Below are positions 1 through 64,000 of a stretch of 64,000 nt of DNA, piece after piece (the stretch's first letter is position 1; every line of letters begins with the position of its first letter). The position numbers and the translations under genes were made by a program. Source of the stretch: Candidatus Nitrosopumilus limneticus (GTDB lineage: Archaea; Thermoproteota; Nitrososphaeria; Nitrososphaerales; Nitrosopumilaceae); contig JAHCGZ010000002.1 of assembly GCA_022117465.1 (NCBI GenBank), positions 62,001-126,000 on the forward strand. The letters run 5' to 3'. The notes below the pieces were generated by a model. The model was not told the DNA's origin and did not search any database. It saw only the letters and a program-made list of their open reading frames with translations.

Positions 1-2074
1 TTCCAATAGGGGATTGATCAATAGCTATTACTTTATCAATATTTTCTAAACCAGTTATTTCCTTATGATTACCAAAACTAATATGAGTTTTAGAAAAATG
101 ACTCTGCAATCTATTAAGTAAAATATCATTTATTAAAGTGGATTTTCCTGAACCAGAAACTCCAGTTATAGATACAAAAAGTCCTAAAGGAATTTCAACA
201 TCAATATTTTTTAAATTATTTTCAGACGCCCCTTTAATAATTAAGGATCCTTCAGGTTTACGAATTTTATTTTTTAAAATGATTAAAGAATTATCTTTAA
301 GATAAGTTCCAGTTACAGATGTACTTGACTGTAAAATTTGTTTAATAGTACCTTCAAAAACAATATTTCCGCCATGCACGCCAGCACCTGGACCTAAATC
401 AATTATCCAGTCTGAATTTCGTATAACTTCTTCATCATGCTCTACAACAATGACAGTATTTCCAAGATTTCGTAGCTTATTTAGCGTTTTAATTAGTCTA
501 GTATTATCACGTTGATGTAATCCAATTGTAGGTTCATCAAGCACATACAAAACACCAGTTAGATTGGAACCAATTTGTGTAGCTAATCTAATTCTTTGAG
601 ATTCCCCACCAGACAATGTAGAACTAAGACGATTTAGTGTAAGATAATTTAATCCAACATTGATTAAGAATTCTAAACGTTCTCTAATTTCTTTAAGAAT
701 ATCTTTTGCAATCTGTTGTTCAGTTTCATTTAATTTCAAATTTGAAAAGAAATCAAAACATTGTGTAATAGATAAATCACATACATCCATTATACCTAAA
801 TCATTAATAGTAACTGCAAGAGATTCTGGTTTTAGTTTTTTACCATTACATGAAGTACAATGAGTATCTCTCATAAACTGTTTAAGCCAATCACGTTTTG
901 ATTCAGAGTCAGTTTCTAAAAATACACGTTGAAGGTTTGGAAGTACACCTTCAAATGCATTAGTATATTTCCATGAGGAATCTCCAGATTTAGAACTATA
1001 TTGAAAATCAATTAAATCAGACGATCCATTTAAAATAATTTCAAGATGATTTGATTTTATTTTTTCAATAGGAGTCATTAAATTAAATCCAAATTTTTCA
1101 CCAACAGTTCTCAATGCTTGTTGTCTAAATGCAGAAAATCTTCCACTCCAAGGAACAATAGCTCCATCTAAAATAGATTTAGATTTATCAGGAATAACTA
1201 GAGCAGAATCAAATTCCATTTTAACTCCCAACCCATTACATGTTTTACACAATCCAAAAGGAGAATTAAAAGAGAAATTTCTAGGCTCCAATTCACCAAT
1301 AGTCAATCCACAATGTGGACATGCGTTATTTTGAGAAAAAATTTTTTCAGATGTATCTGATGAAATCATCACATCCCCTTTTGATGCTTTGATTGCAGTT
1401 TGGATGGCCTCAAAAATTCTAGAACGTTCAGATTTACTTGTAGATATTCTATCCACAACAATTTCAATATTATGCCATTTTTGTCGATCTAATGGAGGAA
1501 TACCATCATCTAGGTTCAAAATTTCACCATTTAGTCGTATTCTGGAATATCCATCCTTCTTGATTTGTTCAAAAAGTTTCTCATAGGTACCCTTTTTTCT
1601 TTGAATAAGTGGGGATAAAATTAATATTTTTTGTCCTATAAAATCTTGGAGTATAGAATCGCAAATTCGTTCAATAGATTGTGTAGATATTTTTCTTTTA
1701 CAATTTATGCAATGAGGAATTCCAATTCGGGCATAAAGTAAACGCATGTAATCATAAATTTCAGTAGTAGTACCAACAGTAGAACGGGGATTTTTACTAG
1801 TAGTTTTTTGTTGAATTGCAATTGCAGGGGATAATCCTTCAATAGAATCAACATCAGGTTTGTCCATCATTTCCAAAAATTGACGTGCATATGATGAAAG
1901 AGATTCAACGTATCTTCGTTGTCCTTCAGCATAAATTGTGTCAAATGCTAAAGTAGATTTTCCAGAACCAGATAAACCACTGATCACAACTAATTGATTT
2001 TTTGGAATATCAACATCTATATTTTTTAAATTATGATGACGAGCTCCCCTAATTTTTAATTTATTATCTACCAT
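1..2074 (-). CDS. uvrA: UvrABC system protein A, C-terminus cut by the window edge
   Basis: This is the damage-recognition ATPase of nucleotide excision repair, which loads UvrB on damaged DNA. Read leftward from an ATG at 2074, it stays open to the edge, giving about 691 residues of a protein usually near 940. Seen: first Walker A GLSGSGKST at residues 33-41, a zinc module with two CxxC pairs near residues 250-280, the ABC signature LSGGESQR near residue 485, and the second Walker A GVSGSGKST near residue 640. The start lies inside the last 11 bases of uvrB, so the two genes are probably co-transcribed and translationally coupled. Presence of Uvr genes in mesophilic archaea is usually attributed to transfer from bacteria. 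Confidence 0.97.
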   Translation of the reverse strand, partial: MVDNKLKIRGARHHNLKNIDVDIPKNQLVVISGLSGSGKSTLAFDTIYAEGQRRYVESLSSYARQFLEMMDKPDVDSIEGLSPAIAIQQKTTSKNPRSTVGTTTEIYDYMRLLYARIGIPHCINCKRKISTQSIERICDSILQDFIGQKILILSPLIQRKKGTYEKLFEQIKKDGYSRIRLNGEILNLDDGIPPLDRQKWHNIEIVVDRISTSKSERSRIFEAIQTAIKASKGDVMISSDTSEKIFSQNNACPHCGLTIGELEPRNFSFNSPFGLCKTCNGLGVKMEFDSALVIPDKSKSILDGAIVPWSGRFSAFRQQALRTVGEKFGFNLMTPIEKIKSNHLEIILNGSSDLIDFQYSSKSGDSSWKYTNAFEGVLPNLQRVFLETDSESKRDWLKQFMRDTHCTSCNGKKLKPESLAVTINDLGIMDVCDLSITQCFDFFSNLKLNETEQQIAKDILKEIRERLEFLINVGLNYLTLNRLSSTLSGGESQRIRLATQIGSNLTGVLYVLDEPTIGLHQRDNTRLIKTLNKLRNLGNTVIVVEHDEEVIRNSDWIIDLGPGAGVHGGNIVFEGTIKQILQSSTSVTGTYLKDNSLIILKNKIRKPEGSLIIKGASENNLKNIDVEIPLGLFVSITGVSGSGKSTLINDILLNRLQSHFSKTHISFGNHKEITGLENIDKVIAIDQSPIG

Positions 2075-4013
2075 TTCTATATTCAATCTCCTTTTCTAAT
2101 CTTTTGATTCTGTCTCTACAAGCAATGGCTTGTTCAAAATCTAATTCTTCAGAATATTTTTTCATTAGAGCATCTAAATCAATAACATCATTTCTAAGAT
2201 CGTGAATTGATTTTAATTTTGATTCATCTAAAACAGTTTCTTGTTGAGGTACAGTTTTTATAATTGTTTTTGGAATTATTTTATTTTCTTTATTGTATAA
2301 AATTTGTTTTTTTCTTCTACGAACAGTTTCATCAACAGTATTTTTGATAGATTGAGTATTTGTATCAGCATACATTATTACAGTGCCATTCACATTTCTT
2401 GCAGCTCGACCACAAGTTTGAATTAAACTAGTAAAATTTCTCAAAAAACCTTCTTTATCAGCATCCAAAATTGCTACAAGGGAAACTTCGGGAATATCTA
2501 AACCTTCACGTAAAAGATTAATTCCAACTAAAACATCAAATTCACCTAAGCGTAATTGACGAATAATTTCAGTTCTTTGTAATCCATCAATTTCAGAATG
2601 CATGTATCTAACTTTAACATCCTTTTTTGATAGATATTCAGCTAAATCTTCAGCCATTCTTTTAGTTAATGTTGTAACTAAAACACGCTCAGAATTCTTA
2701 GATCTTATATTTATTTCAGAAATTAAATCATCCATTTGGTCTTTAGTAGGTCTAATTTCAATTTGGGGATCAAGTAAACCTGTAGGACGAACTAATTGTT
2801 CAACAATTTTTGCAGATATTTTTTTTTCATATTCTGAAGGAGTAGCTGAAACAAAAATTGTATTTTTAATATATTCTTCAAATTCTTCAAATTTTAATGG
2901 TCTATTATCAAATGCACTAGGCAATCTAAATCCATATGTGACGAGTTTCTCTTTTCTCGAATAGTCGCCTTTGTACATACCATGTAGTTGAGGCAATGTG
3001 ACATGAGATTCATCAATTACTAAAAGATAATCATCACCAAAAAAATCCATTAAACAATATGCTTTATCACCTTTATTGCGTCCATCAAAATGTCTAGAAT
3101 AATTTTCTATACCAGAACAATAACCTAATTCTTCAATCATTTCTAAATCGAACTTTGTCCTCATTTCAAGTCTTTGTTTTTCAAGTTCATTTAATTTTGG
3201 TAAATGTTGTTTTAATTCAGCTCGAATTGATTTAACAGCTCTTTTAGTGACATCCTTAGCAATTAAATAATGTTTAGCGGGGAAAATAGTTATTTTTGTT
3301 ATTTTCTTTTTTTCTTTTAATGAAACATGATCAAGTAAAGTTATTTTCTCAACCTCATTGCCAAACATAGAAATTCTAATAATATCTTCTGAATATGCCG
3401 GAGTAATATCAATAGTATCTCCTTTTACTCTAAAATTTCCAGGAGCAACTTCAAGATCATTTCTTTCATATCGAGCATCAACTAATTTTCTAATTAAATC
3501 AGTTCGTTTAATTTCATCGCCAGAACTAACTAAGATTGACATATCTTTCCATTCTTGAGGATTACCAAGGGAATAGATGCAAGATACAGTAGATACGATG
3601 ATTGTTGGCTCTCCAGATAACAACATTGCAGTTGCTTCTAGCCTCAATTTTTCAATTTTTTCATTAATTTGAGTTTCTTTTTCAATATAGGTATCAGTTT
3701 GTGGAAGATAACTTTCAGGTTGATAATAATCATAGTATGAAACAAAATAACCGACATTATTTTTAGGAAAGAATTGTTTTAATTCAGAATAAAGTTGGGC
3801 TGCAAGAGTTTTGTTATGAGAAATAACTAGAGTATTTTTACCAGTCCTAGCAATTACATTAGCAACTGAAAAAGTTTTCCCACTACCTGTAACACCAAGT
3901 AAAGTTTGTATAGATTTTTTTTCTACACCATTAACTAGAGCATCTATGGCTTGAGGCTGATCACCAGTAGGAGAATAATCAGATACCAAATCAAATTTAG
4001 AAATTTGTTGCAA
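2064..4013 (-). CDS. uvrB: UvrABC system protein B
   Basis: This helicase-like subunit of nucleotide excision repair receives damaged DNA from UvrA and recruits UvrC. The 649 residues match the family length. Visible are Walker A GVTGSGKT (residues 40-47), the aromatic beta-hairpin YYDYYQPESYLP (about 92-103) that probes the damaged strand, the DESH box near residue 335, helicase motifs around SATPSEYE, and a C-terminal UVR domain (EELDFEQAIACRDRI) that binds UvrC or UvrA. It is the first gene of a uvrB-uvrA unit. No uvrC lies in this window. Confidence 0.98.
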   Translation of the reverse strand: MQQISKFDLVSDYSPTGDQPQAIDALVNGVEKKSIQTLLGVTGSGKTFSVANVIARTGKNTLVISHNKTLAAQLYSELKQFFPKNNVGYFVSYYDYYQPESYLPQTDTYIEKETQINEKIEKLRLEATAMLLSGEPTIIVSTVSCIYSLGNPQEWKDMSILVSSGDEIKRTDLIRKLVDARYERNDLEVAPGNFRVKGDTIDITPAYSEDIIRISMFGNEVEKITLLDHVSLKEKKKITKITIFPAKHYLIAKDVTKRAVKSIRAELKQHLPKLNELEKQRLEMRTKFDLEMIEELGYCSGIENYSRHFDGRNKGDKAYCLMDFFGDDYLLVIDESHVTLPQLHGMYKGDYSRKEKLVTYGFRLPSAFDNRPLKFEEFEEYIKNTIFVSATPSEYEKKISAKIVEQLVRPTGLLDPQIEIRPTKDQMDDLISEINIRSKNSERVLVTTLTKRMAEDLAEYLSKKDVKVRYMHSEIDGLQRTEIIRQLRLGEFDVLVGINLLREGLDIPEVSLVAILDADKEGFLRNFTSLIQTCGRAARNVNGTVIMYADTNTQSIKNTVDETVRRRKKQILYNKENKIIPKTIIKTVPQQETVLDESKLKSIHDLRNDVIDLDALMKKYSEELDFEQAIACRDRIKRLEKEIEYRNGR

Positions 4014-4068
4014 TATTCACAATTCACTAAAAACTGAATTTAAAGCAATGGTGATATTAAGATAAAAA

Positions 4069-4701
4069 TTACCACTTGGGTTCTTCAATCATTCGTAATC
4101 CACCATCAATTTCTTCAAAACCCATAATTTTTAGAGTAGTTTTGGCAGTAGAAGAATTTTTTTCAAGAATTTTTTTAGCTAAATTCATCCTATCATTTGA
4201 ATTCATATGTTGACCAATCTTATATTTTCCACGAAGTGTTTTTGGAATTATTTTTATGACACTTACTGCATCTAAAACATGCATATCAGATGTTAGTGGA
4301 TCATAGAATCCTTCAGGTTGATATTTTTCCATCAACCCATTTAGTGCTAAAGTTTTTTCTTCCCTATCAGAAACAAAAGAACCAATTCCTTTTATCACTA
4401 CACTAATGTACAAAGTATCAGCTAAAGATGCATTATGAGGGTCCTCAAAATATGAAGGTAAAAATTCCAATTCTCTATCAACCTCAAAACCAACTTTATT
4501 ATTTTTAAAAATATTATCTAATTTTTCACCTTTTACATGTGAATGCATATACACAGCATCGTTTGTAAAAACAAAATTCATTGGAATAATTTGAGGAAAC
4601 CCATTTACATCAATAGTAGATATTCGTCCAACATGTTCATCATTAAGAAATTCTTTTATTTTTTTATTAGACTTAATTTCAAGATTGCCTACAAGTTGCA
4701 T
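4069..4701 (-). CDS. pyridoxamine 5'-phosphate oxidase-like FMN-binding protein
   Basis: A 210-residue split-barrel flavoprotein-like protein. The N-terminal half (FLNDEHVGRISTIDVNGFPQ, then IPMNFVFTNDAVYMHSHVKG) matches the general pattern of the PNPOx-like family, whose members bind FMN, F420 or heme. The substrate cannot be told from sequence. I place the start at the ATG at 4701 rather than the longer reading from 4740, because a TATA-like AATTTATAAT lies 22-31 bases upstream of it, the spacing of a leaderless transcript. The gene stands alone between uvrB and a divergent small gene. Confidence 0.8.
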   Translation of the reverse strand: MQLVGNLEIKSNKKIKEFLNDEHVGRISTIDVNGFPQIIPMNFVFTNDAVYMHSHVKGEKLDNIFKNNKVGFEVDRELEFLPSYFEDPHNASLADTLYISVVIKGIGSFVSDREEKTLALNGLMEKYQPEGFYDPLTSDMHVLDAVSVIKIIPKTLRGKYKIGQHMNSNDRMNLAKKILEKNSSTAKTTLKIMGFEEIDGGLRMIEEPKW

Positions 4702-4789
4702 AAAGTAGTTTTTTAAAACAATATTATAAATTAAAATCAAAATAGTAAGGAAAAAAATGCCTAAAATATAAGGGAATTTTAAAATTATT

Positions 4790-5014
4790 ATGGATGATCC
4801 TTACCTAAACGATTTGAAAGGGGAATTCAATAGTTATTCAAATCAATTAAAAAAATTAAATAAGAAACTTCTAAAAACAAATTCTGTACAAGAACAATCA
4901 AAAATTATCAATGATATTGATTCATTAGCTAATAAAATGGAAAATAATCAAAAACAATCAGTCAAAGTAAAACAATCTAGATTAAAAGATAGAAAGAAAA
5001 AATCAAAAAAATAG
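4790..5014 (+). CDS. small lysine-rich coiled-coil protein, unknown
   Basis: A 74-residue hydrophilic protein I do not recognise. Residues 15-60 have regular leucine and isoleucine spacing suited to a helical hairpin or coiled coil (QLKKLNKKLLKTNSVQEQSK, then INDIDSLANKM). The tail is very basic (RLKDRKKKSKK). There is no signal peptide or membrane segment. An AAAATATA box about 25 bases before the ATG supports a leaderless start. Coding is likely from composition and start context, but no function can be given. Confidence 0.6.
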   Translation: MDDPYLNDLKGEFNSYSNQLKKLNKKLLKTNSVQEQSKIINDIDSLANKMENNQKQSVKVKQSRLKDRKKKSKK

Positions 5015-5220
5015 AATTATTCAGTACCAAATTCCTTTGTAAATTTTTTAATTTCTAGTATATTGCAACAGAATCTGTCCACATAACCTTCAATTCATTA
5101 CTCAGACTAATCAATTACAAAAATAATGAAAAATACAAAATATTCTAAAAGTAGACCTTATTATTTGAAACCTTTCATTAATGTAAATTGCTAAATCTAA
5201 GAGTAATTTAATCAAAAATA

Positions 5221-5640
5221 ATGATACCTACAAAAGAAACAGAGGAGGCAACAAATCAAATATTAGAATTATTAGAAGATTGGGGATCACAATCTAAATT
5301 TATCTGGTTTAGAGAACTACATCGAATTACTGATATCGATAAAGGATTACTCCGAAATATAATCAATGAATTAAAAAAAACAAAAGAGATTAAAGAAATG
5401 CACGGAACTAATAATAGAATATTCTTTTGTCTTAGAAAATACTATGTCAAATGCAGAGATATAGAATTTAGATTCAAGGGAAAAGAAATAATGTTAAGAG
5501 ACGGAAGTAAAACAAAAGTAATTCAAGGATCTACAAATTCTACTGAAAGAACAAGAAAAAGAATACTTAAACAACACACTAAAAGAAAATTAAAACAATC
5601 ATCAAAAAAGAAACATCAACATAATTCACAAAATCGTTAG
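5221..5640 (+). CDS. putative winged-helix protein with basic tail
   Basis: A 139-residue protein. Residues 10-60 read like a winged helix: ATNQILELLEDWG, then FRELHRITDIDKGLLRNIIN and a short wing KTKEIKEMHGTNNRIFF. The last 40 residues are rich in Lys, Arg and His (RTRKRILKQHTKRKLKQ), which suggests nucleic-acid binding. Its stop codon overlaps the stop of the convergent gene by four bases. A regulator or RNA/DNA-binding accessory protein is an inference only. Confidence 0.6.
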   Translation: MIPTKETEEATNQILELLEDWGSQSKFIWFRELHRITDIDKGLLRNIINELKKTKEIKEMHGTNNRIFFCLRKYYVKCRDIEFRFKGKEIMLRDGSKTKVIQGSTNSTERTRKRILKQHTKRKLKQSSKKKHQHNSQNR

Positions 5641-5864
5641 AAACCTTCAGATTGTCTTCTCATTAATTTAGATTCAGCGCGTCTAATTTTTTCAGATTCT
5701 GCAACATCATTACTCATGTCATATAGATGATGAAGTTTCATACCTGGAACTAATTTATCATGTTTTTCATCATTTAAATCAAATTCAATATTTGATAAAA
5801 TTTCTAAATTTTCATCTAATATATCAAGACATTTTTTTACAGCATCTGGAAGATCATCATTCAT
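5637..5864 (-). CDS. conserved small acidic protein, unknown
   Basis: A 75-residue soluble protein with an acidic, probably helical first half (LPDAVKKCLDILDENLEILS) and a basic C-terminus (KLMRRQSEGF). I cannot assign a family. It lies just downstream (on the same strand) of the LLM oxidoreductase gene, with about 50 bases between them, and its stop codon overlaps that of the convergent winged-helix gene by four bases. Confidence 0.55.
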   Translation of the reverse strand: MNDDLPDAVKKCLDILDENLEILSNIEFDLNDEKHDKLVPGMKLHHLYDMSNDVAESEKIRRAESKLMRRQSEGF

Positions 5865-5914
5865 AATAATATGTCAAATAATAAGGCAGTAAATAATGTT
5901 CTACTAATTTAGAA

Positions 5915-7024
5915 TTATCCGTATTTTTGCTTATTTTTTTCACGTAAAGCAGGCATCACATGGCTTGCAAACTTGTCAATAGAACCAAAGTAATTCTTAC
6001 CCCAGAATCTAATTACAAAGTGATTTACACCAGCATCCATAAATTTTTCAAAAGTAGGAATAATATCATCAGGAGTGCCAACAGCAGTAGATGATCTTGC
6101 GATAGGATCAGGAATTTTTGTTGCAGCCTCTCGCATTTTGACAATCCAACTTTGATCAGACATGGAATATTCTGTAAAGTATTTTACGAAATCAAATCCT
6201 TCAATTTCTTTTAGTCCATGAACCCTCAAAATTTCAGGCTTAAACAAACTAACTTTAACTGCTTCTTTCATTTTTGCCCAAGATGCTTCTGCATCTTCAG
6301 AAAAATATACATCGATATCCAATGCCATTTCAAAATTATCCTTATCTTCTTGACTTCTTCCATACTTGTCCATAGCAGTTTCAATTTGTATACGATGATC
6401 TTGAAATAATTCAGGAGTATAACCAATTGGTAACCAACCTTCACCAAGTTTACCAGTTAATTCCAAAGTACGGGTTCCACCTGATGCCATGTAAGTTGGT
6501 GGATGAGGTTTTCTAATTGGAGCAGCTTGCAAACAAGCTTTTTCTAATTTGTAAAATTTTCCGTCATAATCTACGGTATGATCAGGATCAGAATGATATA
6601 GTGTTTTAATAACTTCAATTTGTTCAGCCCATTTTGAAACTGGTTTTTCAAATGGAATACAAAATTCTTTAAGATTTTGTGCTTCTCCAGCACCAATACC
6701 AAGAATGGCTCGGCCTTTAGAAACTCTATCAAGAGTAATTGCAGCTAATGCAATGTTTGATGGATGTCTTCTAATTGCGTCAGTAACACATGTTCCTAAT
6801 TCAACTTTTTGTGTTATTGCAGCAATTGCAGATAGCATAACCCATGGATCTAAAACAGTTGCATTTTTCCATTGTGGGACATTCGTGTGATCCATATAGA
6901 AAATTGAATCATATCCAGTTTTATCAGCAAGCATACATGCCGTTAATATTTGATCTTCAGTATATCCGGCCCTAGCAACATTCAATCCATTTTGAATACC
7001 AAACTTTAGTTTTTTATGTGCCAA
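5915..7024 (-). CDS. LLM-class (luciferase-like) flavin/F420-dependent oxidoreductase
   Basis: A 369-residue TIM-barrel oxidoreductase of the bacterial luciferase superfamily. Members include F420-dependent methylene-tetrahydromethanopterin reductase and glucose-6-phosphate dehydrogenase. Typical segments are LADKTGYDSIFYMDHTN near the N-terminus, TCVTDAIRRHPSNIALAAIT (around 80-100), RAILGIGAGEAQN, and GEGWLPIGYTPELF. Ammonia-oxidising archaea make F420, so F420H2 is the likelier cofactor, but the substrate is unknown. The start MAHKKLKFGIQ is the first residue of the conserved barrel. Confidence 0.88.
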   Translation of the reverse strand: MAHKKLKFGIQNGLNVARAGYTEDQILTACMLADKTGYDSIFYMDHTNVPQWKNATVLDPWVMLSAIAAITQKVELGTCVTDAIRRHPSNIALAAITLDRVSKGRAILGIGAGEAQNLKEFCIPFEKPVSKWAEQIEVIKTLYHSDPDHTVDYDGKFYKLEKACLQAAPIRKPHPPTYMASGGTRTLELTGKLGEGWLPIGYTPELFQDHRIQIETAMDKYGRSQEDKDNFEMALDIDVYFSEDAEASWAKMKEAVKVSLFKPEILRVHGLKEIEGFDFVKYFTEYSMSDQSWIVKMREAATKIPDPIARSSTAVGTPDDIIPTFEKFMDAGVNHFVIRFWGKNYFGSIDKFASHVMPALREKNKQKYG

Positions 7025-7118
7025 TTGATACCTTTCTAAATCATTACAATAAAAAGTTTAGCGAATCTGCCAATTTCGTAAAGAGTAAATAAAAGAAAAA
7101 GAAGTAAAACCCAATTTT

Positions 7119-8063
7119 TTACAGATTGCCAGATTTGATATTCTCAAGACATTTTACGACATCATCCTTAGATATTGGGATTGGATTTGGATCCAAATGG
7201 CCTCTATCTGTCATGACAGTATCAGCAGCTTCTGAGACGTCAGCTTTGAGTTCTAATTTATCAAAACCGAGCTTGTCCATTGCTTCTTTAAATCTATCAT
7301 AGAAGATTGATTTGTTATGCTTATGTGCAACTGTAGTGCAAGACGATAAGGAATAACCGTGTGGTACACCTTCATTTGAGAACACATAGGACAATGCATG
7401 TCCCAATGTTGTAGAGCAATTTCCGAATCCCATTCCAGATAACATGGAACCATATGGGTAGTTTTCTGGTTTGTCATTCATTATTGCATCATAAAGAATC
7501 TCAAATGCTTGTTTACATAATGTTCTAGTCAAGTCATTACCAAGTTTGCTATCATAACCCTCAGTAGCTTGAGCACATGCGTCACAGACAGAATTTTTGA
7601 TAACTTGTTCTGGAGTTCCATCCATAAAATATGAATCAACTACAGCCATGTCAGCTAGAAATCTATCTTCACGTAACAATTTCTTTTTACCATCAAATTT
7701 GAGAACACAATAAGTTGTCATTTCAGCTCCAGTTCCAAAGGTAGTTGGAATTAGAATTTTTTCTTTTTTCATTTCAGGTGCAGCATATTTTACTACATCC
7801 ATTGAACTTCCACCACCCAATCCAATTAGGACTGAAGGATTTTTGTCTTTGAATTGAGAAATAACAGAATTCACATCATCAATTGATGGTTCAGGTTTAA
7901 CTTGGTCATATAACATATAATCCTGAATTCCCATTTTTGTTAACCATTTATCAGATAAATCTGGCGGAACGGTTGTAACAACTAGAGCATTTTTTGGATA
8001 TTCTGTTTTACCAAGTGCGTTTTCTCCAAAATTAATAACTTTTGGAATGCGTATTGTGTGCAT
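7119..8063 (-). CDS. iron-containing alcohol dehydrogenase, probable malonic/succinic semialdehyde reductase
   Basis: A 314-residue group III (Fe-type) alcohol dehydrogenase. The nucleotide site GLGGGSSMDVVKY and the metal-binding region (ATEGYDSKLGND, then TLGHALSYVFS and VPHGYSLSS with conserved histidines) are intact. In Nitrosopumilus maritimus an enzyme of this family reduces malonic semialdehyde, and probably succinic semialdehyde, in the 3-hydroxypropionate/4-hydroxybutyrate CO2-fixation cycle. I infer the same role here. I choose ATG 8063 over the longer reading from 8126, because a TATA box centred near 8090 fits it and the extra residues are not family-like. Divergent from the glycerate kinase gene. 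Confidence 0.85.
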   Translation of the reverse strand: MHTIRIPKVINFGENALGKTEYPKNALVVTTVPPDLSDKWLTKMGIQDYMLYDQVKPEPSIDDVNSVISQFKDKNPSVLIGLGGGSSMDVVKYAAPEMKKEKILIPTTFGTGAEMTTYCVLKFDGKKKLLREDRFLADMAVVDSYFMDGTPEQVIKNSVCDACAQATEGYDSKLGNDLTRTLCKQAFEILYDAIMNDKPENYPYGSMLSGMGFGNCSTTLGHALSYVFSNEGVPHGYSLSSCTTVAHKHNKSIFYDRFKEAMDKLGFDKLELKADVSEAADTVMTDRGHLDPNPIPISKDDVVKCLENIKSGNL

Positions 8064-8084
8064 AAAACAATCACCATTGGTTTG

Positions 8085-8094
8085 TTTATTATAT
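8085..8094. promoter_or_regulatory. single TATA-like box serving two divergent genes
   Basis: The 51-base gap between the divergent starts 8063 (minus) and 8115 (plus) contains one strong AT box, TTTATTATAT. Its centre is about 25 bases from the plus start and 27 bases from the minus start, so both leaderless transcripts could use the same TBP site in opposite orientation. I see no second equally good box in the gap. Confidence 0.5.
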
Positions 8095-8114
8095 CTTACA
8101 GTACTGTGGATCAT

Positions 8115-9391
8115 ATGATAATTCAAAATTTTGAGGAATTGGCAATTACAGAAAAGAAAAAAGATTGTTTAGAAATTTTAGAATCAGGACTCCAAGCAGC
8201 AAATCCAGAAAACATTATATCAAAATATGTTACGCCAAATGAAATCAGAATAAATGGAAAAATATTCAATATTGAGAAATATTCCAATATTTACACAGTA
8301 GCATTTGGAAAAGCAGCGGATTCCATGACTAGGGCGATTAATTCGATTATTTCAATAAAAAGTGGAATCATAGTTATCCCCAAAGGCTCAAAGGCAAAAA
8401 TTAAAGCAAAAAGATTCCAAATTTTCAATTCAGGACATCCAAAACCTGACAAAACTAGTGTAAAGGCAGCAAAAGAAGTAATGAAATTTGTTCAAAATAA
8501 AAAAAGTGATGAATTAATTATTTTTCTTGTTTCAGGAGGAGGTTCATCATTACTGGCAATGCCAGATCAAATCACACTTAGTGATAAAATTCATGTTACA
8601 GATTTACTGCTAAAGTCAGGAGCAACAATTCAAGAATTCAACTGTGTAAGAAAGCATCTATCAAAAATTAAAGGAGGTAAATTGGTAGAGAATATGAAAT
8701 GTAATGGCATAGGTTTGATTATGTCAGATGTTGAAAATAATGACATATCATCAATTGCATCAGGTACAACATACATGGACAATACAACATATCAAGACGC
8801 AATGAACATAATTGAAAAATACAAATTAAAAATGAGAATTCCAATTGAAGTATTACAAATTTTAGGTAATGGATTACATAATCAAAAATCTGAAACCCCA
8901 AAACATGCCAAAATAGAAAATTACGTCATAGCAAGTAACAATGATTGTTTAGAATCAATGGAAAAAGAAGCAGCTACAAAAGGATACAAAGTAATTAAAA
9001 TACAAATTTTTGGAGATATTAAAGAAGCAGTCAAAAAATTCTGGAAAAAATTCCTGAAGAACAAAAAACATGCTTAATTTTTGGAGGAGAGCCTACAGTC
9101 AAAGTTTTAGGAAAAGGTCAAGGAGGTAGAAATCAAGAATTAGTTTTGAGAATTTTAAAAAATACTCAAAAATTAAAAAAGATGGTGATAGCGTCAATGG
9201 GAACGGATGGAATAGATGGAAATTCAAAATTTGCAGGTGCAATTATAGAAAACATAAAAGTGGACTTAAACACCATGAAAGAATTTTTGAAAAATAGCGA
9301 TTCAGCAAGATTCTTTGAAAAACAAAAAGGTAACATCAGAACAGAATTTACACACATGAATCTTATGGACATAGGCATAATTTTGAAATAA
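8115..9391 (+). pseudogene. glycerate 2-kinase (MOFRL family), frameshifted
   Basis: The product would phosphorylate glycerate to 2-phosphoglycerate, feeding glycolysis. The first frame, from ATG 8115, covers the kinase N-terminal domain (VAFGKAADSM, FNSGHPKPDKTS, LVSGGGSSLLAMP, IQEFNCVRKHLSKIKGGKL) and runs to a stop at 9077. The C-terminal MOFRL domain (IFGGEPTVKVLGKGQGGRNQ, then ASMGTDGIDGNS) continues in another frame from about 9040 to 9391. Adding one A to the A6 run at 9033-9038 joins them as AVKKILEKIPEEQKT. Either a recent null allele, a sequencing error, or recoding. The start at 8115 has a TATA box 25 bases upstream. Confidence 0.85.
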
Positions 9392-9396
9392 AAGTG

Positions 9397-9504
9397 TCAA
9401 CAATGGCAATCACAATTACAGCTATTAGGGTCACATCTGTGAACAATACAATCCCGACATCCTTTACTTCTACCACTTTTTACTCTCAATCGTTCTTTAT
9501 CCAA
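9397..9504 (-). CDS. 35-residue cysteine-rich micro-protein
   Basis: Reading leftward from TTG 9504 gives MDKERLRVKSGRSKG followed by CRDCIVHRCDPNSCNCDCHC and a stop. Seven cysteines and two histidines in the last 20 residues, in CxxC and CxCxCxC spacing, strongly suggest a metal-binding knuckle rather than chance reading. The TTG follows an in-frame TAA directly, so no longer form exists. It lies 23 bases after the gene on the same strand and may be co-transcribed with it. Function unknown. Confidence 0.55.
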   Translation of the reverse strand: MDKERLRVKSGRSKGCRDCIVHRCDPNSCNCDCHC

Positions 9505-9527
9505 TTAAATCAATTCCAAAATTAAAA

Positions 9528-9826
9528 TCATCTTTTATGTTCATAGTATTCCACAGGATAATTAAATTGACGATTATAATCAACTTCAAACCAAAATTTT
9601 TCTTCATTAATTTCTTTACCTTCTGAGATCCAGACATTTAGAATTTTTTGCATAAACATTTGAGTGGTATCATCAATTTGAGGTCTAACTCCAGTTTCTT
9701 TCTCAATTCGATCTCTTTCTTCCTTAAATTTTTTAGTATCCCCTTGAGATTTTTCCCATTGAGATTTGCAGCTTTGGTTCTTTTTGCTACTTCCAAATCC
9801 TTTCGAAAATTAGATAAAAAACCCAT
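9528..9826 (-). pseudogene. small hypothetical protein gene with a frameshift near its start
   Basis: The first frame from ATG 9826 begins MGFLSNFRKDLEVAK and continues as an implausible Lys/Leu-rich peptide to 9638. Another frame gives a well-composed sequence (QWEKSQGDTKKFKEERDRIE, then QIDDTTQMFMQKILNVWISE and YNRQFNYPVEYYEHKR) ending in TGA at 9528. One extra base, either in the T5 run at 9781-9785 or in the nearby run encoding SNF, would join them into about 98 residues. The family is unknown to me. The protein would be soluble and charged. Confidence 0.55.
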
Positions 9827-9887
9827 AACTAAGCTAGGATAGTTTTTTTAAAAAGATTTATGCCAAAAAAATAATTTAAAAAAGTCA

Positions 9888-10325
9888 TTAAATTAATCGA
9901 GTATCTTCTTTAATTGTATTTAAAACAAGATGAGTTAAAGTATTTTCAACATCAGATAGTGCAGATATTTTTTTGATAAAATCACTCAAAAATTCACGGT
10001 TTTTGAACTTTGCAATTATTACCATGTCGGCATCTCCAGTAACATCATAAACTGCAATTACATGATCATTTTTTGCAATTTCATTTTCAATATCTAACAT
10101 TTTACCGTTATTAGTTTTAATTTCAATTATTGCAGTAATGTCAAATCCAAGTAATTCATCATTAAGACGAACGGCATATCCTTTGATGATTTTTTTTTCT
10201 TCCAGTTTTTTTATCCTAGAAAGAATTGTCACAGTTGACACACCCATTCTATGAGATAATTGGCGTGCAGATTGTCTACCGTCTACAGAAAGATGTTTTA
10301 AAATTTCAAAATCTTTATCATCCAT
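9888..10325 (-). CDS. Lrp/AsnC family transcriptional regulator
   Basis: A 145-residue regulator with both standard parts: an N-terminal winged HTH (residues 1-60, DGRQSARQLSHRMGVSTVTI as recognition region) and a C-terminal RAM ligand-binding domain (about 65-140, VIAVYDVTGDADMVIIAKFK). Family members form octamers that sense amino acids or other small molecules. A TATA box about 25 bases upstream and an inverted repeat at 10399-10414 lie in the divergent region shared with the RAM-only gene. Autoregulation or control of that neighbour is likely but inferred. Confidence 0.92.
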   Translation of the reverse strand: MDDKDFEILKHLSVDGRQSARQLSHRMGVSTVTILSRIKKLEEKKIIKGYAVRLNDELLGFDITAIIEIKTNNGKMLDIENEIAKNDHVIAVYDVTGDADMVIIAKFKNREFLSDFIKKISALSDVENTLTHLVLNTIKEDTRLI

Positions 10326-10398
10326 ATTGACATTAGTTGAGTAAACAAATATTTAAAAATATTCAATAAATTTAAATGAATTTCACATAAATATCAAA

Positions 10399-10414
10399 AA
10401 TAATGATAATTATT
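10399..10414. promoter_or_regulatory. inverted repeat between divergent Lrp-type genes
   Basis: AATAAT-GATA-ATTATT is an exact 6-base inverted repeat with a four-base spacer. It sits in the 157-base region between the Lrp regulator and the RAM-only gene. Lrp proteins commonly bind AT-rich palindromes of this size, so it is a candidate operator. In such AT-rich DNA chance occurrence is possible. Confidence 0.3.
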
Positions 10415-10482
10415 AAATTAAAAATGGTAATTAGTTAAATATCTTAAAATGAACGCTTTTGTATGTTTGGAGTTAAAATTTA

Positions 10483-10722
10483 ATGTCTACAGCATATGTT
10501 CTCATAAATTGTGATCTAGGTGCTGAAGAATTTGTAATTTCAGAACTCAAATCAATTGATGGAGTTACTGAAGTTCACGGTACATTTGGAGCATATGATA
10601 TAATTGTAAAAGTAAAAGCAGATTTAGTAGAAAAATTACGAGAAACAATAACCTGGAAAATTAGAAAAATTATCAAAATTAGATCAACATTAACACTAAT
10701 GGGTATTGAAGGACAAGAATAA
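10483..10722 (+). CDS. stand-alone Lrp/AsnC ligand-binding (RAM) domain protein
   Basis: A 79-residue protein made only of the RAM effector domain: beta-strand YVLINCDLGAEEFV, then the GVTEVHGTFGAYDIIVKVKA core and IRSTLTLMGI. It lacks any DNA-binding helix-turn-helix. Such stand-alone proteins are known to form ring oligomers and may modulate full Lrp proteins. It is divergent from a complete Lrp gene at 9888-10325, which suggests a partnership. Two related genes lie at 25951 and 34273. Confidence 0.88.
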   Translation: MSTAYVLINCDLGAEEFVISELKSIDGVTEVHGTFGAYDIIVKVKADLVEKLRETITWKIRKIIKIRSTLTLMGIEGQE

Positions 10723-10790
10723 CCAAACATGATTTTATTTGACATTTTATTAGATTAGAAAATTGGATGATAGAAAATCAAACCAACATG

Positions 10791-10806
10791 GTTACCAACA
10801 GGTAAC
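10791..10806. repeat. inverted repeat GTTACC-AACA-GGTAAC
   Basis: A perfect 6-base inverted repeat with a four-base loop in the gap after the RAM-only gene. A second inverted repeat follows directly. It could be a protein-binding site or a small hairpin near the 3' end of the upstream transcript. Confidence 0.35.
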
Positions 10807-10810
10807 AAAG

Positions 10811-10842
10811 CATTACACAATTTCACCACTCACAGTGTAATG
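10811..10842. repeat. inverted repeat CATTACAC / GTGTAATG
   Basis: Exact 8-base arms (10811-10818 and 10835-10842) separated by 16 bases in the non-coding stretch 10723-10997. The spacing centre-to-centre is 24 bases, a little over two helical turns, which would suit a dimeric DNA-binding protein. No function is assigned. Confidence 0.4.
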
Positions 10843-10912
10843 TTTTGGAATTACTTGATTTCTATCTAAAGATAGTTCAATATTATAGAATAAAAATATG
10901 ATTTGAAAAAAG

Positions 10913-10984
10913 TTAACATTCATTTAATTATTGCATTTTAATTTAACATTTATTTAATTATTTTATTTTAATTTAATATTTAAT
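10913..10984. repeat. 30-base tandem repeat, two full and one partial copy
   Basis: TTAACATT starts at 10913 and again at 10943, and TTAATATT starts at 10973. The units share ATTTAATTATT and ATTTTAAT blocks, so the period is exactly 30 bases with a few substitutions. It lies immediately upstream of the micro-zinc gene at 10998/11034 and may hold its promoter. The rest of the 10723-10997 gap holds the two inverted repeats and no gene I can support. Confidence 0.6.
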
Positions 10985-11033
10985 TAATTAATTAATCATG
11001 ACATTAATCAATGATAAAGCAATAGGGGTTATT

Positions 11034-11177
11034 ATGTCTGATGAGCGACAAAAAACGTGCAATGACTGTAATCATGAAGAAAATAAACATGATATACTTC
11101 GAGAACCATATGGACGTCTTTGTTTAGGATGTTTTGATGGTGGAAGTAATGACCCATGTAGAAACTTTTCTAAATGA
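11034..11177 (+). CDS. 47-residue micro-zinc protein
   Basis: The product MSDERQKT-CNDCNHEENKHD-ILREPYG-RLCLGCFDGG-SNDPCRNFSK has C-x2-C-x-H-x4-H followed by CxxC and a final PCRNF. Zinc binding is very likely. An in-frame ATG at 10998 would add MTLINDKAIGVI; I prefer 11034 because the added residues are not shared with its relatives. The same C-x(2,4)-C-x-H-x4-H spacing occurs in the proteins at 11288 and 40908, so these form a family within this window. No function known. Confidence 0.65.
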   Translation: MSDERQKTCNDCNHEENKHDILREPYGRLCLGCFDGGSNDPCRNFSK

Positions 11178-11287
11178 TTACAAATATTTTTTTAATAGTT
11201 AAAAAAATATTTTAAAAATAAAAAATGTTATATTGTTCTCATGCTATATTAATATGATGATTTTAGCAAATAATGAGGAGAAAATAA

Positions 11288-11524
11288 TTGTTAGAAAAAC
11301 AATTTAATCCAAATTTTGTCTATAATGGAATAGTTCATTTCTATATGGACAAAAAAAACTACTCTAAAAAGAAAGCAAATGAAATAGCTCAAGCAATTGT
11401 ACAAAGAGAGATTCAAAGAAGAGTTTGTAAAAATGAATTATGCAAACATTTCTCTTATGATCATATCAGAAATAATGAAATTTGTTTGATAGTAGATTGT
11501 AAATGTAGGGAATTTACTAAATGA
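11288..11524 (+). CDS. 78-residue protein with C-terminal micro-zinc motif
   Basis: The start is TTG 11288, seven bases after a GAGGAG ribosome-binding sequence, which is unusual here and supports the choice. Residues 1-45 are helical and basic (KKNYSKKKANEIAQAIVQRE). Residues 47-78 carry CKNELCKHFSYDH and then ICLIVDCKCREF. The pattern C-x4-C-x-H-x4-H ... C-x4-C-x-C-x2-F matches the protein at 40908 and resembles that at 11034. Likely zinc-binding, with a possible nucleic-acid or protein contact role. Confidence 0.7.
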   Translation: MLEKQFNPNFVYNGIVHFYMDKKNYSKKKANEIAQAIVQREIQRRVCKNELCKHFSYDHIRNNEICLIVDCKCREFTK

Positions 11525-11643
11525 AATTAACAAAAAAATGATTCCAATATCTAGATTTTAAAATTGATTATGATTATTGTATTTTAATTTTAAAAATTAG
11601 TATAATTTCTAAATGGGTATCAAAGAAAGTATGAATTTTAAAA

Positions 11644-12600
11644 TTAGTCGTCTAGAGAATGTTTTATCAAAGGTTGAGCGGTTATACCCATCTTATTCAA
11701 ATAAGATGCAAATTCTTCAACAAACCCATGAATAGTGTAAACTTGTTCTGCACCAGATTTTACCACCATATCTACTAGTTCATTAAAATCACAATGATCA
11801 CTCATTGTTACAGAATAATCCGCACGACGTCCAAAAGAAAATCTCTTTGATTGTGCCCATCCACTAAAACCAATTGTCACTGCACCATATTGAGATTTCA
11901 TTTCTTGAAGAAATTTATTTTTTGAAGACAGTACAGGAGTAATCATTACCCACGGTTTTTTATTCAATAATCCATTCTTTTGAGCTTCAGAATGACCCAT
12001 ACAATCCTTAAGATGTATACCAAATTTTTGGTGAATGGTATTCATTTCCTTAATTGAATCATGCAGATATAGAGGATCCCAATGACCAAACATTTGAGTC
12101 AGAGTTTGAGCCTTTCCAAGCTGATAACCCATTAAAATCACAGGAATTCCCTTTGCATACAAATCACCAATTAATTGATTAACCTGATTTTGAATTTCAT
12201 CAATTTTAGGAAATGTAAATTCAGGTAAACCAAAAGTACATTCAGTGATCAGTGTTTTACAGATAGGGATTTTTGCAGCTTTTAAAAATCCCCTGTCACG
12301 AGTACAAATATCACCAGTATAGAAAATATCGTCAAACAACAATCCCTTAGAACCTAAAACATGACCACTATCAATTAAGGAAAAACCATCAAGGGATTCA
12401 ATATGATTTTCCATTTTAAACCCACGAATTTCAGAAATTTCATTTGTTTCGATTGATGATAAAATAGTACCCCCATTTTTTGAAGGTAAATGATCAGAGT
12501 GAGCATGAGAAACAAAATTAATTCCGGATGAATCAGATATTTTAGGATCCAAGTGGACAAATTCTTCATTGATTTGACACAGGATTCCATTTTTTGTCAT
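11644..12600 (-). CDS. metallo-beta-lactamase fold exonuclease-like protein
   Basis: A 318-residue protein with the HxHxDH metal motif (VSHAHSDHLP near residue 40), further ligand motifs LIDSGHVLGSKGLL and ILMGYQLGKAQ, and a C-terminal SDHCDFNELV followed by YTIHGF. This arrangement fits the beta-CASP-related exonuclease group annotated as mRNA 3'-end processing or ligase-associated exonucleases. Nuclease action is inferred, substrate unknown. I start at ATG 12600; a TTG at 12627 would add nine residues. Divergent from purN. Confidence 0.8.
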   Translation of the reverse strand: MTKNGILCQINEEFVHLDPKISDSSGINFVSHAHSDHLPSKNGGTILSSIETNEISEIRGFKMENHIESLDGFSLIDSGHVLGSKGLLFDDIFYTGDICTRDRGFLKAAKIPICKTLITECTFGLPEFTFPKIDEIQNQVNQLIGDLYAKGIPVILMGYQLGKAQTLTQMFGHWDPLYLHDSIKEMNTIHQKFGIHLKDCMGHSEAQKNGLLNKKPWVMITPVLSSKNKFLQEMKSQYGAVTIGFSGWAQSKRFSFGRRADYSVTMSDHCDFNELVDMVVKSGAEQVYTIHGFVEEFASYLNKMGITAQPLIKHSLDD

Positions 12601-12676
12601 CCTAATTTTATTAGGCAATAAAAACAAAGAATAATAGATTTGATATAAATTGCAGGTTTGACTTTATGTTAACTAG

Positions 12677-13294
12677 TTGCTAAATCTCGGAATTCTAATA
12701 TCAGGACGTGGAAGCAATATGGAGTCCATTTTAAAATCAATTAAAGCAAAAAAAATCCCAATTAATCCTGCAGTAGTTATTTCAAATAATTCAAATGCCA
12801 AGGGTTTGGCAATAGCAAAAAAACTAGGAGTAAATGTAGAAGTAATTGAAAGTAAAAATTTCAAAGGAAACAGAACGGAATATGATGAGAAAATTATTGA
12901 GGTACTAAAAAAATATGGAGTTACACCAAAAAACGGTCTTGTGTGCCTTGCAGGATTTATGAGAATAATTAGTCCAACATTAGTTAAAAAATATAAAAAT
13001 AAAATTATCAATATTCATCCCGCATTATTACCAGCATTTCCAGGATTAAATTCACAAAAACAAGCATTAGATTATGGTACAAAATTTTCAGGATGTACAG
13101 TTCATTTTGTTGATGCAGGAATGGATACTGGTCCAATAATAATGCAATCAGTTGTAGAAATTAAAGAAAATGATACAGAAATATCATTGAGTAAAAAAAT
13201 TCTAAAGGAGGAACATAGAATTTATCCTGAAGCAATTGAACTATTTGCCAGAAAGAAAATTAAAGTTTCGGGAAGAAAGGCACATATTTCTTAA
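12677..13294 (+). CDS. purN: phosphoribosylglycinamide formyltransferase
   Basis: This enzyme transfers a formyl group from 10-formyltetrahydrofolate to GAR in purine synthesis. The 205 residues show the N-terminal LGILISGRGSNMESIL, the folate and catalytic region INIHPALLPAFPG (Asn-His), and GCTVHFVDAGMDTGPII with the catalytic Asp. The start is TTG 12677; an AT box near 12645 lies about 32 bases upstream. FolD and a 5-formyl-THF cycloligase gene follow 0.7 kb downstream, which supply the cofactor. Confidence 0.95.
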   Translation: MLNLGILISGRGSNMESILKSIKAKKIPINPAVVISNNSNAKGLAIAKKLGVNVEVIESKNFKGNRTEYDEKIIEVLKKYGVTPKNGLVCLAGFMRIISPTLVKKYKNKIINIHPALLPAFPGLNSQKQALDYGTKFSGCTVHFVDAGMDTGPIIMQSVVEIKENDTEISLSKKILKEEHRIYPEAIELFARKKIKVSGRKAHIS

Positions 13295-13623
13295 GAATCA
13301 AAACCAGCAAAAAAATACAAAACTGTGAGTTCCTTAGTATTGCCATGAAAAAAATGAGGAACATTTTTTGCCACAAAAAATAACTTATGTTTTGAAACTT
13401 TGAAATCTTTATCTTTAATTTTTAGATATCCGTTTCCAGAAATTATAAAATATATCTCATCACTTTCATGTGGCTCTTGTTTATCCTCCTCATCAGGTTT
13501 TAATCTCAAAACCCCTACAGCAAGATTATCCTTATTGATAAAAGTATGGAAATAAGAATTTGTTTTATTAATTTTTTCTAAATAATCTTGTAAATTAAAT
13601 TCAATTTTCAATTTATTCAGCAT
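13291..13623 (-). CDS. cupin-domain protein
   Basis: A 110-residue single cupin. Motif 1 appears as EPHESDEIYFIISGNG (His and Glu in metal-binding positions) and motif 2 as KNVPHFFHGN. Such proteins bind Fe, Mn or Zn and serve as oxygenases, isomerases or sensors. The substrate is unknown. The stop overlaps the stop of purN by four bases, and the start overlaps the end of the upstream monooxygenase-like gene, suggesting one transcript with it. Confidence 0.82.
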   Translation of the reverse strand: MLNKLKIEFNLQDYLEKINKTNSYFHTFINKDNLAVGVLRLKPDEEDKQEPHESDEIYFIISGNGYLKIKDKDFKVSKHKLFFVAKNVPHFFHGNTKELTVLYFFAGFDS

Positions 13624-13897
13624 CTACAGTGAAAGTTTTTCGTACGGGATCAGTACTCATAAAGGAATGTCCTTTAGGATGAATTTTTTCATGTTCTGGA
13701 CTTTGATGCATTTTGGTAAAAGTTTCTTTACTCTCATGTTCTACCAGTATACGATAACTACCATCAGGTGATTTTAAGAATCGTCGGGATACAAATCCAG
13801 GAAAGGTAGACAAGATTTTATTTGATTCTAAAAACCAAGATTTGAAATCATCCTCAGCACCTTCTTTGAGTTGTATATCTGCCATCATTACAAACAT
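13613..13897 (-). CDS. antibiotic biosynthesis monooxygenase (ABM)-domain protein
   Basis: A 94-residue dimeric alpha/beta-barrel type protein: MFVMMADIQLKEGAEDDF, FPGFVSRRFLKSPDGSYRIL, HESKETFTKMHQSPEHEKIH. ABM-fold proteins include heme-degrading and quinol monooxygenases and many unknowns. There are no strictly diagnostic residues here. It overlaps the start of the cupin gene by 11 bases and forms a two-gene unit with it. Confidence 0.75.
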   Translation of the reverse strand: MFVMMADIQLKEGAEDDFKSWFLESNKILSTFPGFVSRRFLKSPDGSYRILVEHESKETFTKMHQSPEHEKIHPKGHSFMSTDPVRKTFTVDAE

Positions 13898-13989
13898 ACA
13901 GAGAATGAAAAATAACCCATTTAATTTCCTTTCTCAAATTTTTGACAAAGATTTCCAAGAATTAAATATAAACAAAACATGATATTAAC

Positions 13990-14856
13990 ATGGTTGGAAT
14001 TAAAATTGATGGAAAAATAATTGCTCAGATTGTTAAAGATAGAGTGAAAAAAGAAATATCTGAATTTAAAAATCAAGGAATAACACCTTGTTTAGCCACA
14101 ATTTTGATTGGAAACAATCCAGCTTCTGCAACATATGTGAAAAATAAGCATAATGCATGTGAAGAAGTAGGAATCACCACTAAAGACCACAAACTGGACG
14201 AGACCATAACTCAACATGAACTTAACAAGATCATTGATGAACTAAATGAGGATGCATCAGTAAATGGAATTTTAGTTCAATTACCATTACCAAAACATCT
14301 GAATGAATTTGATACCACGTCACGTATATCTCCAGTAAAAGATGTTGATGGACTTACTCCACATAATGCAGGATTATTATCAATGAAAAAAGCAAAACTA
14401 GTAGCATGCACTCCATCAGGAGTTATGGAAATGTTTGACTATCATCATATCGATTTGGAAGGCAAAGATATTGTACTAATTAACAGAAGCAATCTCGTTG
14501 GCAAACCACTTTATCATTTACTAGTAGAAAAAAATGCAACGGTAATAACATGTCATTCTAAAACAAAAAATATTGAAAAAATTTGTCATTCAGCAGACAT
14601 TATAATTACAGCAGTTGGAGATAGAACAAAATTTATTCTTACTCCAGAAATGATTAAAGAAAATGCAATTGTAATTGATGTTGGAATATCAAAATTTAAA
14701 GGTGAACTAGTAGGAGATTGTGATTATGAAAAAATTATTGAAAAAGCATCATTTGCCACTCCAGTTCCAGGTGGAGTAGGTCCAATGACAGTTGCAATGT
14801 TATTAAAAAATACAATTATTGCTACATCACTAGGTACTCAAATTGGAAGACAATAG
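13990..14856 (+). CDS. folD: bifunctional methylenetetrahydrofolate dehydrogenase / methenyl-THF cyclohydrolase
   Basis: This enzyme interconverts 5,10-methylene-THF and 10-formyl-THF with NADP. The 288 residues include the catalytic YVKNKHNACEEVGI (Tyr and Lys), the substrate motif ILVQLPLPKHLN, the DVDGLTPHNAG loop, the nucleotide fold LINRSNLVGKPLYHLL, and the terminal TPVPGGVGPMTVAMLL. It is translationally coupled to the downstream cycloligase by a 14-base overlap. Together with purN and purD it forms a one-carbon/purine neighbourhood. Confidence 0.97.
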   Translation: MVGIKIDGKIIAQIVKDRVKKEISEFKNQGITPCLATILIGNNPASATYVKNKHNACEEVGITTKDHKLDETITQHELNKIIDELNEDASVNGILVQLPLPKHLNEFDTTSRISPVKDVDGLTPHNAGLLSMKKAKLVACTPSGVMEMFDYHHIDLEGKDIVLINRSNLVGKPLYHLLVEKNATVITCHSKTKNIEKICHSADIIITAVGDRTKFILTPEMIKENAIVIDVGISKFKGELVGDCDYEKIIEKASFATPVPGGVGPMTVAMLLKNTIIATSLGTQIGRQ

Positions 14857-15406
14857 TAAAAAAAATTCATTAAGAGAACTTCTTTTAGAAAGAAGGGATA
14901 ACACATCTTCTGATTTATTAAAAATTGCAAGTAAAAAAATACAAAAACGAATAAACAAAGTATATGCATTTAAAGATGCTCAAAAAATAGGACTGTACTA
15001 TCCAATAGGTAGTGAAATTCTAACACAAGACATAATTCAAGAATTAATCAGTAAAGGAAAAGAGGTATTTTTACCAAAAGTTATTGGTAAAAATATGGAA
15101 TTTAGAAAAATAGAAGATTTTGGGAGCCTAGAAATGGGTAATTTTGACATAATGGAACCCAAAGAATATTGTGAAGTAAACAACAATTTAGACATCATAG
15201 TTGTCCCAACTGTAGGAATATCACCTGCAGGAGTTAGATTAGGATACGGTCATGGTTTTTATGATAAATTTTTAGCAAAAAATAAGACTCTAACAATTTC
15301 ATTAACATTAGAGAAGCAAATCATAAAAAATATTCCAAAATCAAAATATGACATAAACATAGACTGGATTATTACTGAAGATAGAATGTTTCAATCTGAA
15401 AAATAA
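14843..15406 (+). CDS. 5-formyltetrahydrofolate cyclo-ligase
   Basis: An ATP-dependent enzyme that returns 5-formyl-THF to 5,10-methenyl-THF. The 187 residues contain the N-terminal RELLLERRDNTSSDL, the central GLYYPIGSEILTQ, and the hallmark VPTVGISPAGVRLGYGHGFYDKFL. The start is TTG 14843, inside the end of folD. The two stop codons at the convergent boundary with purD overlap by 16 bases, leaving no intergenic terminator. Confidence 0.93.
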   Translation: MEDNSKKNSLRELLLERRDNTSSDLLKIASKKIQKRINKVYAFKDAQKIGLYYPIGSEILTQDIIQELISKGKEVFLPKVIGKNMEFRKIEDFGSLEMGNFDIMEPKEYCEVNNNLDIIVVPTVGISPAGVRLGYGHGFYDKFLAKNKTLTISLTLEKQIIKNIPKSKYDINIDWIITEDRMFQSEK

Positions 15407-16671
15407 GATAATCCTTTTTTTCCAATATCAGTTCTATAATATTTGTTAGACCAACTAATTTTTTTTATTGCAGAATAAGCATTGGTAATTGCAGATTCTA
15501 AGGAATCACCTAACGAAGTAACTCCCAAAACACGTCCTCCATTAGAAAAAATTTTTCCATCATCACGGGATTTTTTGGTTCCAGCATGAAAGATATTTGT
15601 ATTATCTGCAATTAAATCAAATCCACTAATTTCATCATTTGTTGGATATGTTCCAGGATATCCATTAGATGCTAAAACAACACATACAGCAAATTGATCT
15701 TTCCAAGAAAGAACAGGCATGGAAGATAACATACCATCTACACTTGCAACAAAATAATCATACAAATCAAAATTCATTCTCATCGTTATTGGCTGACATT
15801 CAGGGTCACCCATACGTACATTATATTCCAAAACATATGGAATATCATTTTTAATCATTATACCCGCATACAAAAATCCCTTAAAAGAAATTCCTTCATT
15901 TTTCATTGCATGAATAGTTTTTTCAATTACCTCTTCTTGGATCTTTTTTGCCAAAGTATCTGTAATAATAGGAGTTGGAGAGTAAGCTCCCATTCCACCA
16001 GTATTAGGCCCTTTATCATCATCAAAAATTCTCTTATGATCCTGACTTGACGCCATTGGAAGTGCCACATCTCCATCAGAAATAGCAATGTAGGAAGCCT
16101 CAATTCCATCGATTCTTTCTTCAACAATAATTTTATTTCCAGCATCACCAAATGTTTTTTTTACCAAAATTGTTTGGATGGCAGAAATAGCCTCATCATT
16201 ACTATTACAAACAATTACACCTTTTCCTGCAGCTAATCCATCAGCTTTTACTACAACATTGTAATCAATGAATTTGACATATTCTTCTGCTTTTTGAGGA
16301 TCATCAAATATTTCAAATCTGGCAGTTGGAATATTATTTCTCTTCATAAAATTTTTTGCCCAAATTTTACTTGATTCAAGTTGAGCTGCTGCTTTGGAGG
16401 GTCCAAAAATTTTAAGATTTAATCCATTAAATTTATCAACAATTCCAGCAGCTAAAGGATCTTCAGGACCAACTACAGTAAAACAATTATTTTTTTGGGC
16501 AAACTCAGCTAATGCATCTAAATCATTAATATCAATAGAAATATTGTTTTGAGTTCCACCATTACCGGGAGCATTAAAAACAGTTTCAACTTTATTGCTT
16601 TGTGATAATTTCCATGATAATGCATGTTCTCGTCCACCAGAACCGATAACAAGTACATTTACCAATAACAA
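15391..16671 (-). CDS. purD: phosphoribosylamine-glycine ligase
   Basis: This ATP-grasp enzyme makes GAR from phosphoribosylamine and glycine, the step before purN. The 426 residues show N-terminal VLVIGSGGREHALSWKL, TVVGPEDPLAAGIVD, ATP-grasp loop KADGLAAGKGVIVC, and EYNVRMGDPECQPITMRM. The start is a TTG at 16671 or 16665. It converges on the cycloligase gene and lies divergent to ileS. Confidence 0.96.
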   Translation of the reverse strand: MLLVNVLVIGSGGREHALSWKLSQSNKVETVFNAPGNGGTQNNISIDINDLDALAEFAQKNNCFTVVGPEDPLAAGIVDKFNGLNLKIFGPSKAAAQLESSKIWAKNFMKRNNIPTARFEIFDDPQKAEEYVKFIDYNVVVKADGLAAGKGVIVCNSNDEAISAIQTILVKKTFGDAGNKIIVEERIDGIEASYIAISDGDVALPMASSQDHKRIFDDDKGPNTGGMGAYSPTPIITDTLAKKIQEEVIEKTIHAMKNEGISFKGFLYAGIMIKNDIPYVLEYNVRMGDPECQPITMRMNFDLYDYFVASVDGMLSSMPVLSWKDQFAVCVVLASNGYPGTYPTNDEISGFDLIADNTNIFHAGTKKSRDDGKIFSNGGRVLGVTSLGDSLESAITNAYSAIKKISWSNKYYRTDIGKKGLSYFSD

Positions 16672-16751
16672 ATATCAGTCACCCAATAATATAATCCAAT
16701 TCTAAAAAAATCTGTTTATGTTTATAATGCCACATACATATCAAAATCCAG

Positions 16752-19700
16752 ATGGAATTAAATCCAAAATTTGATGCAAAAGCAATAGAATCTGAAATTA
16801 AAGAATATATCAAATCCATAAATATTGAAAAATTAATTTTTGCATCAGACAAACGTGAAAAAATAAGATTCATTGAAGGTCCACCAACAATGAATGGAAT
16901 TCCACATGCAGGTCATCTCAGAGGAAGAGTAATCAAGGATTTATGGTATAGATTTAACACATTACAAGGTAAAAAAATAGAATTTAATGGGGGGTGGGAT
17001 ACTCAAGGACTTCCTGTAGAATTGCAAGTTGAAAAAGAATTGGGAGTATCAGGGGGGAAAACAGAAGCCATTAAACAATTTGGAATAGAAAGAATTGTTT
17101 CAGAATGTAAAAAAATTGTTAAAAAATTCAATAAAACATGGATAGAAGTAGATGATTTACTTGGCATGTCATTTAATCACGAAAAAGCATATTGGACGTT
17201 TAAGGATGAATTCATAGAAAGAGAATGGCAGATTCTTAAAAAAGCATATGAAAATAAAATTTTAGAAGAAGACTTTACAGTAATTGCATATTGCCCCAGT
17301 TGTCAAACTTCACTTAGTCATGCAGAAGTAAATCAAGGTTATGAGGAAATTACAGATCCATCACTATACTATAAAGTGAAGTTAGTAAATGAAGATGCAT
17401 TTTTGATTGTATGGACTACAATGCCATTTACACTTGTCACAGATGCGATGGTAGGATTAAACCCTGAGGAAGATTATGCTTATGTTAAAGTAGAAAATGA
17501 AACGTGGGTAGTAGGAAAAACAAGATTAGAACAATTCATGATAGAAGTAAAAATTGAAGGACATGAAATTAAAAAAATAGTTAAAGGTGCTGAATTTGAA
17601 GGAAAAAAGTACATTCATCCATTGTTAAATTTAATTCCAGAATTAAATGAATGTGCAAAATTAGATAATTATCATGTAGCAGTATCAGAACCATTTGTGG
17701 ATGCAAGTACAGGTAGCGGATTAGTACATCTATCACCTGCAAATGGAGAAGAAGATATCAAAATTGCCAATAAAAGAAAAGTAAAAATTTTTAGTCCTAT
17801 AAATGACGAGGTAAAATTCACAAATCAGGCAGGAAAATACGAAGGTCTGTTTGTCAGGGATGCAGATAAAGTGATTGTTGAAGATCTTAAAGAATCCAAG
17901 GCATTAGTCAAAATTGGAAAAATAAAACACAAGTATCCACTTTGTTGGAGATCCCACCATCCAATTGTATGGCTTGCTAGAAGAGGCTGGTTTTACAAAT
18001 TGGATAGATTAGATAACAAAGCAATAGATGCAGCAGAAAGTGTAGAATACTTTTTTGAGCAACCAAAAAATAGATTTTTGGGAATCATCAAAGAGAAACA
18101 TCCATGGTGTATTTCAAGAGAAAGAATCTGGGGATGTCCGTTACCTGTATGGAATTGTGAAGATTGTGGTGAAAAAAATTGGTTTTTTACAAGAAAGGAA
18201 ATTGTAGAATTTGCAGATAAATTACCAGACGGACCAAACTTTGAGTTACATAGACCATGGATAGATAATATTACAATCAAATGTAAAAAATGTAGCAGTG
18301 TAAAAACAAAAAGAGAAGAGTATGTTTTAGATACATGGCACAATAGTGGCTCTGCACCATATGCATCATTAACAAATGATGAATATGAAAAAGAAATACC
18401 AGCACCATTTTTTACGGAAGGAATTGATCAAACAAGAGGTTGGGCATACACATTACTAATTGAAAATGTAATTCTAAACAACAGTGCTACACCTCCATAC
18501 AAGTCATTTTTGTTTCAAGGTCATGTACTAGATGAAAAAGGTGGAAAAATGAGTAAAAGTAAAGGAAATGTTTTGGAAGGTGAAGAACTATTAAAAAAAT
18601 ATCCAGTAGATTTGATACGATTTTATTTTATGTGGAAAGCAAGCCCAATTGAACCACTCAGTTTCAGTACAGATGAATTAATGTCAAGACCATATCAAGT
18701 GATTAATACACTATTCAATCTACACTTGTACTTTAAACAAAATAGTCAATACGATAATTTTGATAATACAAATACATTAGAATGGGCTAAAAATAATAAT
18801 TCCTTAACATCACCAGATATTTGGTTACTTTCAAAACTTCAAAAATTAATTCAAAAAATCACAGAAAAAAATGAGACATGTAAATTCCACGAAGGGGCAA
18901 AAGCAATAGATGATTTTATAATTAATAATCTAAGCCAGATTTACATTCCAATAACTAGAGGCGAATTATGGGATGAATCAGAAGAAAAGAAAAAGAGACG
19001 TCTTACAATTTATGCAGTACTTAATGAAGTTCTCAAAACATTAGATATTTTGATTCATCCATTATGTCCATTCACAAGTGAATATCTATACCAAACAGTA
19101 TTTGAAGGAAAACAAAGCATACTTCTAGATAATTGGCCTCAGTACAATGAATCACTTGTAAATGAAGAAATTGAAGAATCATTTGACATTATGAAAGACA
19201 TTGTATCAATTTCATCAGCAGCAAGAATGAAGGGTAAATTAAAAAGAAGATGGCCATTAAATGAAGCACAGATTTGTGTAAAGAAAAATCAAAAAGCAAA
19301 ATTAGAATCATTATCAGATTTATTAAAATCACAACTTAATGTTGAAAAATTAAATATTGTTGAAATAGAAAAAGAGATGGGATTGGAACAATTGTTGGAA
19401 TTAAAAGAATTAAATTTGCCAGTTAAATCAACATTAGAGTTAGAGAGAAAAAAAATAGGTCCAAAAGCAAAACAGCATATGGGAAAACTGCTAAGCATGT
19501 TTGCAGAAACAAATCCAGATGAAATTATCTCAGCAATACAAAAAGATGGAAAATATGATTTTAAAATCGATGAAGAAAGAATTTCATTAGATGCAGAAGA
19601 CTTTATTGTAGATTTTGATTCAAAAGATAATTTTGCAACTGCAAAAAGAGATGGATTTGTAATATTTATCTCGACATCAAGAAATAAAGAAATGATGGCA

Positions 19701-19949
19701 AAAGGATTGGTAAAAGATATTGCAAGGAGACTGCAAACCCTAAGAAAAGAAAGAGGATACAATCCAACTGATGTTTTAGATGTAGCATCGATTTTAGAAT
19801 TAGATGAGGAATCATTAGAAATGATTAAAGAAAGACATGAAGAATTGGCATTTCTAGTAAGGGTAAAAAAAGTGAATTTTGAAAAATCCTGTAAAGAATA
19901 CAAGGAAGATGACATTGATGGACTTAAAATCAAAATATCAGTAGAATAA
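16752..19949 (+). CDS. ileS: isoleucyl-tRNA synthetase
   Basis: A class I synthetase of 1065 residues, the usual archaeal size, charging tRNA-Ile. The HIGH-type motif PHAGH is near residue 52 and KMSKSKGN near 597. The editing domain (TTMPFTLVTDAMVG) and WDTQGLPVE are present, as are cysteine pairs (CPSC at about 187, CEDC and CKKC near 470 and 515) suggesting zinc sites. The start ATG lies at the beginning of MELNPKFDAKAIE. Confidence 0.98.
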   Translation: MELNPKFDAKAIESEIKEYIKSINIEKLIFASDKREKIRFIEGPPTMNGIPHAGHLRGRVIKDLWYRFNTLQGKKIEFNGGWDTQGLPVELQVEKELGVSGGKTEAIKQFGIERIVSECKKIVKKFNKTWIEVDDLLGMSFNHEKAYWTFKDEFIEREWQILKKAYENKILEEDFTVIAYCPSCQTSLSHAEVNQGYEEITDPSLYYKVKLVNEDAFLIVWTTMPFTLVTDAMVGLNPEEDYAYVKVENETWVVGKTRLEQFMIEVKIEGHEIKKIVKGAEFEGKKYIHPLLNLIPELNECAKLDNYHVAVSEPFVDASTGSGLVHLSPANGEEDIKIANKRKVKIFSPINDEVKFTNQAGKYEGLFVRDADKVIVEDLKESKALVKIGKIKHKYPLCWRSHHPIVWLARRGWFYKLDRLDNKAIDAAESVEYFFEQPKNRFLGIIKEKHPWCISRERIWGCPLPVWNCEDCGEKNWFFTRKEIVEFADKLPDGPNFELHRPWIDNITIKCKKCSSVKTKREEYVLDTWHNSGSAPYASLTNDEYEKEIPAPFFTEGIDQTRGWAYTLLIENVILNNSATPPYKSFLFQGHVLDEKGGKMSKSKGNVLEGEELLKKYPVDLIRFYFMWKASPIEPLSFSTDELMSRPYQVINTLFNLHLYFKQNSQYDNFDNTNTLEWAKNNNSLTSPDIWLLSKLQKLIQKITEKNETCKFHEGAKAIDDFIINNLSQIYIPITRGELWDESEEKKKRRLTIYAVLNEVLKTLDILIHPLCPFTSEYLYQTVFEGKQSILLDNWPQYNESLVNEEIEESFDIMKDIVSISSAARMKGKLKRRWPLNEAQICVKKNQKAKLESLSDLLKSQLNVEKLNIVEIEKEMGLEQLLELKELNLPVKSTLELERKKIGPKAKQHMGKLLSMFAETNPDEIISAIQKDGKYDFKIDEERISLDAEDFIVDFDSKDNFATAKRDGFVIFISTSRNKEMMAKGLVKDIARRLQTLRKERGYNPTDVLDVASILELDEESLEMIKERHEELAFLVRVKKVNFEKSCKEYKEDDIDGLKIKISVE

Positions 19950-19994
19950 TATTCAATGTAATATTTTTATTAGAATCATTATCTATACAAAGAA

Positions 19995-20579
19995 ATGGCT
20001 AATTCAAACCCAAACGTTGTTGGAATTAACGTTCTAAAACAAAACGGTCTGGATGTTGATAAGTTAGTAAAGGAATTAATTGAAAATGCGGCTGTGGAAT
20101 TTACAGCATACTATTACTTTACCAATCTTAGAGCACATTGTACAGGCATGGAAGGGGAAGGACTAAAAGGAATTATTGAGGATGCAAGACTAGAAGACCT
20201 CAGTCACTTTGAATCATGTATTGAAAGAATCTATCAATTGGGAGGAATTCTTCCAAATGATGCAACAGAATTTATCAAAATGTCAGGCTGCGAATTCTTA
20301 CAACTTCCAACAAATCCAACAGATCATAAAGCAATTCTAGAAAAATGTCTAAAAGCAGAACAAGGTGCAATTGTTAATTGGAATAAAATATGTCAAATGA
20401 CATTTGGAAAAGATCCGGTTACATATGATATTGCAAAAGATATTCTTGCTGAAGAAATAGAACATGAATCATGGTTCTTAGAGTTAATCTATGGAAGACC
20501 ATCAGGACACATGAGAAGAAAGTATTCTGGAGAAAGACCACATACTGGAAAACATTCTAGAGCACTAGATATGGCATAA
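19995..20579 (+). CDS. Dps-like ferritin-fold protein
   Basis: A 194-residue four-helix ferritin-like protein. Iron-binding positions appear in AAVEFTAYYYFTNLRAH, DARLEDLSHFESC and LAEEIEHESWFLEL, in the E...ExxH...E...ExxH order of the Dps-like (DPSL) branch. It probably stores iron and protects DNA from peroxide by oxidising Fe(II). Several cysteines are present (ESCIER, SGCEFL, EKCLKA). The C-terminal tail is basic (MRRKYSGERPHTGKHSR), compatible with DNA contact. It is a single gene with its own AT-rich promoter. Confidence 0.88.
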   Translation: MANSNPNVVGINVLKQNGLDVDKLVKELIENAAVEFTAYYYFTNLRAHCTGMEGEGLKGIIEDARLEDLSHFESCIERIYQLGGILPNDATEFIKMSGCEFLQLPTNPTDHKAILEKCLKAEQGAIVNWNKICQMTFGKDPVTYDIAKDILAEEIEHESWFLELIYGRPSGHMRRKYSGERPHTGKHSRALDMA

Positions 20580-20690
20580 ATGCCAAATCATTTTCTTTAT
20601 TTTAATTAAAAATTAATTAATTTAATTCATGACAAGGTGTGAATAATCTTTGTTTTATTAGGGTTAAATATAAAATTACATAGTTAAAGC

Positions 20691-21020
20691 ATGGTAAAAC
20701 AGATTAGTCTAGATGCTTGGCAAATACAACAGTTAGGAGATCTATTAAAGAAAGGTTCAGATTTTGTAGCTAAAACAAACAAGCCAATTATTTTGTACAG
20801 ACAAACTCTAGATGAAGAAGATGAATCATATGAAGAAATTGTATGTAGTTTAACTAACGGTTACGTAATTGAACAAATGGTAACATCAGGAGGAATATTA
20901 GTTCCAAGTTTCCATCAACAATTTGTTTTTAAAATTGAGGAATATCCACAAGAATTATTGAGAAAAAGCAAAGATCGATTTTTAGAAATGATAGAGTTTC
21001 TTCAAGACCAACTAAAATAG
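20691..21020 (+). CDS. conserved hypothetical protein
   Basis: A 109-residue soluble protein that I cannot place. It is mixed alpha/beta, with LDAWQIQQLGDLLKKGSDF at the N-terminus, a central acidic stretch LDEEDESYEE and a helical end SKDRFLEMIEFLQDQLK. A strong TATA box (AAATATAAAATT) lies about 25 bases upstream of the ATG. It precedes the succinyl-CoA ligase genes by 40 bases and may be co-transcribed with them. Confidence 0.65.
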   Translation: MVKQISLDAWQIQQLGDLLKKGSDFVAKTNKPIILYRQTLDEEDESYEEIVCSLTNGYVIEQMVTSGGILVPSFHQQFVFKIEEYPQELLRKSKDRFLEMIEFLQDQLK

Positions 21021-21060
21021 CCTCATACTTAATAAAGACCGTAAAAGTCATTTCACTTGC

Positions 21061-22167
21061 ATGCAACTATTAGAATTTCAGGCAAAAGAGCTTTTTCGAG
21101 AATATGGAATTAGTTTACTAGACAGCATGTCATCAACTAATATTGAGGAAGGCAAAAAACATGCAAAACAACTAGGATACCCATTTGTAATTAAAATTCA
21201 AGTTCCAGTAGGAGGGAGAGGTAAAGCAGGAGGCATTCAAAAATGTCAAAATGAGGATGAATTTGATATTAAATATCCACAAGTGATGGATTTGAAAATT
21301 AAAGGAGAAAAGGCAAGGGCAATTCTACTAGAAAAAATGGCAGATATTAAAAAAGAATTGTATTTATCCATATTTCTAAATCGTTCAAAAAGATGCTATA
21401 CAATTATTGCGTCATCAGAAGGAGGAGTTGAAATTGAATCAGTTAAAAATCAAATTATTAAAGAAATAGGACTAGGTGACGTATCAGATGAGATTGCAAG
21501 AGAGATTGCAAACAAAATGGGATTAAAAGGAATTACAGCAGAAGGAGTTGTAGATACATTAAAAAAATTATCAAAATTAACAATTGAAAAAGAGGCTGAA
21601 TTAGTAGAAATTAACCCACTTGCAATTATGCAAGATGACACAGTGATGGCATTAGATGGAAAATTTGTAACAGATGACAATGCAAATTTTAGACATGATG
21701 AATTACAAAAATATCAAGAAAAAACTGAAATAGAAAAGCAAGCAGAAAAAAGTGGATTTTCATTAGTAGAATTAGATGGAGATATAGCAGTTGTCGGCAA
21801 TGGTGCAGGACTTGTTATGTCTACACTAGACATGTTATCAGATAACGGTGGAAAACCTGCATGTTTTCTTGATGTTGGCGGCGGTGCTACTACAGAATCA
21901 GTTTATGAAGCATTAACTTTGATTAGTAAATTAGATAGAGTAAAAGGAATTCTTGTAAATCTCTATGGAGGAATTGTTAAAACCACAGTTGTTGCAGAAG
22001 CATTTCTTAAAGCATATGAAAATAATTTAATTGATTTACCAGTATATTCAAGATTGAAAGGAACAGAATCAGAAAAAGCAAAAGAAATGCTAAAAGGTTC
22101 TAGAATTAAGATATTTGATTCAGTGGAAGAAGCAATTAATGCAGCAGTAATGGGAAGAAAAAAATGA
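21061..22167 (+). CDS. sucC: succinyl-CoA ligase (ADP-forming), beta subunit
   Basis: This ATP-grasp subunit binds nucleotide and succinate. The 368 residues begin MQLLEFQAKELFREYGI, carry KIQVPVGGRGKAGGIQ (nucleotide loop) and EINPLAIMQDDTVMALDGKF (metal ligands), and end with the CoA-ligase domain FLDVGGGATTESVYEAL and VNLYGGIVKTTVVAEA. It overlaps sucD by four bases. The enzyme links succinyl-CoA and succinate; which direction dominates here is not visible. An alternative is another acyl-CoA synthetase of the same ATP-grasp class. Confidence 0.93.
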   Translation: MQLLEFQAKELFREYGISLLDSMSSTNIEEGKKHAKQLGYPFVIKIQVPVGGRGKAGGIQKCQNEDEFDIKYPQVMDLKIKGEKARAILLEKMADIKKELYLSIFLNRSKRCYTIIASSEGGVEIESVKNQIIKEIGLGDVSDEIAREIANKMGLKGITAEGVVDTLKKLSKLTIEKEAELVEINPLAIMQDDTVMALDGKFVTDDNANFRHDELQKYQEKTEIEKQAEKSGFSLVELDGDIAVVGNGAGLVMSTLDMLSDNGGKPACFLDVGGGATTESVYEALTLISKLDRVKGILVNLYGGIVKTTVVAEAFLKAYENNLIDLPVYSRLKGTESEKAKEMLKGSRIKIFDSVEEAINAAVMGRKK

Positions 22168-23075
22168 CAGATATTTTTGAATTATTAAAAGGAAATCCAA
22201 ATGATGCAGATTATAAAAAAAAAGGAGTAATTGTTCAAGGAATTACAGGCGCATATGGTTCACTACATGCAAAACAAATGATGGCATATGGAACTAATGT
22301 AGTTGCAGGAGTAACTCCAGGTAAAGGAGGTCAGAAATTTGAGGAAACAGTTCCAATATACAATTCCATGCAGGAAGCAGTTGATGGCACACATGCTAAA
22401 ATTTCAATTATTTTTGTTCCAGCAAAATTTTTCTTAGGTGCAGCAAAAGACGCACTAAATGCAGGAATCAAACTACTAGTCGCAATTCCAGAACATGTAC
22501 CAATTAGAGACACAATGGAAGCATTGGAATTAGCAAAACAAAAAGGTGCAATAATTATTGGACCCAACACCCCAGGAATAATGATTCCAGAATTAATTAA
22601 AATAGGAATTATGCCATCAATGCCTTTCAAAGCAGGTAAAATTGCAGTGTTATCAAAGAGCGGAACTTTGTTGTATGAAATTTCTGATGCATTAACTAAT
22701 GCAGGATTTGGTCAATCAATTACAATTGGAATTGGAGGAGATCCTGTTAACGGTACTAGATTAATTGATGCATTTGAAATGGTAAAAGATATTTCAGATT
22801 TAGAAGGATTAGTAATTGTAGGGGAAATTGGTGGAGATTCAGAAGAAATGTTAGCCCAAAAAATTATGGATTTGGGATTTAAAAAACCAACTGTCGCATA
22901 TATTGCAGGTAGGGCAGCACCAAAAGAAAAACGAATGGGTCATGCAGGTGCGATTGTCATGGGAACTTATGGTTCAGCAGAATCTAAAGTATCCATGTTT
23001 AACAAAGCAAATATTCCAGTAGCAAAAAGACCAGCAGAAGTGCCAGTTTTATTAGCAGGAAAAATGCAAAAATAG
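22164..23075 (+). CDS. sucD: succinyl-CoA ligase (ADP-forming), alpha subunit
   Basis: A 303-residue CoA-binding partner of the preceding gene. It shows the CoA Rossmann region VQGITGAYGSLHAKQMMAYG, GGQKFEETVPIYNSMQEAV, the NTPGIM loop and the phosphohistidine motif APKEKRMGHAGAIVMGTYG. The start codon overlaps the sucC stop (ATGA), typical of coupled translation of a heteromer. Confidence 0.95.
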   Translation: MTDIFELLKGNPNDADYKKKGVIVQGITGAYGSLHAKQMMAYGTNVVAGVTPGKGGQKFEETVPIYNSMQEAVDGTHAKISIIFVPAKFFLGAAKDALNAGIKLLVAIPEHVPIRDTMEALELAKQKGAIIIGPNTPGIMIPELIKIGIMPSMPFKAGKIAVLSKSGTLLYEISDALTNAGFGQSITIGIGGDPVNGTRLIDAFEMVKDISDLEGLVIVGEIGGDSEEMLAQKIMDLGFKKPTVAYIAGRAAPKEKRMGHAGAIVMGTYGSAESKVSMFNKANIPVAKRPAEVPVLLAGKMQK

Positions 23076-23111
23076 ATTAGAATAAAAGGAAGAGACTGAG
23101 GAGAAAATTAA

Positions 23112-23279
23112 ATGCCAATTACAGACCCTGAAAAGAAACGAATTGCACAACAAGCACGATTAGTAATGCGAATCTGCTTCAAATGTGGATGTAGAAACGA
23201 TGTAGGGGCATCAAGATGTAGAAAATGCAGAAATCCATACTTGAGATTAAAGAATAGAAATCTCGGCGTAAAGAAATAG
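23112..23279 (+). CDS. rpl40e: 50S ribosomal protein L40e
   Basis: A 55-residue basic zinc protein of the large ribosomal subunit. The sequence MPITDPEKKRIAQQARLVMR is followed by CFKCGCRN-DVGASR-CRKCRNPY and a Lys/Arg-rich end. The four cysteines of the C4 zinc site and the RLxLK tail fit archaeal L40e. It starts 37 bases after sucD. Confidence 0.92.
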   Translation: MPITDPEKKRIAQQARLVMRICFKCGCRNDVGASRCRKCRNPYLRLKNRNLGVKK

Positions 23280-23281
23280 AA

Positions 23282-23494
23282 TTAAGCAAGCATTAATCTT
23301 TCACGATATTCTCTAATTGCGTATTTTAAAGCAGATTGATTATTCAGTATGAAAGATTTTGCATCTTTAGGATCATCTATTTCTTCAAGAAATAATTGTA
23401 AATCAACAGGCAATTGTTCATTAATTTGAAACAGTATTTTTCCTGCAGTCGTATATTGTCCAAGATTATTAGCAGAGTCAAGTGCTAAGTTCAT
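23282..23494 (-). CDS. small conserved helical protein, start uncertain
   Basis: A 70-residue, mostly helical protein (LALDSANNLGQYTTAGKILF, LPVDLQLFLEEIDDPKD, LKYAIREYRERLMLA). No family recognised. The first ATG is at 23494, but the same frame stays open upstream with plausible coding sequence (SLKEFDAIIDR) and no standard start codon before the promoter-like TATTAT near 23550. Either the true start is non-standard or the 5' end has suffered a change. Confidence 0.6.
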   Translation of the reverse strand: MNLALDSANNLGQYTTAGKILFQINEQLPVDLQLFLEEIDDPKDAKSFILNNQSALKYAIREYRERLMLA

Positions 23495-23624
23495 TCTATC
23501 AATTATGGCATCAAATTCTTTTAAGGATATACATGATTTTTAGAAAGATAATACAAAAAGGTTAGGTAATGACAAAATACCAACAAAGTAAAGATAGAAA
23601 ACTATGTGTTTTCATAAATAATTT

Positions 23625-23718
23625 GGACTGGTCGTCTAGTTTGGTTTGGATGACGCACTCACACTGCGTAAGGAAGAAATTCCCGCAAAGGTCGTGGGTT
23701 CAAATCCCATCCGGTCCA
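23625..23718 (+). tRNA. tRNA-Val(CAC) with a 19-nt intron in the variable loop
   Basis: Acceptor GGACTGG/CCGGTCC, D-stem GTCT/GGAT, anticodon stem ACGCA/TGCGT with loop CTCACAC (anticodon CAC at 23660-23662), T-stem GTGGG/CCCAT. Between anticodon and T stems are 24 nucleotides instead of five. Removing 19 nt (23670-23688 or 23671-23689, both give the same product) leaves the standard variable loop AGGTC. The insert forms a bulge-helix-bulge: TGCG (23665-23668) pairs with CGCA (23684-23687), with 3-nt bulges TAA and AAG, an inner GGAA/TTCC stem and a GAAA loop. The 3' CCA is not encoded in full. Confidence 0.93.
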
Positions 23719-23790
23719 CCTTCATTTTATTATTAATTAATTGAATCAAAATACAAAATAACTATATGAGATGATTAATTATTAAAAAAA

Positions 23791-24456
23791 ATGTCATATT
23801 ATAATCACATACCAATTAATTTCAGACAAGCAGTATTAATTAAAAAAGATAATGCTCATTTTTACCAAACACCAACTGGAGAAACATATCCATCTATTAC
23901 AACAATATTACAGGAGACAATATCAAGAGAGAGAAAAGAAAATTTACAAAATTGGAAAGAACAAGAAAGAGCTGCAAATTACATTACTGAAGAAGCCGCA
24001 ATTATAGGCACAGAAACTCACAAATTAATAGAAAATCACATAAATGAAGTAAGACAAACTGATGAAGTCAGATTACTTTCAGTTGCACATTTTAACAATT
24101 TGATTCCATTTTTACAAAAAATCAATGATGTTTATGGGACAGAATTAAGAATGTATAGTCATGTAATGAAATTAGCAGGAACGTCAGATTGTATAGCAAA
24201 TTATGATGGAGAGTTATCCATAATTGATTATAAAACTAAAAGAAGTAATCAAAAAGAGGAATGGATTACAGATTATTTTATTCAAGGCACAGCATATGCA
24301 CAAATGTTTAAGGAATTAACAGGAATTGAACCAAAACAAGTAGTAATTCTAGTAAGTAGTGAAAAAAATTCAAGAATGGAATTTGTAAAAAATACTGAAG
24401 ATTACAAAGATTTACTCACTCAACGCCTAAATCAATATTATGATGTTTTAGAATAA
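23791..24456 (+). CDS. PD-(D/E)XK superfamily nuclease-like protein
   Basis: A 221-residue protein with a RecB-like nuclease core: GTETHKLIENHIN (conserved His helix, about residues 75-88), AGTSDCIANYDGELSIIDYK (catalytic Asp in GTSD and D-x-K in IDYKTK, about 130-150), and QGTAYAQMFKELTG (Gln-x3-Tyr motif). The N-terminus TPTGETYPSITTILQETIS resembles phage and mitochondrial MGME1-type exonucleases. A DNA exonuclease role in repair or replication is inferred. The upstream AT-rich region follows the tRNA-Val gene. Confidence 0.82.
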   Translation: MSYYNHIPINFRQAVLIKKDNAHFYQTPTGETYPSITTILQETISRERKENLQNWKEQERAANYITEEAAIIGTETHKLIENHINEVRQTDEVRLLSVAHFNNLIPFLQKINDVYGTELRMYSHVMKLAGTSDCIANYDGELSIIDYKTKRSNQKEEWITDYFIQGTAYAQMFKELTGIEPKQVVILVSSEKNSRMEFVKNTEDYKDLLTQRLNQYYDVLE

Positions 24457-24522
24457 GGGTAAAAGACATAGTAGAAATCAATAATAAATTATTTAAGCAG
24501 CTTTGAAAGCACAGTATTTGTT

Positions 24523-24951
24523 ATGAATACAAAAAAGAGTCTACTAGCAATATCATCAATTATGGCTGTATTAGCAATATTGATGGTTCCAAATACAGCA
24601 GTAGCAGAAATAAATCAAAATATTATTACTGTAACACCAATTAATGAAAAAGTTAGTCTTGAGACTACAATTACAACTCTCATTGTACCAGAAAACAATA
24701 CTTTGCCATGGGGAACAGTATATGGAGCAGCAGCAGATGTTGCTGAAAGATATCCAGTAATTATTCAATTTTACAAAGGAGATGACCCAGTGCACGTAGC
24801 ACAAGTAGATACTAAGGGAGATGGATCCTTTGAATACCAATTTAGAGTAAGAAATCTAGATCACGAAACAGGGAAATTTACAGACATATTTTATGGAGAA
24901 TATTTAGTAAAAATATTTAAAGTAATTCCAAACTCCAATACAACTGTATAA
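24523..24951 (+). CDS. secreted hypothetical protein
   Basis: A 142-residue protein with a clear Sec-type signal peptide (LLAISSIMAVLAILMVP, cleavage probably after AVA near residue 28). The mature part is beta-rich (TTITTLIVPENNTLPWGTVY, YPVIIQFYKGDDPVHVAQVD, DGSFEYQFRVRNLD), like an immunoglobulin-type fold of archaeal cell-surface proteins. Presumably exported to the pseudoperiplasm or surface. No specific function can be given. Confidence 0.75.
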   Translation: MNTKKSLLAISSIMAVLAILMVPNTAVAEINQNIITVTPINEKVSLETTITTLIVPENNTLPWGTVYGAAADVAERYPVIIQFYKGDDPVHVAQVDTKGDGSFEYQFRVRNLDHETGKFTDIFYGEYLVKIFKVIPNSNTTV

Positions 24952-25030
24952 TCTAAAAATTTCTACAGTAAAATTTCATAAAATACGTACATAGAATCAT
25001 ATACTAAGTGTTAATCAAAACATCTAGAAA

Positions 25031-25570
25031 ATGAGTAAAAATTTTTGGCACGATATAGAACCAGGAACAGATGTACCTGAAATAATAAATGTAATTGTTG
25101 AGATTCCAAAAGGTTCAATGAATAAGTATGAATACGATAAAAAAAACAATATGATAAAATTAGATAGAGTGTTGTTTTCACCATTTCACTATCCAGGAGA
25201 TTACGGATTAATCCCACAAACATTATCTGAGGACGGGGACCCACTTGATGCACTAGTTTTAGTTACTAATTCAACATATCCAGGTATTTTAATTGAATCT
25301 AGACCAATAGGATTGTTAGAAATGAAAGATGATGGAGACCCAGATGATAAAATAATTTGTGTTTCAACTAACGATCCTAGATATTTGCATACAACAGATA
25401 TTCTTAATATTGAAGATCATTATCGTTCAGAAATTGCCCACTTTTTCCAAGTTTACAAAGAATTAGAAGGAAAAAAAGTAGAAATTATTGGATGGAAATC
25501 AGCAAAAGAAGCTAAAAGAGTAGTGATTGAATCAATTAAAAGATACAAAGAAACTTTAAAAAAATATTAG
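25031..25570 (+). CDS. ppa: inorganic pyrophosphatase (soluble, family I)
   Basis: This enzyme hydrolyses pyrophosphate to drive biosynthesis. The 179 residues show EIPKGSMNKYEYDK (Lys/Tyr substrate residues), FSPFHYPGDYGLIPQTL, the metal motif EDGDPLDALVLV, and DGDPDDKIICVSTND. Length is normal for archaeal hexameric enzymes. A membrane H+-pyrophosphatase is encoded separately at 54271-56310, so the cell can either waste or conserve PPi energy. Confidence 0.96.
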   Translation: MSKNFWHDIEPGTDVPEIINVIVEIPKGSMNKYEYDKKNNMIKLDRVLFSPFHYPGDYGLIPQTLSEDGDPLDALVLVTNSTYPGILIESRPIGLLEMKDDGDPDDKIICVSTNDPRYLHTTDILNIEDHYRSEIAHFFQVYKELEGKKVEIIGWKSAKEAKRVVIESIKRYKETLKKY

Positions 25571-25580
25571 AAAAAGGTAA

Positions 25581-25838
25581 AAGGATTATCAACGTTTCTT
25601 ACAAAAAAGAGAAAATATTTTTCAGAAAACAAAAAATTGTGAAGAATGTGAAAAAGAGCACTTGCCAATAGTTGCACTTCAAATGAGTCTCACATGTGGA
25701 CATGTTAGTTGTCGCGATTCATCAAATGGAAAATATGCAATAAAACATTTTGAAGAAACAGGTTATCCAGGAATCAAAGCAATATCGGAAGACATTTGGA
25801 AATAGTGGTATATTGATAAAGAATATTATTTATTCTAG
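25581..25838 (+). pseudogene. degenerate UBP-type zinc-finger protein gene
   Basis: The frame from 25581 encodes KNCEECEKEH, ALQMSLTCGHVSCRDSSNGK, YAIKHFEETGYPGI and SEDIWK, then a TAG at 25803-25805, then WYIDKEYYLF. This follows the UBP-type zinc finger pattern (CxxC, CGHVxCxDSS, HFxxTxHP, WKWCYxD). The TAG stands where the family has Trp (WKWCY), one histidine (HP) is Tyr here, and there is no ATG, GTG or TTG before the first CxxC. The only in-frame ATG, 25683, would drop that pair. I read it as a decayed gene. Confidence 0.6.
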
Positions 25839-25950
25839 GCACAAACTAATTATAAATTTTAAAAATTAAATTATGAAAACTTTTAACCTTAATTTGGATA
25901 AAGATAAGGATGATTTTTAAAAATAAAACATGCAAAGGAGAACAAGACTA

Positions 25951-26478
25951 ATGTCAAAAGCATATGTTATGATGAATTGTAAACTAGGTGAAGAAGAAAA
26001 AATCATAGAATCGTTACAAAAAATAGTAGGAATTAAGGAAGCACACGGAACACTGGGATTATATGATATTGTAGCACAAATTGATTCTACAACAGATGAA
26101 AAGATACAAGAAATTGTCACCCAACAAATTCGAAAAATCTCAAATATTCAATCAAGTATGACCCTAACAAGTTTAGAATCAGGAGAATTGTTTCAAATTA
26201 AAGAAAAACTTATTGGTGCAATGTTAGGGAAAAATCATTCCCAAGCATATGTTGTATTTCATTGTGAAAAGGGTGATACATATCCCACATTAAAAAATCT
26301 CTGTAGAATACCAGAAGTAAAAGAAGCAGACATAGTTTTTGGATTTTATGATATAGTGTGTAAAATTGAATCATCTTGTGATGAAGTTTTACAAGATGTA
26401 ATAACTAGAGCAATAAGGAGATTGCCAAATGTCAAAACCACCATGACATTGAACATAATTAAAGAACAAGAATTATAA
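25951..26478 (+). CDS. tandem RAM-domain (Lrp ligand-binding) protein without HTH
   Basis: A 175-residue protein with two RAM domains in a row: residues 1-78 (AYVMMNCKLGEEEKIIESLQ, GTLGLYDIVAQID, SSMTLTSLES) and about 95-172 (QAYVVFHCEKGDTYPTLKNL, FGFYDIVCKIE, TTMTLNIIKE). Neither has a DNA-binding part. I start at ATG 25951 with GGAG 12 bases before it, rather than 25930. The fused pair would mimic a RAM dimer, the functional unit of Lrp proteins. Its ligand is unknown. Confidence 0.85.
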   Translation: MSKAYVMMNCKLGEEEKIIESLQKIVGIKEAHGTLGLYDIVAQIDSTTDEKIQEIVTQQIRKISNIQSSMTLTSLESGELFQIKEKLIGAMLGKNHSQAYVVFHCEKGDTYPTLKNLCRIPEVKEADIVFGFYDIVCKIESSCDEVLQDVITRAIRRLPNVKTTMTLNIIKEQEL

Positions 26479-26560
26479 TTATATAAAAAAAATTAAGAGA
26501 AATAATTTTAAGTGAACATCATGAATATATTCATTTTTTAATAGTGAAAAATTAGAAATT

Positions 26561-28336
26561 ATGATGGCAGAGTATGAATTGAGTAAATGGGATTTATCAG
26601 AATTAGTAAAAAATCCAAAAAGTCCATCATTTCAAAAACAAATTAAAGATTTAGAGAATCAGGCAAAAAAATTTGAAAAATATAAATCAAAATTAAACTC
26701 AAAAATCACATCAAAACAATTTAAAACGATTTTACAACAAGTGGAAGAAATTTCCCATAAAATGAGCAAAATTGGAGGATATGCATCACTCTCATATTCA
26801 GCAGATACGCAATCAGATGAAGCAACTTCACTAATGACTCAAATGTCAAAATTAGGTTCAGAAATTTCAAATAAAATTCTATTTTTTGATTTATGGTGGA
26901 AAACACATATCGATGAAAAAAATGCTAAACGACTAATGGAAGATACTGGAGAGCTCAAAGAATATCTAACATACAAACGATTATTTGCAAAATATGCATT
27001 AAGTGAATCAGAAGAAAAAATTATCAATACATTAGACGTTACAGGAATTTCAGCACTAGTAAAATTGTACGATAAAATAACTAATGTTTATCAGTACAAA
27101 ATGAAAATAGGTAATAAAACAAAAGTAATGACAAGAGAAGAACTAACAAATTATGTTAGAAATACAAATCCAAAAATTAGAGAAACAGCATACAAAACTT
27201 TTCTTACTAAATATACAGAAAACAAAGGAGTTATTGGAGAAATTTATCAAAATATTGTTCTCAATTGGAAAGATGAAGGAATAGAACTTAGAGGGTACAA
27301 AAACCCAATATCGATGAGAAATATTGCAAATGACGTAGATGATAAAACAATAGAATCACTTCTTTTAATTTGTAGAAAAAATTCACCAGTATTTCAAAAA
27401 TTCTTTTTGCAAAAAGCAAAAATGCTAAACATGAAAAAATTACGAAGATATGATCTATATGCACCTGCAGCATCAAAAATTAAAGAAAAAAATTATTCAT
27501 ACAATCAATCGGTCAAATTAGTCTTTGAGTCACTTGGAAAATTTAGTACTACACTTGAAGAATTTGCCAGAAAAGTATTCAATGAAAATCACATAGATTC
27601 ATCAGTTAGACCAGGAAAAAGAGATGGAGCATTTTGCAGTACACTTAGTCCAAAAATTACACCTTATGTTTTAGTGAATTTTACAGGTAAATCAAGAGAT
27701 GTATTTACATTGGCACATGAATTAGGTCATGCGATACACAGCCAAGCAGCACAAGATAGATCAATACTAGTTCAAGATGCACCGTTGCCACTGGCAGAGA
27801 CAGCATCCACGTTTTCAGAATTATTACTGTATGATAACTTGTCAGATAAAATATCAGATGATCAAAAAAAGATCATGTTATCTGAAAAAATTGATGATTT
27901 GTATGCAACAATACTTAGACAGTCATTTTTTACAATTTTTGAAATTCAGGCACATGATCAAATTGGTAGAGGCACCACTATAGATGAAATATCAAAAACA
28001 TATTTACAAAATTTAAAGGAACAGTTTGGAAATTCGGTAAATCTTTCAGAAGATTTTGGAATAGAATGGAGTTGTATTCCACATTTTTACCATACACCAT
28101 TTTATTGCTATGCATATTCATTTGGAAATTTATTAGCACTGTCACTTTTTCAAAGATATAAAAAAGAAGGAAATGATTTTGTGAAATCATATATAGATAT
28201 TTTATCGGCAGGAGGATCAAAAAAACCTGAAAAATTATTATCTGAGCACGGATTTGATATTAGATCACCAAAGTTTTGGCAAGAAGGTTTTGATTATGTT
28301 AATCAACAAGTTAAGACACTATCTTCCCTAAACTAA
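26561..28336 (+). CDS. pepF: oligoendopeptidase F-type M3 metallopeptidase
   Basis: A 591-residue zinc peptidase that cleaves short peptides in the cytoplasm. The HExxH site is FTLAHELGHAIHSQ near residue 390, with the third ligand Glu in LAETASTFSELLLYD about 25 residues later. The C-terminal FGIEWSCIPHFYHTPFYCYAY, with His and Tyr that stabilise the transition state, is intact. Length and order match the PepF family. The start may be Met-1 or Met-2. Confidence 0.95.
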   Translation: MMAEYELSKWDLSELVKNPKSPSFQKQIKDLENQAKKFEKYKSKLNSKITSKQFKTILQQVEEISHKMSKIGGYASLSYSADTQSDEATSLMTQMSKLGSEISNKILFFDLWWKTHIDEKNAKRLMEDTGELKEYLTYKRLFAKYALSESEEKIINTLDVTGISALVKLYDKITNVYQYKMKIGNKTKVMTREELTNYVRNTNPKIRETAYKTFLTKYTENKGVIGEIYQNIVLNWKDEGIELRGYKNPISMRNIANDVDDKTIESLLLICRKNSPVFQKFFLQKAKMLNMKKLRRYDLYAPAASKIKEKNYSYNQSVKLVFESLGKFSTTLEEFARKVFNENHIDSSVRPGKRDGAFCSTLSPKITPYVLVNFTGKSRDVFTLAHELGHAIHSQAAQDRSILVQDAPLPLAETASTFSELLLYDNLSDKISDDQKKIMLSEKIDDLYATILRQSFFTIFEIQAHDQIGRGTTIDEISKTYLQNLKEQFGNSVNLSEDFGIEWSCIPHFYHTPFYCYAYSFGNLLALSLFQRYKKEGNDFVKSYIDILSAGGSKKPEKLLSEHGFDIRSPKFWQEGFDYVNQQVKTLSSLN

Positions 28337-28372
28337 TTTCAAATGTAAAAGAATTTTTTATAAAATAAAAAA

Positions 28373-28834
28373 TTAATCATTATCATTATTTTTTTGTGGC
28401 GGAATATAATTATCAATTATTTTAGTTATTTCAAGAACTAGAGAGTCTTTAATTTTTTTCAATGATCCTTCAGGATTATCAGATTGTGAAATTAAATAAT
28501 GAAGTTGATCCAATACGGCATATTGAACTCGCGAGGTCAGTAATTCAGAAATGCTTTTTTCGCTGGTGAAATCGACTTCATTGATATTTACTGCCTGATT
28601 AGCCATATGAAAAGTAAAAGATGATGAATATCCGCCTCTGCTAAATGCAATATCTCTAAGAACTAATTTTTTTACTTCATCTGGATTTCCCATTCCAGAT
28701 CTTGTAACCATGTCATTTAATTGATCTAAAATAGCATATTGGACTCTAGTTTGTAATAATTCAGGAATATTTTTTGCATTTTCAATTTCAGTAACACTGA
28801 CTTTTTCATTACCAATTGTGATGAATTTATTCAT
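28373..28834 (-). CDS. hypothetical protein with internal duplication
   Basis: A 153-residue soluble protein made of two similar halves. Residues 18-42 (NIPELLQTRVQYAILDQLND) and about 95-118 (SISELLTSRVQYAVLDQLHY) align with ELL-x2-RVQYA-[IV]-LDQL conserved, and each is preceded by a short beta-type segment. This suggests gene duplication and fusion giving a pseudo-dimer. No family recognised. I use ATG 28834 (MNKFITIGNEKVSV). A candidate structured RNA lies upstream on the same strand. Confidence 0.7.
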   Translation of the reverse strand: MNKFITIGNEKVSVTEIENAKNIPELLQTRVQYAILDQLNDMVTRSGMGNPDEVKKLVLRDIAFSRGGYSSSFTFHMANQAVNINEVDFTSEKSISELLTSRVQYAVLDQLHYLISQSDNPEGSLKKIKDSLVLEITKIIDNYIPPQKNNDND

Positions 28835-28903
28835 AATCATAATTACAATTATTTTATGTATAAAGCATTTCTAAAAATTAACTTTAGAATTATTTAGAAT
28901 AAT

Positions 28904-28957
28904 GGGGCCGACAGTCCAACGCATGGACTGCCGGCTTGTTCCCCGAACGGTTTGAAT
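28904..28957 (-). ncRNA. candidate structured RNA, function unknown
   Basis: A GC-rich island in an otherwise AT-rich gap. On the minus strand GCCGGCAGTCC (28935-28925) and GGACTGTCGGC (28917-28907) form an 11-bp stem around loop ATGCGTT. The single G-T position is a wobble pair in minus-strand RNA but an A-C mismatch in plus-strand RNA, so transcription is leftward. GGG (944-942) and CCC (906-904) can extend it past an internal bulge. A TATATATT-like box at 28977-28988 on that strand would give a 5' end near 28957. No protein is encoded. Confidence 0.5.
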
Positions 28958-29018
28958 TCGATGTCAATTTCTCATCAAAAATATATGATTTAAACGTTTG
29001 AAATTATTTTAAGTCTAA

Positions 29019-29576
29019 TTAAGTAGATTTAATTTTTCTTACAGTACCAAACAGAATTCCAATAGTCGTACCCAATTGATAAAGGAAATACAATAAAACT
29101 TCAAAAGTGCTTGGAGTAAGATCAGTAAATCTACTCAAAACAGTAAAAACCAAAAGAATACCACTAAAAAAGAAAACAAATCCCTTTACAATTCCATGTA
29201 AATTAGTGAATTTTAAAATTAGAAAAGTCATAACTAATATTGAAATAGTAAGAATAGTTACAAAACCAGTATTCATTCCAAAAATTAAAAACACAGAGGA
29301 AACAATATCGTCAGGGTTTGTCACAGATAAATTTACAAGATCAATTTTTTCAGGAGATTGAAAGCGTGGAACACTAAGAATAGAATTTATTAAAAATATA
29401 ATGAATAATGTGACTGAAACAGTCTTTAAGTGATTTTGCAATCTAGGAAATCTATGAAGAATTGCTCGACCAAGAATAATTCCTTGAGACAAACCAACTC
29501 CTAATGTACATAAAATCACAATTAATTGAATTATAGGATCAGTGAAACTTTCAACAAGCATTGGAATTAAAGCCAC
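29019..29576 (-). CDS. multi-pass membrane protein, unknown
   Basis: A 185-residue protein with about five transmembrane segments (IIQLIVILCTLGVGLSQGI, VTLFIIFLINSILSV, FGMNTGFVTILTISILVMTF, GFVFFFSGILLVFTVL, LLYFLYQLGTTIGILFG). The end FLYQLGTTIGILFGTVRK recalls the end of the membrane protein at 42829 (FLYTFYQAGIVGGAFFAMNR), so the two may be distant paralogues. No transport motif recognised. Confidence 0.72.
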   Translation of the reverse strand: MALIPMLVESFTDPIIQLIVILCTLGVGLSQGIILGRAILHRFPRLQNHLKTVSVTLFIIFLINSILSVPRFQSPEKIDLVNLSVTNPDDIVSSVFLIFGMNTGFVTILTISILVMTFLILKFTNLHGIVKGFVFFFSGILLVFTVLSRFTDLTPSTFEVLLYFLYQLGTTIGILFGTVRKIKST

Positions 29577-29683
29577 TATTTAGAAATTAATACACATGAA
29601 CATATCAGTTTCTCAAGATAGAATATTAGAAAAAATTCTAAGATAAAAGTAAATTTAATATCACATAATTAAGAATCAGCATT

Positions 29684-30847
29684 ATGTTGAAAATAATTAT
29701 TTTGATAATGTGTATTGGAATAATTGGGAGTTCATCAAATTTAGTGTATTCTCAAGAAATTGGTTTATCTACATTCCAAGAATCTGCACAACTAATAATA
29801 GATAATAAAATAACAAATAAAACCAGTGCATCAATTACACTAACAAGCACAAATATTCAGGAAATTACAATTTTATCAGAACTTGAACAAAAAATTAGAG
29901 ACAATAAAAGAATTCAAGCAATAGTACTTACAAATGAAAATGATTGTGTTTTAGGAGTAACTGACCAATCATGTATACTAATCAACATAGAAAGAAATCC
30001 AGAGGATAAGGGAATATTTGCTATACAAGACAATACTAGAATAATTTCAGATTCATACATTGATGGAATTAATCAAATGTTTGACACGGATGCTAAATTT
30101 TTTCAAGTATACATACATACTTCTGCAGAATCAAATAAAGTATTAGATACATCAGGAATAATTTCAGGTACTGGAATAATTTCAGCAGTGTATACAATGC
30201 CAATGGAGGCAACAGATTCAATGTATGAAAAAATATCAACTATGCTTGTTTCAAAACAAATTAGAGATAGTGGAGGGTTTTATAACATTGCAAGAAACTT
30301 GGCAACAGAAGAAAATGCAAAAATGACATTTTCTATAATCCCTACAGAATCTAAAACTCTTTCACAATTAAGAGTCTCAGTAAGTAATCCAACAGAAATT
30401 GCAATGGAAAAATCACAAACAGATATTAAAATAAATCCACTTCAATTTTTTAAAATTAAGGATCTTAATAGATCAGAATATTTCTCTAAAGGAAATTATC
30501 CATTAAATTCCATATTTCAAATAGTGATTCTATCAAATGAAGATAAGACCATATCAAACATCAATGGAAACATCATCCCAACACAAACTATAGATGGAAT
30601 TGAAATTCCAACAGAAATTACAAAAAAGGGATGGGTTTTTGATCCTAAAAACGGAATGCAAATTCAAGGTAAATATATTTTTGGAGAAAGTACATCAATA
30701 AATGAAAATGAATTAAAATTTTCTTTAGTAGGAAATAATCCTCAATCAAATCAAATAGAATTTGATGAATCCATAGTAGTGGTAATTATAATAGCAATAG
30801 TTTCTATTGGAGCAGCAATATTTTATCTTAAAGGATATAAAAAATAA
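29684..30847 (+). CDS. exported surface protein with C-terminal membrane anchor
   Basis: A 387-residue protein with an N-terminal signal (IIILIMCIGIIGSSSNLVYS) and a C-terminal membrane helix (SIVVVIIIAIVSIGAAIFYL) followed by KGYKK, so most of it is outside the cell. The body is beta-rich (ASITLTSTNIQEITILSEL, FFQVYIHTSAESNKV, KMTFSIIPTESKTL). Family unknown to me. The topology suggests an anchored surface-layer-associated or sensory protein. The promoter region is the 107-base divergent gap to 29576. Confidence 0.75.
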   Translation: MLKIIILIMCIGIIGSSSNLVYSQEIGLSTFQESAQLIIDNKITNKTSASITLTSTNIQEITILSELEQKIRDNKRIQAIVLTNENDCVLGVTDQSCILINIERNPEDKGIFAIQDNTRIISDSYIDGINQMFDTDAKFFQVYIHTSAESNKVLDTSGIISGTGIISAVYTMPMEATDSMYEKISTMLVSKQIRDSGGFYNIARNLATEENAKMTFSIIPTESKTLSQLRVSVSNPTEIAMEKSQTDIKINPLQFFKIKDLNRSEYFSKGNYPLNSIFQIVILSNEDKTISNINGNIIPTQTIDGIEIPTEITKKGWVFDPKNGMQIQGKYIFGESTSINENELKFSLVGNNPQSNQIEFDESIVVVIIIAIVSIGAAIFYLKGYKK

Positions 30848-31398
30848 TTAAACTAAAAGAACTGCAGCTGCAAAAACAGTGGTCCATTTACCATCTTTGG
30901 CACCTTTTGTGCTCTGTGTAATATTGTGAGCATTGTAAATTTGTCCAGATATTAACCACTGTTGTCTTTTTTCAACCCAGTTTGTAGTAGCATCAAAAGG
31001 AATTCCTAAAGATGATGCTAACATTTGAGCAGCAATATCCTCTGCATAATCGCCTGCTTGCATTTCATTTTGACCAAAAGATTCGTATTCAGACAAATAT
31101 CCATATCTGGATTTATCTTTTGGTTGCGCAATACCAACAGAAGCAGAACAAACTCTATGAGGTTCTTTAGTTTGATTCTTTGAATATATTGTAAATAAAA
31201 TCTGTCCAGGTTTAATTTTTTTAACCCTTCCTTACGGGATACCAATTTAGCATGAGGAGGAAAGATACTAGAAATTAATACAATATTAGTTCCAGCAATA
31301 CCTGCATCCCTTAATGCAAATTCAAAACTAGTTAATCGATCTTCGTGTACTCCCTTACCTCTTGTAAGAAACAATTCTTTAGCAACTAAATCTAACAA
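30848..31398 (-). pseudogene. pyruvoyl-dependent arginine decarboxylase (PvlArgDC), frameshifted
   Basis: This enzyme makes agmatine from arginine. The first part, from 31398, has the N-terminal [20 protein letters not shown] and the cleavage/pyruvoyl region [18 protein letters not shown]. After the A7 run (plus-strand T7 at 31216-31222) the expected continuation [20 protein letters not shown] and [13 protein letters not shown] is in another frame, rejoining [20 protein letters not shown] at 31096. One more A would restore a normal 183-residue protein. Agmatine is needed in archaea for agmatidine in tRNA-Ile, so real loss would be surprising. Sequencing error or slippage is likelier. Confidence 0.88.
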
Positions 31399-31452
31399 TT
31401 CTAAATTCCTGTTAAAAAATTATTATTTATACCTTATTTTCAAGGATGAAAA

Positions 31453-31692
31453 CTATTGATCAAATTTAGATTTCTTTTTTTTCTTTCGTTTATCAGGATC
31501 AACCTTAATTTGAGTTAGATAAATAAATGTGAAAAATGCACCCAGACCAATGTTTATCATACTCATTAGAGTAATCATAATTTTCAAATTAGGCGGAGTT
31601 ATAGAAGACAATCCAACAATTACACCTGCAATACCAGTTGCGTAAAACATCATCATTAGAACCTTGACTCTAATAGGTTCAATGTATCGCAT
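31453..31692 (-). CDS. small two-helix membrane protein, unknown
   Basis: A 79-residue protein with two membrane helices (VLMMMFYATGIAGVIVGLSS and IMITLMSMINIGLGAFFTFI) and a highly basic C-terminal tail (DKRKKKKKSKFDQ) that is probably cytoplasmic. ATG 31692 is preferred to the longer reading from 31737, because TTTATAAT lies about 25 bases before it. No family assigned. Confidence 0.65.
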   Translation of the reverse strand: MRYIEPIRVKVLMMMFYATGIAGVIVGLSSITPPNLKIMITLMSMINIGLGAFFTFIYLTQIKVDPDKRKKKKKSKFDQ

Positions 31693-31807
31693 ATCAAATA
31701 TGAAAAAATCAATATTATAAATTAAAAGGTGAGTCAATTATTTTAAAAAAATACAAAAATAGCCTCAGGTAACACTTTAAACCTTGAAAAATTTTATTCC
31801 ATTTCAT

Positions 31808-31881
31808 GCCAATGTAGCTCAGCCTGGTAGAGCAACTGATTTGTAATCAGTAGGTCATGGGTTCAGATCCCGTCATTGGCT
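31808..31881 (+). tRNA. tRNA-Thr(TGT)
   Basis: A normal 74-nt cloverleaf without intron: acceptor GCCAATG/CATTGGC, D-arm with AGCCTGGTAGAGC, anticodon stem ACTGA/TCAGT around loop TTTGTAA (anticodon TGT), T-arm ATGGG-TTCAGAT-CCCGT. The discriminator base is T and the 3' CCA is not encoded. Confidence 0.96.
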
Positions 31882-31942
31882 TTTAATTTTTAAAATTAAT
31901 AATTTACAATACGAATAAGTATTCTATTATAAAATAGCACTC

Positions 31943-32746
31943 GTGAGTTCAGAGAATTTTGAAAAAAATCATAAAAATGATGAAAAAGTAATTAAAAAAT
32001 CAACATTCAATATTCTAATATCGAGCATAATTATCACAGTAGGGGTTGCATCGTTTTTTGCAGGTTCATATGTATCCAATTTTAATTCAGAACAAATTTC
32101 ACAAGAAGAATTTAAAAATGAAATTGCAAAATTGGAATTAAAAATTCTTGAAAAACAATTATCAACTAAACAACTAAATTCACCATTAAAAATTTCTACA
32201 GATAATGATCCAATTATTGGACAAATAAATGCTCCAATTACAATAATAGAATTTTCAGATTTTCAATGTCCATTTTGTGCAAAATTTCACATAGAAACAC
32301 TTCCATTAATTATGAATGAATACATCAATAATGGTCAGGTTAAATTAGTATTCAGAGATTTTCCAATTCAAAGTATTCATCCAAATGCAGTACCAGCAGC
32401 AGTTGCAGCAGAATGTGCAAACGAACAAGAAAAATTTAAAGAAATGCATGACATATTATTTGAGAATCAAAACGAATGGAGTAATCAAAATATAGATAAT
32501 GTCATTATAACATTTAATCAATACGCAACAAAAATAGAATTAGATGATAAAAAATTTGATTCCTGTTTAAAAAATGGAAAATATATTGAAGAAATTAAAA
32601 AAGATCTTGACGATGGTAGAACGTATGGAATTTCAGGAACACCAGGATTTTTTATTGGAAATGAACAAATTGGATTTATTGAATTAAAAGGAGCAGAACC
32701 TTTTGAAAATTTTAAAAAAGTTATTGATAATCAATTAAAGAAATAA
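31943..32746 (+). CDS. membrane-anchored DsbA-type thiol:disulfide oxidoreductase
   Basis: A 267-residue protein with one N-terminal membrane helix (FNILISSIIITVGVASFFAG) and a thioredoxin-fold domain facing outside. The active site is CPFC in IIEFSDFQCPFCAKFHIE (about residue 110) and the cis-Pro loop is GISGTPGFFIGNEQ near 230. Other cysteines (ECANEQ, SCLKNG) follow. It likely forms or exchanges disulfides in exported proteins. The start is GTG 31943, with an ATTATAAAAT box about 25 bases upstream. Follows tRNA-Thr. Confidence 0.9.
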   Translation: MSSENFEKNHKNDEKVIKKSTFNILISSIIITVGVASFFAGSYVSNFNSEQISQEEFKNEIAKLELKILEKQLSTKQLNSPLKISTDNDPIIGQINAPITIIEFSDFQCPFCAKFHIETLPLIMNEYINNGQVKLVFRDFPIQSIHPNAVPAAVAAECANEQEKFKEMHDILFENQNEWSNQNIDNVIITFNQYATKIELDDKKFDSCLKNGKYIEEIKKDLDDGRTYGISGTPGFFIGNEQIGFIELKGAEPFENFKKVIDNQLKK

Positions 32747-32795
32747 AATAACAAGCGTTTATTAGACCTGAATTAATTTTTTACAATATCGGAAT

Positions 32796-32830
32796 AATGA
32801 CGAATAGGCAATGAGCTTTCTCGTCATTGC
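32796..32830 (+). promoter_or_regulatory. two mutually exclusive hairpins ahead of the DEAD-box helicase
   Basis: AATGACGA (32796-32803) is the exact complement of TCGTCATT (32821-32828), while GCAATGA (32808-32814) is the exact complement of TCATTGC (32824-32830). The two right arms share 32824-32828, so only one stem can form at a time. They end 18 bases before the helicase ATG. If the transcript starts upstream, this could be a temperature- or helicase-responsive leader. If not, the repeats may be DNA-binding sites. Confidence 0.45.
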
Positions 32831-32848
32831 TTAAGAGAAGAAAACAAA

Positions 32849-34222
32849 ATGACAAAATTTAAAGATCTAGGATTAAAAGATGAAGTACTAAGAGGAATTA
32901 CTGATCAAGGATTTGAGGAAGCGTTTGAAATTCAAGAAGCAGTAATTCCAGTGTTATTATCAGGAAGAGATGTTGTAGGACAAGCCCATACAGGTTCTGG
33001 TAAAACAGCTGCATTTGCATTAGCAATGTTAAATGACATTACACCAAAAAAAGGAATTCAAGGATTAATCATGGCACCAACAAGGGAACTAGCCATGCAA
33101 ATTACTACAGAAATTAAGAAAATGGGAAAATATACAGGAATTAAAATTGCCACAGTCTACGGCGGACAAGGAATGGGGATTCAATTAGATGCACTACAAA
33201 GAGGAGTTGAGATTATCGTAGCAACTCCAGGTAGACTCATAGATCATCTCAAAAGAGGTTCAATAGAATTAGGCGATCTGACACACATTGTATTAGATGA
33301 AGCAGATACAATGCTTGATATGGGTTTTGTAGATGACATTCAATTTATTTTAGATTTATCTCCAGAGGATAGAGTAATGTCATTGTTTTCAGCAACAATG
33401 CCACCAGCAATTTTAAGACTAGGTGAAGACTATTTACATAATCCAAAACAATTCTTATTAGATGCAGATGATCTTAGTGGAGAAGGAATAGACCAATCAT
33501 TTTTAGTAATTAAAGATAGAGACAAATTCAAGTACTTGTTAGATTTTATTAAACCATTAAAAGGTCAGAGCATAGTATTTTGTTCAACAAAATATAGAAC
33601 AAGAGATGTTGCAAAATATTTACATCAAGAAAAATACAACGCAGTGGCAATAGAAGGAGACATGTCACAAAGTAGAAGAGAGCAATCTATGGCAAAATTC
33701 AGAAATGGTAAAGCAGACATACTAGTTGCAACAGATGTTGCATCAAGAGGAATAGACGTACCAAGAGTAGAACTTGTGGTTAATTATGACGTACCAAATC
33801 AAGAAATGGCATATTTCCATAGAATAGGAAGAACAGCAAGAGCAGGAGCTGAAGGCAGAGCAATTACATTTGTATCATATTCATCAGTTGGAGATTGGAA
33901 TATAATTAAACGTCAAATCAAGGTGCCAATAAGAGATCTTAATCAAGAAATGAATATTGAAATTTCAATTCCAGATCCTTTGAAAAGACAATCCTCACCA
34001 AGAAGATTTGGTGGTGGCGGATCAAGATCAAATTATTCTAGAGGCGGTGGCGGAGGTTACGGCAAAGGCGGTGGCGGAGGTTACGGCAGAGGCGGTGGCG
34101 GAGGTTACGGCAAAGGCGGTGGCGGAGGTTACGGCAGAGATTCTAGAGACGAAAGAGGAAGTAAAAAAAGAGATAGTGGTGACGACGGTAAAAATAGCTA
34201 CGGTGGACGTAGTAAATGGTAA
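32849..34222 (+). CDS. DEAD-box RNA helicase with glycine-rich RGG-like tail
   Basis: A 457-residue ATP-dependent RNA helicase. Motifs in order: Q-motif region GFEEAFEIQEAVIP, Walker A AHTGSGKTAAFA, PTRELAMQ, DEAD in IVLDEADTMLDMGF, SAT in LFSATMPPA, and HRIGRTARAGAEGR. The last 70 residues are GGGGGYGK/GGGGGYGR repeats encoded by a 24-base tandem repeat, then a charged end. Such tails bind RNA non-specifically. The family unwinds structured RNA, often at low temperature or in ribosome assembly. A hairpin-rich leader precedes it. Confidence 0.96.
   Translation: MTKFKDLGLKDEVLRGITDQGFEEAFEIQEAVIPVLLSGRDVVGQAHTGSGKTAAFALAMLNDITPKKGIQGLIMAPTRELAMQITTEIKKMGKYTGIKIATVYGGQGMGIQLDALQRGVEIIVATPGRLIDHLKRGSIELGDLTHIVLDEADTMLDMGFVDDIQFILDLSPEDRVMSLFSATMPPAILRLGEDYLHNPKQFLLDADDLSGEGIDQSFLVIKDRDKFKYLLDFIKPLKGQSIVFCSTKYRTRDVAKYLHQEKYNAVAIEGDMSQSRREQSMAKFRNGKADILVATDVASRGIDVPRVELVVNYDVPNQEMAYFHRIGRTARAGAEGRAITFVSYSSVGDWNIIKRQIKVPIRDLNQEMNIEISIPDPLKRQSSPRRFGGGGSRSNYSRGGGGGYGKGGGGGYGRGGGGGYGKGGGGGYGRDSRDERGSKKRDSGDDGKNSYGGRSKW
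34043..34138 (+). repeat. 24-base tandem repeat inside the helicase tail, four copies
   Basis: Four exact-length 24-base units, each encoding Gly-Gly-Gly-Gly-Gly-Tyr-Gly-Lys or the same with Arg. The units alternate Lys (AAA) and Arg (AGA), so a 48-base higher-order period also exists. The stretch is GC-rich compared with everything around it and would be prone to copy-number change. Confidence 0.92.
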
Positions 34223-34272
34223 TATTATAAAAATTTAAAGAGTAGAACCGCTTAATTGTACCAAGGCAAAAT

Positions 34273-34509
34273 ATGCATAAGGGATTTATTTTATTGAATT
34301 GTGATTTAGGAGCAGAAGAATACATTGTCGATGAGCTAAACCGAATGTCCATAATCAGTAATGCATACTTAACTTTTGGAGCATATGATGTAATTGCAGA
34401 AATTGAAACTGAAAATCAAGAAGGATTTGAAAAGGCAGTAGCTACAATAAGAAAACTTACAAGAGTAGTAAGCACAATGACATTAAATGTCATAGATATG
34501 AAAAAATAA
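34273..34509 (+). CDS. stand-alone Lrp/AsnC RAM-domain protein
   Basis: A 78-residue RAM-only protein: GFILLNCDLGAEEYIVDELN, LTFGAYDVIAEIE, STMTLNVIDMKK. It has no HTH. It is closest by eye to the one at 10483 (both have NCDLGAEE and TFGAYD). It lies 50 bases after the RNA helicase on the same strand and could be co-transcribed. Role presumably as small-ligand sensor or partner of a full Lrp regulator. Confidence 0.87.
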   Translation: MHKGFILLNCDLGAEEYIVDELNRMSIISNAYLTFGAYDVIAEIETENQEGFEKAVATIRKLTRVVSTMTLNVIDMKK

Positions 34510-34890
34510 GCAAGTAATTATTTCTTATTAAATTTCTTTTAAAGTTTAAAATTTTCTTTGTGTAAAGTTTTTATTTTTTTTTAATTCTACGTTGATTTTT
34601 TATAAATTGTTTTCTACATTTAACAAGTTACTTATAGAAAAAGTAATTTTTGGTAGAAACAGAATTTGTTAAACAAATTTTTTCTTTCAATTCTATTTTT
34701 CTAAATAGAGTTTTTTTTAATAGTATCAACAAAAACATGCAAACAATGATTATTTTTCATTATCATAAACTAATTCAGTCATAATTTAGGAGTAGATTTT
34801 AAAAATTAATAAGATAAATTGAGTAAGTACCCAGAATTTAAGAAGAATTAGGGAATAATTGTTATATGAGTAAATCCGCATTGTTTTAAA
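34510..34890. other. non-coding AT-rich stretch with one palindrome
   Basis: I see no gene that I can support in these 381 bases. The DNA is extremely AT-rich with several T-tracts after the RAM gene that may terminate its transcript. One perfect palindrome (34663-34679) is described separately. A minus-strand fragment reading CRKQFIKNQRRIKKK is too short and without a start to call. Confidence 0.5.
34663..34679. promoter_or_regulatory. palindrome AATTTGTT-A-AACAAATT
   Basis: Exact 8-base arms with a one-base centre in the middle of the long 34510-34890 gap. The length and symmetry suit a dimeric winged-helix regulator. Its target gene would probably be 34891 downstream, though the site is over 200 bases away from that start. 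Confidence 0.3.
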
Positions 34891-35181
34891 TTGAAGAAAA
34901 TTGAGTATGAAGGAACAGTATGGGTATTAAATTACAATAATCCAGAACCACTATTAGATCATGCTATTCACATGTTAGAAAGACACGGAGTAAAACGTGA
35001 AGATATGGAAATTACAGAAACACCATTAGCCAAAGTAGGTGCAATTGTTGTGGAAATATGGCCTTATGAACTAGTCATAGGAAAAGTGAGAACAACTAGA
35101 AATGAATCATTTATCAGCGGCACTGAATTTACCATTGAATTAAAATTGGACGAAAACGGAAATTACATAGATTACCTTTGA
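34891..35181 (+). CDS. conserved hypothetical protein
   Basis: A 96-residue soluble alpha/beta protein (EYEGTVWVLNYNNPEPLLDH, AIHMLERHGVKREDMEITET, AKVGAIVVEIWPYELVIGKV). I do not recognise a family. The start is a TTG at 34891 (MKKIEYEG). It overlaps the downstream membrane-protein gene by four bases (TTGA), so the two are translationally coupled and may act together. Confidence 0.65.
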   Translation: MKKIEYEGTVWVLNYNNPEPLLDHAIHMLERHGVKREDMEITETPLAKVGAIVVEIWPYELVIGKVRTTRNESFISGTEFTIELKLDENGNYIDYL

Positions 35182-35867
35182 ATAAAAAGAAAATACAGAA
35201 TAGTATTATTCTTAGTATTGCAATTTTAATAGTTGGTGTAATTATTGCATATAATTATTCAACAGATATTACAAAACAAAAGGGATTACAATTTGGAAAT
35301 GAATTAAGTCAAATTGAGAATAATATTTCAAATATACAAGAAAAATTTTATTCTGAAAAAACAAAATGGGTTGAAGGAGACATTTCAAAAGAAGAATTAC
35401 TAAAATTTTATGAAATCCATGTAAACAATTTTAGAAAAATAATTTCAGAGTATGACAAATTAACACCGCCAGAATTATTTCAAAGTTCAGTCGCATTACT
35501 CAAGATTTCAGCTGAAACTCAATTAGAAAGTGATTTACAATTTATTGAATGGATTAAAACAGGAGATGAAATAGCAAAAATTAGATCAGATTCATTATTC
35601 CAGGAAGCATATGAATATCAAAACTTAGGATTAGTCGAATTTCAAACCGCAAAAATAGGCATAAAGAATTATGTCGGTGGAGAAAAATTTGAAGAACCAC
35701 AAGGCGTTTCACCACAAAAAGTAGTTAAAGTATCAGAAAAAATGAAAGAACGGTGTAATGAACAGTTCAAAAATGTATCAGGAGAATTTAATTCCAATGA
35801 AATGGAAATTGAATGGTATAATTGTAATAATGAAGCAGATAAATGGAAAATAGATCATATGCCATAA
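35178..35867 (+). CDS. membrane-anchored exported protein, unknown
   Basis: A 229-residue protein with one N-terminal membrane helix (SIILSIAILIVGVIIAYNY) and an extracellular helical body (IENNISNIQEKFYSEKTKWV, LLKISAETQLESDLQFIEW). Two cysteines near the end (ERCNEQF, WYNCNNE) may form a disulfide. The start is TTG 35178, inside the stop region of the preceding gene. No family recognised. Confidence 0.65.
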   Translation: MNKKKIQNSIILSIAILIVGVIIAYNYSTDITKQKGLQFGNELSQIENNISNIQEKFYSEKTKWVEGDISKEELLKFYEIHVNNFRKIISEYDKLTPPELFQSSVALLKISAETQLESDLQFIEWIKTGDEIAKIRSDSLFQEAYEYQNLGLVEFQTAKIGIKNYVGGEKFEEPQGVSPQKVVKVSEKMKERCNEQFKNVSGEFNSNEMEIEWYNCNNEADKWKIDHMP

Positions 35868-35883
35868 ATAAAAAACATAAAAA

Positions 35884-36345
35884 TTATAGTAATTCAGATT
35901 GTTCTAACAAACTCAGAATAGGTAAAATTTCTTCCAATAAATTAGATTTTTTAAGAATGGTGGGTTTTAGAAATTTCACATGAAAAGTCATAGTCAGCAT
36001 ATCTTGATCAGTATGAGAAATCCCAATAAAATGCGAAGTACTATTTATTTTAGAAAGAAAATCGCTCCATTTTTGTAAATGAATGGATACACGTAAAATA
36101 TTTTGTTGCACCTCACTAAGAGTAGTATTCAAATCAGTATCAAATAATTTGAATTTAACAAGAGGGAACATTATCATACCATCCAAGATGGTATCGTTAT
36201 TTTTTATTTTAGATAAAATTACATCTTCAGGATTTTTTGCTCCAATAAGATCACCATAATTAGGATCAAAATAACCAGCAACTAATTTTTTAGAATCAAA
36301 TATACGAAAATATCCATCCTCAAATTCTAAATTCCATGACGCCAA
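35884..36345 (-). CDS. conserved hypothetical protein
   Basis: A 153-residue soluble protein with alternating strands and helices (WNLEFEDGYFRIFDSKKLVA, GDLIGAKNPEDVILSKIK, MLTMTFHVKFLKPTIL). No motif assigns a function. It converges on the exported-protein gene with 16 bases between the stop codons. The upstream side holds a gap with the interrupted micro-gene at 36436-36567. Confidence 0.6.
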   Translation of the reverse strand: MASWNLEFEDGYFRIFDSKKLVAGYFDPNYGDLIGAKNPEDVILSKIKNNDTILDGMIMFPLVKFKLFDTDLNTTLSEVQQNILRVSIHLQKWSDFLSKINSTSHFIGISHTDQDMLTMTFHVKFLKPTILKKSNLLEEILPILSLLEQSELL

Positions 36346-36435
36346 GAAAATTATTCAAGAATAACTGATTACTAAACTTTTATTCAATAATTGGATTTTA
36401 ATAATTATTTAAGCACAAATAATACAATATTTTTT

Positions 36436-36567
36436 TTAATTAGCACTTTCAAGTAAATTCAATGTCTTTTGGAATGATTCCTCAAGTTCATTAATTCATT
36501 TTTGAAGTTTAATATTTTTGTCCCTCAAATAATCTCTTTCTTTAGTAAGTATTTGATTAAGATCCAT
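36436..36567 (-). pseudogene. 43-codon coiled-coil micro-gene interrupted by TGA
   Basis: Reading leftward from ATG 36567 gives MDLNQILTKERDYLRDKNIK-LQK, a TGA at 36496-36498 (codon 24), then INELEESFQKTLNLLESAN and TAA. The leucine/isoleucine heptad spacing continues through the TGA, so the codon looks like a recent nonsense change (or sequence error) in a short coiled-coil gene. Its start lies only 31 bases from the divergent gene at 36599. Confidence 0.45.
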
Positions 36568-36598
36568 AATTAAATAAACTAGGAATTAAATTAAAAAT
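36568..36598. promoter_or_regulatory. interlocked divergent promoters in 31 bases
   Basis: AATTAAATAAAC (centre about 36573) is about 26 bases before the plus start 36599, and ATTAAATTAAA (centre about 36592) is about 25 bases before the minus start 36567. Each box lies next to the other gene's start, so polymerase at one promoter would block the other. Confidence 0.4.
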
Positions 36599-36916
36599 AT
36601 GACAATATCAAAAGAAAACAAGGAATTCATAGAAAATTTAATCGAATATTACATTAACGAATCTCAATCATACAAACAAATTGCAGAAAATTTTCTTCCC
36701 GAAGCTGAATCAATTCCAGATACCGCATTTGGCATAATTACTGGTTGCGTATATTCAGGATTTCTACAGACATATCAAAACCAACAAGAAAGCCCCAGCT
36801 TAGAAGATATGAATGAATTTAATCAAATTATTAAAAAAAAGGCAGCATTAATTAAAAAATCAATTATAAACTCAACAAAATCAGATTTGAAAACAAAAAA
36901 AGAAAATCAAAATTAG
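36599..36916 (+). CDS. conserved hypothetical protein
   Basis: A 105-residue soluble, mainly helical protein (EFIENLIEYYINESQSYKQI, DTAFGIITGCVYSGFLQTY) ending in a Lys/Ser-rich tail. The central glycine-containing helix resembles none I know. It starts leaderless from an AT box in the shared 31-base gap. The preceding 250 bases on the left hold only the interrupted micro-gene and a T-rich stretch. Confidence 0.6.
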   Translation: MTISKENKEFIENLIEYYINESQSYKQIAENFLPEAESIPDTAFGIITGCVYSGFLQTYQNQQESPSLEDMNEFNQIIKKKAALIKKSIINSTKSDLKTKKENQN

Positions 36917-36996
36917 GTATAATTTAGCATAAATATGAAAAAAAGTTAAAATTAAAAAACACTACAGTTTAATTTGAAATATAAAAATAAAATATT

Positions 36997-37089
36997 ATGA
37001 ATATAGATGGAAGTAAAATAATTTTTGGTTTAGGAGTAACATCAGCAGTCGTAACTGCAGTGATTGCATTATATTTTTCAATTCGTTAA
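36997..37089 (+). CDS. 30-residue single-span membrane micro-protein
   Basis: The product MNIDGSKIIFGLGVTSAVVT-AVIALYFSIR has one membrane helix from about residue 8 to 28 with a short N-terminus and a final Arg. An ATATAAAAATA box about 20 bases before the ATG supports expression. It is too short for family assignment. Micro-proteins like this often bind larger membrane complexes, which is only an inference here. Confidence 0.5.
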   Translation: MNIDGSKIIFGLGVTSAVVTAVIALYFSIR

Positions 37090-37120
37090 AGATAAATCAT
37101 TGAAATAAATAGATAATCTG

Positions 37121-37441
37121 TTGCCAGACACAAATGAATTTAAAATTACACAGATTGTCGATAATGGTCAAACGGTACAATTAGCATTGATTGAAAATGT
37201 ATTTACAGAACCAATTACACAAAAGCAAATGATTATAGAAAATGTTTCAAAAAAATTGGATGCAGAAACAAAAGAACAAGTAATGCCATTGTTAGAAGCA
37301 ATTTTACAAGCACAGCCAACTGTAAATATTAAATCTTATCAACAAACACAAATTACAATATCCATGCCAAAATCAAGATATGATGGTATGGGAAGACCAC
37401 AGGTAGGTAACACAATAGAAATTAATTTAAAAAAAATCTAA
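37121..37441 (+). CDS. conserved hypothetical protein
   Basis: A 106-residue soluble protein: [20 protein letters not shown], then a helix [20 protein letters not shown] and a strand [20 protein letters not shown], ending [12 protein letters not shown]. No family recognised. The start is a TTG at 37121. Its stop overlaps the stop of the convergent DUF255 gene by four bases. Confidence 0.6.
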
Positions 37442-39465
37442 AGATTTGAATTTATTTCATCTATAGTATGTAATGCTAACGAACAAGTAAAATTTTTGCA
37501 GATAAACACAGAAGTTTTATCTTCAAAAAGTTTACCAGTAAAAAAAGGATAGTCATGTAGATTTTCTAATTGTTGAGGATTTTGAATCGTTACGATAAAA
37601 GAATTAGGCAAATAATTTGTAAATAATGATTTACAAAGTTCAGAATTTTCAGAATTTATAACAGTAATTTCAATAGGTTTTTCTAAATACAAATGAAGTG
37701 TATTTAATAAATATCCAAATCCAAATGGATTTTCAGCTGCAGTTTGTGCCTGAGATTCCATTACTTTGACAGAGATATCAAGAAAAGACTGTTCTTGAGA
37801 TAAATGATATAATCTTAACATTACAAATGAAGAAACAGAATTTCCAGAGGGTAATGAAAGATCATAATTACTCTTTGGACGAATAATTAATTTTTCGTGA
37901 TCATCAGATGTCATAAAGAAACTATTATTTTCGGAATCCCAAAAATGATTAATTAAATGATGTCCCAATTTTAATGCTAGTTTAAGATATTTAGAATCAG
38001 GTTCAATTTCAAATACATCTAATAATGCGTTAATAAAATATGAATAATCTTCAAGATATCCATTTATTTTTGTAATTCCATTTTTATAAGTTCTCATAAG
38101 ATTATCGTTAACAAAGAGATTTTTTTCTATGAAAGAAATACAATTTTTAGCAGCATCCAAATATCTTACATCATTTGTAACACGATAACCTTTTGTGAAA
38201 GCAGTTATCATCAATGAATTCCATGAAACTAAAACTTTATCATCTAACCCGGGAGAAATTCTTTTTGATCTTACTTCCAATAGTTTTTTTGAACATGAAT
38301 TAATTATTTCATGCACTTTTTGTTCTGAAATTCCAAAATTAAATGCAACTGTAGATGCATTGAGATTATTACAAAGAATAGTATTTCCTTCCCAGTTACC
38401 ACCATCAGTCACATCAAAATAAAGACAAAACAGGGCAGCATCATTTCCAAGAATTTCTTTAACTTCATTTTTAGTCCAAACGTAAAACTTACCCTCTATA
38501 CCTTCAGAATCTGCATCATATGCAGAATAAAATCCACCTTCAGGAGAAGTCATCTCACGTAAAACAAAATCAAGTGTTTTTTTTAAAATATCAAGATAAA
38601 AAGGATCTTTAGTTATTTGATATGCCTCACAGTAATTTACAGGTATGAGAGCATTATCATAAAGCATTTTTTCAAAATGAGGAACTAGCCATTTTGTATC
38701 AGTTGAATACCTATGGAATCCACCTCCAATTTGATCAAAAATACCACCTTTTGCCATTTTATTGAGAGTTTTTAATGCAAATTCATTAAATTTGGGTAAA
38801 TTAGCCATTTGTGAATATCTAAACAAAAATGAAATATTTGCTGCATTTGGAAATTTAGGAGCTGACCCAAATCCACCATATGTTGGGTCACCTAATTGAA
38901 ATAAATTCATAGCCGCTTCATCAAGTAAAGTTCTTTCCAATTTTTTAGGAACAGTAATTTTTTCTGTTTTGTGTAATGCATGAATAAAACTTTCCGCAGA
39001 TTTTTGAATGTCTTTTGGCTTTTCTTTCCATGCTTGTGCCAGTTGTCTACAGATACTTCCAAAACCAGGTCGACCGTAGGAATCCAATACAGGAAAATAA
39101 GTTCCAGCATAGAATGGCTTTTGATCGGGTGTAAGAAATATACTCAATGGCCAACCACCTTGACCAGTTGCTATTTGACAAACTTTTTGATAAATATCGT
39201 CAATGTCAGGACGTTCCTCTCGGTCAACTTTTATGTTTATAAAATTATCATTCATAAACTCAGCAACATCACTATTTTCAAATGATTCATGCGCCATTAC
39301 ATGACACCAATGACATGCACTATATCCAATACTTAGAAAAATCGGTTTGTTTTCATCTTTAGCCTTTTGTAAGGATACGTCATTCCATCCATACCAATTA
39401 ACAGGATTCTCGGCATGTTGAAGCAAATAAGGACTGGTTTCATGAATTAGATCATTTTTAACCAT
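37438..39465 (-). CDS. DUF255 / YyaL-type protein with thioredoxin-fold N-terminus
   Basis: A 675-residue protein related to bacterial YyaL and mammalian SPATA20. The N-terminal thioredoxin-like domain has [20 protein letters not shown] (CHWC, about residues 51-54), then DREERPDID and [16 protein letters not shown]. The rest is an alpha/alpha toroid resembling glycosidases or epimerases ([20 protein letters not shown]). The function of this widespread family is not established. A redox or sugar-related role is inferred. Length is typical. Confidence 0.92.
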
Positions 39466-39508
39466 AAGTAATCAAAGTTTTTAGAATATTTGTACCTAGA
39501 TATAGAAA

Positions 39509-39742
39509 TTAACCCCAAATTCCTCTACCTTCAGTTAATTCATAAATTCTAACATTAATTCGTTTAAGAAATTTTGATTTTGACTTATCTGCTTTTTTAT
39601 CATGACTGTAATCTTTTTTTTCAAGTAATTCCTGTAACCTGGCTAATTGTTCTAATGATAATTTATCAAATTCATGTTTAGATGATGAAATTAAAGTCAG
39701 TAATTTAATTCGTTCATGATCTTCAGATGATATATTAGTCAT
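39509..39742 (-). CDS. small charged hypothetical protein
   Basis: A 77-residue protein with helical EHERIKLLTLISSSKHEFD-like N-terminus, LSLEQLARLQELLEKKDYS and a basic C-terminal half (KKADKSKSKFLKRINVRIYE) ending GRGIWG. It is soluble and no family is recognised. It lies 43 bases upstream of the DUF255 gene on the same strand, so co-transcription is possible. Confidence 0.6.
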   Translation of the reverse strand: MTNISSEDHERIKLLTLISSSKHEFDKLSLEQLARLQELLEKKDYSHDKKADKSKSKFLKRINVRIYELTEGRGIWG

Positions 39743-39845
39743 ATTCCTATTAAGATTATTTTAAAAATAAATCTTCTCTTAACTATATTATTTGCAGATA
39801 AAATTAAAACAGTATGTTAAAATTTAATGAAAAAATTTTTGATTT

Positions 39846-40886
39846 ATGGTAAAAATGCGCGCAATGGTATTGTCAGAATGTGCCAAAATTGAAACAAACC
39901 CCTTGAAATTGACCAACATAGATAAACATCAAATTGAAAAATCAAATGAAATTTTACTAAAAATTGAGGCGTGTGGTGTTTGTCATTCACAACTTCATGG
40001 AATTGAAGGAGATTGGAAGCACATAGGAATTCCAGCAACATTACCAGTAGTTCCAGGACATGAGGTGGTTGGAAAAATAATTGAGGTAGGAAAGGATGTC
40101 ACCAAATTTAAAATTGGAGATAGAGCTGGAATAACTCCGCTACTAGAAGCATGTCAAAAATGTCAATATTGTGATGAAGGAAAGGAGTATCTTTGTGAAT
40201 CAGCAAAAATTACAGGTGAGACATTGAAGGGAGGATACTCAGAATACATTACAGTTTCAGAAGATTTTGCTACAAAAGTTCCAGATAGTATGAAATCAGA
40301 ATATGCAGCACCATTATTTTGTGCGGGAATAACAGCATACAAAGCAGTAAAAGCTGCAGAGCCAAAAATAGATAAAAAAATTGGGATATTTGGAATTGGA
40401 GGAGTAGGTCATATGGCAGTACAATTTGCTAAAATAGAAAAATGTAAAGTCATAGCAGTTTCAAGAAGTCAAAATCATCTAGATGTTGCAAAAAGATTAG
40501 GGGCAATTGACACAATGATATTTTCTAAAGAACAAGAAAAATTTCTAAGTGAATTAAAAAACAAACAAGGATTACTAGATGCAGCAATTGTATTTGCTCC
40601 AGCAGATATTGTTACAGATACTGCAATAAAATCAGTAAAAAAAGGAGGAATCATAGTAATTGCAACAATTGGTGAAAACCCTGAATTTAGTGCATTTGAA
40701 GAAAAAACAATTCGAGGTACATTGATAGGATCAACAAAAGACATGGAACAAGTAATCAAGATATGTGATGAAAATAAAATTGAAGTAATTTATGAAATAT
40801 TTCCCCTTGAGAAAGCAAATGAAGCATTGCAAAAATTAAAAGATTCAAAAATAGATGCACGTGCAGTTTTAGTTACACATGATTAA
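39846..40886 (+). CDS. zinc-dependent alcohol dehydrogenase (MDR family)
   Basis: A 346-residue medium-chain dehydrogenase/reductase. Catalytic zinc ligands are in ACGVCHSQLHGIEGD (Cys, about residue 43) and VPGHEVVGKIIEVG (His-Glu). The structural zinc cysteines are CQKCQYCDEGKEYLC (about 103-117). The NAD(P) fold is IGIFGIGGVGHMAVQFAK near 180. It oxidises alcohols or reduces aldehydes; the substrate is not visible. The start may be ATG 39846 or 39855 (MRAMVLSE). Confidence 0.94.
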   Translation: MVKMRAMVLSECAKIETNPLKLTNIDKHQIEKSNEILLKIEACGVCHSQLHGIEGDWKHIGIPATLPVVPGHEVVGKIIEVGKDVTKFKIGDRAGITPLLEACQKCQYCDEGKEYLCESAKITGETLKGGYSEYITVSEDFATKVPDSMKSEYAAPLFCAGITAYKAVKAAEPKIDKKIGIFGIGGVGHMAVQFAKIEKCKVIAVSRSQNHLDVAKRLGAIDTMIFSKEQEKFLSELKNKQGLLDAAIVFAPADIVTDTAIKSVKKGGIIVIATIGENPEFSAFEEKTIRGTLIGSTKDMEQVIKICDENKIEVIYEIFPLEKANEALQKLKDSKIDARAVLVTHD

Positions 40887-40907
40887 AGGTAAAATAAGAA
40901 AATTAAA

Positions 40908-41060
40908 ATGAATTGTAAAAGATGCCATCATACAGATGAAATTCATGCCCCAGATGAAAAAAGCAATCTAATGATAAAATTAGGAAAGTGTAAAATTCCA
41001 ACTTGTACATGTATGCAATTTATCAATCCAATTGAAAAAATTGATGAAGATCTACTATGA
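40908..41060 (+). CDS. 50-residue micro-zinc protein
   Basis: The product begins MNCKRCHHTDEIHAPDEK and continues KLGKCKIPTCTCMQFINPIE to a short acidic end. C-x2-C-x-H-x4-H and C-x4-C-x-C-x2-F are present with the same spacing as in the protein at 11288 and the N-terminal half of 11034. Zinc binding is likely. It begins 22 bases after the alcohol dehydrogenase stop, so they may share a transcript. Confidence 0.7.
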   Translation: MNCKRCHHTDEIHAPDEKSNLMIKLGKCKIPTCTCMQFINPIEKIDEDLL

Positions 41061-41082
41061 AAAAACTTAAAATTCTAATTTT

Positions 41083-41235
41083 TTAGATTATACCTAAATC
41101 ACTTAATTCTTTATGTATTTCTGAATCAACTCTAGCACCAGAACCACATTTACTGCACATACCTGTTTCCCCTGGATCCTCTAACATTTTTTTTTCACAT
41201 TCTACACACTTGTTAATTCCCTTTTTGAATCCCAT
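41083..41235 (-). CDS. 50-residue zinc-ribbon micro-protein
   Basis: Read leftward: MGFKKGINK, CVECEKKMLEDPGETG, MCSKCGSGARVDSEIHKELS, ending LGII. Two CxxC knuckles 16 residues apart form a typical zinc ribbon. It is unlike the C-x-C-x2-F group in the same region. It converges on the 40908 gene with 22 bases between stops. Function unknown; small ribbons often bind RNA, DNA or protein. Confidence 0.65.
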   Translation of the reverse strand: MGFKKGINKCVECEKKMLEDPGETGMCSKCGSGARVDSEIHKELSDLGII

Positions 41236-41326
41236 AACATTTTAGTATATTACAAGAGTTTTATGTATTTTGTTTTAGAAAAATGATTGTTACAATAATT
41301 CATATACAAAAAGAGATACTTAGTTT

Positions 41327-41560
41327 ATGGATAAACATAAGCCATCAGACGAAATGATTAAGGATTTAGATAATTTATTATCAAAATTAAATGCCATGGA
41401 AATTGTTGCATCAGATGATCATCAAAAAAATTCAATAAAAATTATGAGAGCACTAGTGCAAGGACAAATGCATTCAATTAATGAATTTCAGCATCTGAAA
41501 AAGGCAATAGATTTGTTAACATTACAATTATTTGATGTACAAAATAAAGTTAATAGTTAA
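41327..41560 (+). CDS. small helical hypothetical protein
   Basis: A 77-residue, almost fully helical protein (DEMIKDLDNLLSKLNAMEIV, IKIMRALVQGQMHSINEFQH, LKKAIDLLTLQLFDVQNKV) suited to a helical hairpin or coiled-coil dimer. No family recognised. Its stop overlaps the convergent gene's end by 11 bases. Confidence 0.6.
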   Translation: MDKHKPSDEMIKDLDNLLSKLNAMEIVASDDHQKNSIKIMRALVQGQMHSINEFQHLKKAIDLLTLQLFDVQNKVNS

Positions 41561-42050
41561 GTCTAGTGTCACTTAGTCCACAACTAGTGCAACGATAAAG
41601 ATTAGATTTTTCAAGAGTTTTTTCTAAATTCATTTTAGAACCACAACTATCACAAGTTATCCCATTAGAATTTACATCAGGTTCTTCAGTAATTCTTACA
41701 ACATAATCAGGTTTAGACTTAGGAATATCATTAGAATTACAATGAGGTTTGTATTGTGACATTATTTTTTGAATTACATTATTTCTTTTTTCCTCACTAG
41801 ATTCAAACATTGGTAAAATTGCAAGATACAAAGATTGTTCAGATCCAGATTGTTTTAACCAACACTGGAATTGTTTATGTGTAGTAAAAAATGACTTGTC
41901 ATCAGTTTTTTGACAATCTCCGGCATAGATAATATCAAATTTATCATTATTTCTACATAAAATCAAATAAACTAATTTTTCCATTGGAGGTCCCCATTCA
42001 GATAAAGGAATTGGTCCAAGAAATTCATATTGAAGAATTTGAATGCCCAT
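41550..42050 (-). CDS. hypothetical protein with C-terminal zinc ribbon
   Basis: A 166-residue protein. The first 100 residues (PIPLSEWGPPMEKLVYLILC, KFDIIYAGDCQKTDDKSFF, WLKQSGSEQSLYLAILPMFE) resemble small uncharacterised archaeal proteins with a WGPP-type motif. The C-terminus is a zinc ribbon, ITCDSCGSKMNLE and LYRCTSCGLSDTR. The pairing suggests a substrate-binding domain with a zinc-stabilised tail. No function is assigned. Confidence 0.65.
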   Translation of the reverse strand: MGIQILQYEFLGPIPLSEWGPPMEKLVYLILCRNNDKFDIIYAGDCQKTDDKSFFTTHKQFQCWLKQSGSEQSLYLAILPMFESSEEKRNNVIQKIMSQYKPHCNSNDIPKSKPDYVVRITEEPDVNSNGITCDSCGSKMNLEKTLEKSNLYRCTSCGLSDTRLNY

Positions 42051-42169
42051 TGAAAGTACTAGAAATTACTTTCTTTTCTTTTTATCGGAAAAAATATTCT
42101 AGTGGCAAGATCTAAAACATGAATTTAAACTTGAAAAGATTAAATTTGACCCGTATTCATTCGACATAA

Positions 42170-42424
42170 ATGAAAAAATCTCAAAATATGAGACAAGTTG
42201 GATATTCTATGATCCTAGTTTCAGCTAGTTTAGTGGCAGTTTTGGTAGTAGGATTACTAATAGGTGAAGATGTATTGTTTGCAGATAATATGTCTAGAGA
42301 GAATACAGCCCATTTTAACGAATGTAAAGCAAATGATTTCAAAACTGATGGATGTGAAATATACTGGGATAGAATAAACAATAAAATTTCAGGAATATAC
42401 GTAGATTTAGAAAACCAAGATTAG
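42170..42424 (+). CDS. single-span membrane protein, unknown
   Basis: An 84-residue protein with one N-terminal membrane helix (GYSMILVSASLVAVLVVGLL) and an outside domain of about 50 residues containing two cysteines (FNECKANDF, DGCEIYWD) that may pair. The ATG at 42170 or one at 42188 could start it. No family recognised. Confidence 0.6.
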   Translation: MKKSQNMRQVGYSMILVSASLVAVLVVGLLIGEDVLFADNMSRENTAHFNECKANDFKTDGCEIYWDRINNKISGIYVDLENQD

Positions 42425-42440
42425 AACACAGTTAAAAAAT

Positions 42441-42779
42441 CTAAAAATCATGTTTATTAGAATTAGCCATATTTTGATAAATTTTAGCCGTATTTTCATC
42501 ATCTAATTCATTTAGATAAATATCAGCAAGTTGTTGTAATGGATAAAAATAATTAGGAGAAATATCAGATAATTTTTTTAAACATTCAATTTTATTATCC
42601 AAGTCAGAAATTTCAACATAACAACAGTATAATTTAATTAAAATTTTAGGATTATTAGGATTTAATTCATATTGTTTCTTTAACTCTGAAATTTTTTGTG
42701 TTGTTTGTTGAAAAGATTTCAAATTAGAAGTGTTCTGTTTTAATTCAAGATTTTTTTTAATTTTATTTAACAACCCCAT
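42441..42779 (-). CDS. tetratricopeptide-repeat-like protein
   Basis: A 112-residue helical protein with TPR-like pairs: KISELKKQYELNPNNPKILI, LYCCYVEISDLDNKIECLKK, ISPNYFYPLQQLADIYLNEL, DENTAKIYQNMAN. The N-P-N and A-x-IY positions fit TPR spacing. It probably mediates protein contacts. A similar TPR-type protein is at 60289. Confidence 0.68.
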   Translation of the reverse strand: MGLLNKIKKNLELKQNTSNLKSFQQTTQKISELKKQYELNPNNPKILIKLYCCYVEISDLDNKIECLKKLSDISPNYFYPLQQLADIYLNELDDENTAKIYQNMANSNKHDF

Positions 42780-42828
42780 AATATCATATAAACAAACTAG
42801 AAATTATTAATGTTTATGAAGTGAAAAA

Positions 42829-43515
42829 TTAGTATCCATTTGCAAAGTCTGAAAGCATATTCTTATCTTTAGTTAATCTATTCATTGCAAAAAATGCACC
42901 GCCAACAATACCTGCTTGATAGAAAGTATACAAAAATATACTAGACGAAGTTGGATCAGACTTTGTAAAAGTTAAAGCAAGGACTGTAACAAATACAAAT
43001 GTACCCGCAAAAGAAACAATTTTAGTTAAAAATCCATTATCCATACCAATAATTGTTTTTGTTGCTGCAGCCATCAAAGTTATACTAGAAATGATAAGAA
43101 AAGTAGCACCACCATTTGCCAATACAAATGCATTCATCCATGTTAATAGTCCATCCTCAAAAATTGATACTTCAGGAATTACACTTCCACCATTGAGTGC
43201 AAAATTTACAGAGCTAAACATGCCACCAATGACAAAAAAGAATAAAAATATTTTTATGATTGATCTTTTAATTGGACTTCGAATTTCAGATGGGTCCACA
43301 GCTCGTGTAGTAACTTTAATTCCATAAAGAAATCCAACAGCCATGGCAGGAAAAAACATCAAATTTATTAGAATTGGAGATTCCCGAGTAATATCATCGA
43401 TTTGAGGATGAAAAATAAGGAATAGTAATAGAGCCAGTAAAGCAGATGAACTAAATAAAATTAAACCTGAATACTTCTTCACAGTAGATTCAGATTGACC
43501 ATTCCAATCGGACAT
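42829..43515 (-). CDS. multi-pass membrane protein, unknown
   Basis: A 228-residue protein with about seven membrane segments (LILFSSSALLALLLFLIF, LMFFPAMAVGFLYGIKV, IIKIFLFFFVIGGMFSSVNF, FLIISSITLMAAATKTIIG, AGTFVFVTVLALTFT, IFLYTFYQAGIVGGAFFAMN). It may be a distant paralogue of the protein at 29019. I use ATG 43515; a TTG at 43524 would add MKK. An inverted repeat lies just upstream of the start. Confidence 0.7.
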   Translation of the reverse strand: MSDWNGQSESTVKKYSGLILFSSSALLALLLFLIFHPQIDDITRESPILINLMFFPAMAVGFLYGIKVTTRAVDPSEIRSPIKRSIIKIFLFFFVIGGMFSSVNFALNGGSVIPEVSIFEDGLLTWMNAFVLANGGATFLIISSITLMAAATKTIIGMDNGFLTKIVSFAGTFVFVTVLALTFTKSDPTSSSIFLYTFYQAGIVGGAFFAMNRLTKDKNMLSDFANGY

Positions 43516-43522
43516 TTTTTTC

Positions 43523-43540
43523 AATCGTAAGAAAACGATT
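43523..43540. promoter_or_regulatory. inverted repeat AATCGT-AAGAAA-ACGATT near the start
   Basis: Exact 6-base arms with a 6-base spacer, lying between a minus-strand TATA-like box (near 43547) and the ATG 43515 of the membrane protein. This is where an archaeal repressor would block polymerase. The sequence is GC-richer than random DNA here, which favours a real site. Confidence 0.35.
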
Positions 43541-43618
43541 AAAGATATAATCCAAAAATGATTTGTTTAAAGTATCAATTCTCTTTACCCTTTTTAAGAC
43601 AAACAAAGTAAAAAGGTC

Positions 43619-43825
43619 ATGAGAAAAGGATATTCAATTATTGGAATTGGCATTATTACGTTCATTTTTGGTTTAATTTTTGATCTTCAGGGGCAATCAA
43701 TAGTAGGTCCAGAATCATCTTTTATGTATGCAAATCCAGATTGGATTACTTATGGAATTCAAATAATGGTTGTCGGGGTTATAATTACGGGAATTGGTAC
43801 TGCACTAAAAATTTTAAAAAAATAA
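43619..43825 (+). CDS. small two-helix membrane protein
   Basis: A 68-residue protein with two membrane helices (YSIIGIGIITFIFGLIFDL and GIQIMVVGVIITGIGTALKI) and a short outside loop (GQSIVGPESSFMYANPDWIT). The C-terminus is basic. No family recognised. It converges on truD with three bases between the stop codons. Confidence 0.62.
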   Translation: MRKGYSIIGIGIITFIFGLIFDLQGQSIVGPESSFMYANPDWITYGIQIMVVGVIITGIGTALKILKK

Positions 43826-43828
43826 AAG

Positions 43829-45025
43829 TTAGAATCCAGCTGTAATAGGATCACTAGGTTTCATAATTTCACGTAACAAAATGGTAGCAAATGAACCACG
43901 AGATAATGAAAACTCTACTTTATTTTTATCTGAAAAATAATCAAAGCAATGAATTGCAGCTTGTCTAAATCCACCTTCACTACTTACTTCTTGCATCTCT
44001 TTAATGAAAAAATCCTTTGGGGTAATTTCCTCTTGAATTAAAATTTTAGAAATTTGATTATCAAATCTTGTTTTTTTATAATAGGAATAACCAACAAAAG
44101 GTAATGCAAGATATTGTTCAACCTCATCTTTGAATTTTCCAATTATACTTTTAGAATCAAAACACACATCACCAATTTGTGATTCAAATAAATTCTCACC
44201 ATCTAAAAATGCAGCACTAAGAGATTGATTAAAAATAAATGACTGATATGCCTGAATGTAAAATCTTCGTAACCATAAAGGAATTGCACGTATAGCACGT
44301 ATCGAATCATTATGTTCAATCATTTCTTTTAAAACAATTTTTTCAATGTCCATTTGAGATGGAACTTTGTCATAATATTTTTCATAATTTGTTTTATCAG
44401 AAAGTTTTTCACGAATTTCAGTATTTTCTGCAGAATCATATGAAGAAGTAAATGACAATATCAAATCAACAGCCATATCAAAATTTCTTTGTAAAATAGC
44501 CTTGCCAATTAAATGAGTTACAGGTCTTTTTGAACCAAATCTTTGATATCCATAGAAATTCAAAATATGATTATGCTCAGTAAAAGAAGATAAATTTTCA
44601 GAACAGTCAGAAATTTGAATTTTAAAATTATTACCAATCATATCTTTTTTAGATAGAGGTTTTTTTGTAAATCCAATTTTGGTAAGAGAATATTTTTCAG
44701 TGGAGAAATCATCGATGGGTTTACCTTTATGAGGTGAACCAACAAATTGTTCAGTTATTGCTGAAGCATCTTTTAGACCTAATGATTTTAAACGAATACC
44801 TGTTTTTTGAAATATACCAGACAAGGCATGATTAGTATCAATTTTTTTCTTTTTTAATTTGTAAATAGCATATCCAGATTCATCAGTAATAGAATTAGTT
44901 GCACGTTTAGAAATTAATTCAGAAACTATAAAGTCTTCAGAATGAAGTCTAATTTTCCCACCAATACCAGAAAATTTTGTAGTGTAAACAGAGATTCCTA
45001 TTTGAGAATCAATATCAGGCATCAA
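43829..45025 (-). CDS. truD: tRNA pseudouridine synthase D
   Basis: This enzyme makes pseudouridine at position 13 of tRNAs. The 398 residues show the TruD marks: IRLHSEDFIVSELI, the catalytic-Asp motif RLKSLGLKDASAITEQ, FYGYQRFGSKRPVTHLIGKA, and the family-specific insertion in the C-terminal half. The start overlaps the end of the upstream beta-propeller gene by four bases, so they may be co-transcribed although functionally unrelated. Confidence 0.95.
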   Translation of the reverse strand: MMPDIDSQIGISVYTTKFSGIGGKIRLHSEDFIVSELISKRATNSITDESGYAIYKLKKKKIDTNHALSGIFQKTGIRLKSLGLKDASAITEQFVGSPHKGKPIDDFSTEKYSLTKIGFTKKPLSKKDMIGNNFKIQISDCSENLSSFTEHNHILNFYGYQRFGSKRPVTHLIGKAILQRNFDMAVDLILSFTSSYDSAENTEIREKLSDKTNYEKYYDKVPSQMDIEKIVLKEMIEHNDSIRAIRAIPLWLRRFYIQAYQSFIFNQSLSAAFLDGENLFESQIGDVCFDSKSIIGKFKDEVEQYLALPFVGYSYYKKTRFDNQISKILIQEEITPKDFFIKEMQEVSSEGGFRQAAIHCFDYFSDKNKVEFSLSRGSFATILLREIMKPSDPITAGF

Positions 45026-46647
45026 CCTATTATCACTGTAAGAAATTTACTAATTGCAATATCTGAGGATTGCCCACCAAGCAGAATTTTGTATATTCCA
45101 GGTATAGCATCATCTGAAGCAGAAATTTCAACATGTATAGCAACTGGATCATCTGAATTCAATTCAATTACTTTAGCAGAACCATGAATTATATCAACAG
45201 TAAGAAAATCATGAGTAGTAGAAGTTATAGAAGAAATTTGCAATACATCATTTTTAAACTGAGGAGAAATAATAAAATGATTAGTGACAGAATCTCCAGG
45301 TGAAAGTTTCACCTCATCAGATTCAAATTGAATTTCAAATGGTAATGGTACAGATGTATCTACAACACCGATTTTATTTTCAACCCATTCAGTAAACCAA
45401 ATTTTTTCACCTGATATTGCAAAATCAAAAATTTGGGCAATACCACAATTATCTAAAACTGCAATACCAGAATCACAGTCAGCCCAATTAGGATTCTTTG
45501 AAGGTATATGATATTCTACAAGGGATTGAGATTTGGGATCCATTACAGAAATATTATTTGCAGTTTGCTCATTAAATACAAGTCGTCCTTGATTATCATT
45601 TTCAATCCAATAGGGTCTAGAAATTGGAGATTGTATTACACCTGTTTGATTACCGTATGTGGCAAACATAGGTTCTGCAGTTACATATTGAATAAATTCT
45701 TTAGAAGAAGGATCAAAACTAAAGAACGAAGACGAAGTAGTATCAGCTATCCAAAGAATGCCATCATCAGAGAATGTAATTCCGTTAGGAGTAAGTAATT
45801 GTAAAGGCAATGCAAATGCAGTAATGTAATCTTTTAAAGGTAAAAATTGTTCACCAGAATCAGATACGTCACTACTATAATCATCGTGATTAAATTTAAC
45901 TAAAAATCCACCTTGCTGATACAACCAATTAGTATACCAAATGTCATTATTTGCATCCAATGCAAAGTCAGCAGTTACAGTGCCATTAAGGGCAGATGGA
46001 ATACTAAGATAATTTACTTCAGTTTCTGAAGGATTAACATCTAAAATAGTTAGTTTATTTCCAGTAAAATCATTAATGATAACTTGAGACCCATGAATAG
46101 TTAATTTTTGAGGCAAGGAATCACCGCCTGAAGCAGGATAAGATAATCGCTCATATTTTTTATCAATAGTTGAAAATCTCCAAACAGAATCAAATGTTTC
46201 ATCAGTAAACCAAACGGATCCATCAGGAGCATAATCAATTCCCCATATCATTGAACGACCACCATTAGGCCATGTTGGATTATCATATTCAGTAAAAGTT
46301 TCAGTAATAGGATCAAATTTTGCTAGATTACCTGTATTGGTTTCAGCAAACCAAGCATTACCATCGTAATCAGATACTATTGCTAATGGATTAGTACATT
46401 CAGTCGGAATCAAATACTCTGTAACATAATCAGTTGACTTGGCATCTCCACCAGAACTACAAAAAGTTGTTCTTTGATCATCAGGAAAATTATCAGCAGG
46501 ACTTCCAGTAATAGTAATTTTAGGATCATCCATTGCAGAATAATCCTTATCAGGATCATATCCTGGCAAGCTTATCAATACACCCGAAGTCAACATAATT
46601 CCTCCTAGAAAAATAAATGCCAAAATTCCCTGGGTCTGTTTTTTCAT
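45022..46647 (-). CDS. membrane-anchored Vgb-like beta-propeller protein
   Basis: A 541-residue protein with one N-terminal hydrophobic helix (ILAFIFLGGIMLTSGVLISL) and an outside beta-propeller. Repeats resemble virginiamycin B lyase (Vgb): NAWFAETNTGNLAKFDPITE, SVWFTDETFDSVWRFSTI, DIWYTNWLYQQGGFLVKFN, ILWIADTTSSSFFSFDPSS, KIWFTEWVENKIGVVD. The last 110 residues form a separate beta domain. Lyase activity is not implied; many archaea use such propellers as surface or binding proteins. Confidence 0.88.
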   Translation of the reverse strand: MKKQTQGILAFIFLGGIMLTSGVLISLPGYDPDKDYSAMDDPKITITGSPADNFPDDQRTTFCSSGGDAKSTDYVTEYLIPTECTNPLAIVSDYDGNAWFAETNTGNLAKFDPITETFTEYDNPTWPNGGRSMIWGIDYAPDGSVWFTDETFDSVWRFSTIDKKYERLSYPASGGDSLPQKLTIHGSQVIINDFTGNKLTILDVNPSETEVNYLSIPSALNGTVTADFALDANNDIWYTNWLYQQGGFLVKFNHDDYSSDVSDSGEQFLPLKDYITAFALPLQLLTPNGITFSDDGILWIADTTSSSFFSFDPSSKEFIQYVTAEPMFATYGNQTGVIQSPISRPYWIENDNQGRLVFNEQTANNISVMDPKSQSLVEYHIPSKNPNWADCDSGIAVLDNCGIAQIFDFAISGEKIWFTEWVENKIGVVDTSVPLPFEIQFESDEVKLSPGDSVTNHFIISPQFKNDVLQISSITSTTHDFLTVDIIHGSAKVIELNSDDPVAIHVEISASDDAIPGIYKILLGGQSSDIAISKFLTVIIG

Positions 46648-46690
46648 GAGGTTTTTTAAATAATACTGTTAATATCTGATTCCCAATAAA

Positions 46691-47065
46691 TTATAATAAT
46701 TTTAAATCACCAGTAATTTTATCAATTAAATTTTCAGGTGCAGGTCCAATTGAAATACATGTAGTCGTACCAGGAGCCAATTGAGTATGCCCAGCATCAG
46801 AAACTTCAGACCAAGGAAGATTCAAATCAATAGCGTGTTTTTTAATCTCTTGTAATTCTTTAATTCCTGAAACTTTTACAACTACTTTTTCTTGACCACC
46901 CCACCATTCAGACCACCATTCAGGATGAGATTTTCTAACATGTTCAGCACCTAAAACACATGCATGTCCTACTTGTGCAGCTATCTTGCCTTTACCCATA
47001 TCAAGATCAGTTCGAACTATAATCACTTGCTTAATGTTGCTCATAATATTATCAGGAATAGGCAT
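46691..47065 (-). CDS. pth2: peptidyl-tRNA hydrolase, archaeal type (Pth2)
   Basis: This enzyme releases peptides from drop-off peptidyl-tRNA. The 124 residues carry QVIIVRTDLDMGKGKIAAQV, GHACVLGA, and DAGHTQLAPGTTTCISIGPA near the C-terminus, all Pth2 signatures. The start is ATG 47065, about 22 bases from an AT-rich box shared with the divergent reductase. ATG 47044 (MSNIKQ) is possible. Confidence 0.95.
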   Translation of the reverse strand: MPIPDNIMSNIKQVIIVRTDLDMGKGKIAAQVGHACVLGAEHVRKSHPEWWSEWWGGQEKVVVKVSGIKELQEIKKHAIDLNLPWSEVSDAGHTQLAPGTTTCISIGPAPENLIDKITGDLKLL

Positions 47066-47080
47066 AATGAAAAACTTTGG

Positions 47081-47092
47081 AATTAAATAATT
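47081..47092. promoter_or_regulatory. shared TATA-like box between pth2 and the reductase gene
   Basis: AATTAAATAATT is almost a perfect palindrome in the 45-base gap between starts 47065 (minus) and 47111 (plus). Its centre is about 22 and 24 bases from the two starts, so it can serve both leaderless genes. Confidence 0.45.
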
Positions 47093-47110
47093 GACAAAGA
47101 ACCAAAATCT

Positions 47111-48247
47111 ATGTACTATGATGTTGTTGTTGCAGGAGGAAGTGTAGCCGGATTATTATCTGCTAGAGAAATATCATCAAATGGATTTTCAGTATTAGTG
47201 ATTGAAGAAGATTATGAGATAGGAACGCCAGAACATTGCGGAGGATTAGTTAGTATTTCAGGTTTAGAAGAATTAGGAGTAATTCCATTTAGAAAAACAT
47301 ATGATCATATGATTGAATGTGCAGAAATTACAGCACCAAATGGGAAAAAATTTACAATAAATTCAAAAAAACAGAAAGTTGTAGAAATCAGTAGAAGAGA
47401 ACTAGATAAGCAGATTGCATTTCAAGCTCAAAAAAATGGAGCAGAAATTAAAGTTAGAACAAGTTTTCAAGAGATCACCGATACAGGAATAAGAACTAAT
47501 GAAGGTAACATAGATTGTAAAATTTTTGTAGATGCAAGAGGTGTATCATCATTAATACATAAAGATAGAACAGGGATTCTATCATCAGCGCAATATGAAA
47601 TCTATGCAGATTGGATAAAGAAAGGAAAAGTTGAAGTAATTTTAGATCAAAAAAAATACCCAGGATTTTTTGCATGGATTATTCCATCTAATGAAGGAAA
47701 AGGAAAAGTTGGAGTAGCAGGACGAGGAATTAATGCAGCTGAAACGATAAACGAAATATTAAAAGAAAAAGGAAAATATTCAACAATTAGAAAAATATTT
47801 GCACCAATTTGGATAAAAGGTCCAATTGAAAAATTTGTGGATGGAAAAACAGTAATTGTAGGTGATGCAGCAGGACAAGCAAAGCCAACTACGGCAGGTG
47901 GAATATACACGAGTGGGATGGGAGGAATCTATGCAGGACAAGCAATATCTAAATTTTTAGAAACAAATGAAATTTTGGATCTACAAGATTATCAAAAAAA
48001 ATGGACAAATCGTTTTGGTAAAGAATTTGAAAAACAATTACTTGTAAGAAAGATATTAGAAAGAATAGACAATCAAACAATCAATAAATTATTTGAATCA
48101 ATTACACCAGAAATGACTAAAGAGATTTCAGAAAAAGATGATTTTGATTTTCACACAAGTTCAATTATCAAATTATTAGGGATTAAAGGTTCTCTAAAAA
48201 CAGCTCAAACACTAATCAGTGGAGAGTTGAAAAAAATATTGGGTTAA
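47111..48247 (+). CDS. geranylgeranyl reductase family flavoprotein
   Basis: A 378-residue FAD-dependent reductase that saturates isoprenoid chains of archaeal membrane lipids. The N-terminal FAD fold is YYDVVVAGGSVAGLLSAREI, with IEEDYEIGTPEHCGGLVSIS (the EHCGG motif) and the second FAD motif TVIVGDAAGQAKPTTAGGIY near residue 255. Length and motifs fit the digeranylgeranylglycerophospholipid reductase family. It precedes translation genes and is not in an obvious lipid operon. Confidence 0.92.
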   Translation: MYYDVVVAGGSVAGLLSAREISSNGFSVLVIEEDYEIGTPEHCGGLVSISGLEELGVIPFRKTYDHMIECAEITAPNGKKFTINSKKQKVVEISRRELDKQIAFQAQKNGAEIKVRTSFQEITDTGIRTNEGNIDCKIFVDARGVSSLIHKDRTGILSSAQYEIYADWIKKGKVEVILDQKKYPGFFAWIIPSNEGKGKVGVAGRGINAAETINEILKEKGKYSTIRKIFAPIWIKGPIEKFVDGKTVIVGDAAGQAKPTTAGGIYTSGMGGIYAGQAISKFLETNEILDLQDYQKKWTNRFGKEFEKQLLVRKILERIDNQTINKLFESITPEMTKEISEKDDFDFHTSSIIKLLGIKGSLKTAQTLISGELKKILG

Positions 48248-48301
48248 AAGGAGACAAAAATTCTAAGGAAAGTATAAATCATGTTTACTCAAAAATTGAG
48301 C

Positions 48302-48487
48302 ATGTCATCTAGCATATCATTACCAATATGTAATTCCTGCCATAGACCAATTATGCCTAATGACAAATGTGTAAAATTTGATTGTCCTAGTTGTGGCGAT
48401 GATCTTATTTGGAGATGTGAAAGTTGTAGAGAAGCAGCAAGAAATTATACTTGTTCAGCACCCTCATGTAATTTTACAGGACCTTAA
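48302..48487 (+). CDS. zinc-ribbon RNA-binding protein linked to EF-1beta
   Basis: A 61-residue protein with four cysteine knuckles (ICNSCHRPI, FDCPSCGDDLIW, RCESCREAARN, YTCSAPSCNFTG). It belongs to the small archaeal zinc-ribbon group often encoded next to EF-1beta and predicted to act in translation. I use ATG 48302 rather than 48281, because the TATA box AGTATAAATC is centred about 27 bases before it. Confidence 0.88.
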   Translation: MSSSISLPICNSCHRPIMPNDKCVKFDCPSCGDDLIWRCESCREAARNYTCSAPSCNFTGP

Positions 48488-48490
48488 AAA

Positions 48491-48757
48491 ATGACAGATA
48501 TTATTTTAATAGCAAAAGTCCTTCCAACAGGAATGGAAGTGGATTTAGATAAGTTAGCAGTAAATGTAAAAAATTCATTAAAAGATGGCATTATTTTAAA
48601 GCGACATGCAAAAGAACCATTAGCTTTTGGATTAGAATTTTTGAAAGCAGAATTTGTTTTACAAGACAAAGAAGGACAAATGGATTCACTAGAAGATGCT
48701 GTAAGAGCAATTGAAGGTGTTAGTGAGTTTGAAGTACTTAGCATGAGTCGTAATTAG
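48491..48757 (+). CDS. ef1b: translation elongation factor aEF-1beta
   Basis: This 88-residue guanine-nucleotide exchange factor reloads EF-1alpha with GTP. Matching features are [20 protein letters not shown] at the N-terminus, [17 protein letters not shown], and [20 protein letters not shown] at the end. It starts three bases after the zinc-ribbon gene, so the two are translated from one message. Confidence 0.95.
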
Positions 48758-48780
48758 TATAACAGGAAAAAAGTGATTTT

Positions 48781-50949
48781 TTGGTACGCAAAGAAGAACC
48801 TTTGCAAATGAGAATTGGTGAAGCAAAACAAAGAGACATAGGTAAAAAACGTGCAAGAGTAGGTCCAGAAGCAATGGATTTCCTAAAAGCCATACCAGGA
48901 GATATAGTAGAAATAATGGGAGCAAGAACAACTTGTGCAATAATTTGGCCAGTAGATGAAGATGAAAAATTTCCAGACATAATTAGAATCGACGGACAAA
49001 CAAGAAAGAATGTAGGAGGAAGTATAAATGATATTGTCAAAATAAAAAAAGCATCGTCAAAAATTGCAAAATTAATTACACTAACTCCTGTTAACGATGT
49101 AGTAACAATAGACAAGGAATTTACAGATTTTGTAAAAAATAGACTAAAAGGATTGCCAATAGTACACGGAGATGAAATTTCTGTAATGATTTTAGGAAAT
49201 TCGATGGATTTTAAAATTACAAAAACATCTCCAAAAGGAGTAATCAAAATAGATAGAACAACAGAATTGAATATTTCAACAGAAACATCAATTGATAGAA
49301 AAGTTAGAGTCACATATGAAGAAGTTGGAGGACTAAAAGAAAAAATAAAAGCGATGAGAGAAATTGTAGAATTACCACTAAGACATCCAGAATTATTTGC
49401 AAGATTAGGTGTTGAACCACATAGCGGAATTTTACTATACGGTCCACCTGGATGTGGAAAAACATTACTTGCAAAAGTTATGGCAAGTGAATCAGAAGCT
49501 AACATGTATCCTATTAACGGTCCAGAAATAATGAACAAGTATTACGGAGAAACAGAAGCTAAACTAAGAGATATTTTTAAGGAAGCAAAAGACAACTCAC
49601 CAAGCATAATTTTCATTGATGAAATTGATGCAATTGCACCAAAAAGAGAAGAAGTTTATGGGGATGTTGAGAAAAGAGTAGTTGCACAATTATTAGCATT
49701 AATGGATGGATTAACAGATAGAGGAAATGTAATTGTATTAGGAGCAACAAATAGACCAGACAGTGTTGATCCAGCTCTTAGAAGACCAGGTAGATTTGAT
49801 AGAGAATTTGAAATTACAGTTCCAAATGAAGATGGAAGATATGAAATTTTACAAATTCACACTCGAGGAATGCCAATTAATGAAGATATAGACCTAAAAG
49901 AATTATCAACAGAATTACACGGATACACAGGTGCAGATATCAAATCACTATGTAGAGAGGCTGCTATGAAATCAATTCGAAGATATTTACCAGAAATTGA
50001 TCTTGAGACAGAAAAAATTTCTTCAGAAGTATTACAATCAATGCAAATTAAATTAATAGATTTTTACGATGCAATGCACGAAGTTGTTCCCACAGCAATG
50101 AGGGAATTTTACATAGAAAGACCAAAAGTATGGTGGAATGATGTTGGAGGATTAGACGATGTTAAAAAAAGTTTAACAGATAATATTATCACAGCCATAA
50201 AAGAGCCAAGTAAATTTACAAAAATGGGAATTAAACCTCCAAAAGGAGTTTTACTATATGGTCCACCTGGATGTGGAAAAACATTACTTGCAAGAGCAGT
50301 AGCTACAGAAACAGGTGCAAATATGATATTAGTTAGAGGTCCAGAAATTCTTTCAAAATGGGTAGGAGAATCAGAAAAAGCAGTGAGGGACATATTTAGA
50401 AAAGCAAAAGCATCGGCCCCATGTGTAGTAATTTTTGATGAATTAGATTCACTTGCAAAATTAAAATCAGGTGATGGAGGCGCAGGAGAAACTATTCTAA
50501 GTCAATTATTGACAGAAATAGAAGAAGGCACATCATCACGTGTTGCAGTAATAGGAATTACAAATAGACCAGACATCATAGATAGTTCATTATTAAGAAC
50601 AGGTAGATTAGACCTGGTTCTCTATGTATCACATCCAGATGAAAAAGGTAGATTAGAAATAATTAAACTTCTAACAAAAAAAATGCCACTGACAAATGAT
50701 GTCAGGTTACAAGAAATTGCAATTGCTACACAAAGTTACACTGGTGCAGATTTAGCAGCATTGTGTAGAGAAGCTGCAGTTCATGCAATGAGAAATAATT
50801 CATCAAAAGTTACTAGTCATGACTTTGCAGTTAGTTTAAAACAAGTGAAGCCATCAATTACTAAAGAAGTAGACCAATGGTATAACAGTATAAGAGAAAG
50901 TATATCTAACGTAGTGCCCAAGACAGGAGATAAAGCATTTTACGGTTAA
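48781..50949 (+). CDS. cdc48: AAA+ ATPase, CDC48/VCP family
   Basis: A double-ring unfoldase of 722 residues: N-domain ([20 protein letters not shown]), D1 Walker [19 protein letters not shown] near 222 with [15 protein letters not shown], and D2 Walker [19 protein letters not shown] near 495 with [14 protein letters not shown]2 has the arginine-finger region. The C-terminus is KAFYG, a hydrophobic-Tyr-X ending of the kind that docks on 20S proteasomes. Start is TTG 48781; ATG 48808 is possible. The downstream small gene begins three bases after the stop. Confidence 0.96.
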
Positions 50950-50951
50950 TC

Positions 50952-51248
50952 ATGACAATTCCATTAAGAAATATTGTATTTGAAAAAATTAAAGAAGAGA
51001 ATTCATTAACAGATATTGAACTATATAAAAAATTAACAAAAGATGATCTAAACTTACCTGAAGATAAATTTAACAAAATATTATTAGATTTAGAGATTTT
51101 AGGATTAATTAAAGTTGCATGGTTTACCAAAGATGAACGAAGAATAGAAGTTACAATTGTTGAAAAAGAAGAAGATCCAATTGAAAAACAAAATAAAGAA
51201 ACAATGGAAAATGATTATGAATCAAGTTTCCCAGGATTAGATAAATAA
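50952..51248 (+). CDS. putative winged-helix protein linked to CDC48
   Basis: A 98-residue soluble protein. Residues 1-70 look like a winged helix: PLRNIVFEKIKEENSLTDIE, LYKKLTKDDLNLPEDKFNKI, LLDLEILGLIKVAWFTKDER, RIEVTIVEK. The end is acidic. It starts three bases after cdc48, so it is co-transcribed. The fold suggests DNA or protein binding; an adaptor of CDC48 is a guess from position only. Confidence 0.7.
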   Translation: MTIPLRNIVFEKIKEENSLTDIELYKKLTKDDLNLPEDKFNKILLDLEILGLIKVAWFTKDERRIEVTIVEKEEDPIEKQNKETMENDYESSFPGLDK

Positions 51249-51257
51249 TTAAAAAAT

Positions 51258-52145
51258 TTAGGTTAAAGGAAAATGAAATGCAGCATCAAGTGCGACTGCA
51301 ACAAAAATTATTGTCAAATAGGGTGCAGTGACTTTGTATGCTTTCCAAGCAAATTCAGATGTTGGGGTTTTTGTTAATTTATAATGATACACAAGCATTA
51401 ACCCACCAGAAATAGACGCAATAATCGTATATACAATTCCTAATCCATCAGGGATTAATACTAAAATTAATGAGTAAGGAATTAAAATCAAAGTATTTCC
51501 CAAAATAAATTTAGATGTTTTTTGCATTCCAATTACAACAGGCAACATAGGAATTTTAGCTTGTGCGTATTCATCTTTCATTTTCATTGCAAGACACCAA
51601 AAGTGGGAAGGAGTCCAAACAAATACCAAAAAGCCAACTAGGAATCCCAGTAAATCCATACTTCCAGTTGCAGCTGACCATCCAGCCCAAGCTGCAGCAC
51701 TGCCGGCAATTCCACCAATTACAATATTTGAGGCATTTCTGCGTTTCAACCAAACGGTGTAAATTACAACATAAGAAAATATTCCAACTGCAATAAAAAA
51801 TGCAGATATTGCATTAAGTGCAAAGAATCCATAAATTACAGAAATACAACTTACAGATAATCCATATATCAAAACATTTGATGCAGTAATTCTGCCAGAA
51901 GGAATAGGTCTGGAACTTGTTCTATTCATTTTAGGATCGATGTCTTTATCATAATAGTGATTTAATGCACTGGATCCAGCAGATGCCAAAGATCCTGCTA
52001 CTATAATATGCAAATAATCAACATACTCAAGTTGAGGAATTCCAGAAACTAATTTACTTGCAGCATACATGGATGTTACTGCAGTGATAACTAAAAGAAC
52101 AACAATTCTTGGTTTCGAAATTTCTATTATTTCAGTAATTCCCAA
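51258..52145 (-). CDS. ctaB: protoheme IX farnesyltransferase (heme O synthase)
   Basis: An integral membrane prenyltransferase of 295 residues that makes heme O for terminal oxidases. The allylic-diphosphate motif is ALNHYYDKDIDPKMNRTSSR (N-x3-D-x3-D) near residue 60, followed by RPIPSGRITA and a second Asp region (CLAMKMKDEYAQAKIPMLPV). About eight membrane helices are visible. It is divergent from the cupredoxin gene, which may encode another part of the respiratory chain. Confidence 0.95.
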   Translation of the reverse strand: MGITEIIEISKPRIVVLLVITAVTSMYAASKLVSGIPQLEYVDYLHIIVAGSLASAGSSALNHYYDKDIDPKMNRTSSRPIPSGRITASNVLIYGLSVSCISVIYGFFALNAISAFFIAVGIFSYVVIYTVWLKRRNASNIVIGGIAGSAAAWAGWSAATGSMDLLGFLVGFLVFVWTPSHFWCLAMKMKDEYAQAKIPMLPVVIGMQKTSKFILGNTLILIPYSLILVLIPDGLGIVYTIIASISGGLMLVYHYKLTKTPTSEFAWKAYKVTAPYLTIIFVAVALDAAFHFPLT

Positions 52146-52240
52146 TTTACTTTACCCATTTACAAAGCTGTTTTATTCCTTGTTGTGTATCCATAATATT
52201 TCAAAAGGAATAAGTATCTCACCCCAACCAGCTTATTTTA

Positions 52241-53422
52241 ATGAGTAATTGGGACTTACTAATGCCAGGTATGGGCCTTACAGGAGTCGGATTAGCAGGG
52301 CTCATATTGGCATATTCAGGTATAGCACACACATTCATCGATGGTATGCATGCATTAACTGGTCTTACCATGTTTGTAGGATTAATTTTTACTGCTGCAG
52401 GAATTTTGGATGGTGGAATTTCAACTAGCAAAAGAGCAAAAATTACAACTTTGGTAATTGTAGCAATAGCATTAGGATTTGGAATTTATGCATTAGCTAC
52501 AATCAATACTTCAGACTTTACACTTACAGTAGTACTAATTTTACTAGCAGTTGCACTACCAGCATTAGCAATTGGATATATTGCAATGAAAAAACCAGGA
52601 AGCATAAAACCAATTGGTCTTGTATTGGGATTGGCAGTTGCTAGTGCAATGGTGATTTGGATAACAGTAGGAGCAATGAATCAGGGAGAAGGAGAAATTG
52701 CCGAAGAAATAACAGATGAAGAAACAATGGAAGAAATGGTGACAGGACCAATTTTTGCAATTGAAATTCTCAAAGATTCAGCACAACAAGAAAATCCAGA
52801 TTATAATCCAGATAGAGCAATAGTAACACAAGGATATACAATGGAATGGACAAATGCAGACGTTGCAGCACATACAGTTACAAGTTCAATTGATTTTGGA
52901 GAAACATTTGATTCAAGTTTAATCAGTCCTGGAGAAACATATACTTTAGATTCAACTAATTTAGAAATTGGAGAACATGAATACTTCTGCATAGTTCATC
53001 CGTGGATGATTGCAACATTAGTTATTGAAGCAACTGTACCTGAAACTGTAGAACAACCAGTTGTTGAAACTATACAAGAACCAGTTGTTGAAGAATTAAT
53101 TGTATCCCAAACTGTAATTAAAACAGCAGATAATTCTGGAATGAGTATGGATTGTCAAGCAGCATCAGATTGTTACACTCCAAATACAATTACTGTAAAT
53201 GCGGGTTCTGTAGTTACTATGATAAATTCTGATTCAGCTGCAGCAATGCATTCCTTTACTGCAGGAACAGTAGATGGATTTAGTCCTTCACCAAGTGGAA
53301 CATTTGATACTGGAATTATGTATGCAGAGGATTCATTTGAATGGACTCCAGAAACTGCAGGTGAAGTTCCATACTATTGTATGTTGCACACTTGGATGCA
53401 AGGTACAATCATCGTAGAATAG
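52241..53422 (+). CDS. membrane protein with two cupredoxin (blue copper) domains
   Basis: A 393-residue protein. Residues 1-150 form four or five membrane helices (GLTMFVGLIFTAAGILDGGI, KITTLVIVAIALGFGIYALA, FTLTVVLILLAVALPALAIG, IGLVLGLAVASAMVIWITVG). Two copper domains face outside: one with AAHTVTSSIDFG and EYFCIVHPWM (His, Cys-x3-His-x3-Met), the other with AMHSFTAGTVDG and YYCMLHTWMQG. Copper electron carriers replace cytochrome c in ammonia-oxidising archaea, so this is probably an electron-transfer protein. It is divergent from ctaB. Confidence 0.93.
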   Translation: MSNWDLLMPGMGLTGVGLAGLILAYSGIAHTFIDGMHALTGLTMFVGLIFTAAGILDGGISTSKRAKITTLVIVAIALGFGIYALATINTSDFTLTVVLILLAVALPALAIGYIAMKKPGSIKPIGLVLGLAVASAMVIWITVGAMNQGEGEIAEEITDEETMEEMVTGPIFAIEILKDSAQQENPDYNPDRAIVTQGYTMEWTNADVAAHTVTSSIDFGETFDSSLISPGETYTLDSTNLEIGEHEYFCIVHPWMIATLVIEATVPETVEQPVVETIQEPVVEELIVSQTVIKTADNSGMSMDCQAASDCYTPNTITVNAGSVVTMINSDSAAAMHSFTAGTVDGFSPSPSGTFDTGIMYAEDSFEWTPETAGEVPYYCMLHTWMQGTIIVE

Positions 53423-53424
53423 AT

Positions 53425-53829
53425 TTGCAGAAAATTATTCTTTCAAAATTACAGAAAAAAATTCTCTTAGATCATACTAATGATGAAGAACCAAATGAAT
53501 CATGTGCAATTTTATACGGAAATAAAATTAATGAAGAAAACGTAGTAAAAGAAATTTGGTTAACAGAAAATATCGAGTCATCACCAATAGAATTCACATT
53601 ATCACCAGAACAAAATTTGGAAATGCATAAAAAATGTAAAGAATTGAATTTAGAAATTATTGGAATTTTTCATTCACATCCAAAAGGAGAAGCATACCCT
53701 TCAAATACAGATAAAAAATTTATGCAAATTAATCCGTATGTATGGGTTATTTATTCAGGAATAAACAAAAATTTCAGGGCTTTTATTCTTGAATCTGATT
53801 CTGTAGAAATTCAAATTGAAGAAAAATAA
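53425..53829 (+). CDS. JAMM/MPN metalloprotease-like protein
   Basis: A 134-residue protein with the JAMM motif H-x-H-x7-S-x2-D seen as FHSHPKGEAYPSNTDKK near residue 80 and an upstream Glu in the NESCAIL strand. Such enzymes remove ubiquitin-like modifiers (SAMPs in archaea) or act on other isopeptides. I start at TTG 53425, two bases after the cupredoxin stop; a longer reading from 53377 lies inside that gene. It probably shares its transcript. Confidence 0.88.
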   Translation: MQKIILSKLQKKILLDHTNDEEPNESCAILYGNKINEENVVKEIWLTENIESSPIEFTLSPEQNLEMHKKCKELNLEIIGIFHSHPKGEAYPSNTDKKFMQINPYVWVIYSGINKNFRAFILESDSVEIQIEEK

Positions 53830-53896
53830 AATATCCATAAATGTAAGCATGTAGAATCATCTTTTGGATTAAATATCCCCTTTTTCACTATAAATT

Positions 53897-54154
53897 ATGG
53901 AAATTCACGTATACGACACTTATGTCAAAGCAGCAGATGGACACACCATGCACTTTGATGTAATTACTGGTGAAAAAGATCATCCTAAGGCAATTAAATT
54001 TGGCAAAGAATGGTTAAAAGAAATAGGAGAGGGAGAAGCAGAAATGACACAAAACGAATGTCAATTCTGTCACTCACAATCTTGCCCACAGCCTGTAGAG
54101 CAGGCAATTAAGGAAAAAGGTTATTTCATTCAAAAAATGGAAGGCTGTCCTTAA
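53897..54154 (+). CDS. DUF2024 family protein
   Basis: An 85-residue protein: MEIHVYDTYVKAADGHTMHF, DVITGEKDHPKAIKFGKEWL, then CQFCHSQSCPQ and a final KMEGCP. The N-terminus and the CxFCHxxxC pattern fit the DUF2024 family, whose function is not known. The four cysteines and histidines suggest metal or redox chemistry. It ends before a T-rich region that separates it from the convergent H+-pyrophosphatase gene. Confidence 0.85.
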   Translation: MEIHVYDTYVKAADGHTMHFDVITGEKDHPKAIKFGKEWLKEIGEGEAEMTQNECQFCHSQSCPQPVEQAIKEKGYFIQKMEGCP

Positions 54155-54270
54155 ACATTTTTTCTTTTTTAAAAAAATTAATTTTTTTAAGTTGTATAAA
54201 TAATCTAAGAAATAAAATAAAACTAATTTTTAAAAATTTAGTAAGGTAAAAATTTTTGAATATTAAATAA

Positions 54271-56310
54271 TTAGATTGCTAGTATTGCAACAAAAGCAGA
54301 TACAAATACAATTGCAATAGTATTAAGTAATTTAATTACAGTATTAAGTGCAGGACCAGCTGTATCCTTGTAAGGATCTCCAATAATATCACCCACAACT
54401 GCCACTTTATGAACTTCAGAACCTTTCTCACCATTCATTTCAACTAACTTCTTTGCATTATCCCATGCACCGCCAGTGTTTGCTAAGTGATATGCTAACA
54501 ATATTCCAGTAACAACAGCCCCCATTAACAATCCAGCTACAGCAGTTGGACCTAATAAAACACCAAGAATAATAGGAGAAAGAATTGCTACAAGTGCTGG
54601 TTTCCAGAGTTCTCTAATTGAAGCCACAGTTGCAATATCTACACATTTAGCATAATCAGGTTTGGAAGTTCCTGCAAGAATGCCAGAATCTGCTTTGAAT
54701 TGTCTTCTTACCTCATCAACCATTTTACCTGCAGCTCTCGATACACCATTGATTAGTTGACCTGTAATAATAAATGGAATTAATCCACCAATTAATAATC
54801 CAACAATGATTGCAGGATTTGTTAAACTATAATCTAAATCTAATACACCTGCAAATACATGTGCAGCTTCAAATTGAAATGCTTGAATCATTGCTAGTGC
54901 AGCTAGTGCAGCGCTTGCTATAGCAAATCCTTTAGTAACAGCCTTAGTAGTATTTCCAACTGCATCAATTTCATCTGTGACTTTACGGTTTTCCTCACCC
55001 ATTTTAGTCATCTCTACAATTCCTCCTGCATTATCTGCAATTGGACCAAAGGCATCAATACTTAGAACAATACCTGCAAGACTCAACATTGCCATTGCAG
55101 TCAAAGAAGTTCCAAAAATACCATAGAGTACGGGGTCTGCACCTTCAGGTGCTGCTGCAGAAGAAATAGAATAAGATATGATAATTGCAACAACTAATGC
55201 AATCATAAATGGTCCTGTAGATTGCATGCCTTTGATAATTCCCATTAAAGTCAATGATGCATATCCCCATTTGGCAGAATCTGCAATTTCCTTTACTGGA
55301 GCTTTTTTGTAACTTGTATAGTAGTCAGTGATTTTTTGAATAACAGGAACTAGTATGACACCAATTACAGTGGTTCCAAACAAAGCATATGCTGTAGAAG
55401 ATTGATCAATCAATTGTGTGATAAAGACATAGTTTAATCCAATTGCAATTGCAGCTGAAACATAAAATGAACGATTAAGAGGTTTCATGACATCAGTTAC
55501 ACCTTTTGAACTTACAATTACAACACCAATAATTGATGCAATCATTCCAGAGGAGCCAATCAAAATTGGATAAAGGAAAAAGTTTGGTGCACCAATTAAT
55601 GCTGCAATGAGTAATGCTGCAAGTATTGTAACGATATATGATTCATAAACATCAGAACCCATTCCTGCTGCATCACCAACATTGTCACCAACATTGTCTG
55701 CAATTGTTGCAGGATTACGAGGATCATCTTCAGGAATATTTACTTCAACTTTTCCCACTAAATCTGCACCCATATCTGCAGCTTTAGTAAAGATGCCTCC
55801 ACCAATTCTAATAAATAATGCAATAAGACTTGCTCCAATTCCAACTCCTGCAATAGTAATTGGATCAGGATAAATCAAGTATAAACCAGTAATTGCTAAA
55901 AGAGCCATTGCGGGTACTGCTAATCCAACAGTAGCACCACCTCTAAAGGCCATAGCAAAAGTTTTACCAAGACCCTGACTGCTAAGATTTGCAGCTCTTA
56001 CTGCGGCTTTAACTGTAATTTTTAATGAGATAATTCCTGCTACTGCAGATAATGCCGCACCTACAGCAAATGCAATTCCATTTGATGGTTGTAAAAATGC
56101 ACCAATAATTACTGAAAGTGCAATTGCAACTGGCACAATAATTTTCATTTCACGCTTTAAAAATGCTGAAGCACCTTCCTTAACGGCATTTGAAATATCC
56201 ATCATTTCTTTAGTTCCAGAAGGTTGTTTAGTTATCCAAACAACCAAGCCACCGGCTACCAAAAATGATGCAATTCCACAAATAAATGGAATAATTTCAG
56301 CAAAATTCAT
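54271..56310 (-). CDS. hppA: membrane-bound proton-translocating pyrophosphatase, K+-independent type
   Basis: A 679-residue, about 16-helix pump that uses PPi hydrolysis to move H+. Catalytic motifs are ADMGADLVGKVEVNIPEDDP and NPATIADNVGDNVGDAAGMG. The diagnostic site reads GNTTKA (about residue 450): Lys there marks the K+-independent class, Ala the K+-dependent class. The C-terminal KKLVEMNGEKGSEVHKVAVV and GDPYKDTAGPALN are intact. It recovers energy from PPi made by biosynthesis and complements the soluble enzyme at 25031. Confidence 0.97.
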   Translation of the reverse strand: MNFAEIIPFICGIASFLVAGGLVVWITKQPSGTKEMMDISNAVKEGASAFLKREMKIIVPVAIALSVIIGAFLQPSNGIAFAVGAALSAVAGIISLKITVKAAVRAANLSSQGLGKTFAMAFRGGATVGLAVPAMALLAITGLYLIYPDPITIAGVGIGASLIALFIRIGGGIFTKAADMGADLVGKVEVNIPEDDPRNPATIADNVGDNVGDAAGMGSDVYESYIVTILAALLIAALIGAPNFFLYPILIGSSGMIASIIGVVIVSSKGVTDVMKPLNRSFYVSAAIAIGLNYVFITQLIDQSSTAYALFGTTVIGVILVPVIQKITDYYTSYKKAPVKEIADSAKWGYASLTLMGIIKGMQSTGPFMIALVVAIIISYSISSAAAPEGADPVLYGIFGTSLTAMAMLSLAGIVLSIDAFGPIADNAGGIVEMTKMGEENRKVTDEIDAVGNTTKAVTKGFAIASAALAALAMIQAFQFEAAHVFAGVLDLDYSLTNPAIIVGLLIGGLIPFIITGQLINGVSRAAGKMVDEVRRQFKADSGILAGTSKPDYAKCVDIATVASIRELWKPALVAILSPIILGVLLGPTAVAGLLMGAVVTGILLAYHLANTGGAWDNAKKLVEMNGEKGSEVHKVAVVGDIIGDPYKDTAGPALNTVIKLLNTIAIVFVSAFVAILAI

Positions 56311-56346
56311 ACTATATTAAATTGCCCATTTTATTGTAAATATAAA

Positions 56347-56724
56347 TCAAAGAGAAGGAATCTTACTTCTTTTTTGATATGCAGAAAACGTTTTACCGCG
56401 AAGTCCTTGCCTTACTAATTTGTTAAATCTTTTTCCATGAGCAAGATATGGAAATCGCATATGGATTAATTCATGAACAAGTGTGTTTTCAAGAGTTTTT
56501 TCATCAGGAATTTTTCTAACGTTAATGAAAACCAAATTATGTTGTAAGTATGAGACACCATAATATTTGTAAGCTGATGTACGTCTTCCTTCAGTCATTT
56601 CTCTAGGTGTATCAAATACTTCTTTGGTGGTTAACAAAATTGTAGGTTCGGAAATTGAAAATCTCTCAGAATAAATTCCAACTTTTTCTAATATTTGTAA
56701 TTTAAGATCAGGATCTAATTTCAT
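56347..56724 (-). CDS. SprT-like zinc metallopeptidase-type protein
   Basis: A 125-residue protein with the zinc motif LVHELIHMRFPYLAHGKRFN (HExxH plus a downstream His in HGKRF) near residue 85. Upstream YYGVSYLQHNLVFINVRKI fits the SprT/Spartan core. Related eukaryotic enzymes cut DNA-protein crosslinks; a similar role here is inferred. It lies 36 bases before the pyrophosphatase gene on the same strand. Confidence 0.82.
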   Translation of the reverse strand: MKLDPDLKLQILEKVGIYSERFSISEPTILLTTKEVFDTPREMTEGRRTSAYKYYGVSYLQHNLVFINVRKIPDEKTLENTLVHELIHMRFPYLAHGKRFNKLVRQGLRGKTFSAYQKRSKIPSL

Positions 56725-56814
56725 AACAATTTGTAAAGTAATTACTGTTTATCTTGAAATGTCAAATGTTGTAAGATAATGGGTTGAATTTGATTCTACA
56801 AAATTATGAATAAA

Positions 56815-56874
56815 AAGGGTCAGAGTTTATGTGGGGTAATCACAAATCATACAGCCACCGTCTCATCACGCCCC
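56815..56874 (-). ncRNA. candidate C/D-box guide RNA
   Basis: On the minus strand GTGATGA (box C, 56869-56863) is followed 39 bases later by CTGA (box D, 56823-56820). GGGG before and CCC after give a short closing stem, and T-tracts follow. A weak D'/C' pair (CTGT and ATGATTT) lies between. The 50-base C-to-D length is typical of archaeal sRNAs. It begins two bases after the stop of the DUF359 gene. The guide before box D includes TACCCCACATAAACT. Confidence 0.45.
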
Positions 56875-56876
56875 AA

Positions 56877-57370
56877 TTACTTCATCATATCAAGTAATGA
56901 TTGTGCTTTATTTCTAATTTCTGTATTAATTTGTACTAAAACTAGTCCCTTATTTGGTTGACCATACAAAACAACTGAATTTTCAGGAGCATGTATACAA
57001 ACAGGCAATACTAACAAATCCTCTTCACCATTTACAATCAATCGAACAGGAGCAGTCATCTTAAATGCTTTTTAATTATTTCAATACTTTGTAAAGTGAT
57101 TTCAGCTGCCGGGTTATCAATTTTTAATTCAGATTCACTACCAATTTTTGGAAATTCACGTTTTATTCTTTTTTCTAAACCATCAATTATTTGCAATGAA
57201 GGAATTATTTCATATTCAATCATTTTTTCAGTTGTCCTATCCCCAACGGTGATAATGTAAGAATTGTTTAAAAGATGTTTTTGAATATTTTCTTTATTAT
57301 CTTGACCAATTGGCAACAATAATCCCATAGGGATTTTCAATTGTTCTCTTAAGGAATCAGGTAATTTCAC
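56877..57370 (-). pseudogene. GTP-dependent dephospho-CoA kinase (DUF359), split by a frameshift
   Basis: This enzyme makes the last step of archaeal coenzyme A synthesis. The N-terminal half starts at ATG 57370 (MKLPDSLREQLKIPMGLLLP, SYIITVGDRTTEKMIEYEII, IDNPAAEITLQSIEIIKKHL) and stops at 57056. The C-terminal half (RLIVNGEEDLLVLPVCIHAP, VVLYGQPNKGLVLVQI) begins in another frame at ATG 57059. Adding one A to the A5 run upstream gives IIKKAFKMTAPVRLIVNGEE, a seamless family sequence. The alternative is a split two-chain enzyme coupled through ATGA. Confidence 0.85.
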
Positions 57371-57380
57371 AACAATCAGA

Positions 57381-58508
57381 TTAAGATGAGGAATTCTTAG
57401 ATGTAGGTGTATCGCTATTAGATCCAGAATTATTTTTCTCAGATGCTAGCTCTGCTTGTAAATTAGATGCAATGATACTACATTGTGCCGCTACATTTTT
57501 TGCACTAGCCCTAAATGCTTCAGCACTTGGAGAATTAGCATCAGTAATCATAATAGGTTTGCCTAAATCAGAACCAGACATAATTCCATAATTCAATGGA
57601 ATTTCTCCTAAAAATGGAATTTTAAATTGTTCACTAATTTTCTTTGCACCACCATTACCAAAGATGTAATGTTTGTCATTACAATTAGGACAAATAAAAT
57701 GACTCATATTTTCGATCACACCAATAATTGGAACATTTAATTTTTCAAACATTGAAACTGCTTTAACTGCGACATTACTTGCAACATCTTGAGGCGTTGT
57801 AATTACAACAATACCAGTAATAGGAATTGTTTGGGCAAGGGTTAATGGGATATCCCCAGTACCAGGTGGAAGATCAACAATAAGATAATCCAATTCTGAC
57901 CAATTAGTATCAACTAAAAATTGTTTTAAAATTCCAGAAATAATAGGACCACGATAAATTGCTGCTTGATTAGATTGGTCTGCAAAAAAACCAAATGATA
58001 CAACCTTTAATCCATTACAATCTGCAGGTTGAAGTTTATTATTTTCAACTTCCATAGAACCATCCTTCATTCCCAACATCAAAGGAATGCTTGGTCCATA
58101 GATGTCTGCATCAAGTAAGCCCACTTTAGCTCCTGTTTGAGATAATGCTAAGGCCAAATTTAATGAAACAGTAGATTTACCAACGCCACCTTTTCCGCTA
58201 GCGACACCAATAATATTTTTAACAGTTGCCATTTGAGTATCGGCATCAAGTGAACGACCTTCCATTACTTTTGCAGTTACATTCAAATCAAAATTTTTTA
58301 AGTCTGAAAGCTCTGCAATTGCTTTTCTTACATCATCTTCAATCTCTACATTGAAAGGACATGCAGGAGTTGTTAATTCTAAAGTAAATTTAAGATTACC
58401 ATCATTAAGTTCTAAATTCTTAATCATACCCATTGACACAATATCTTTTTTTAAATCTGGATCAATGACAGTACTAAGTTTTTCAAGAACTTGATCTATA
58501 CCAACCAT
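57381..58508 (-). CDS. Mrp/NBP35 family iron-sulfur carrier ATPase
   Basis: A 375-residue P-loop protein that carries and inserts Fe-S clusters. An N-terminal MIP18-like domain (DQVLEKLSTVIDPDLKKDIV, TTPACPFNVEIEDDVR) is fused to the ATPase: Walker A ASGKGGVGKSTVSLNLALAL near 112, DADIYGPSIPLMLGM, and CPNCNDKHYIFG with the CxxC that holds the cluster. I start at ATG 58508 (MVGIDQVLEK); a longer reading from 58589 adds unrelated residues. Divergent from rpoE. Confidence 0.93.
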   Translation of the reverse strand: MVGIDQVLEKLSTVIDPDLKKDIVSMGMIKNLELNDGNLKFTLELTTPACPFNVEIEDDVRKAIAELSDLKNFDLNVTAKVMEGRSLDADTQMATVKNIIGVASGKGGVGKSTVSLNLALALSQTGAKVGLLDADIYGPSIPLMLGMKDGSMEVENNKLQPADCNGLKVVSFGFFADQSNQAAIYRGPIISGILKQFLVDTNWSELDYLIVDLPPGTGDIPLTLAQTIPITGIVVITTPQDVASNVAVKAVSMFEKLNVPIIGVIENMSHFICPNCNDKHYIFGNGGAKKISEQFKIPFLGEIPLNYGIMSGSDLGKPIMITDANSPSAEAFRASAKNVAAQCSIIASNLQAELASEKNNSGSNSDTPTSKNSSS

Positions 58509-58656
58509 TGGAAGAAAAAACCAAGATACAATATTTAAAGATAAGTCAGATATAGAAAAAAATTGTAGTTTTTTTTCAAAAATCATCAAAATCTTTAGAA
58601 ATCCAAGTCAAATCACCCAAAGATTCATAAATTGAAATTCAAGAAAAACATAACAG

Positions 58657-59241
58657 TTGTTTTCTATATCTACCCTAGTTGATGTTGTTAGGATTCCTCC
58701 AAGCTTGTTTGGAACTACGCTCAAAAAGGCAGCAGTCAATATTCTTAAAGAAAAATACGAGAGTATGATTAATGCAGAATTAGGGTACATCATCATGATT
58801 TTAGATGCTAAAGTTGATGAAATGGGAAAAATGATTGCAGGTGATGGAGGTACATTCCATAAAGTAGAATTTGAGGCACTTACATTTTATCCAAAATTGC
58901 AAGAAATTGTTCAAGGGGAAATTGTAGACATTACAGACTTTGGAGCATTTGTTAGAATTGGTCCAACTGATGCATTACTTCACTTATCACAAGTTATGGA
59001 TGATTATCTAAAGAGTGATGTAAAGATGGGATTAATTTTAGCTAATCAAAGTGGAAGAACATTAAAAGTTGGTTCAACACTACGTGCAAGAATAACTGCA
59101 GTATCATTAGGAAAAGCTGCTGCAATGGGTAAAATTGGAATTACTTGTAGACAACCATTCCTTGGAGCAGATGAATGGATTAAAGAAGAAATTAAAAAAG
59201 CAGGTAGTTCAAGTGAAACAGCAAAAGTAGAGGCAAGTTAA
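58657..59241 (+). CDS. rpoE1: DNA-directed RNA polymerase subunit E' (Rpo7)
   Basis: A 194-residue stalk subunit of archaeal RNA polymerase. N-terminal domain FSISTLVDVVRIPPSLFGTT aligns with the usual MYxxxxxEDxVRxPP start, so the TTG at 58657 is correct. An S1-type OB domain follows (GEIVDITDFGAFVRIGPTDA, LLHLSQVMDDYL). It pairs with Rpo4 and binds nascent RNA. The gene for Spt4 starts one base after its stop. Confidence 0.95.
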   Translation: MFSISTLVDVVRIPPSLFGTTLKKAAVNILKEKYESMINAELGYIIMILDAKVDEMGKMIAGDGGTFHKVEFEALTFYPKLQEIVQGEIVDITDFGAFVRIGPTDALLHLSQVMDDYLKSDVKMGLILANQSGRTLKVGSTLRARITAVSLGKAAAMGKIGITCRQPFLGADEWIKEEIKKAGSSSETAKVEAS

Positions 59242-59242
59242 A

Positions 59243-59431
59243 ATGGCAAGAGAAATGGCATGCAGAAAATGCAAACATGTAACAACAGAAAAAGTTTGTC
59301 CAGTTTGTAAATCATCAGACTTAACACCAGATTGGAGTGGAGTTGTTTTAGTAGTGGATCCATCAAATTCACAAATTTCAAAAATATTATCTATTACTAA
59401 AAAAGGTAAATATGCAATCAAAGTGACATAA
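59243..59431 (+). CDS. spt4: transcription elongation factor Spt4 (RpoE'')
   Basis: A 62-residue zinc protein that joins Spt5 to clamp RNA polymerase during elongation. It has ACRKCKHVTTEKVCPVCKSS with two CxxC knuckles and the conserved WSGVVLVVDPSNSQISKIL and GKYAIKV end. It directly follows rpoE1, an arrangement common in archaea. Confidence 0.95.
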   Translation: MAREMACRKCKHVTTEKVCPVCKSSDLTPDWSGVVLVVDPSNSQISKILSITKKGKYAIKVT

Positions 59432-59476
59432 AAAAATTCTAAATCCTTAAAATCATATTAACATTTAATCACAATA

Positions 59477-60292
59477 TTGTCATTTAATATAAAAAAACAG
59501 CTAAAGCAATTTCTTGCAGAAGATATTGGTAAAGGAGACATTACAAGTTCATTATTATCAAAGAAGAAAATATCAGTAAAAATAATTTCAAGAGAAAATG
59601 CAATTGTTGCAGGCACAAAATATGCAAAAGAAATTTTTGCAATCAAAGGATGTAAAGCAACAATCATTAGCAAAGATGGCTCTAAAATAAAACCAAATCA
59701 AACGATTATGCAAATTACAGGAAATGCAGACAAAATTTTGACATGTGAAAGAACAGCATTGAATATAATAACAAGAATGAGTGGAATTGCAACACAAACA
59801 AATTTACTTGTTAAAAAAATTCCAAAGAGAACAAAGTTGTATGCAACAAGAAAAACAGCACCAGGATTAAGATATTTTGATAAAGAAGCAGTAGAAATTG
59901 GCGGAGGTAAAAAACACAGATTACGATTAGATGAAATGGTAATGATTAAAGATAATCATATAGCAGTTGAACAATCTCTATTAACACTAATTGAAAAAAC
60001 TAAAAAAAAATATAAAAAATTTGAAGTTGAAGTTGAAAGTACACAAGATGCAGTTCTTGCTGCACAAGAAGGAGCAACAATAGTTATGCTAGATAATTTT
60101 TCTCCATCTCAAATCATAAAAACAATTAAAATTCTTAAAGATAAAAAATTAAGAAAAAATGTATTGTTAGAAGCATCAGGTGGAATTAATTCCAAAAATA
60201 TATCAAAATATGGTAAAACAGGAGTAGACATCATATCTATTGGAAGTATAACCAATTCAGTAAAAGGAATTGATGTTAGCTTAGAAATCTAA
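59477..60292 (+). CDS. nadC: nicotinate-nucleotide pyrophosphorylase (carboxylating)
   Basis: This enzyme converts quinolinate and PRPP to nicotinate mononucleotide in NAD synthesis. The 271 residues show EDIGKGDITSSLLSKKKISV, CERTALNIITRMSGIATQTN, the ATRKTAPGLRYFDKEAVEIG active-site motif, HRLRLDEMVMIKDNH and LLEASGGINSKNISKY. The start is TTG 59477. Its stop overlaps the stop of the convergent TPR gene by four bases. nadA and an aspartate dehydrogenase gene lie just beyond on the other strand. Confidence 0.96.
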   Translation: MSFNIKKQLKQFLAEDIGKGDITSSLLSKKKISVKIISRENAIVAGTKYAKEIFAIKGCKATIISKDGSKIKPNQTIMQITGNADKILTCERTALNIITRMSGIATQTNLLVKKIPKRTKLYATRKTAPGLRYFDKEAVEIGGGKKHRLRLDEMVMIKDNHIAVEQSLLTLIEKTKKKYKKFEVEVESTQDAVLAAQEGATIVMLDNFSPSQIIKTIKILKDKKLRKNVLLEASGGINSKNISKYGKTGVDIISIGSITNSVKGIDVSLEI

Positions 60293-60690
60293 GAATTCAA
60301 TTCAGATAATAAAATTAATACAGATTTATTTTTTGGATCAATATCTTTAATTTTATTACAACAACTGATTGTAATTTCATTTTCTTGTAATTTTTGATGT
60401 GAGTATGCTTTCAAAAGTAAAACTTCAACATCAGAATCACCAATTTCAAGTGCTCTATCAAAAAAAGAAATTGCAGTACGATATTTATTTTTTAAATAGT
60501 ATATTCCCCCAATGGTAAATAATACATCATGATTGTAAGGAACTTTTTCTAAGTAATCTAAGCCTAATTTCAAGGCTTCAGTGTATTTTTTACTCTTAAC
60601 TAATTTTTTAAATTTTTTAAATTGTTCAATATTTTTTTTAAATGTAATATCTTCAGGAATTTTACTGAATAATCTAACCAAAATAATCAC
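60289..60690 (-). CDS. tetratricopeptide-repeat protein
   Basis: A 133-residue helical protein with three TPR units: KYTEALKLGLDYLEKVPYNH, DVLFTIGGIYYLKNKYRTAI, SFFDRALEIGDSDVEVLLLK, AYSHQKLQENEITISCCNKI. It probably mediates protein contacts. It starts three bases after nadA on the same strand, so it is co-transcribed with the NAD genes, but a functional link is not shown. Confidence 0.82.
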   Translation of the reverse strand: MIILVRLFSKIPEDITFKKNIEQFKKFKKLVKSKKYTEALKLGLDYLEKVPYNHDVLFTIGGIYYLKNKYRTAISFFDRALEIGDSDVEVLLLKAYSHQKLQENEITISCCNKIKDIDPKNKSVLILLSELNS

Positions 60691-60693
60691 ATG

Positions 60694-61656
60694 CTAACTA
60701 ATTTGAAGCATTCTATCAATTGCCAAACGAGCTTTATCTGCGATTTTTTTTGGAACAGTTATCACATATTTCTCATTTACTATTGCATCATACACTTTTT
60801 CAAGAGTAATCATTTTCATATATTGACATTCAGCTTTTTCAGATGCAGGGATGAATGTCTTACCTGGATTTTCTTTTTTCATTTTATATAAAATTCCGGT
60901 TTCAGTTGCAACAACAAAATTCTTTGATTTAGATTTACTAACGTGGTTTAACATTCCTTCAGTTGAAAGAATTGAAACCTTATTGTTATTATAACTACCA
61001 TCAGCAACATCATACATTATAGGCGTAGTACAACTACATTCAGGATGAATAATAAATTCAGCATCTTTCATCGATTGTAATTTTTTAGTAACATCTTCCG
61101 GAGTGATTCCTGCATGTACATGACATTCACCAGCCCAAATATGCATATTTTTTCTTCCTGTCATTTTTGCAACATAAGAACCAAGAAACATGTCAGGTAG
61201 AAATAAAATTTCTTTATTTTCAGGAATTGCTTTAACAACGTTTACAGCATTAGATGATGTACAACAATAATCAAGTTCAGATTTAATTTCAGCAGTAGTA
61301 TTGACATATCCAACAGTAATGGCATTTGGATGTTGTTTTTTCCAATTTCTTAATTCATCAACAGTGATTGAATCAGATAAAGAGCAACCCGCCTCCAAAG
61401 AAGGTAACAATACTTTCTTTTCAGGACAAATAATTGCAGCAGTCTCTGCCATAAAGTGAACACCACAAAATAAAATTGTTTTTTGTTTAACTGTTGCAGC
61501 TAACCTAGATAATCCAAGAGAATCACCAGTAAAATCAGCTACATCCTGTACATCTGGAATTTCATAATTATGAGCCAAAATTACAATATCTTTTTCCTTT
61601 TTCAATCGCATAATCTCATTTTTTAGAAATGAGGTGTCCTGAACTAACATCATCAA
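60694..61656 (-). CDS. nadA: quinolinate synthase A
   Basis: This [4Fe-4S] enzyme condenses iminoaspartate with DHAP to quinolinate. The 320 residues carry VILAHNYEIPDVQDVADFTG, the cysteine regions GAGCSLSDSI-like (EAGCSLSDS) and DYCCTSSNAVNVV, FLPDMFLGSYVAKMTG, HPECSCTTPIM and STEGMLNHV. It lies downstream of the aspartate dehydrogenase gene, which would supply iminoaspartate, and opposite nadC. Confidence 0.96.
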   Translation of the reverse strand: MMMLVQDTSFLKNEIMRLKKEKDIVILAHNYEIPDVQDVADFTGDSLGLSRLAATVKQKTILFCGVHFMAETAAIICPEKKVLLPSLEAGCSLSDSITVDELRNWKKQHPNAITVGYVNTTAEIKSELDYCCTSSNAVNVVKAIPENKEILFLPDMFLGSYVAKMTGRKNMHIWAGECHVHAGITPEDVTKKLQSMKDAEFIIHPECSCTTPIMYDVADGSYNNNKVSILSTEGMLNHVSKSKSKNFVVATETGILYKMKKENPGKTFIPASEKAECQYMKMITLEKVYDAIVNEKYVITVPKKIADKARLAIDRMLQIS

Positions 61657-61725
61657 AAAAAACTAGAAATGTGTAAATTTAAAGAATATGAAATAGTCTA
61701 TATTTTTCTAAAAAGTCTGTAAATG

Positions 61726-61740
61726 TGGCAAGTTTTGCCA
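61726..61740. promoter_or_regulatory. palindrome TGGCAA-N3-TTGCCA between NAD genes
   Basis: Exact 6-base arms with a 3-base centre, just past the stop of the aspartate dehydrogenase gene (61742) and about 70-85 bases upstream of the nadA start. It is GC-rich for this DNA. It could be an operator for nadA or a short hairpin at the end of the upstream message. Confidence 0.4.
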
Positions 61741-61741
61741 A

Positions 61742-62560
61742 TTATGTTCCAATTTGTATATCATCAGAACAGTATTGTCTCAATGTTTCAATTGCAGATA
61801 AAATAGCCAATCTGCTAGTTTTGGGGTTTTGAGGATCGGGAGTGTTCTCAATAGTGAAGGTCATTTTTCCAGATTTTCCTATCGCTTCAATATGATGAGT
61901 ATTTTTATCAGTATTTGGATCTGCAATAATTTTTACAGATGTTTTATCACTACCAATTCCAGATAAAGATACAAGTGCTGCAACGTTGATGTTTGCAGGA
62001 AATAATGTTACAGCATCACGAGCAGTTCCCTCAAAAATTATCGTAGAGGAATTAATTGAATCTAAATTAATTTCAGAAGTTTCAAAGAACTTTGCACCCT
62101 TTAATGAACGAGGATGTTTAGTTGTTGTAATAGATACAGATTCTAATTCATTTTTAATTGATTTTAATCCATCCAATCCTGCAATTGCACCAGAAGGAAG
62201 ATAGATTGTTTTTTTGAAATGTTTACATGCATCGTATAAAATATCAAAAATTGATTCATCTAATAATGCACCAACACTCATTATCATAAAATCGCGTTTA
62301 TTTTGTAAAATACTTAAGCCATCATCTCTGACAGCATTTTGTGAAGCTGCTTCAACTACAATGTTTACAGAATGAGAAGATAACAAATGAGAATTTTCAA
62401 CAATTTCAGGTTTATTATTTAATTTAGAAACAAGTAAAGCAGAAGCTTCTTTAGAATCATCATACACATGTGTCAAAATTCCAGGTATCTTGCCAGAATC
62501 AATTGCAAGTGCAATTTGAGTACCCATGACACCACATCCTAATAATCCAATTTTTTTCAA
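61742..62560 (-). CDS. nadX: L-aspartate dehydrogenase
   Basis: This NAD(P)-dependent enzyme oxidises aspartate to iminoaspartate, replacing the FAD-dependent NadB of many bacteria. The 272 residues begin with the Rossmann segment KKIGLLGCGVMGTQIALAID and contain VVEAASQNAVRD, SVGALLDESI, YLPSGAIAGLDGLKS with family-specific Ser-Gly, and a conserved C-terminal domain (NINVAALVSLSGIGSDKTSV). With nadA and nadC it completes the oxygen-independent route to NAD. Confidence 0.93.
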   Translation of the reverse strand: MKKIGLLGCGVMGTQIALAIDSGKIPGILTHVYDDSKEASALLVSKLNNKPEIVENSHLLSSHSVNIVVEAASQNAVRDDGLSILQNKRDFMIMSVGALLDESIFDILYDACKHFKKTIYLPSGAIAGLDGLKSIKNELESVSITTTKHPRSLKGAKFFETSEINLDSINSSTIIFEGTARDAVTLFPANINVAALVSLSGIGSDKTSVKIIADPNTDKNTHHIEAIGKSGKMTFTIENTPDPQNPKTSRLAILSAIETLRQYCSDDIQIGT

Positions 62561-62625
62561 GTGATCAGAATAGAAAAGTTCTCTTAATTAATGATAGTTT
62601 AAAATAAAAAACAGAATCAGTGATA

Positions 62626-63579
62626 ATGGTGACAATTAATAAAAAAATAATTCTAGGAATATCATTTTTTTTGATATTTTCATTTATTTTTACCATAAAT
62701 GCAGATATAGATTCTCCAAGAAAGCAAATAAAACAAGGGATATCTGCAGAGAACGTTCAATGTAGAAATGGATTAGAGATAGTTATTCGAACCAACGCAA
62801 TGCCAGCATGTGTAAAATCAGAAACAGTTGATAAAATGCAAGAAAGAGGTATTTTATTTGCTACAAAAATTACTAAATCATATTCTGAGATTGTCACAGT
62901 TCCAGCATCAAGCATGTCTGTAGTAAATTTCTACATTACAGATAATGATTTGAATCTGTCACATAGAGGTGTAGACGTAGTATCTACTGGAGGGCTTTTT
63001 GAGTTTACAATTAATGGGATTTCAATACAGGGACCTGAAAAAATGATTGAAACAGGATACGATACAGGTAAATTTTATCTAAAATTAGAATTACCTGAAA
63101 CAATTAATGGTAAACAACTAAGTCAGAATGACGTTGTTTTGATAAAATATTTAGATAAATCTAATTTATCTGGAGAACAAAGTGTGCAAGTAAAGTCAAT
63201 TCCACTAACAAAAACATTTGCCAAAGTTGAGACATTTGGAGGAGGTTCAAAAATTGGACGTGAGTTTATCTTAAGACTATACGAACCAGATTCAAATATA
63301 GATTCTAAAGATGAAGATAAAATTCCAATCAATCAATTAGAATTTACAAGTGAAGGAGGAATTAAAACTACGCTTGCAAATCCAAAATTTGATGCCAATT
63401 CCAATTTTCTAATTGAAACCGGACCCAACACAAATATCTTTGAAGTAAAAATCAAAATCCCGCGTCAAATTGACGATAAAATTATCCATATTGGAGATTG
63501 GTATGAGATAAAGTACATTGATAGTACCACTCCATCAAATTCAAATGAAAAAGTCATTTTCAAAGGTAAGATTGGATAA
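62626..63579 (+). CDS. exported beta-rich protein, unknown
   Basis: A 317-residue protein with an N-terminal signal peptide (IILGISFFLIFSFIFTINA, cleavage near residue 24). The mature part has a short disulfide-type region (VQCRNGLEIVIRTNAMPACV) and then repeated beta domains (VNFYITDNDLNLSHRGVDVV, IGREFILRLYEPDSNIDSKD). The DxDLNL/EPDxN repeats recall thaumarchaeal surface proteins. I use ATG 62626; GTG 62620 is possible. No function assigned. Confidence 0.75.
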   Translation: MVTINKKIILGISFFLIFSFIFTINADIDSPRKQIKQGISAENVQCRNGLEIVIRTNAMPACVKSETVDKMQERGILFATKITKSYSEIVTVPASSMSVVNFYITDNDLNLSHRGVDVVSTGGLFEFTINGISIQGPEKMIETGYDTGKFYLKLELPETINGKQLSQNDVVLIKYLDKSNLSGEQSVQVKSIPLTKTFAKVETFGGGSKIGREFILRLYEPDSNIDSKDEDKIPINQLEFTSEGGIKTTLANPKFDANSNFLIETGPNTNIFEVKIKIPRQIDDKIIHIGDWYEIKYIDSTTPSNSNEKVIFKGKIG

Positions 63580-63638
63580 GTTGTTTGAATAGATCATCTT
63601 TGTCAAAACTCAACACAACCTAAAGATTTTATTCAAAC

Positions 63639-64000
63639 ATGACAAGTATTGTTGTGCTCAATACAGTATACAAAGATGCAATTATCAATAGAGAGAAAAT
63701 ATTATCAATTCTAAAAGGTCCAAAATTTGAGCAAATTTTACAAAAAGCACGAGTAAATTGGAATGAGTACACACCTACCAAAGAAAATGTAGTTACGGCA
63801 GGTATTGACAGTAGTTTCAATAATACTAAATTTCAAGGAATTGAATTATGGGCAACTACCGCAGTTTCAATAAAAACTGACGGAGTAGTTCTTGTGGATT
63901 TACATGATTCAGGACTAGGTTCAGATACGGATCTTTCAAGAATTGCAAGTAAAATGGAAATTGATGCATGTGAAAAAACAGTTGATGAAGTTGATTTAGT
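63639..64000 (+). CDS. NurA-domain nuclease-like protein, cut by the window edge
   Basis: An open frame from ATG 63639 to the end of the window (about 120 residues). It contains the NurA-type segment VVTAGIDSSFNNTKFQGIEL (catalytic Asp in GIDSS) and LWATTAVSIKTDGVVLVDLH. NurA is a 5'-3' nuclease that works with HerA in DNA end resection. The C-terminal half with the other ligands is outside the window, so the call is tentative. Confidence 0.7.
   Translation, partial: MTSIVVLNTVYKDAIINREKILSILKGPKFEQILQKARVNWNEYTPTKENVVTAGIDSSFNNTKFQGIELWATTAVSIKTDGVVLVDLHDSGLGSDTDLSRIASKMEIDACEKTVDEVDL

Follow-up and report, generated by a model that had tools for sequence, protein, structure and literature searches.

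The tRNA-Val(CAC) gene of the ammonia-oxidising archaeon Candidatus Nitrosopumilus limneticus is interrupted by a 19-nt insert that we read, with a probability of about 95%, as a noncanonical archaeal tRNA intron, ordinary of its kind but very well supported and predicted to be spliced. The insert lies outside position 37/38 and forms, together with the adjoining exon, a bulge-helix-bulge (BHB) motif with a 4-bp central helix and 3-nt bulges on opposite strands. Its removal restores a standard tRNA: in 88 homologues that carry it all mature tRNA stems were 99.5–100% paired, and the 5-nt variable loop left behind is that of intronless relatives.

The gene and its motif

The gene was found on the forward strand of the analysed stretch of 64,000 nt (the window, to which all coordinates refer). 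ARAGORN called tRNA-Val(CAC) at 23625-23720, and Rfam RF00005 matched 23625-23718 (47.6 bits, E 4.4e-7), placing a large insertion between the anticodon arm and the T arm. At 23625-23718 (+) the gene reads GGACTGG TC GTCT..GGAT G ACGCA CTCACAC TGCGT AAGGAAGAAATTCCCGCAAAGGTC GTGGG TTCAAAT CCCAT CCGGTCC A. The variable region thus comprises 24 nt where five are expected, and AGGTC supplies the five nucleotides of the mature tRNA. A strict BHB finder recovered TGCG[TAA]GGAAGAAATTCCCGCA[AAG], in which the inner stem has 4 bp and the outer helix 2 bp.

An earlier note on this DNA had described a tRNA-Val(CAC) with a 19-nt intron, a 4-bp central helix, TAA and AAG bulges, a GGAA/TTCC inner stem and a GAAA loop. 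Every one of these elements was recovered in place, and the 88 homologues agree with the motif. The outer helix (C38-G46 and A37-U47) was absent from that description. Once its 2 bp are counted the motif is a complete hBHBh', a form given with two Watson-Crick pairs outside (PMC7714728). The features are as follows.

23625-23718, forward strand: tRNA-Val(CAC) precursor gene, anticodon CAC at 23660-23662 (ARAGORN; Rfam RF00005, 47.6 bits)
23625-23670, forward strand: predicted 5' exon, tRNA positions 1-44 (cut register of PMC12397907 applied to the BHB found)
23671-23689, forward strand: predicted 19-nt intron AGGAAGAAATTCCCGCAAA at position 44/45 (sequence and BHB finder; 88 distinct homologues; absent at the matching loci of relatives)
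23690-23718, forward strand: predicted 3' exon, positions 45-73 (sequence and BHB finder)
23665-23668, forward strand: 5' strand of the central helix, UGCG at exon positions 39-42, which in the mature tRNA is also the 3' strand of the anticodon stem (in 88 sequences, 99.7% of the central-helix cells pair)
23684-23687, forward strand: central helix 3' strand CGCA, intronic (covariation with position 39: UA 74, AU 9, GU 4, unpaired 1)
23669-23671, forward strand: 5' bulge UAA, predicted cut UA/A (TAA 76, TAT 12 of 88)
23688-23690, forward strand: 3' bulge AAG, predicted cut AA/G (AAG 70, AGG 13, ATG 5 of 88)
23672-23683, forward strand: inner stem GGAA/UUCC with GAAA loop (all four pairs with changes on both sides)
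23663-23664, forward strand: outer helix 5' strand A37 and C38, with partners U47 and G46 at 23691-23692 (100% of cells paired in 88 sequences, variation almost nil)

When the 19-nt intron was shuffled, none of 400,000 shuffles gave a 4-bp central helix and a 4-bp inner stem in register. The RNA also folded better than dinucleotide shuffles (z -2.58, 0/200).

Conservation and covariation

That the motif is real follows from the covariation of its homologues, which we regard as decisive over the shuffle tests. Among 95 genomes of the same genus, a DNA search recovered the insert-bearing gene in about 80, and a pattern made without the motif, run on 300 genomes from the class, recovered the insert in most genera of the family. 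A motif-based pattern applied to named genome contigs added records of Nitrosopumilus, Nitrosarchaeum, Nitrosotenuis and Cenarchaeum; loci obtained in this way bias the bulge and helix counts towards the motif, and the motif-free pattern shows the same sequence make-up. Matches of the contig pattern in Mycolicibacterium, Ruminococcaceae, Natrialbaceae, Planctomycetota and other unrelated records were without a tRNA acceptor stem and were set aside as chance.

In the alignment of 88 distinct intron carriers, where related sequences are counted more than once, 99.2% of the BHB cells were paired, as against 31.9–51.8% when the partners were slid by 1-3 columns, and 84 double-change cells were observed against 21 in shuffles. 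Compensatory changes occurred in both the central and the inner helix, including both sides of all four inner-stem pairs. The comparison with tRNA-Val(CAC) of relatives, suggested in the earlier note, therefore showed that 88 distinct homologues conserve the motif and that compensatory changes have occurred within it.

The variable pair of the central helix is that between position 39 and its intron partner (U-A 74, A-U 9, G-U 4, mismatch 1). The same base also pairs with position 31 in the mature anticodon stem, a pair kept in 88/88 within a stem that is 100% paired throughout. The triplets 31/39/intron were A/T/A in 74 sequences, T/A/T in nine, C/G/T in four and T/A/C in one. The use of the 3' strand of the anticodon stem for the central helix, as proposed earlier, is thereby borne out by the pairing of exon positions 39-42. 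A position 39 with two partners is not easily explained except by an exon-intron helix that would later yield to the anticodon stem, and the keeping of both through evolution makes the BHB model very secure from sequence alone.

Predicted position of the cuts

The earlier note had left the intron at 43/44 or 44/45, both giving the same mature RNA. This holds for the present species, where the predicted junction TGCGT-AGGTC is identical under either register; it does not hold for relatives with an AGG or AUG 3' bulge (13 and 5 of 88, respectively). The splicing endonuclease cuts between the central and the third bulge base at both sites (PMC12397907). Because the published cut falls after the middle bulge base, the predicted position is 44/45, with cuts UA/A and AA/G and an intron at 23671-23689. 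Parsimony points the same way: among the relatives the 5' bulge varies at its third base (A/T) and the 3' bulge at its second (A/G/T), and the 44/45 register keeps all of this variation inside the intron.

Splicing with both cuts one base earlier, at 43/44, would leave the mature RNA of this species unchanged. It conflicts, however, with the published cut at both sites, and exon base 44 would then vary between A, G and T among relatives, so that we consider it very unlikely. The two registers predict different junctions in the relatives with AGG or AUG bulges, namely TGCGTAGGTC for 44/45 and TGCGTGGGTC or TGCGTTGGTC for 43/44. A point against the BHB reading as a whole is the outer helix of only 2 bp. 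Calibration of the cut with strict BHB motifs on the host's canonical introns gave nothing usable, as their motifs are relaxed, and the published structure was used instead.

Copy number and alternative readings

The valine tRNA genes of the genome are TAC, GAC and one CAC. A second intact tRNA-Val(CAC) gene, which the earlier note had named as grounds for regarding this one as dispensable, was looked for among the 44 tRNA matches of the 95% complete genome and was not found. The gene is not proven essential, as GUG might be read by tRNA-Val(TAC) through wobble. In some assemblies there are two intron-bearing Val(CAC) genes (L091 and L181, L117 and L179, L173 and L180, L114 and L194); the intron sequence differs in three of these four pairs, which are either real duplicates or mixed bins.

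Could the insert instead be a long variable arm as in tRNA-Ser and tRNA-Leu, retained and never removed? The GGAA-GAAA-UUCC hairpin sits where the variable arm of a class II tRNA would. The isotype, however, is Val and not Ser or Leu, and at the same point the variable loop of outgroups and intronless relatives is of the normal 5 nt. The hairpin length and loop vary freely among homologues, and the covariation extends to exon base 39 and its intron partner, which such an arm would not need. We regard a retained arm as highly improbable. A decaying pseudogene with a random insertion, to which the broken-up tRNA and the score of 47.6 bits (68.5 for the intact tRNA-Thr in the window) might point, is dismissed in view of its retention in about 80/95 same-genus genomes and most genera of the family, its 99.5–100% paired stems and the lack of another Val(CAC) gene in the genome. 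We thus reject both readings on the evidence of covariation, conservation and copy number.

Folding of the precursor

For a noncanonical intron whose central helix borrows the anticodon stem, the precursor has two competing folds. In this sequence the predicted pair probability was 0.77 for the central helix and 0.19 for the anticodon stem (means 0.70 and 0.23, n=88), and the unconstrained minimum-energy fold retained the central helix in 64 of the 88, often losing the T arm. With the T arm held intact, nearest-neighbour energies favoured the cloverleaf over the BHB form by 3.5 kcal/mol in this sequence and by 3.55 kcal/mol on average, the BHB form being the less stable in 88/88. This counts against the proposed splicing, for which the BHB form would need to be favoured by the enzyme or by tertiary contacts. 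The earlier statement that the precursor cannot hold the anticodon stem is accordingly right in that this stem and the central helix exclude each other, but it overstates the occupancy.

Since exon positions 39-42 can pair with either the intron or the anticodon stem, the intron might conceivably be a folding switch that couples splicing to precursor folding and thereby regulates or checks the tRNA. We give this little credence. If true, such a switch would act on the sole tRNA that reads GUG by exact pairing.

Proposed splicing and its machinery

In the proposed pathway, exon positions 39-42 of the precursor would pair with the intron to give the bulge-helix-bulge. An endonuclease of the alpha2beta2 type would cut each 3-nt bulge behind its middle base and so release 19 nt, and RtcB would ligate the exons. 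The freed UGCG would then become the 3' strand of the anticodon stem in a normal class I tRNA-Val(CAC).

The genome encodes two PF01974 proteins and a single RtcB ligase. The PF01974 protein of 178 aa has the Tyr-His-Lys triad intact, and the proteins it most resembles are 2cv8 and 3p1z, both crenarchaeal catalytic subunits. Lys-Pro-Lys of this putative alpha subunit aligns with Lys44-Pro45-Arg46 of the crenarchaea-specific loop of Aeropyrum, in which position 46 may be Arg or Lys (PMC12397907). The other, of 220 aa and probably the beta subunit, has no His at the catalytic place. An alpha2beta2 endonuclease has been reported for Thaumarchaeota, and this type has been tied to noncanonical introns (PMC3218864, PMC4090602). 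The gene pair of the host fits the broad-specificity two-subunit alpha2beta2 type; we infer the assembly, the cutting and the joining. The earlier claim that the RNA is a splicing endonuclease substrate is supported by the strict BHB and, as judged from sequence, by genes for both a catalytic and a non-catalytic subunit.

Gain and loss of the intron

Outgroup families in the order and the class have an intronless tRNA-Val(CAC) with a 5-nt loop, and in the intronless relatives the variable loop is likewise of the ordinary 5 nt (e.g. TGCGG-AGGTC). Intronless genes were found in the genera g9, g8 and g5, and one sampled species each of g8 and g5 retains the intron. The rpoB tree, on which the history was read, requires four changes, three of them forced by the starred branches; an RtcB tree was discarded for its poor resolution and at least one mis-framed row. 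By the simplest account the intron was probably gained once on the family stem and then lost at least three times, in three genera. Flanks of a species pair in g5 match over about 2.5 kb (80.8%), one member with the insert and one without. The gene of g9 adjoins pepF, which in several genera also lies next to the copy with the intron. That a single genus offers orthologous loci both with and without a noncanonical intron is useful for studying intron loss.

A27-U43 was present in 88/88 carriers (alignment A1, columns 29 and 45), and G43 in the three intronless lineages inspected. The splice motif may be what keeps U43, the first bulge base, in place, a suggestion drawn from few independent events. 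Were the folding switch real, the fixed A27-U43 of the carriers would be a trace of its constraint.

Intron-bearing Val(CAC) genes of the Nitrosopumilaceae type were also seen in L137 (CATQHD010000001.1), L131, L154 and L233, which are labelled Acidimicrobiia or Nitrososphaeraceae or belong to a genome whose rpoB falls with another family; these contigs are likely mis-binned or mislabelled.

Relation to known introns

With tRNAscan-SE 2.0 and a covariance model trained on the phylum, 107 noncanonical introns were reported in Thaumarchaeota (PMC8450103). The Val(CAC) intron resembles those described there in being short, away from 37/38 and built on a BHB motif, in the same phylum; this gene is not listed in the main text of that paper. 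Noncanonical introns in the variable arm are known from Caldiarchaeum and crenarchaea (PMC3293823), at positions such as 45/46 (PMC4090602). The mechanism would be the same and the place nearly so; the predicted 44/45 is one base before the listed 45/46, and the central helix here takes its exon strand from the 3' strand of the anticodon stem. The kind of feature is already catalogued, and the general view of tRNA splicing is unchanged; what is added is the exact predicted position, the three-way covariation, the single-copy status and the history of gain and loss.

Apparent canonical 37/38 introns were seen in the host's Gln(CTG), Leu(CAA), Tyr(GTA) and Ser(GGA) genes (L201, L202, L208 and L210, respectively), with relaxed and not strict BHB motifs. 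They presumably share the endonuclease and ligase of the Val intron, which passed the strict finder whereas none of these four did.

Neighbourhood and other tRNA genes

Immediately downstream of the tRNA comes a gene for a PD-(D/E)XK nuclease (PF12705; window 23791-24456, forward strand). Because it was found in 24 of 140 related loci, those of close relatives, we consider it a recent neighbour. Within the window no repeat of the tRNA 3' end that would mark an element boundary was found, and the last 23 nt of the tRNA had no second copy at up to 3 mismatches as a mark of mobile-element integration, a reading that was set aside. In the relative L292 a 25-nt partial match to the tRNA, not called as a tRNA, lies 0.9 kb downstream.

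Two further tRNA genes of the host look by eye as if they carried noncanonical introns: tRNA-eMet(CAT) of 115 nt near 30/31 (L203, G000:C2:178737-178851) and tRNA-Arg(CCT) of 93 nt in the D-loop (L204, G000:C3:51264-51356). Neither was called by ARAGORN; tools without intron models thus under-annotate such genomes.
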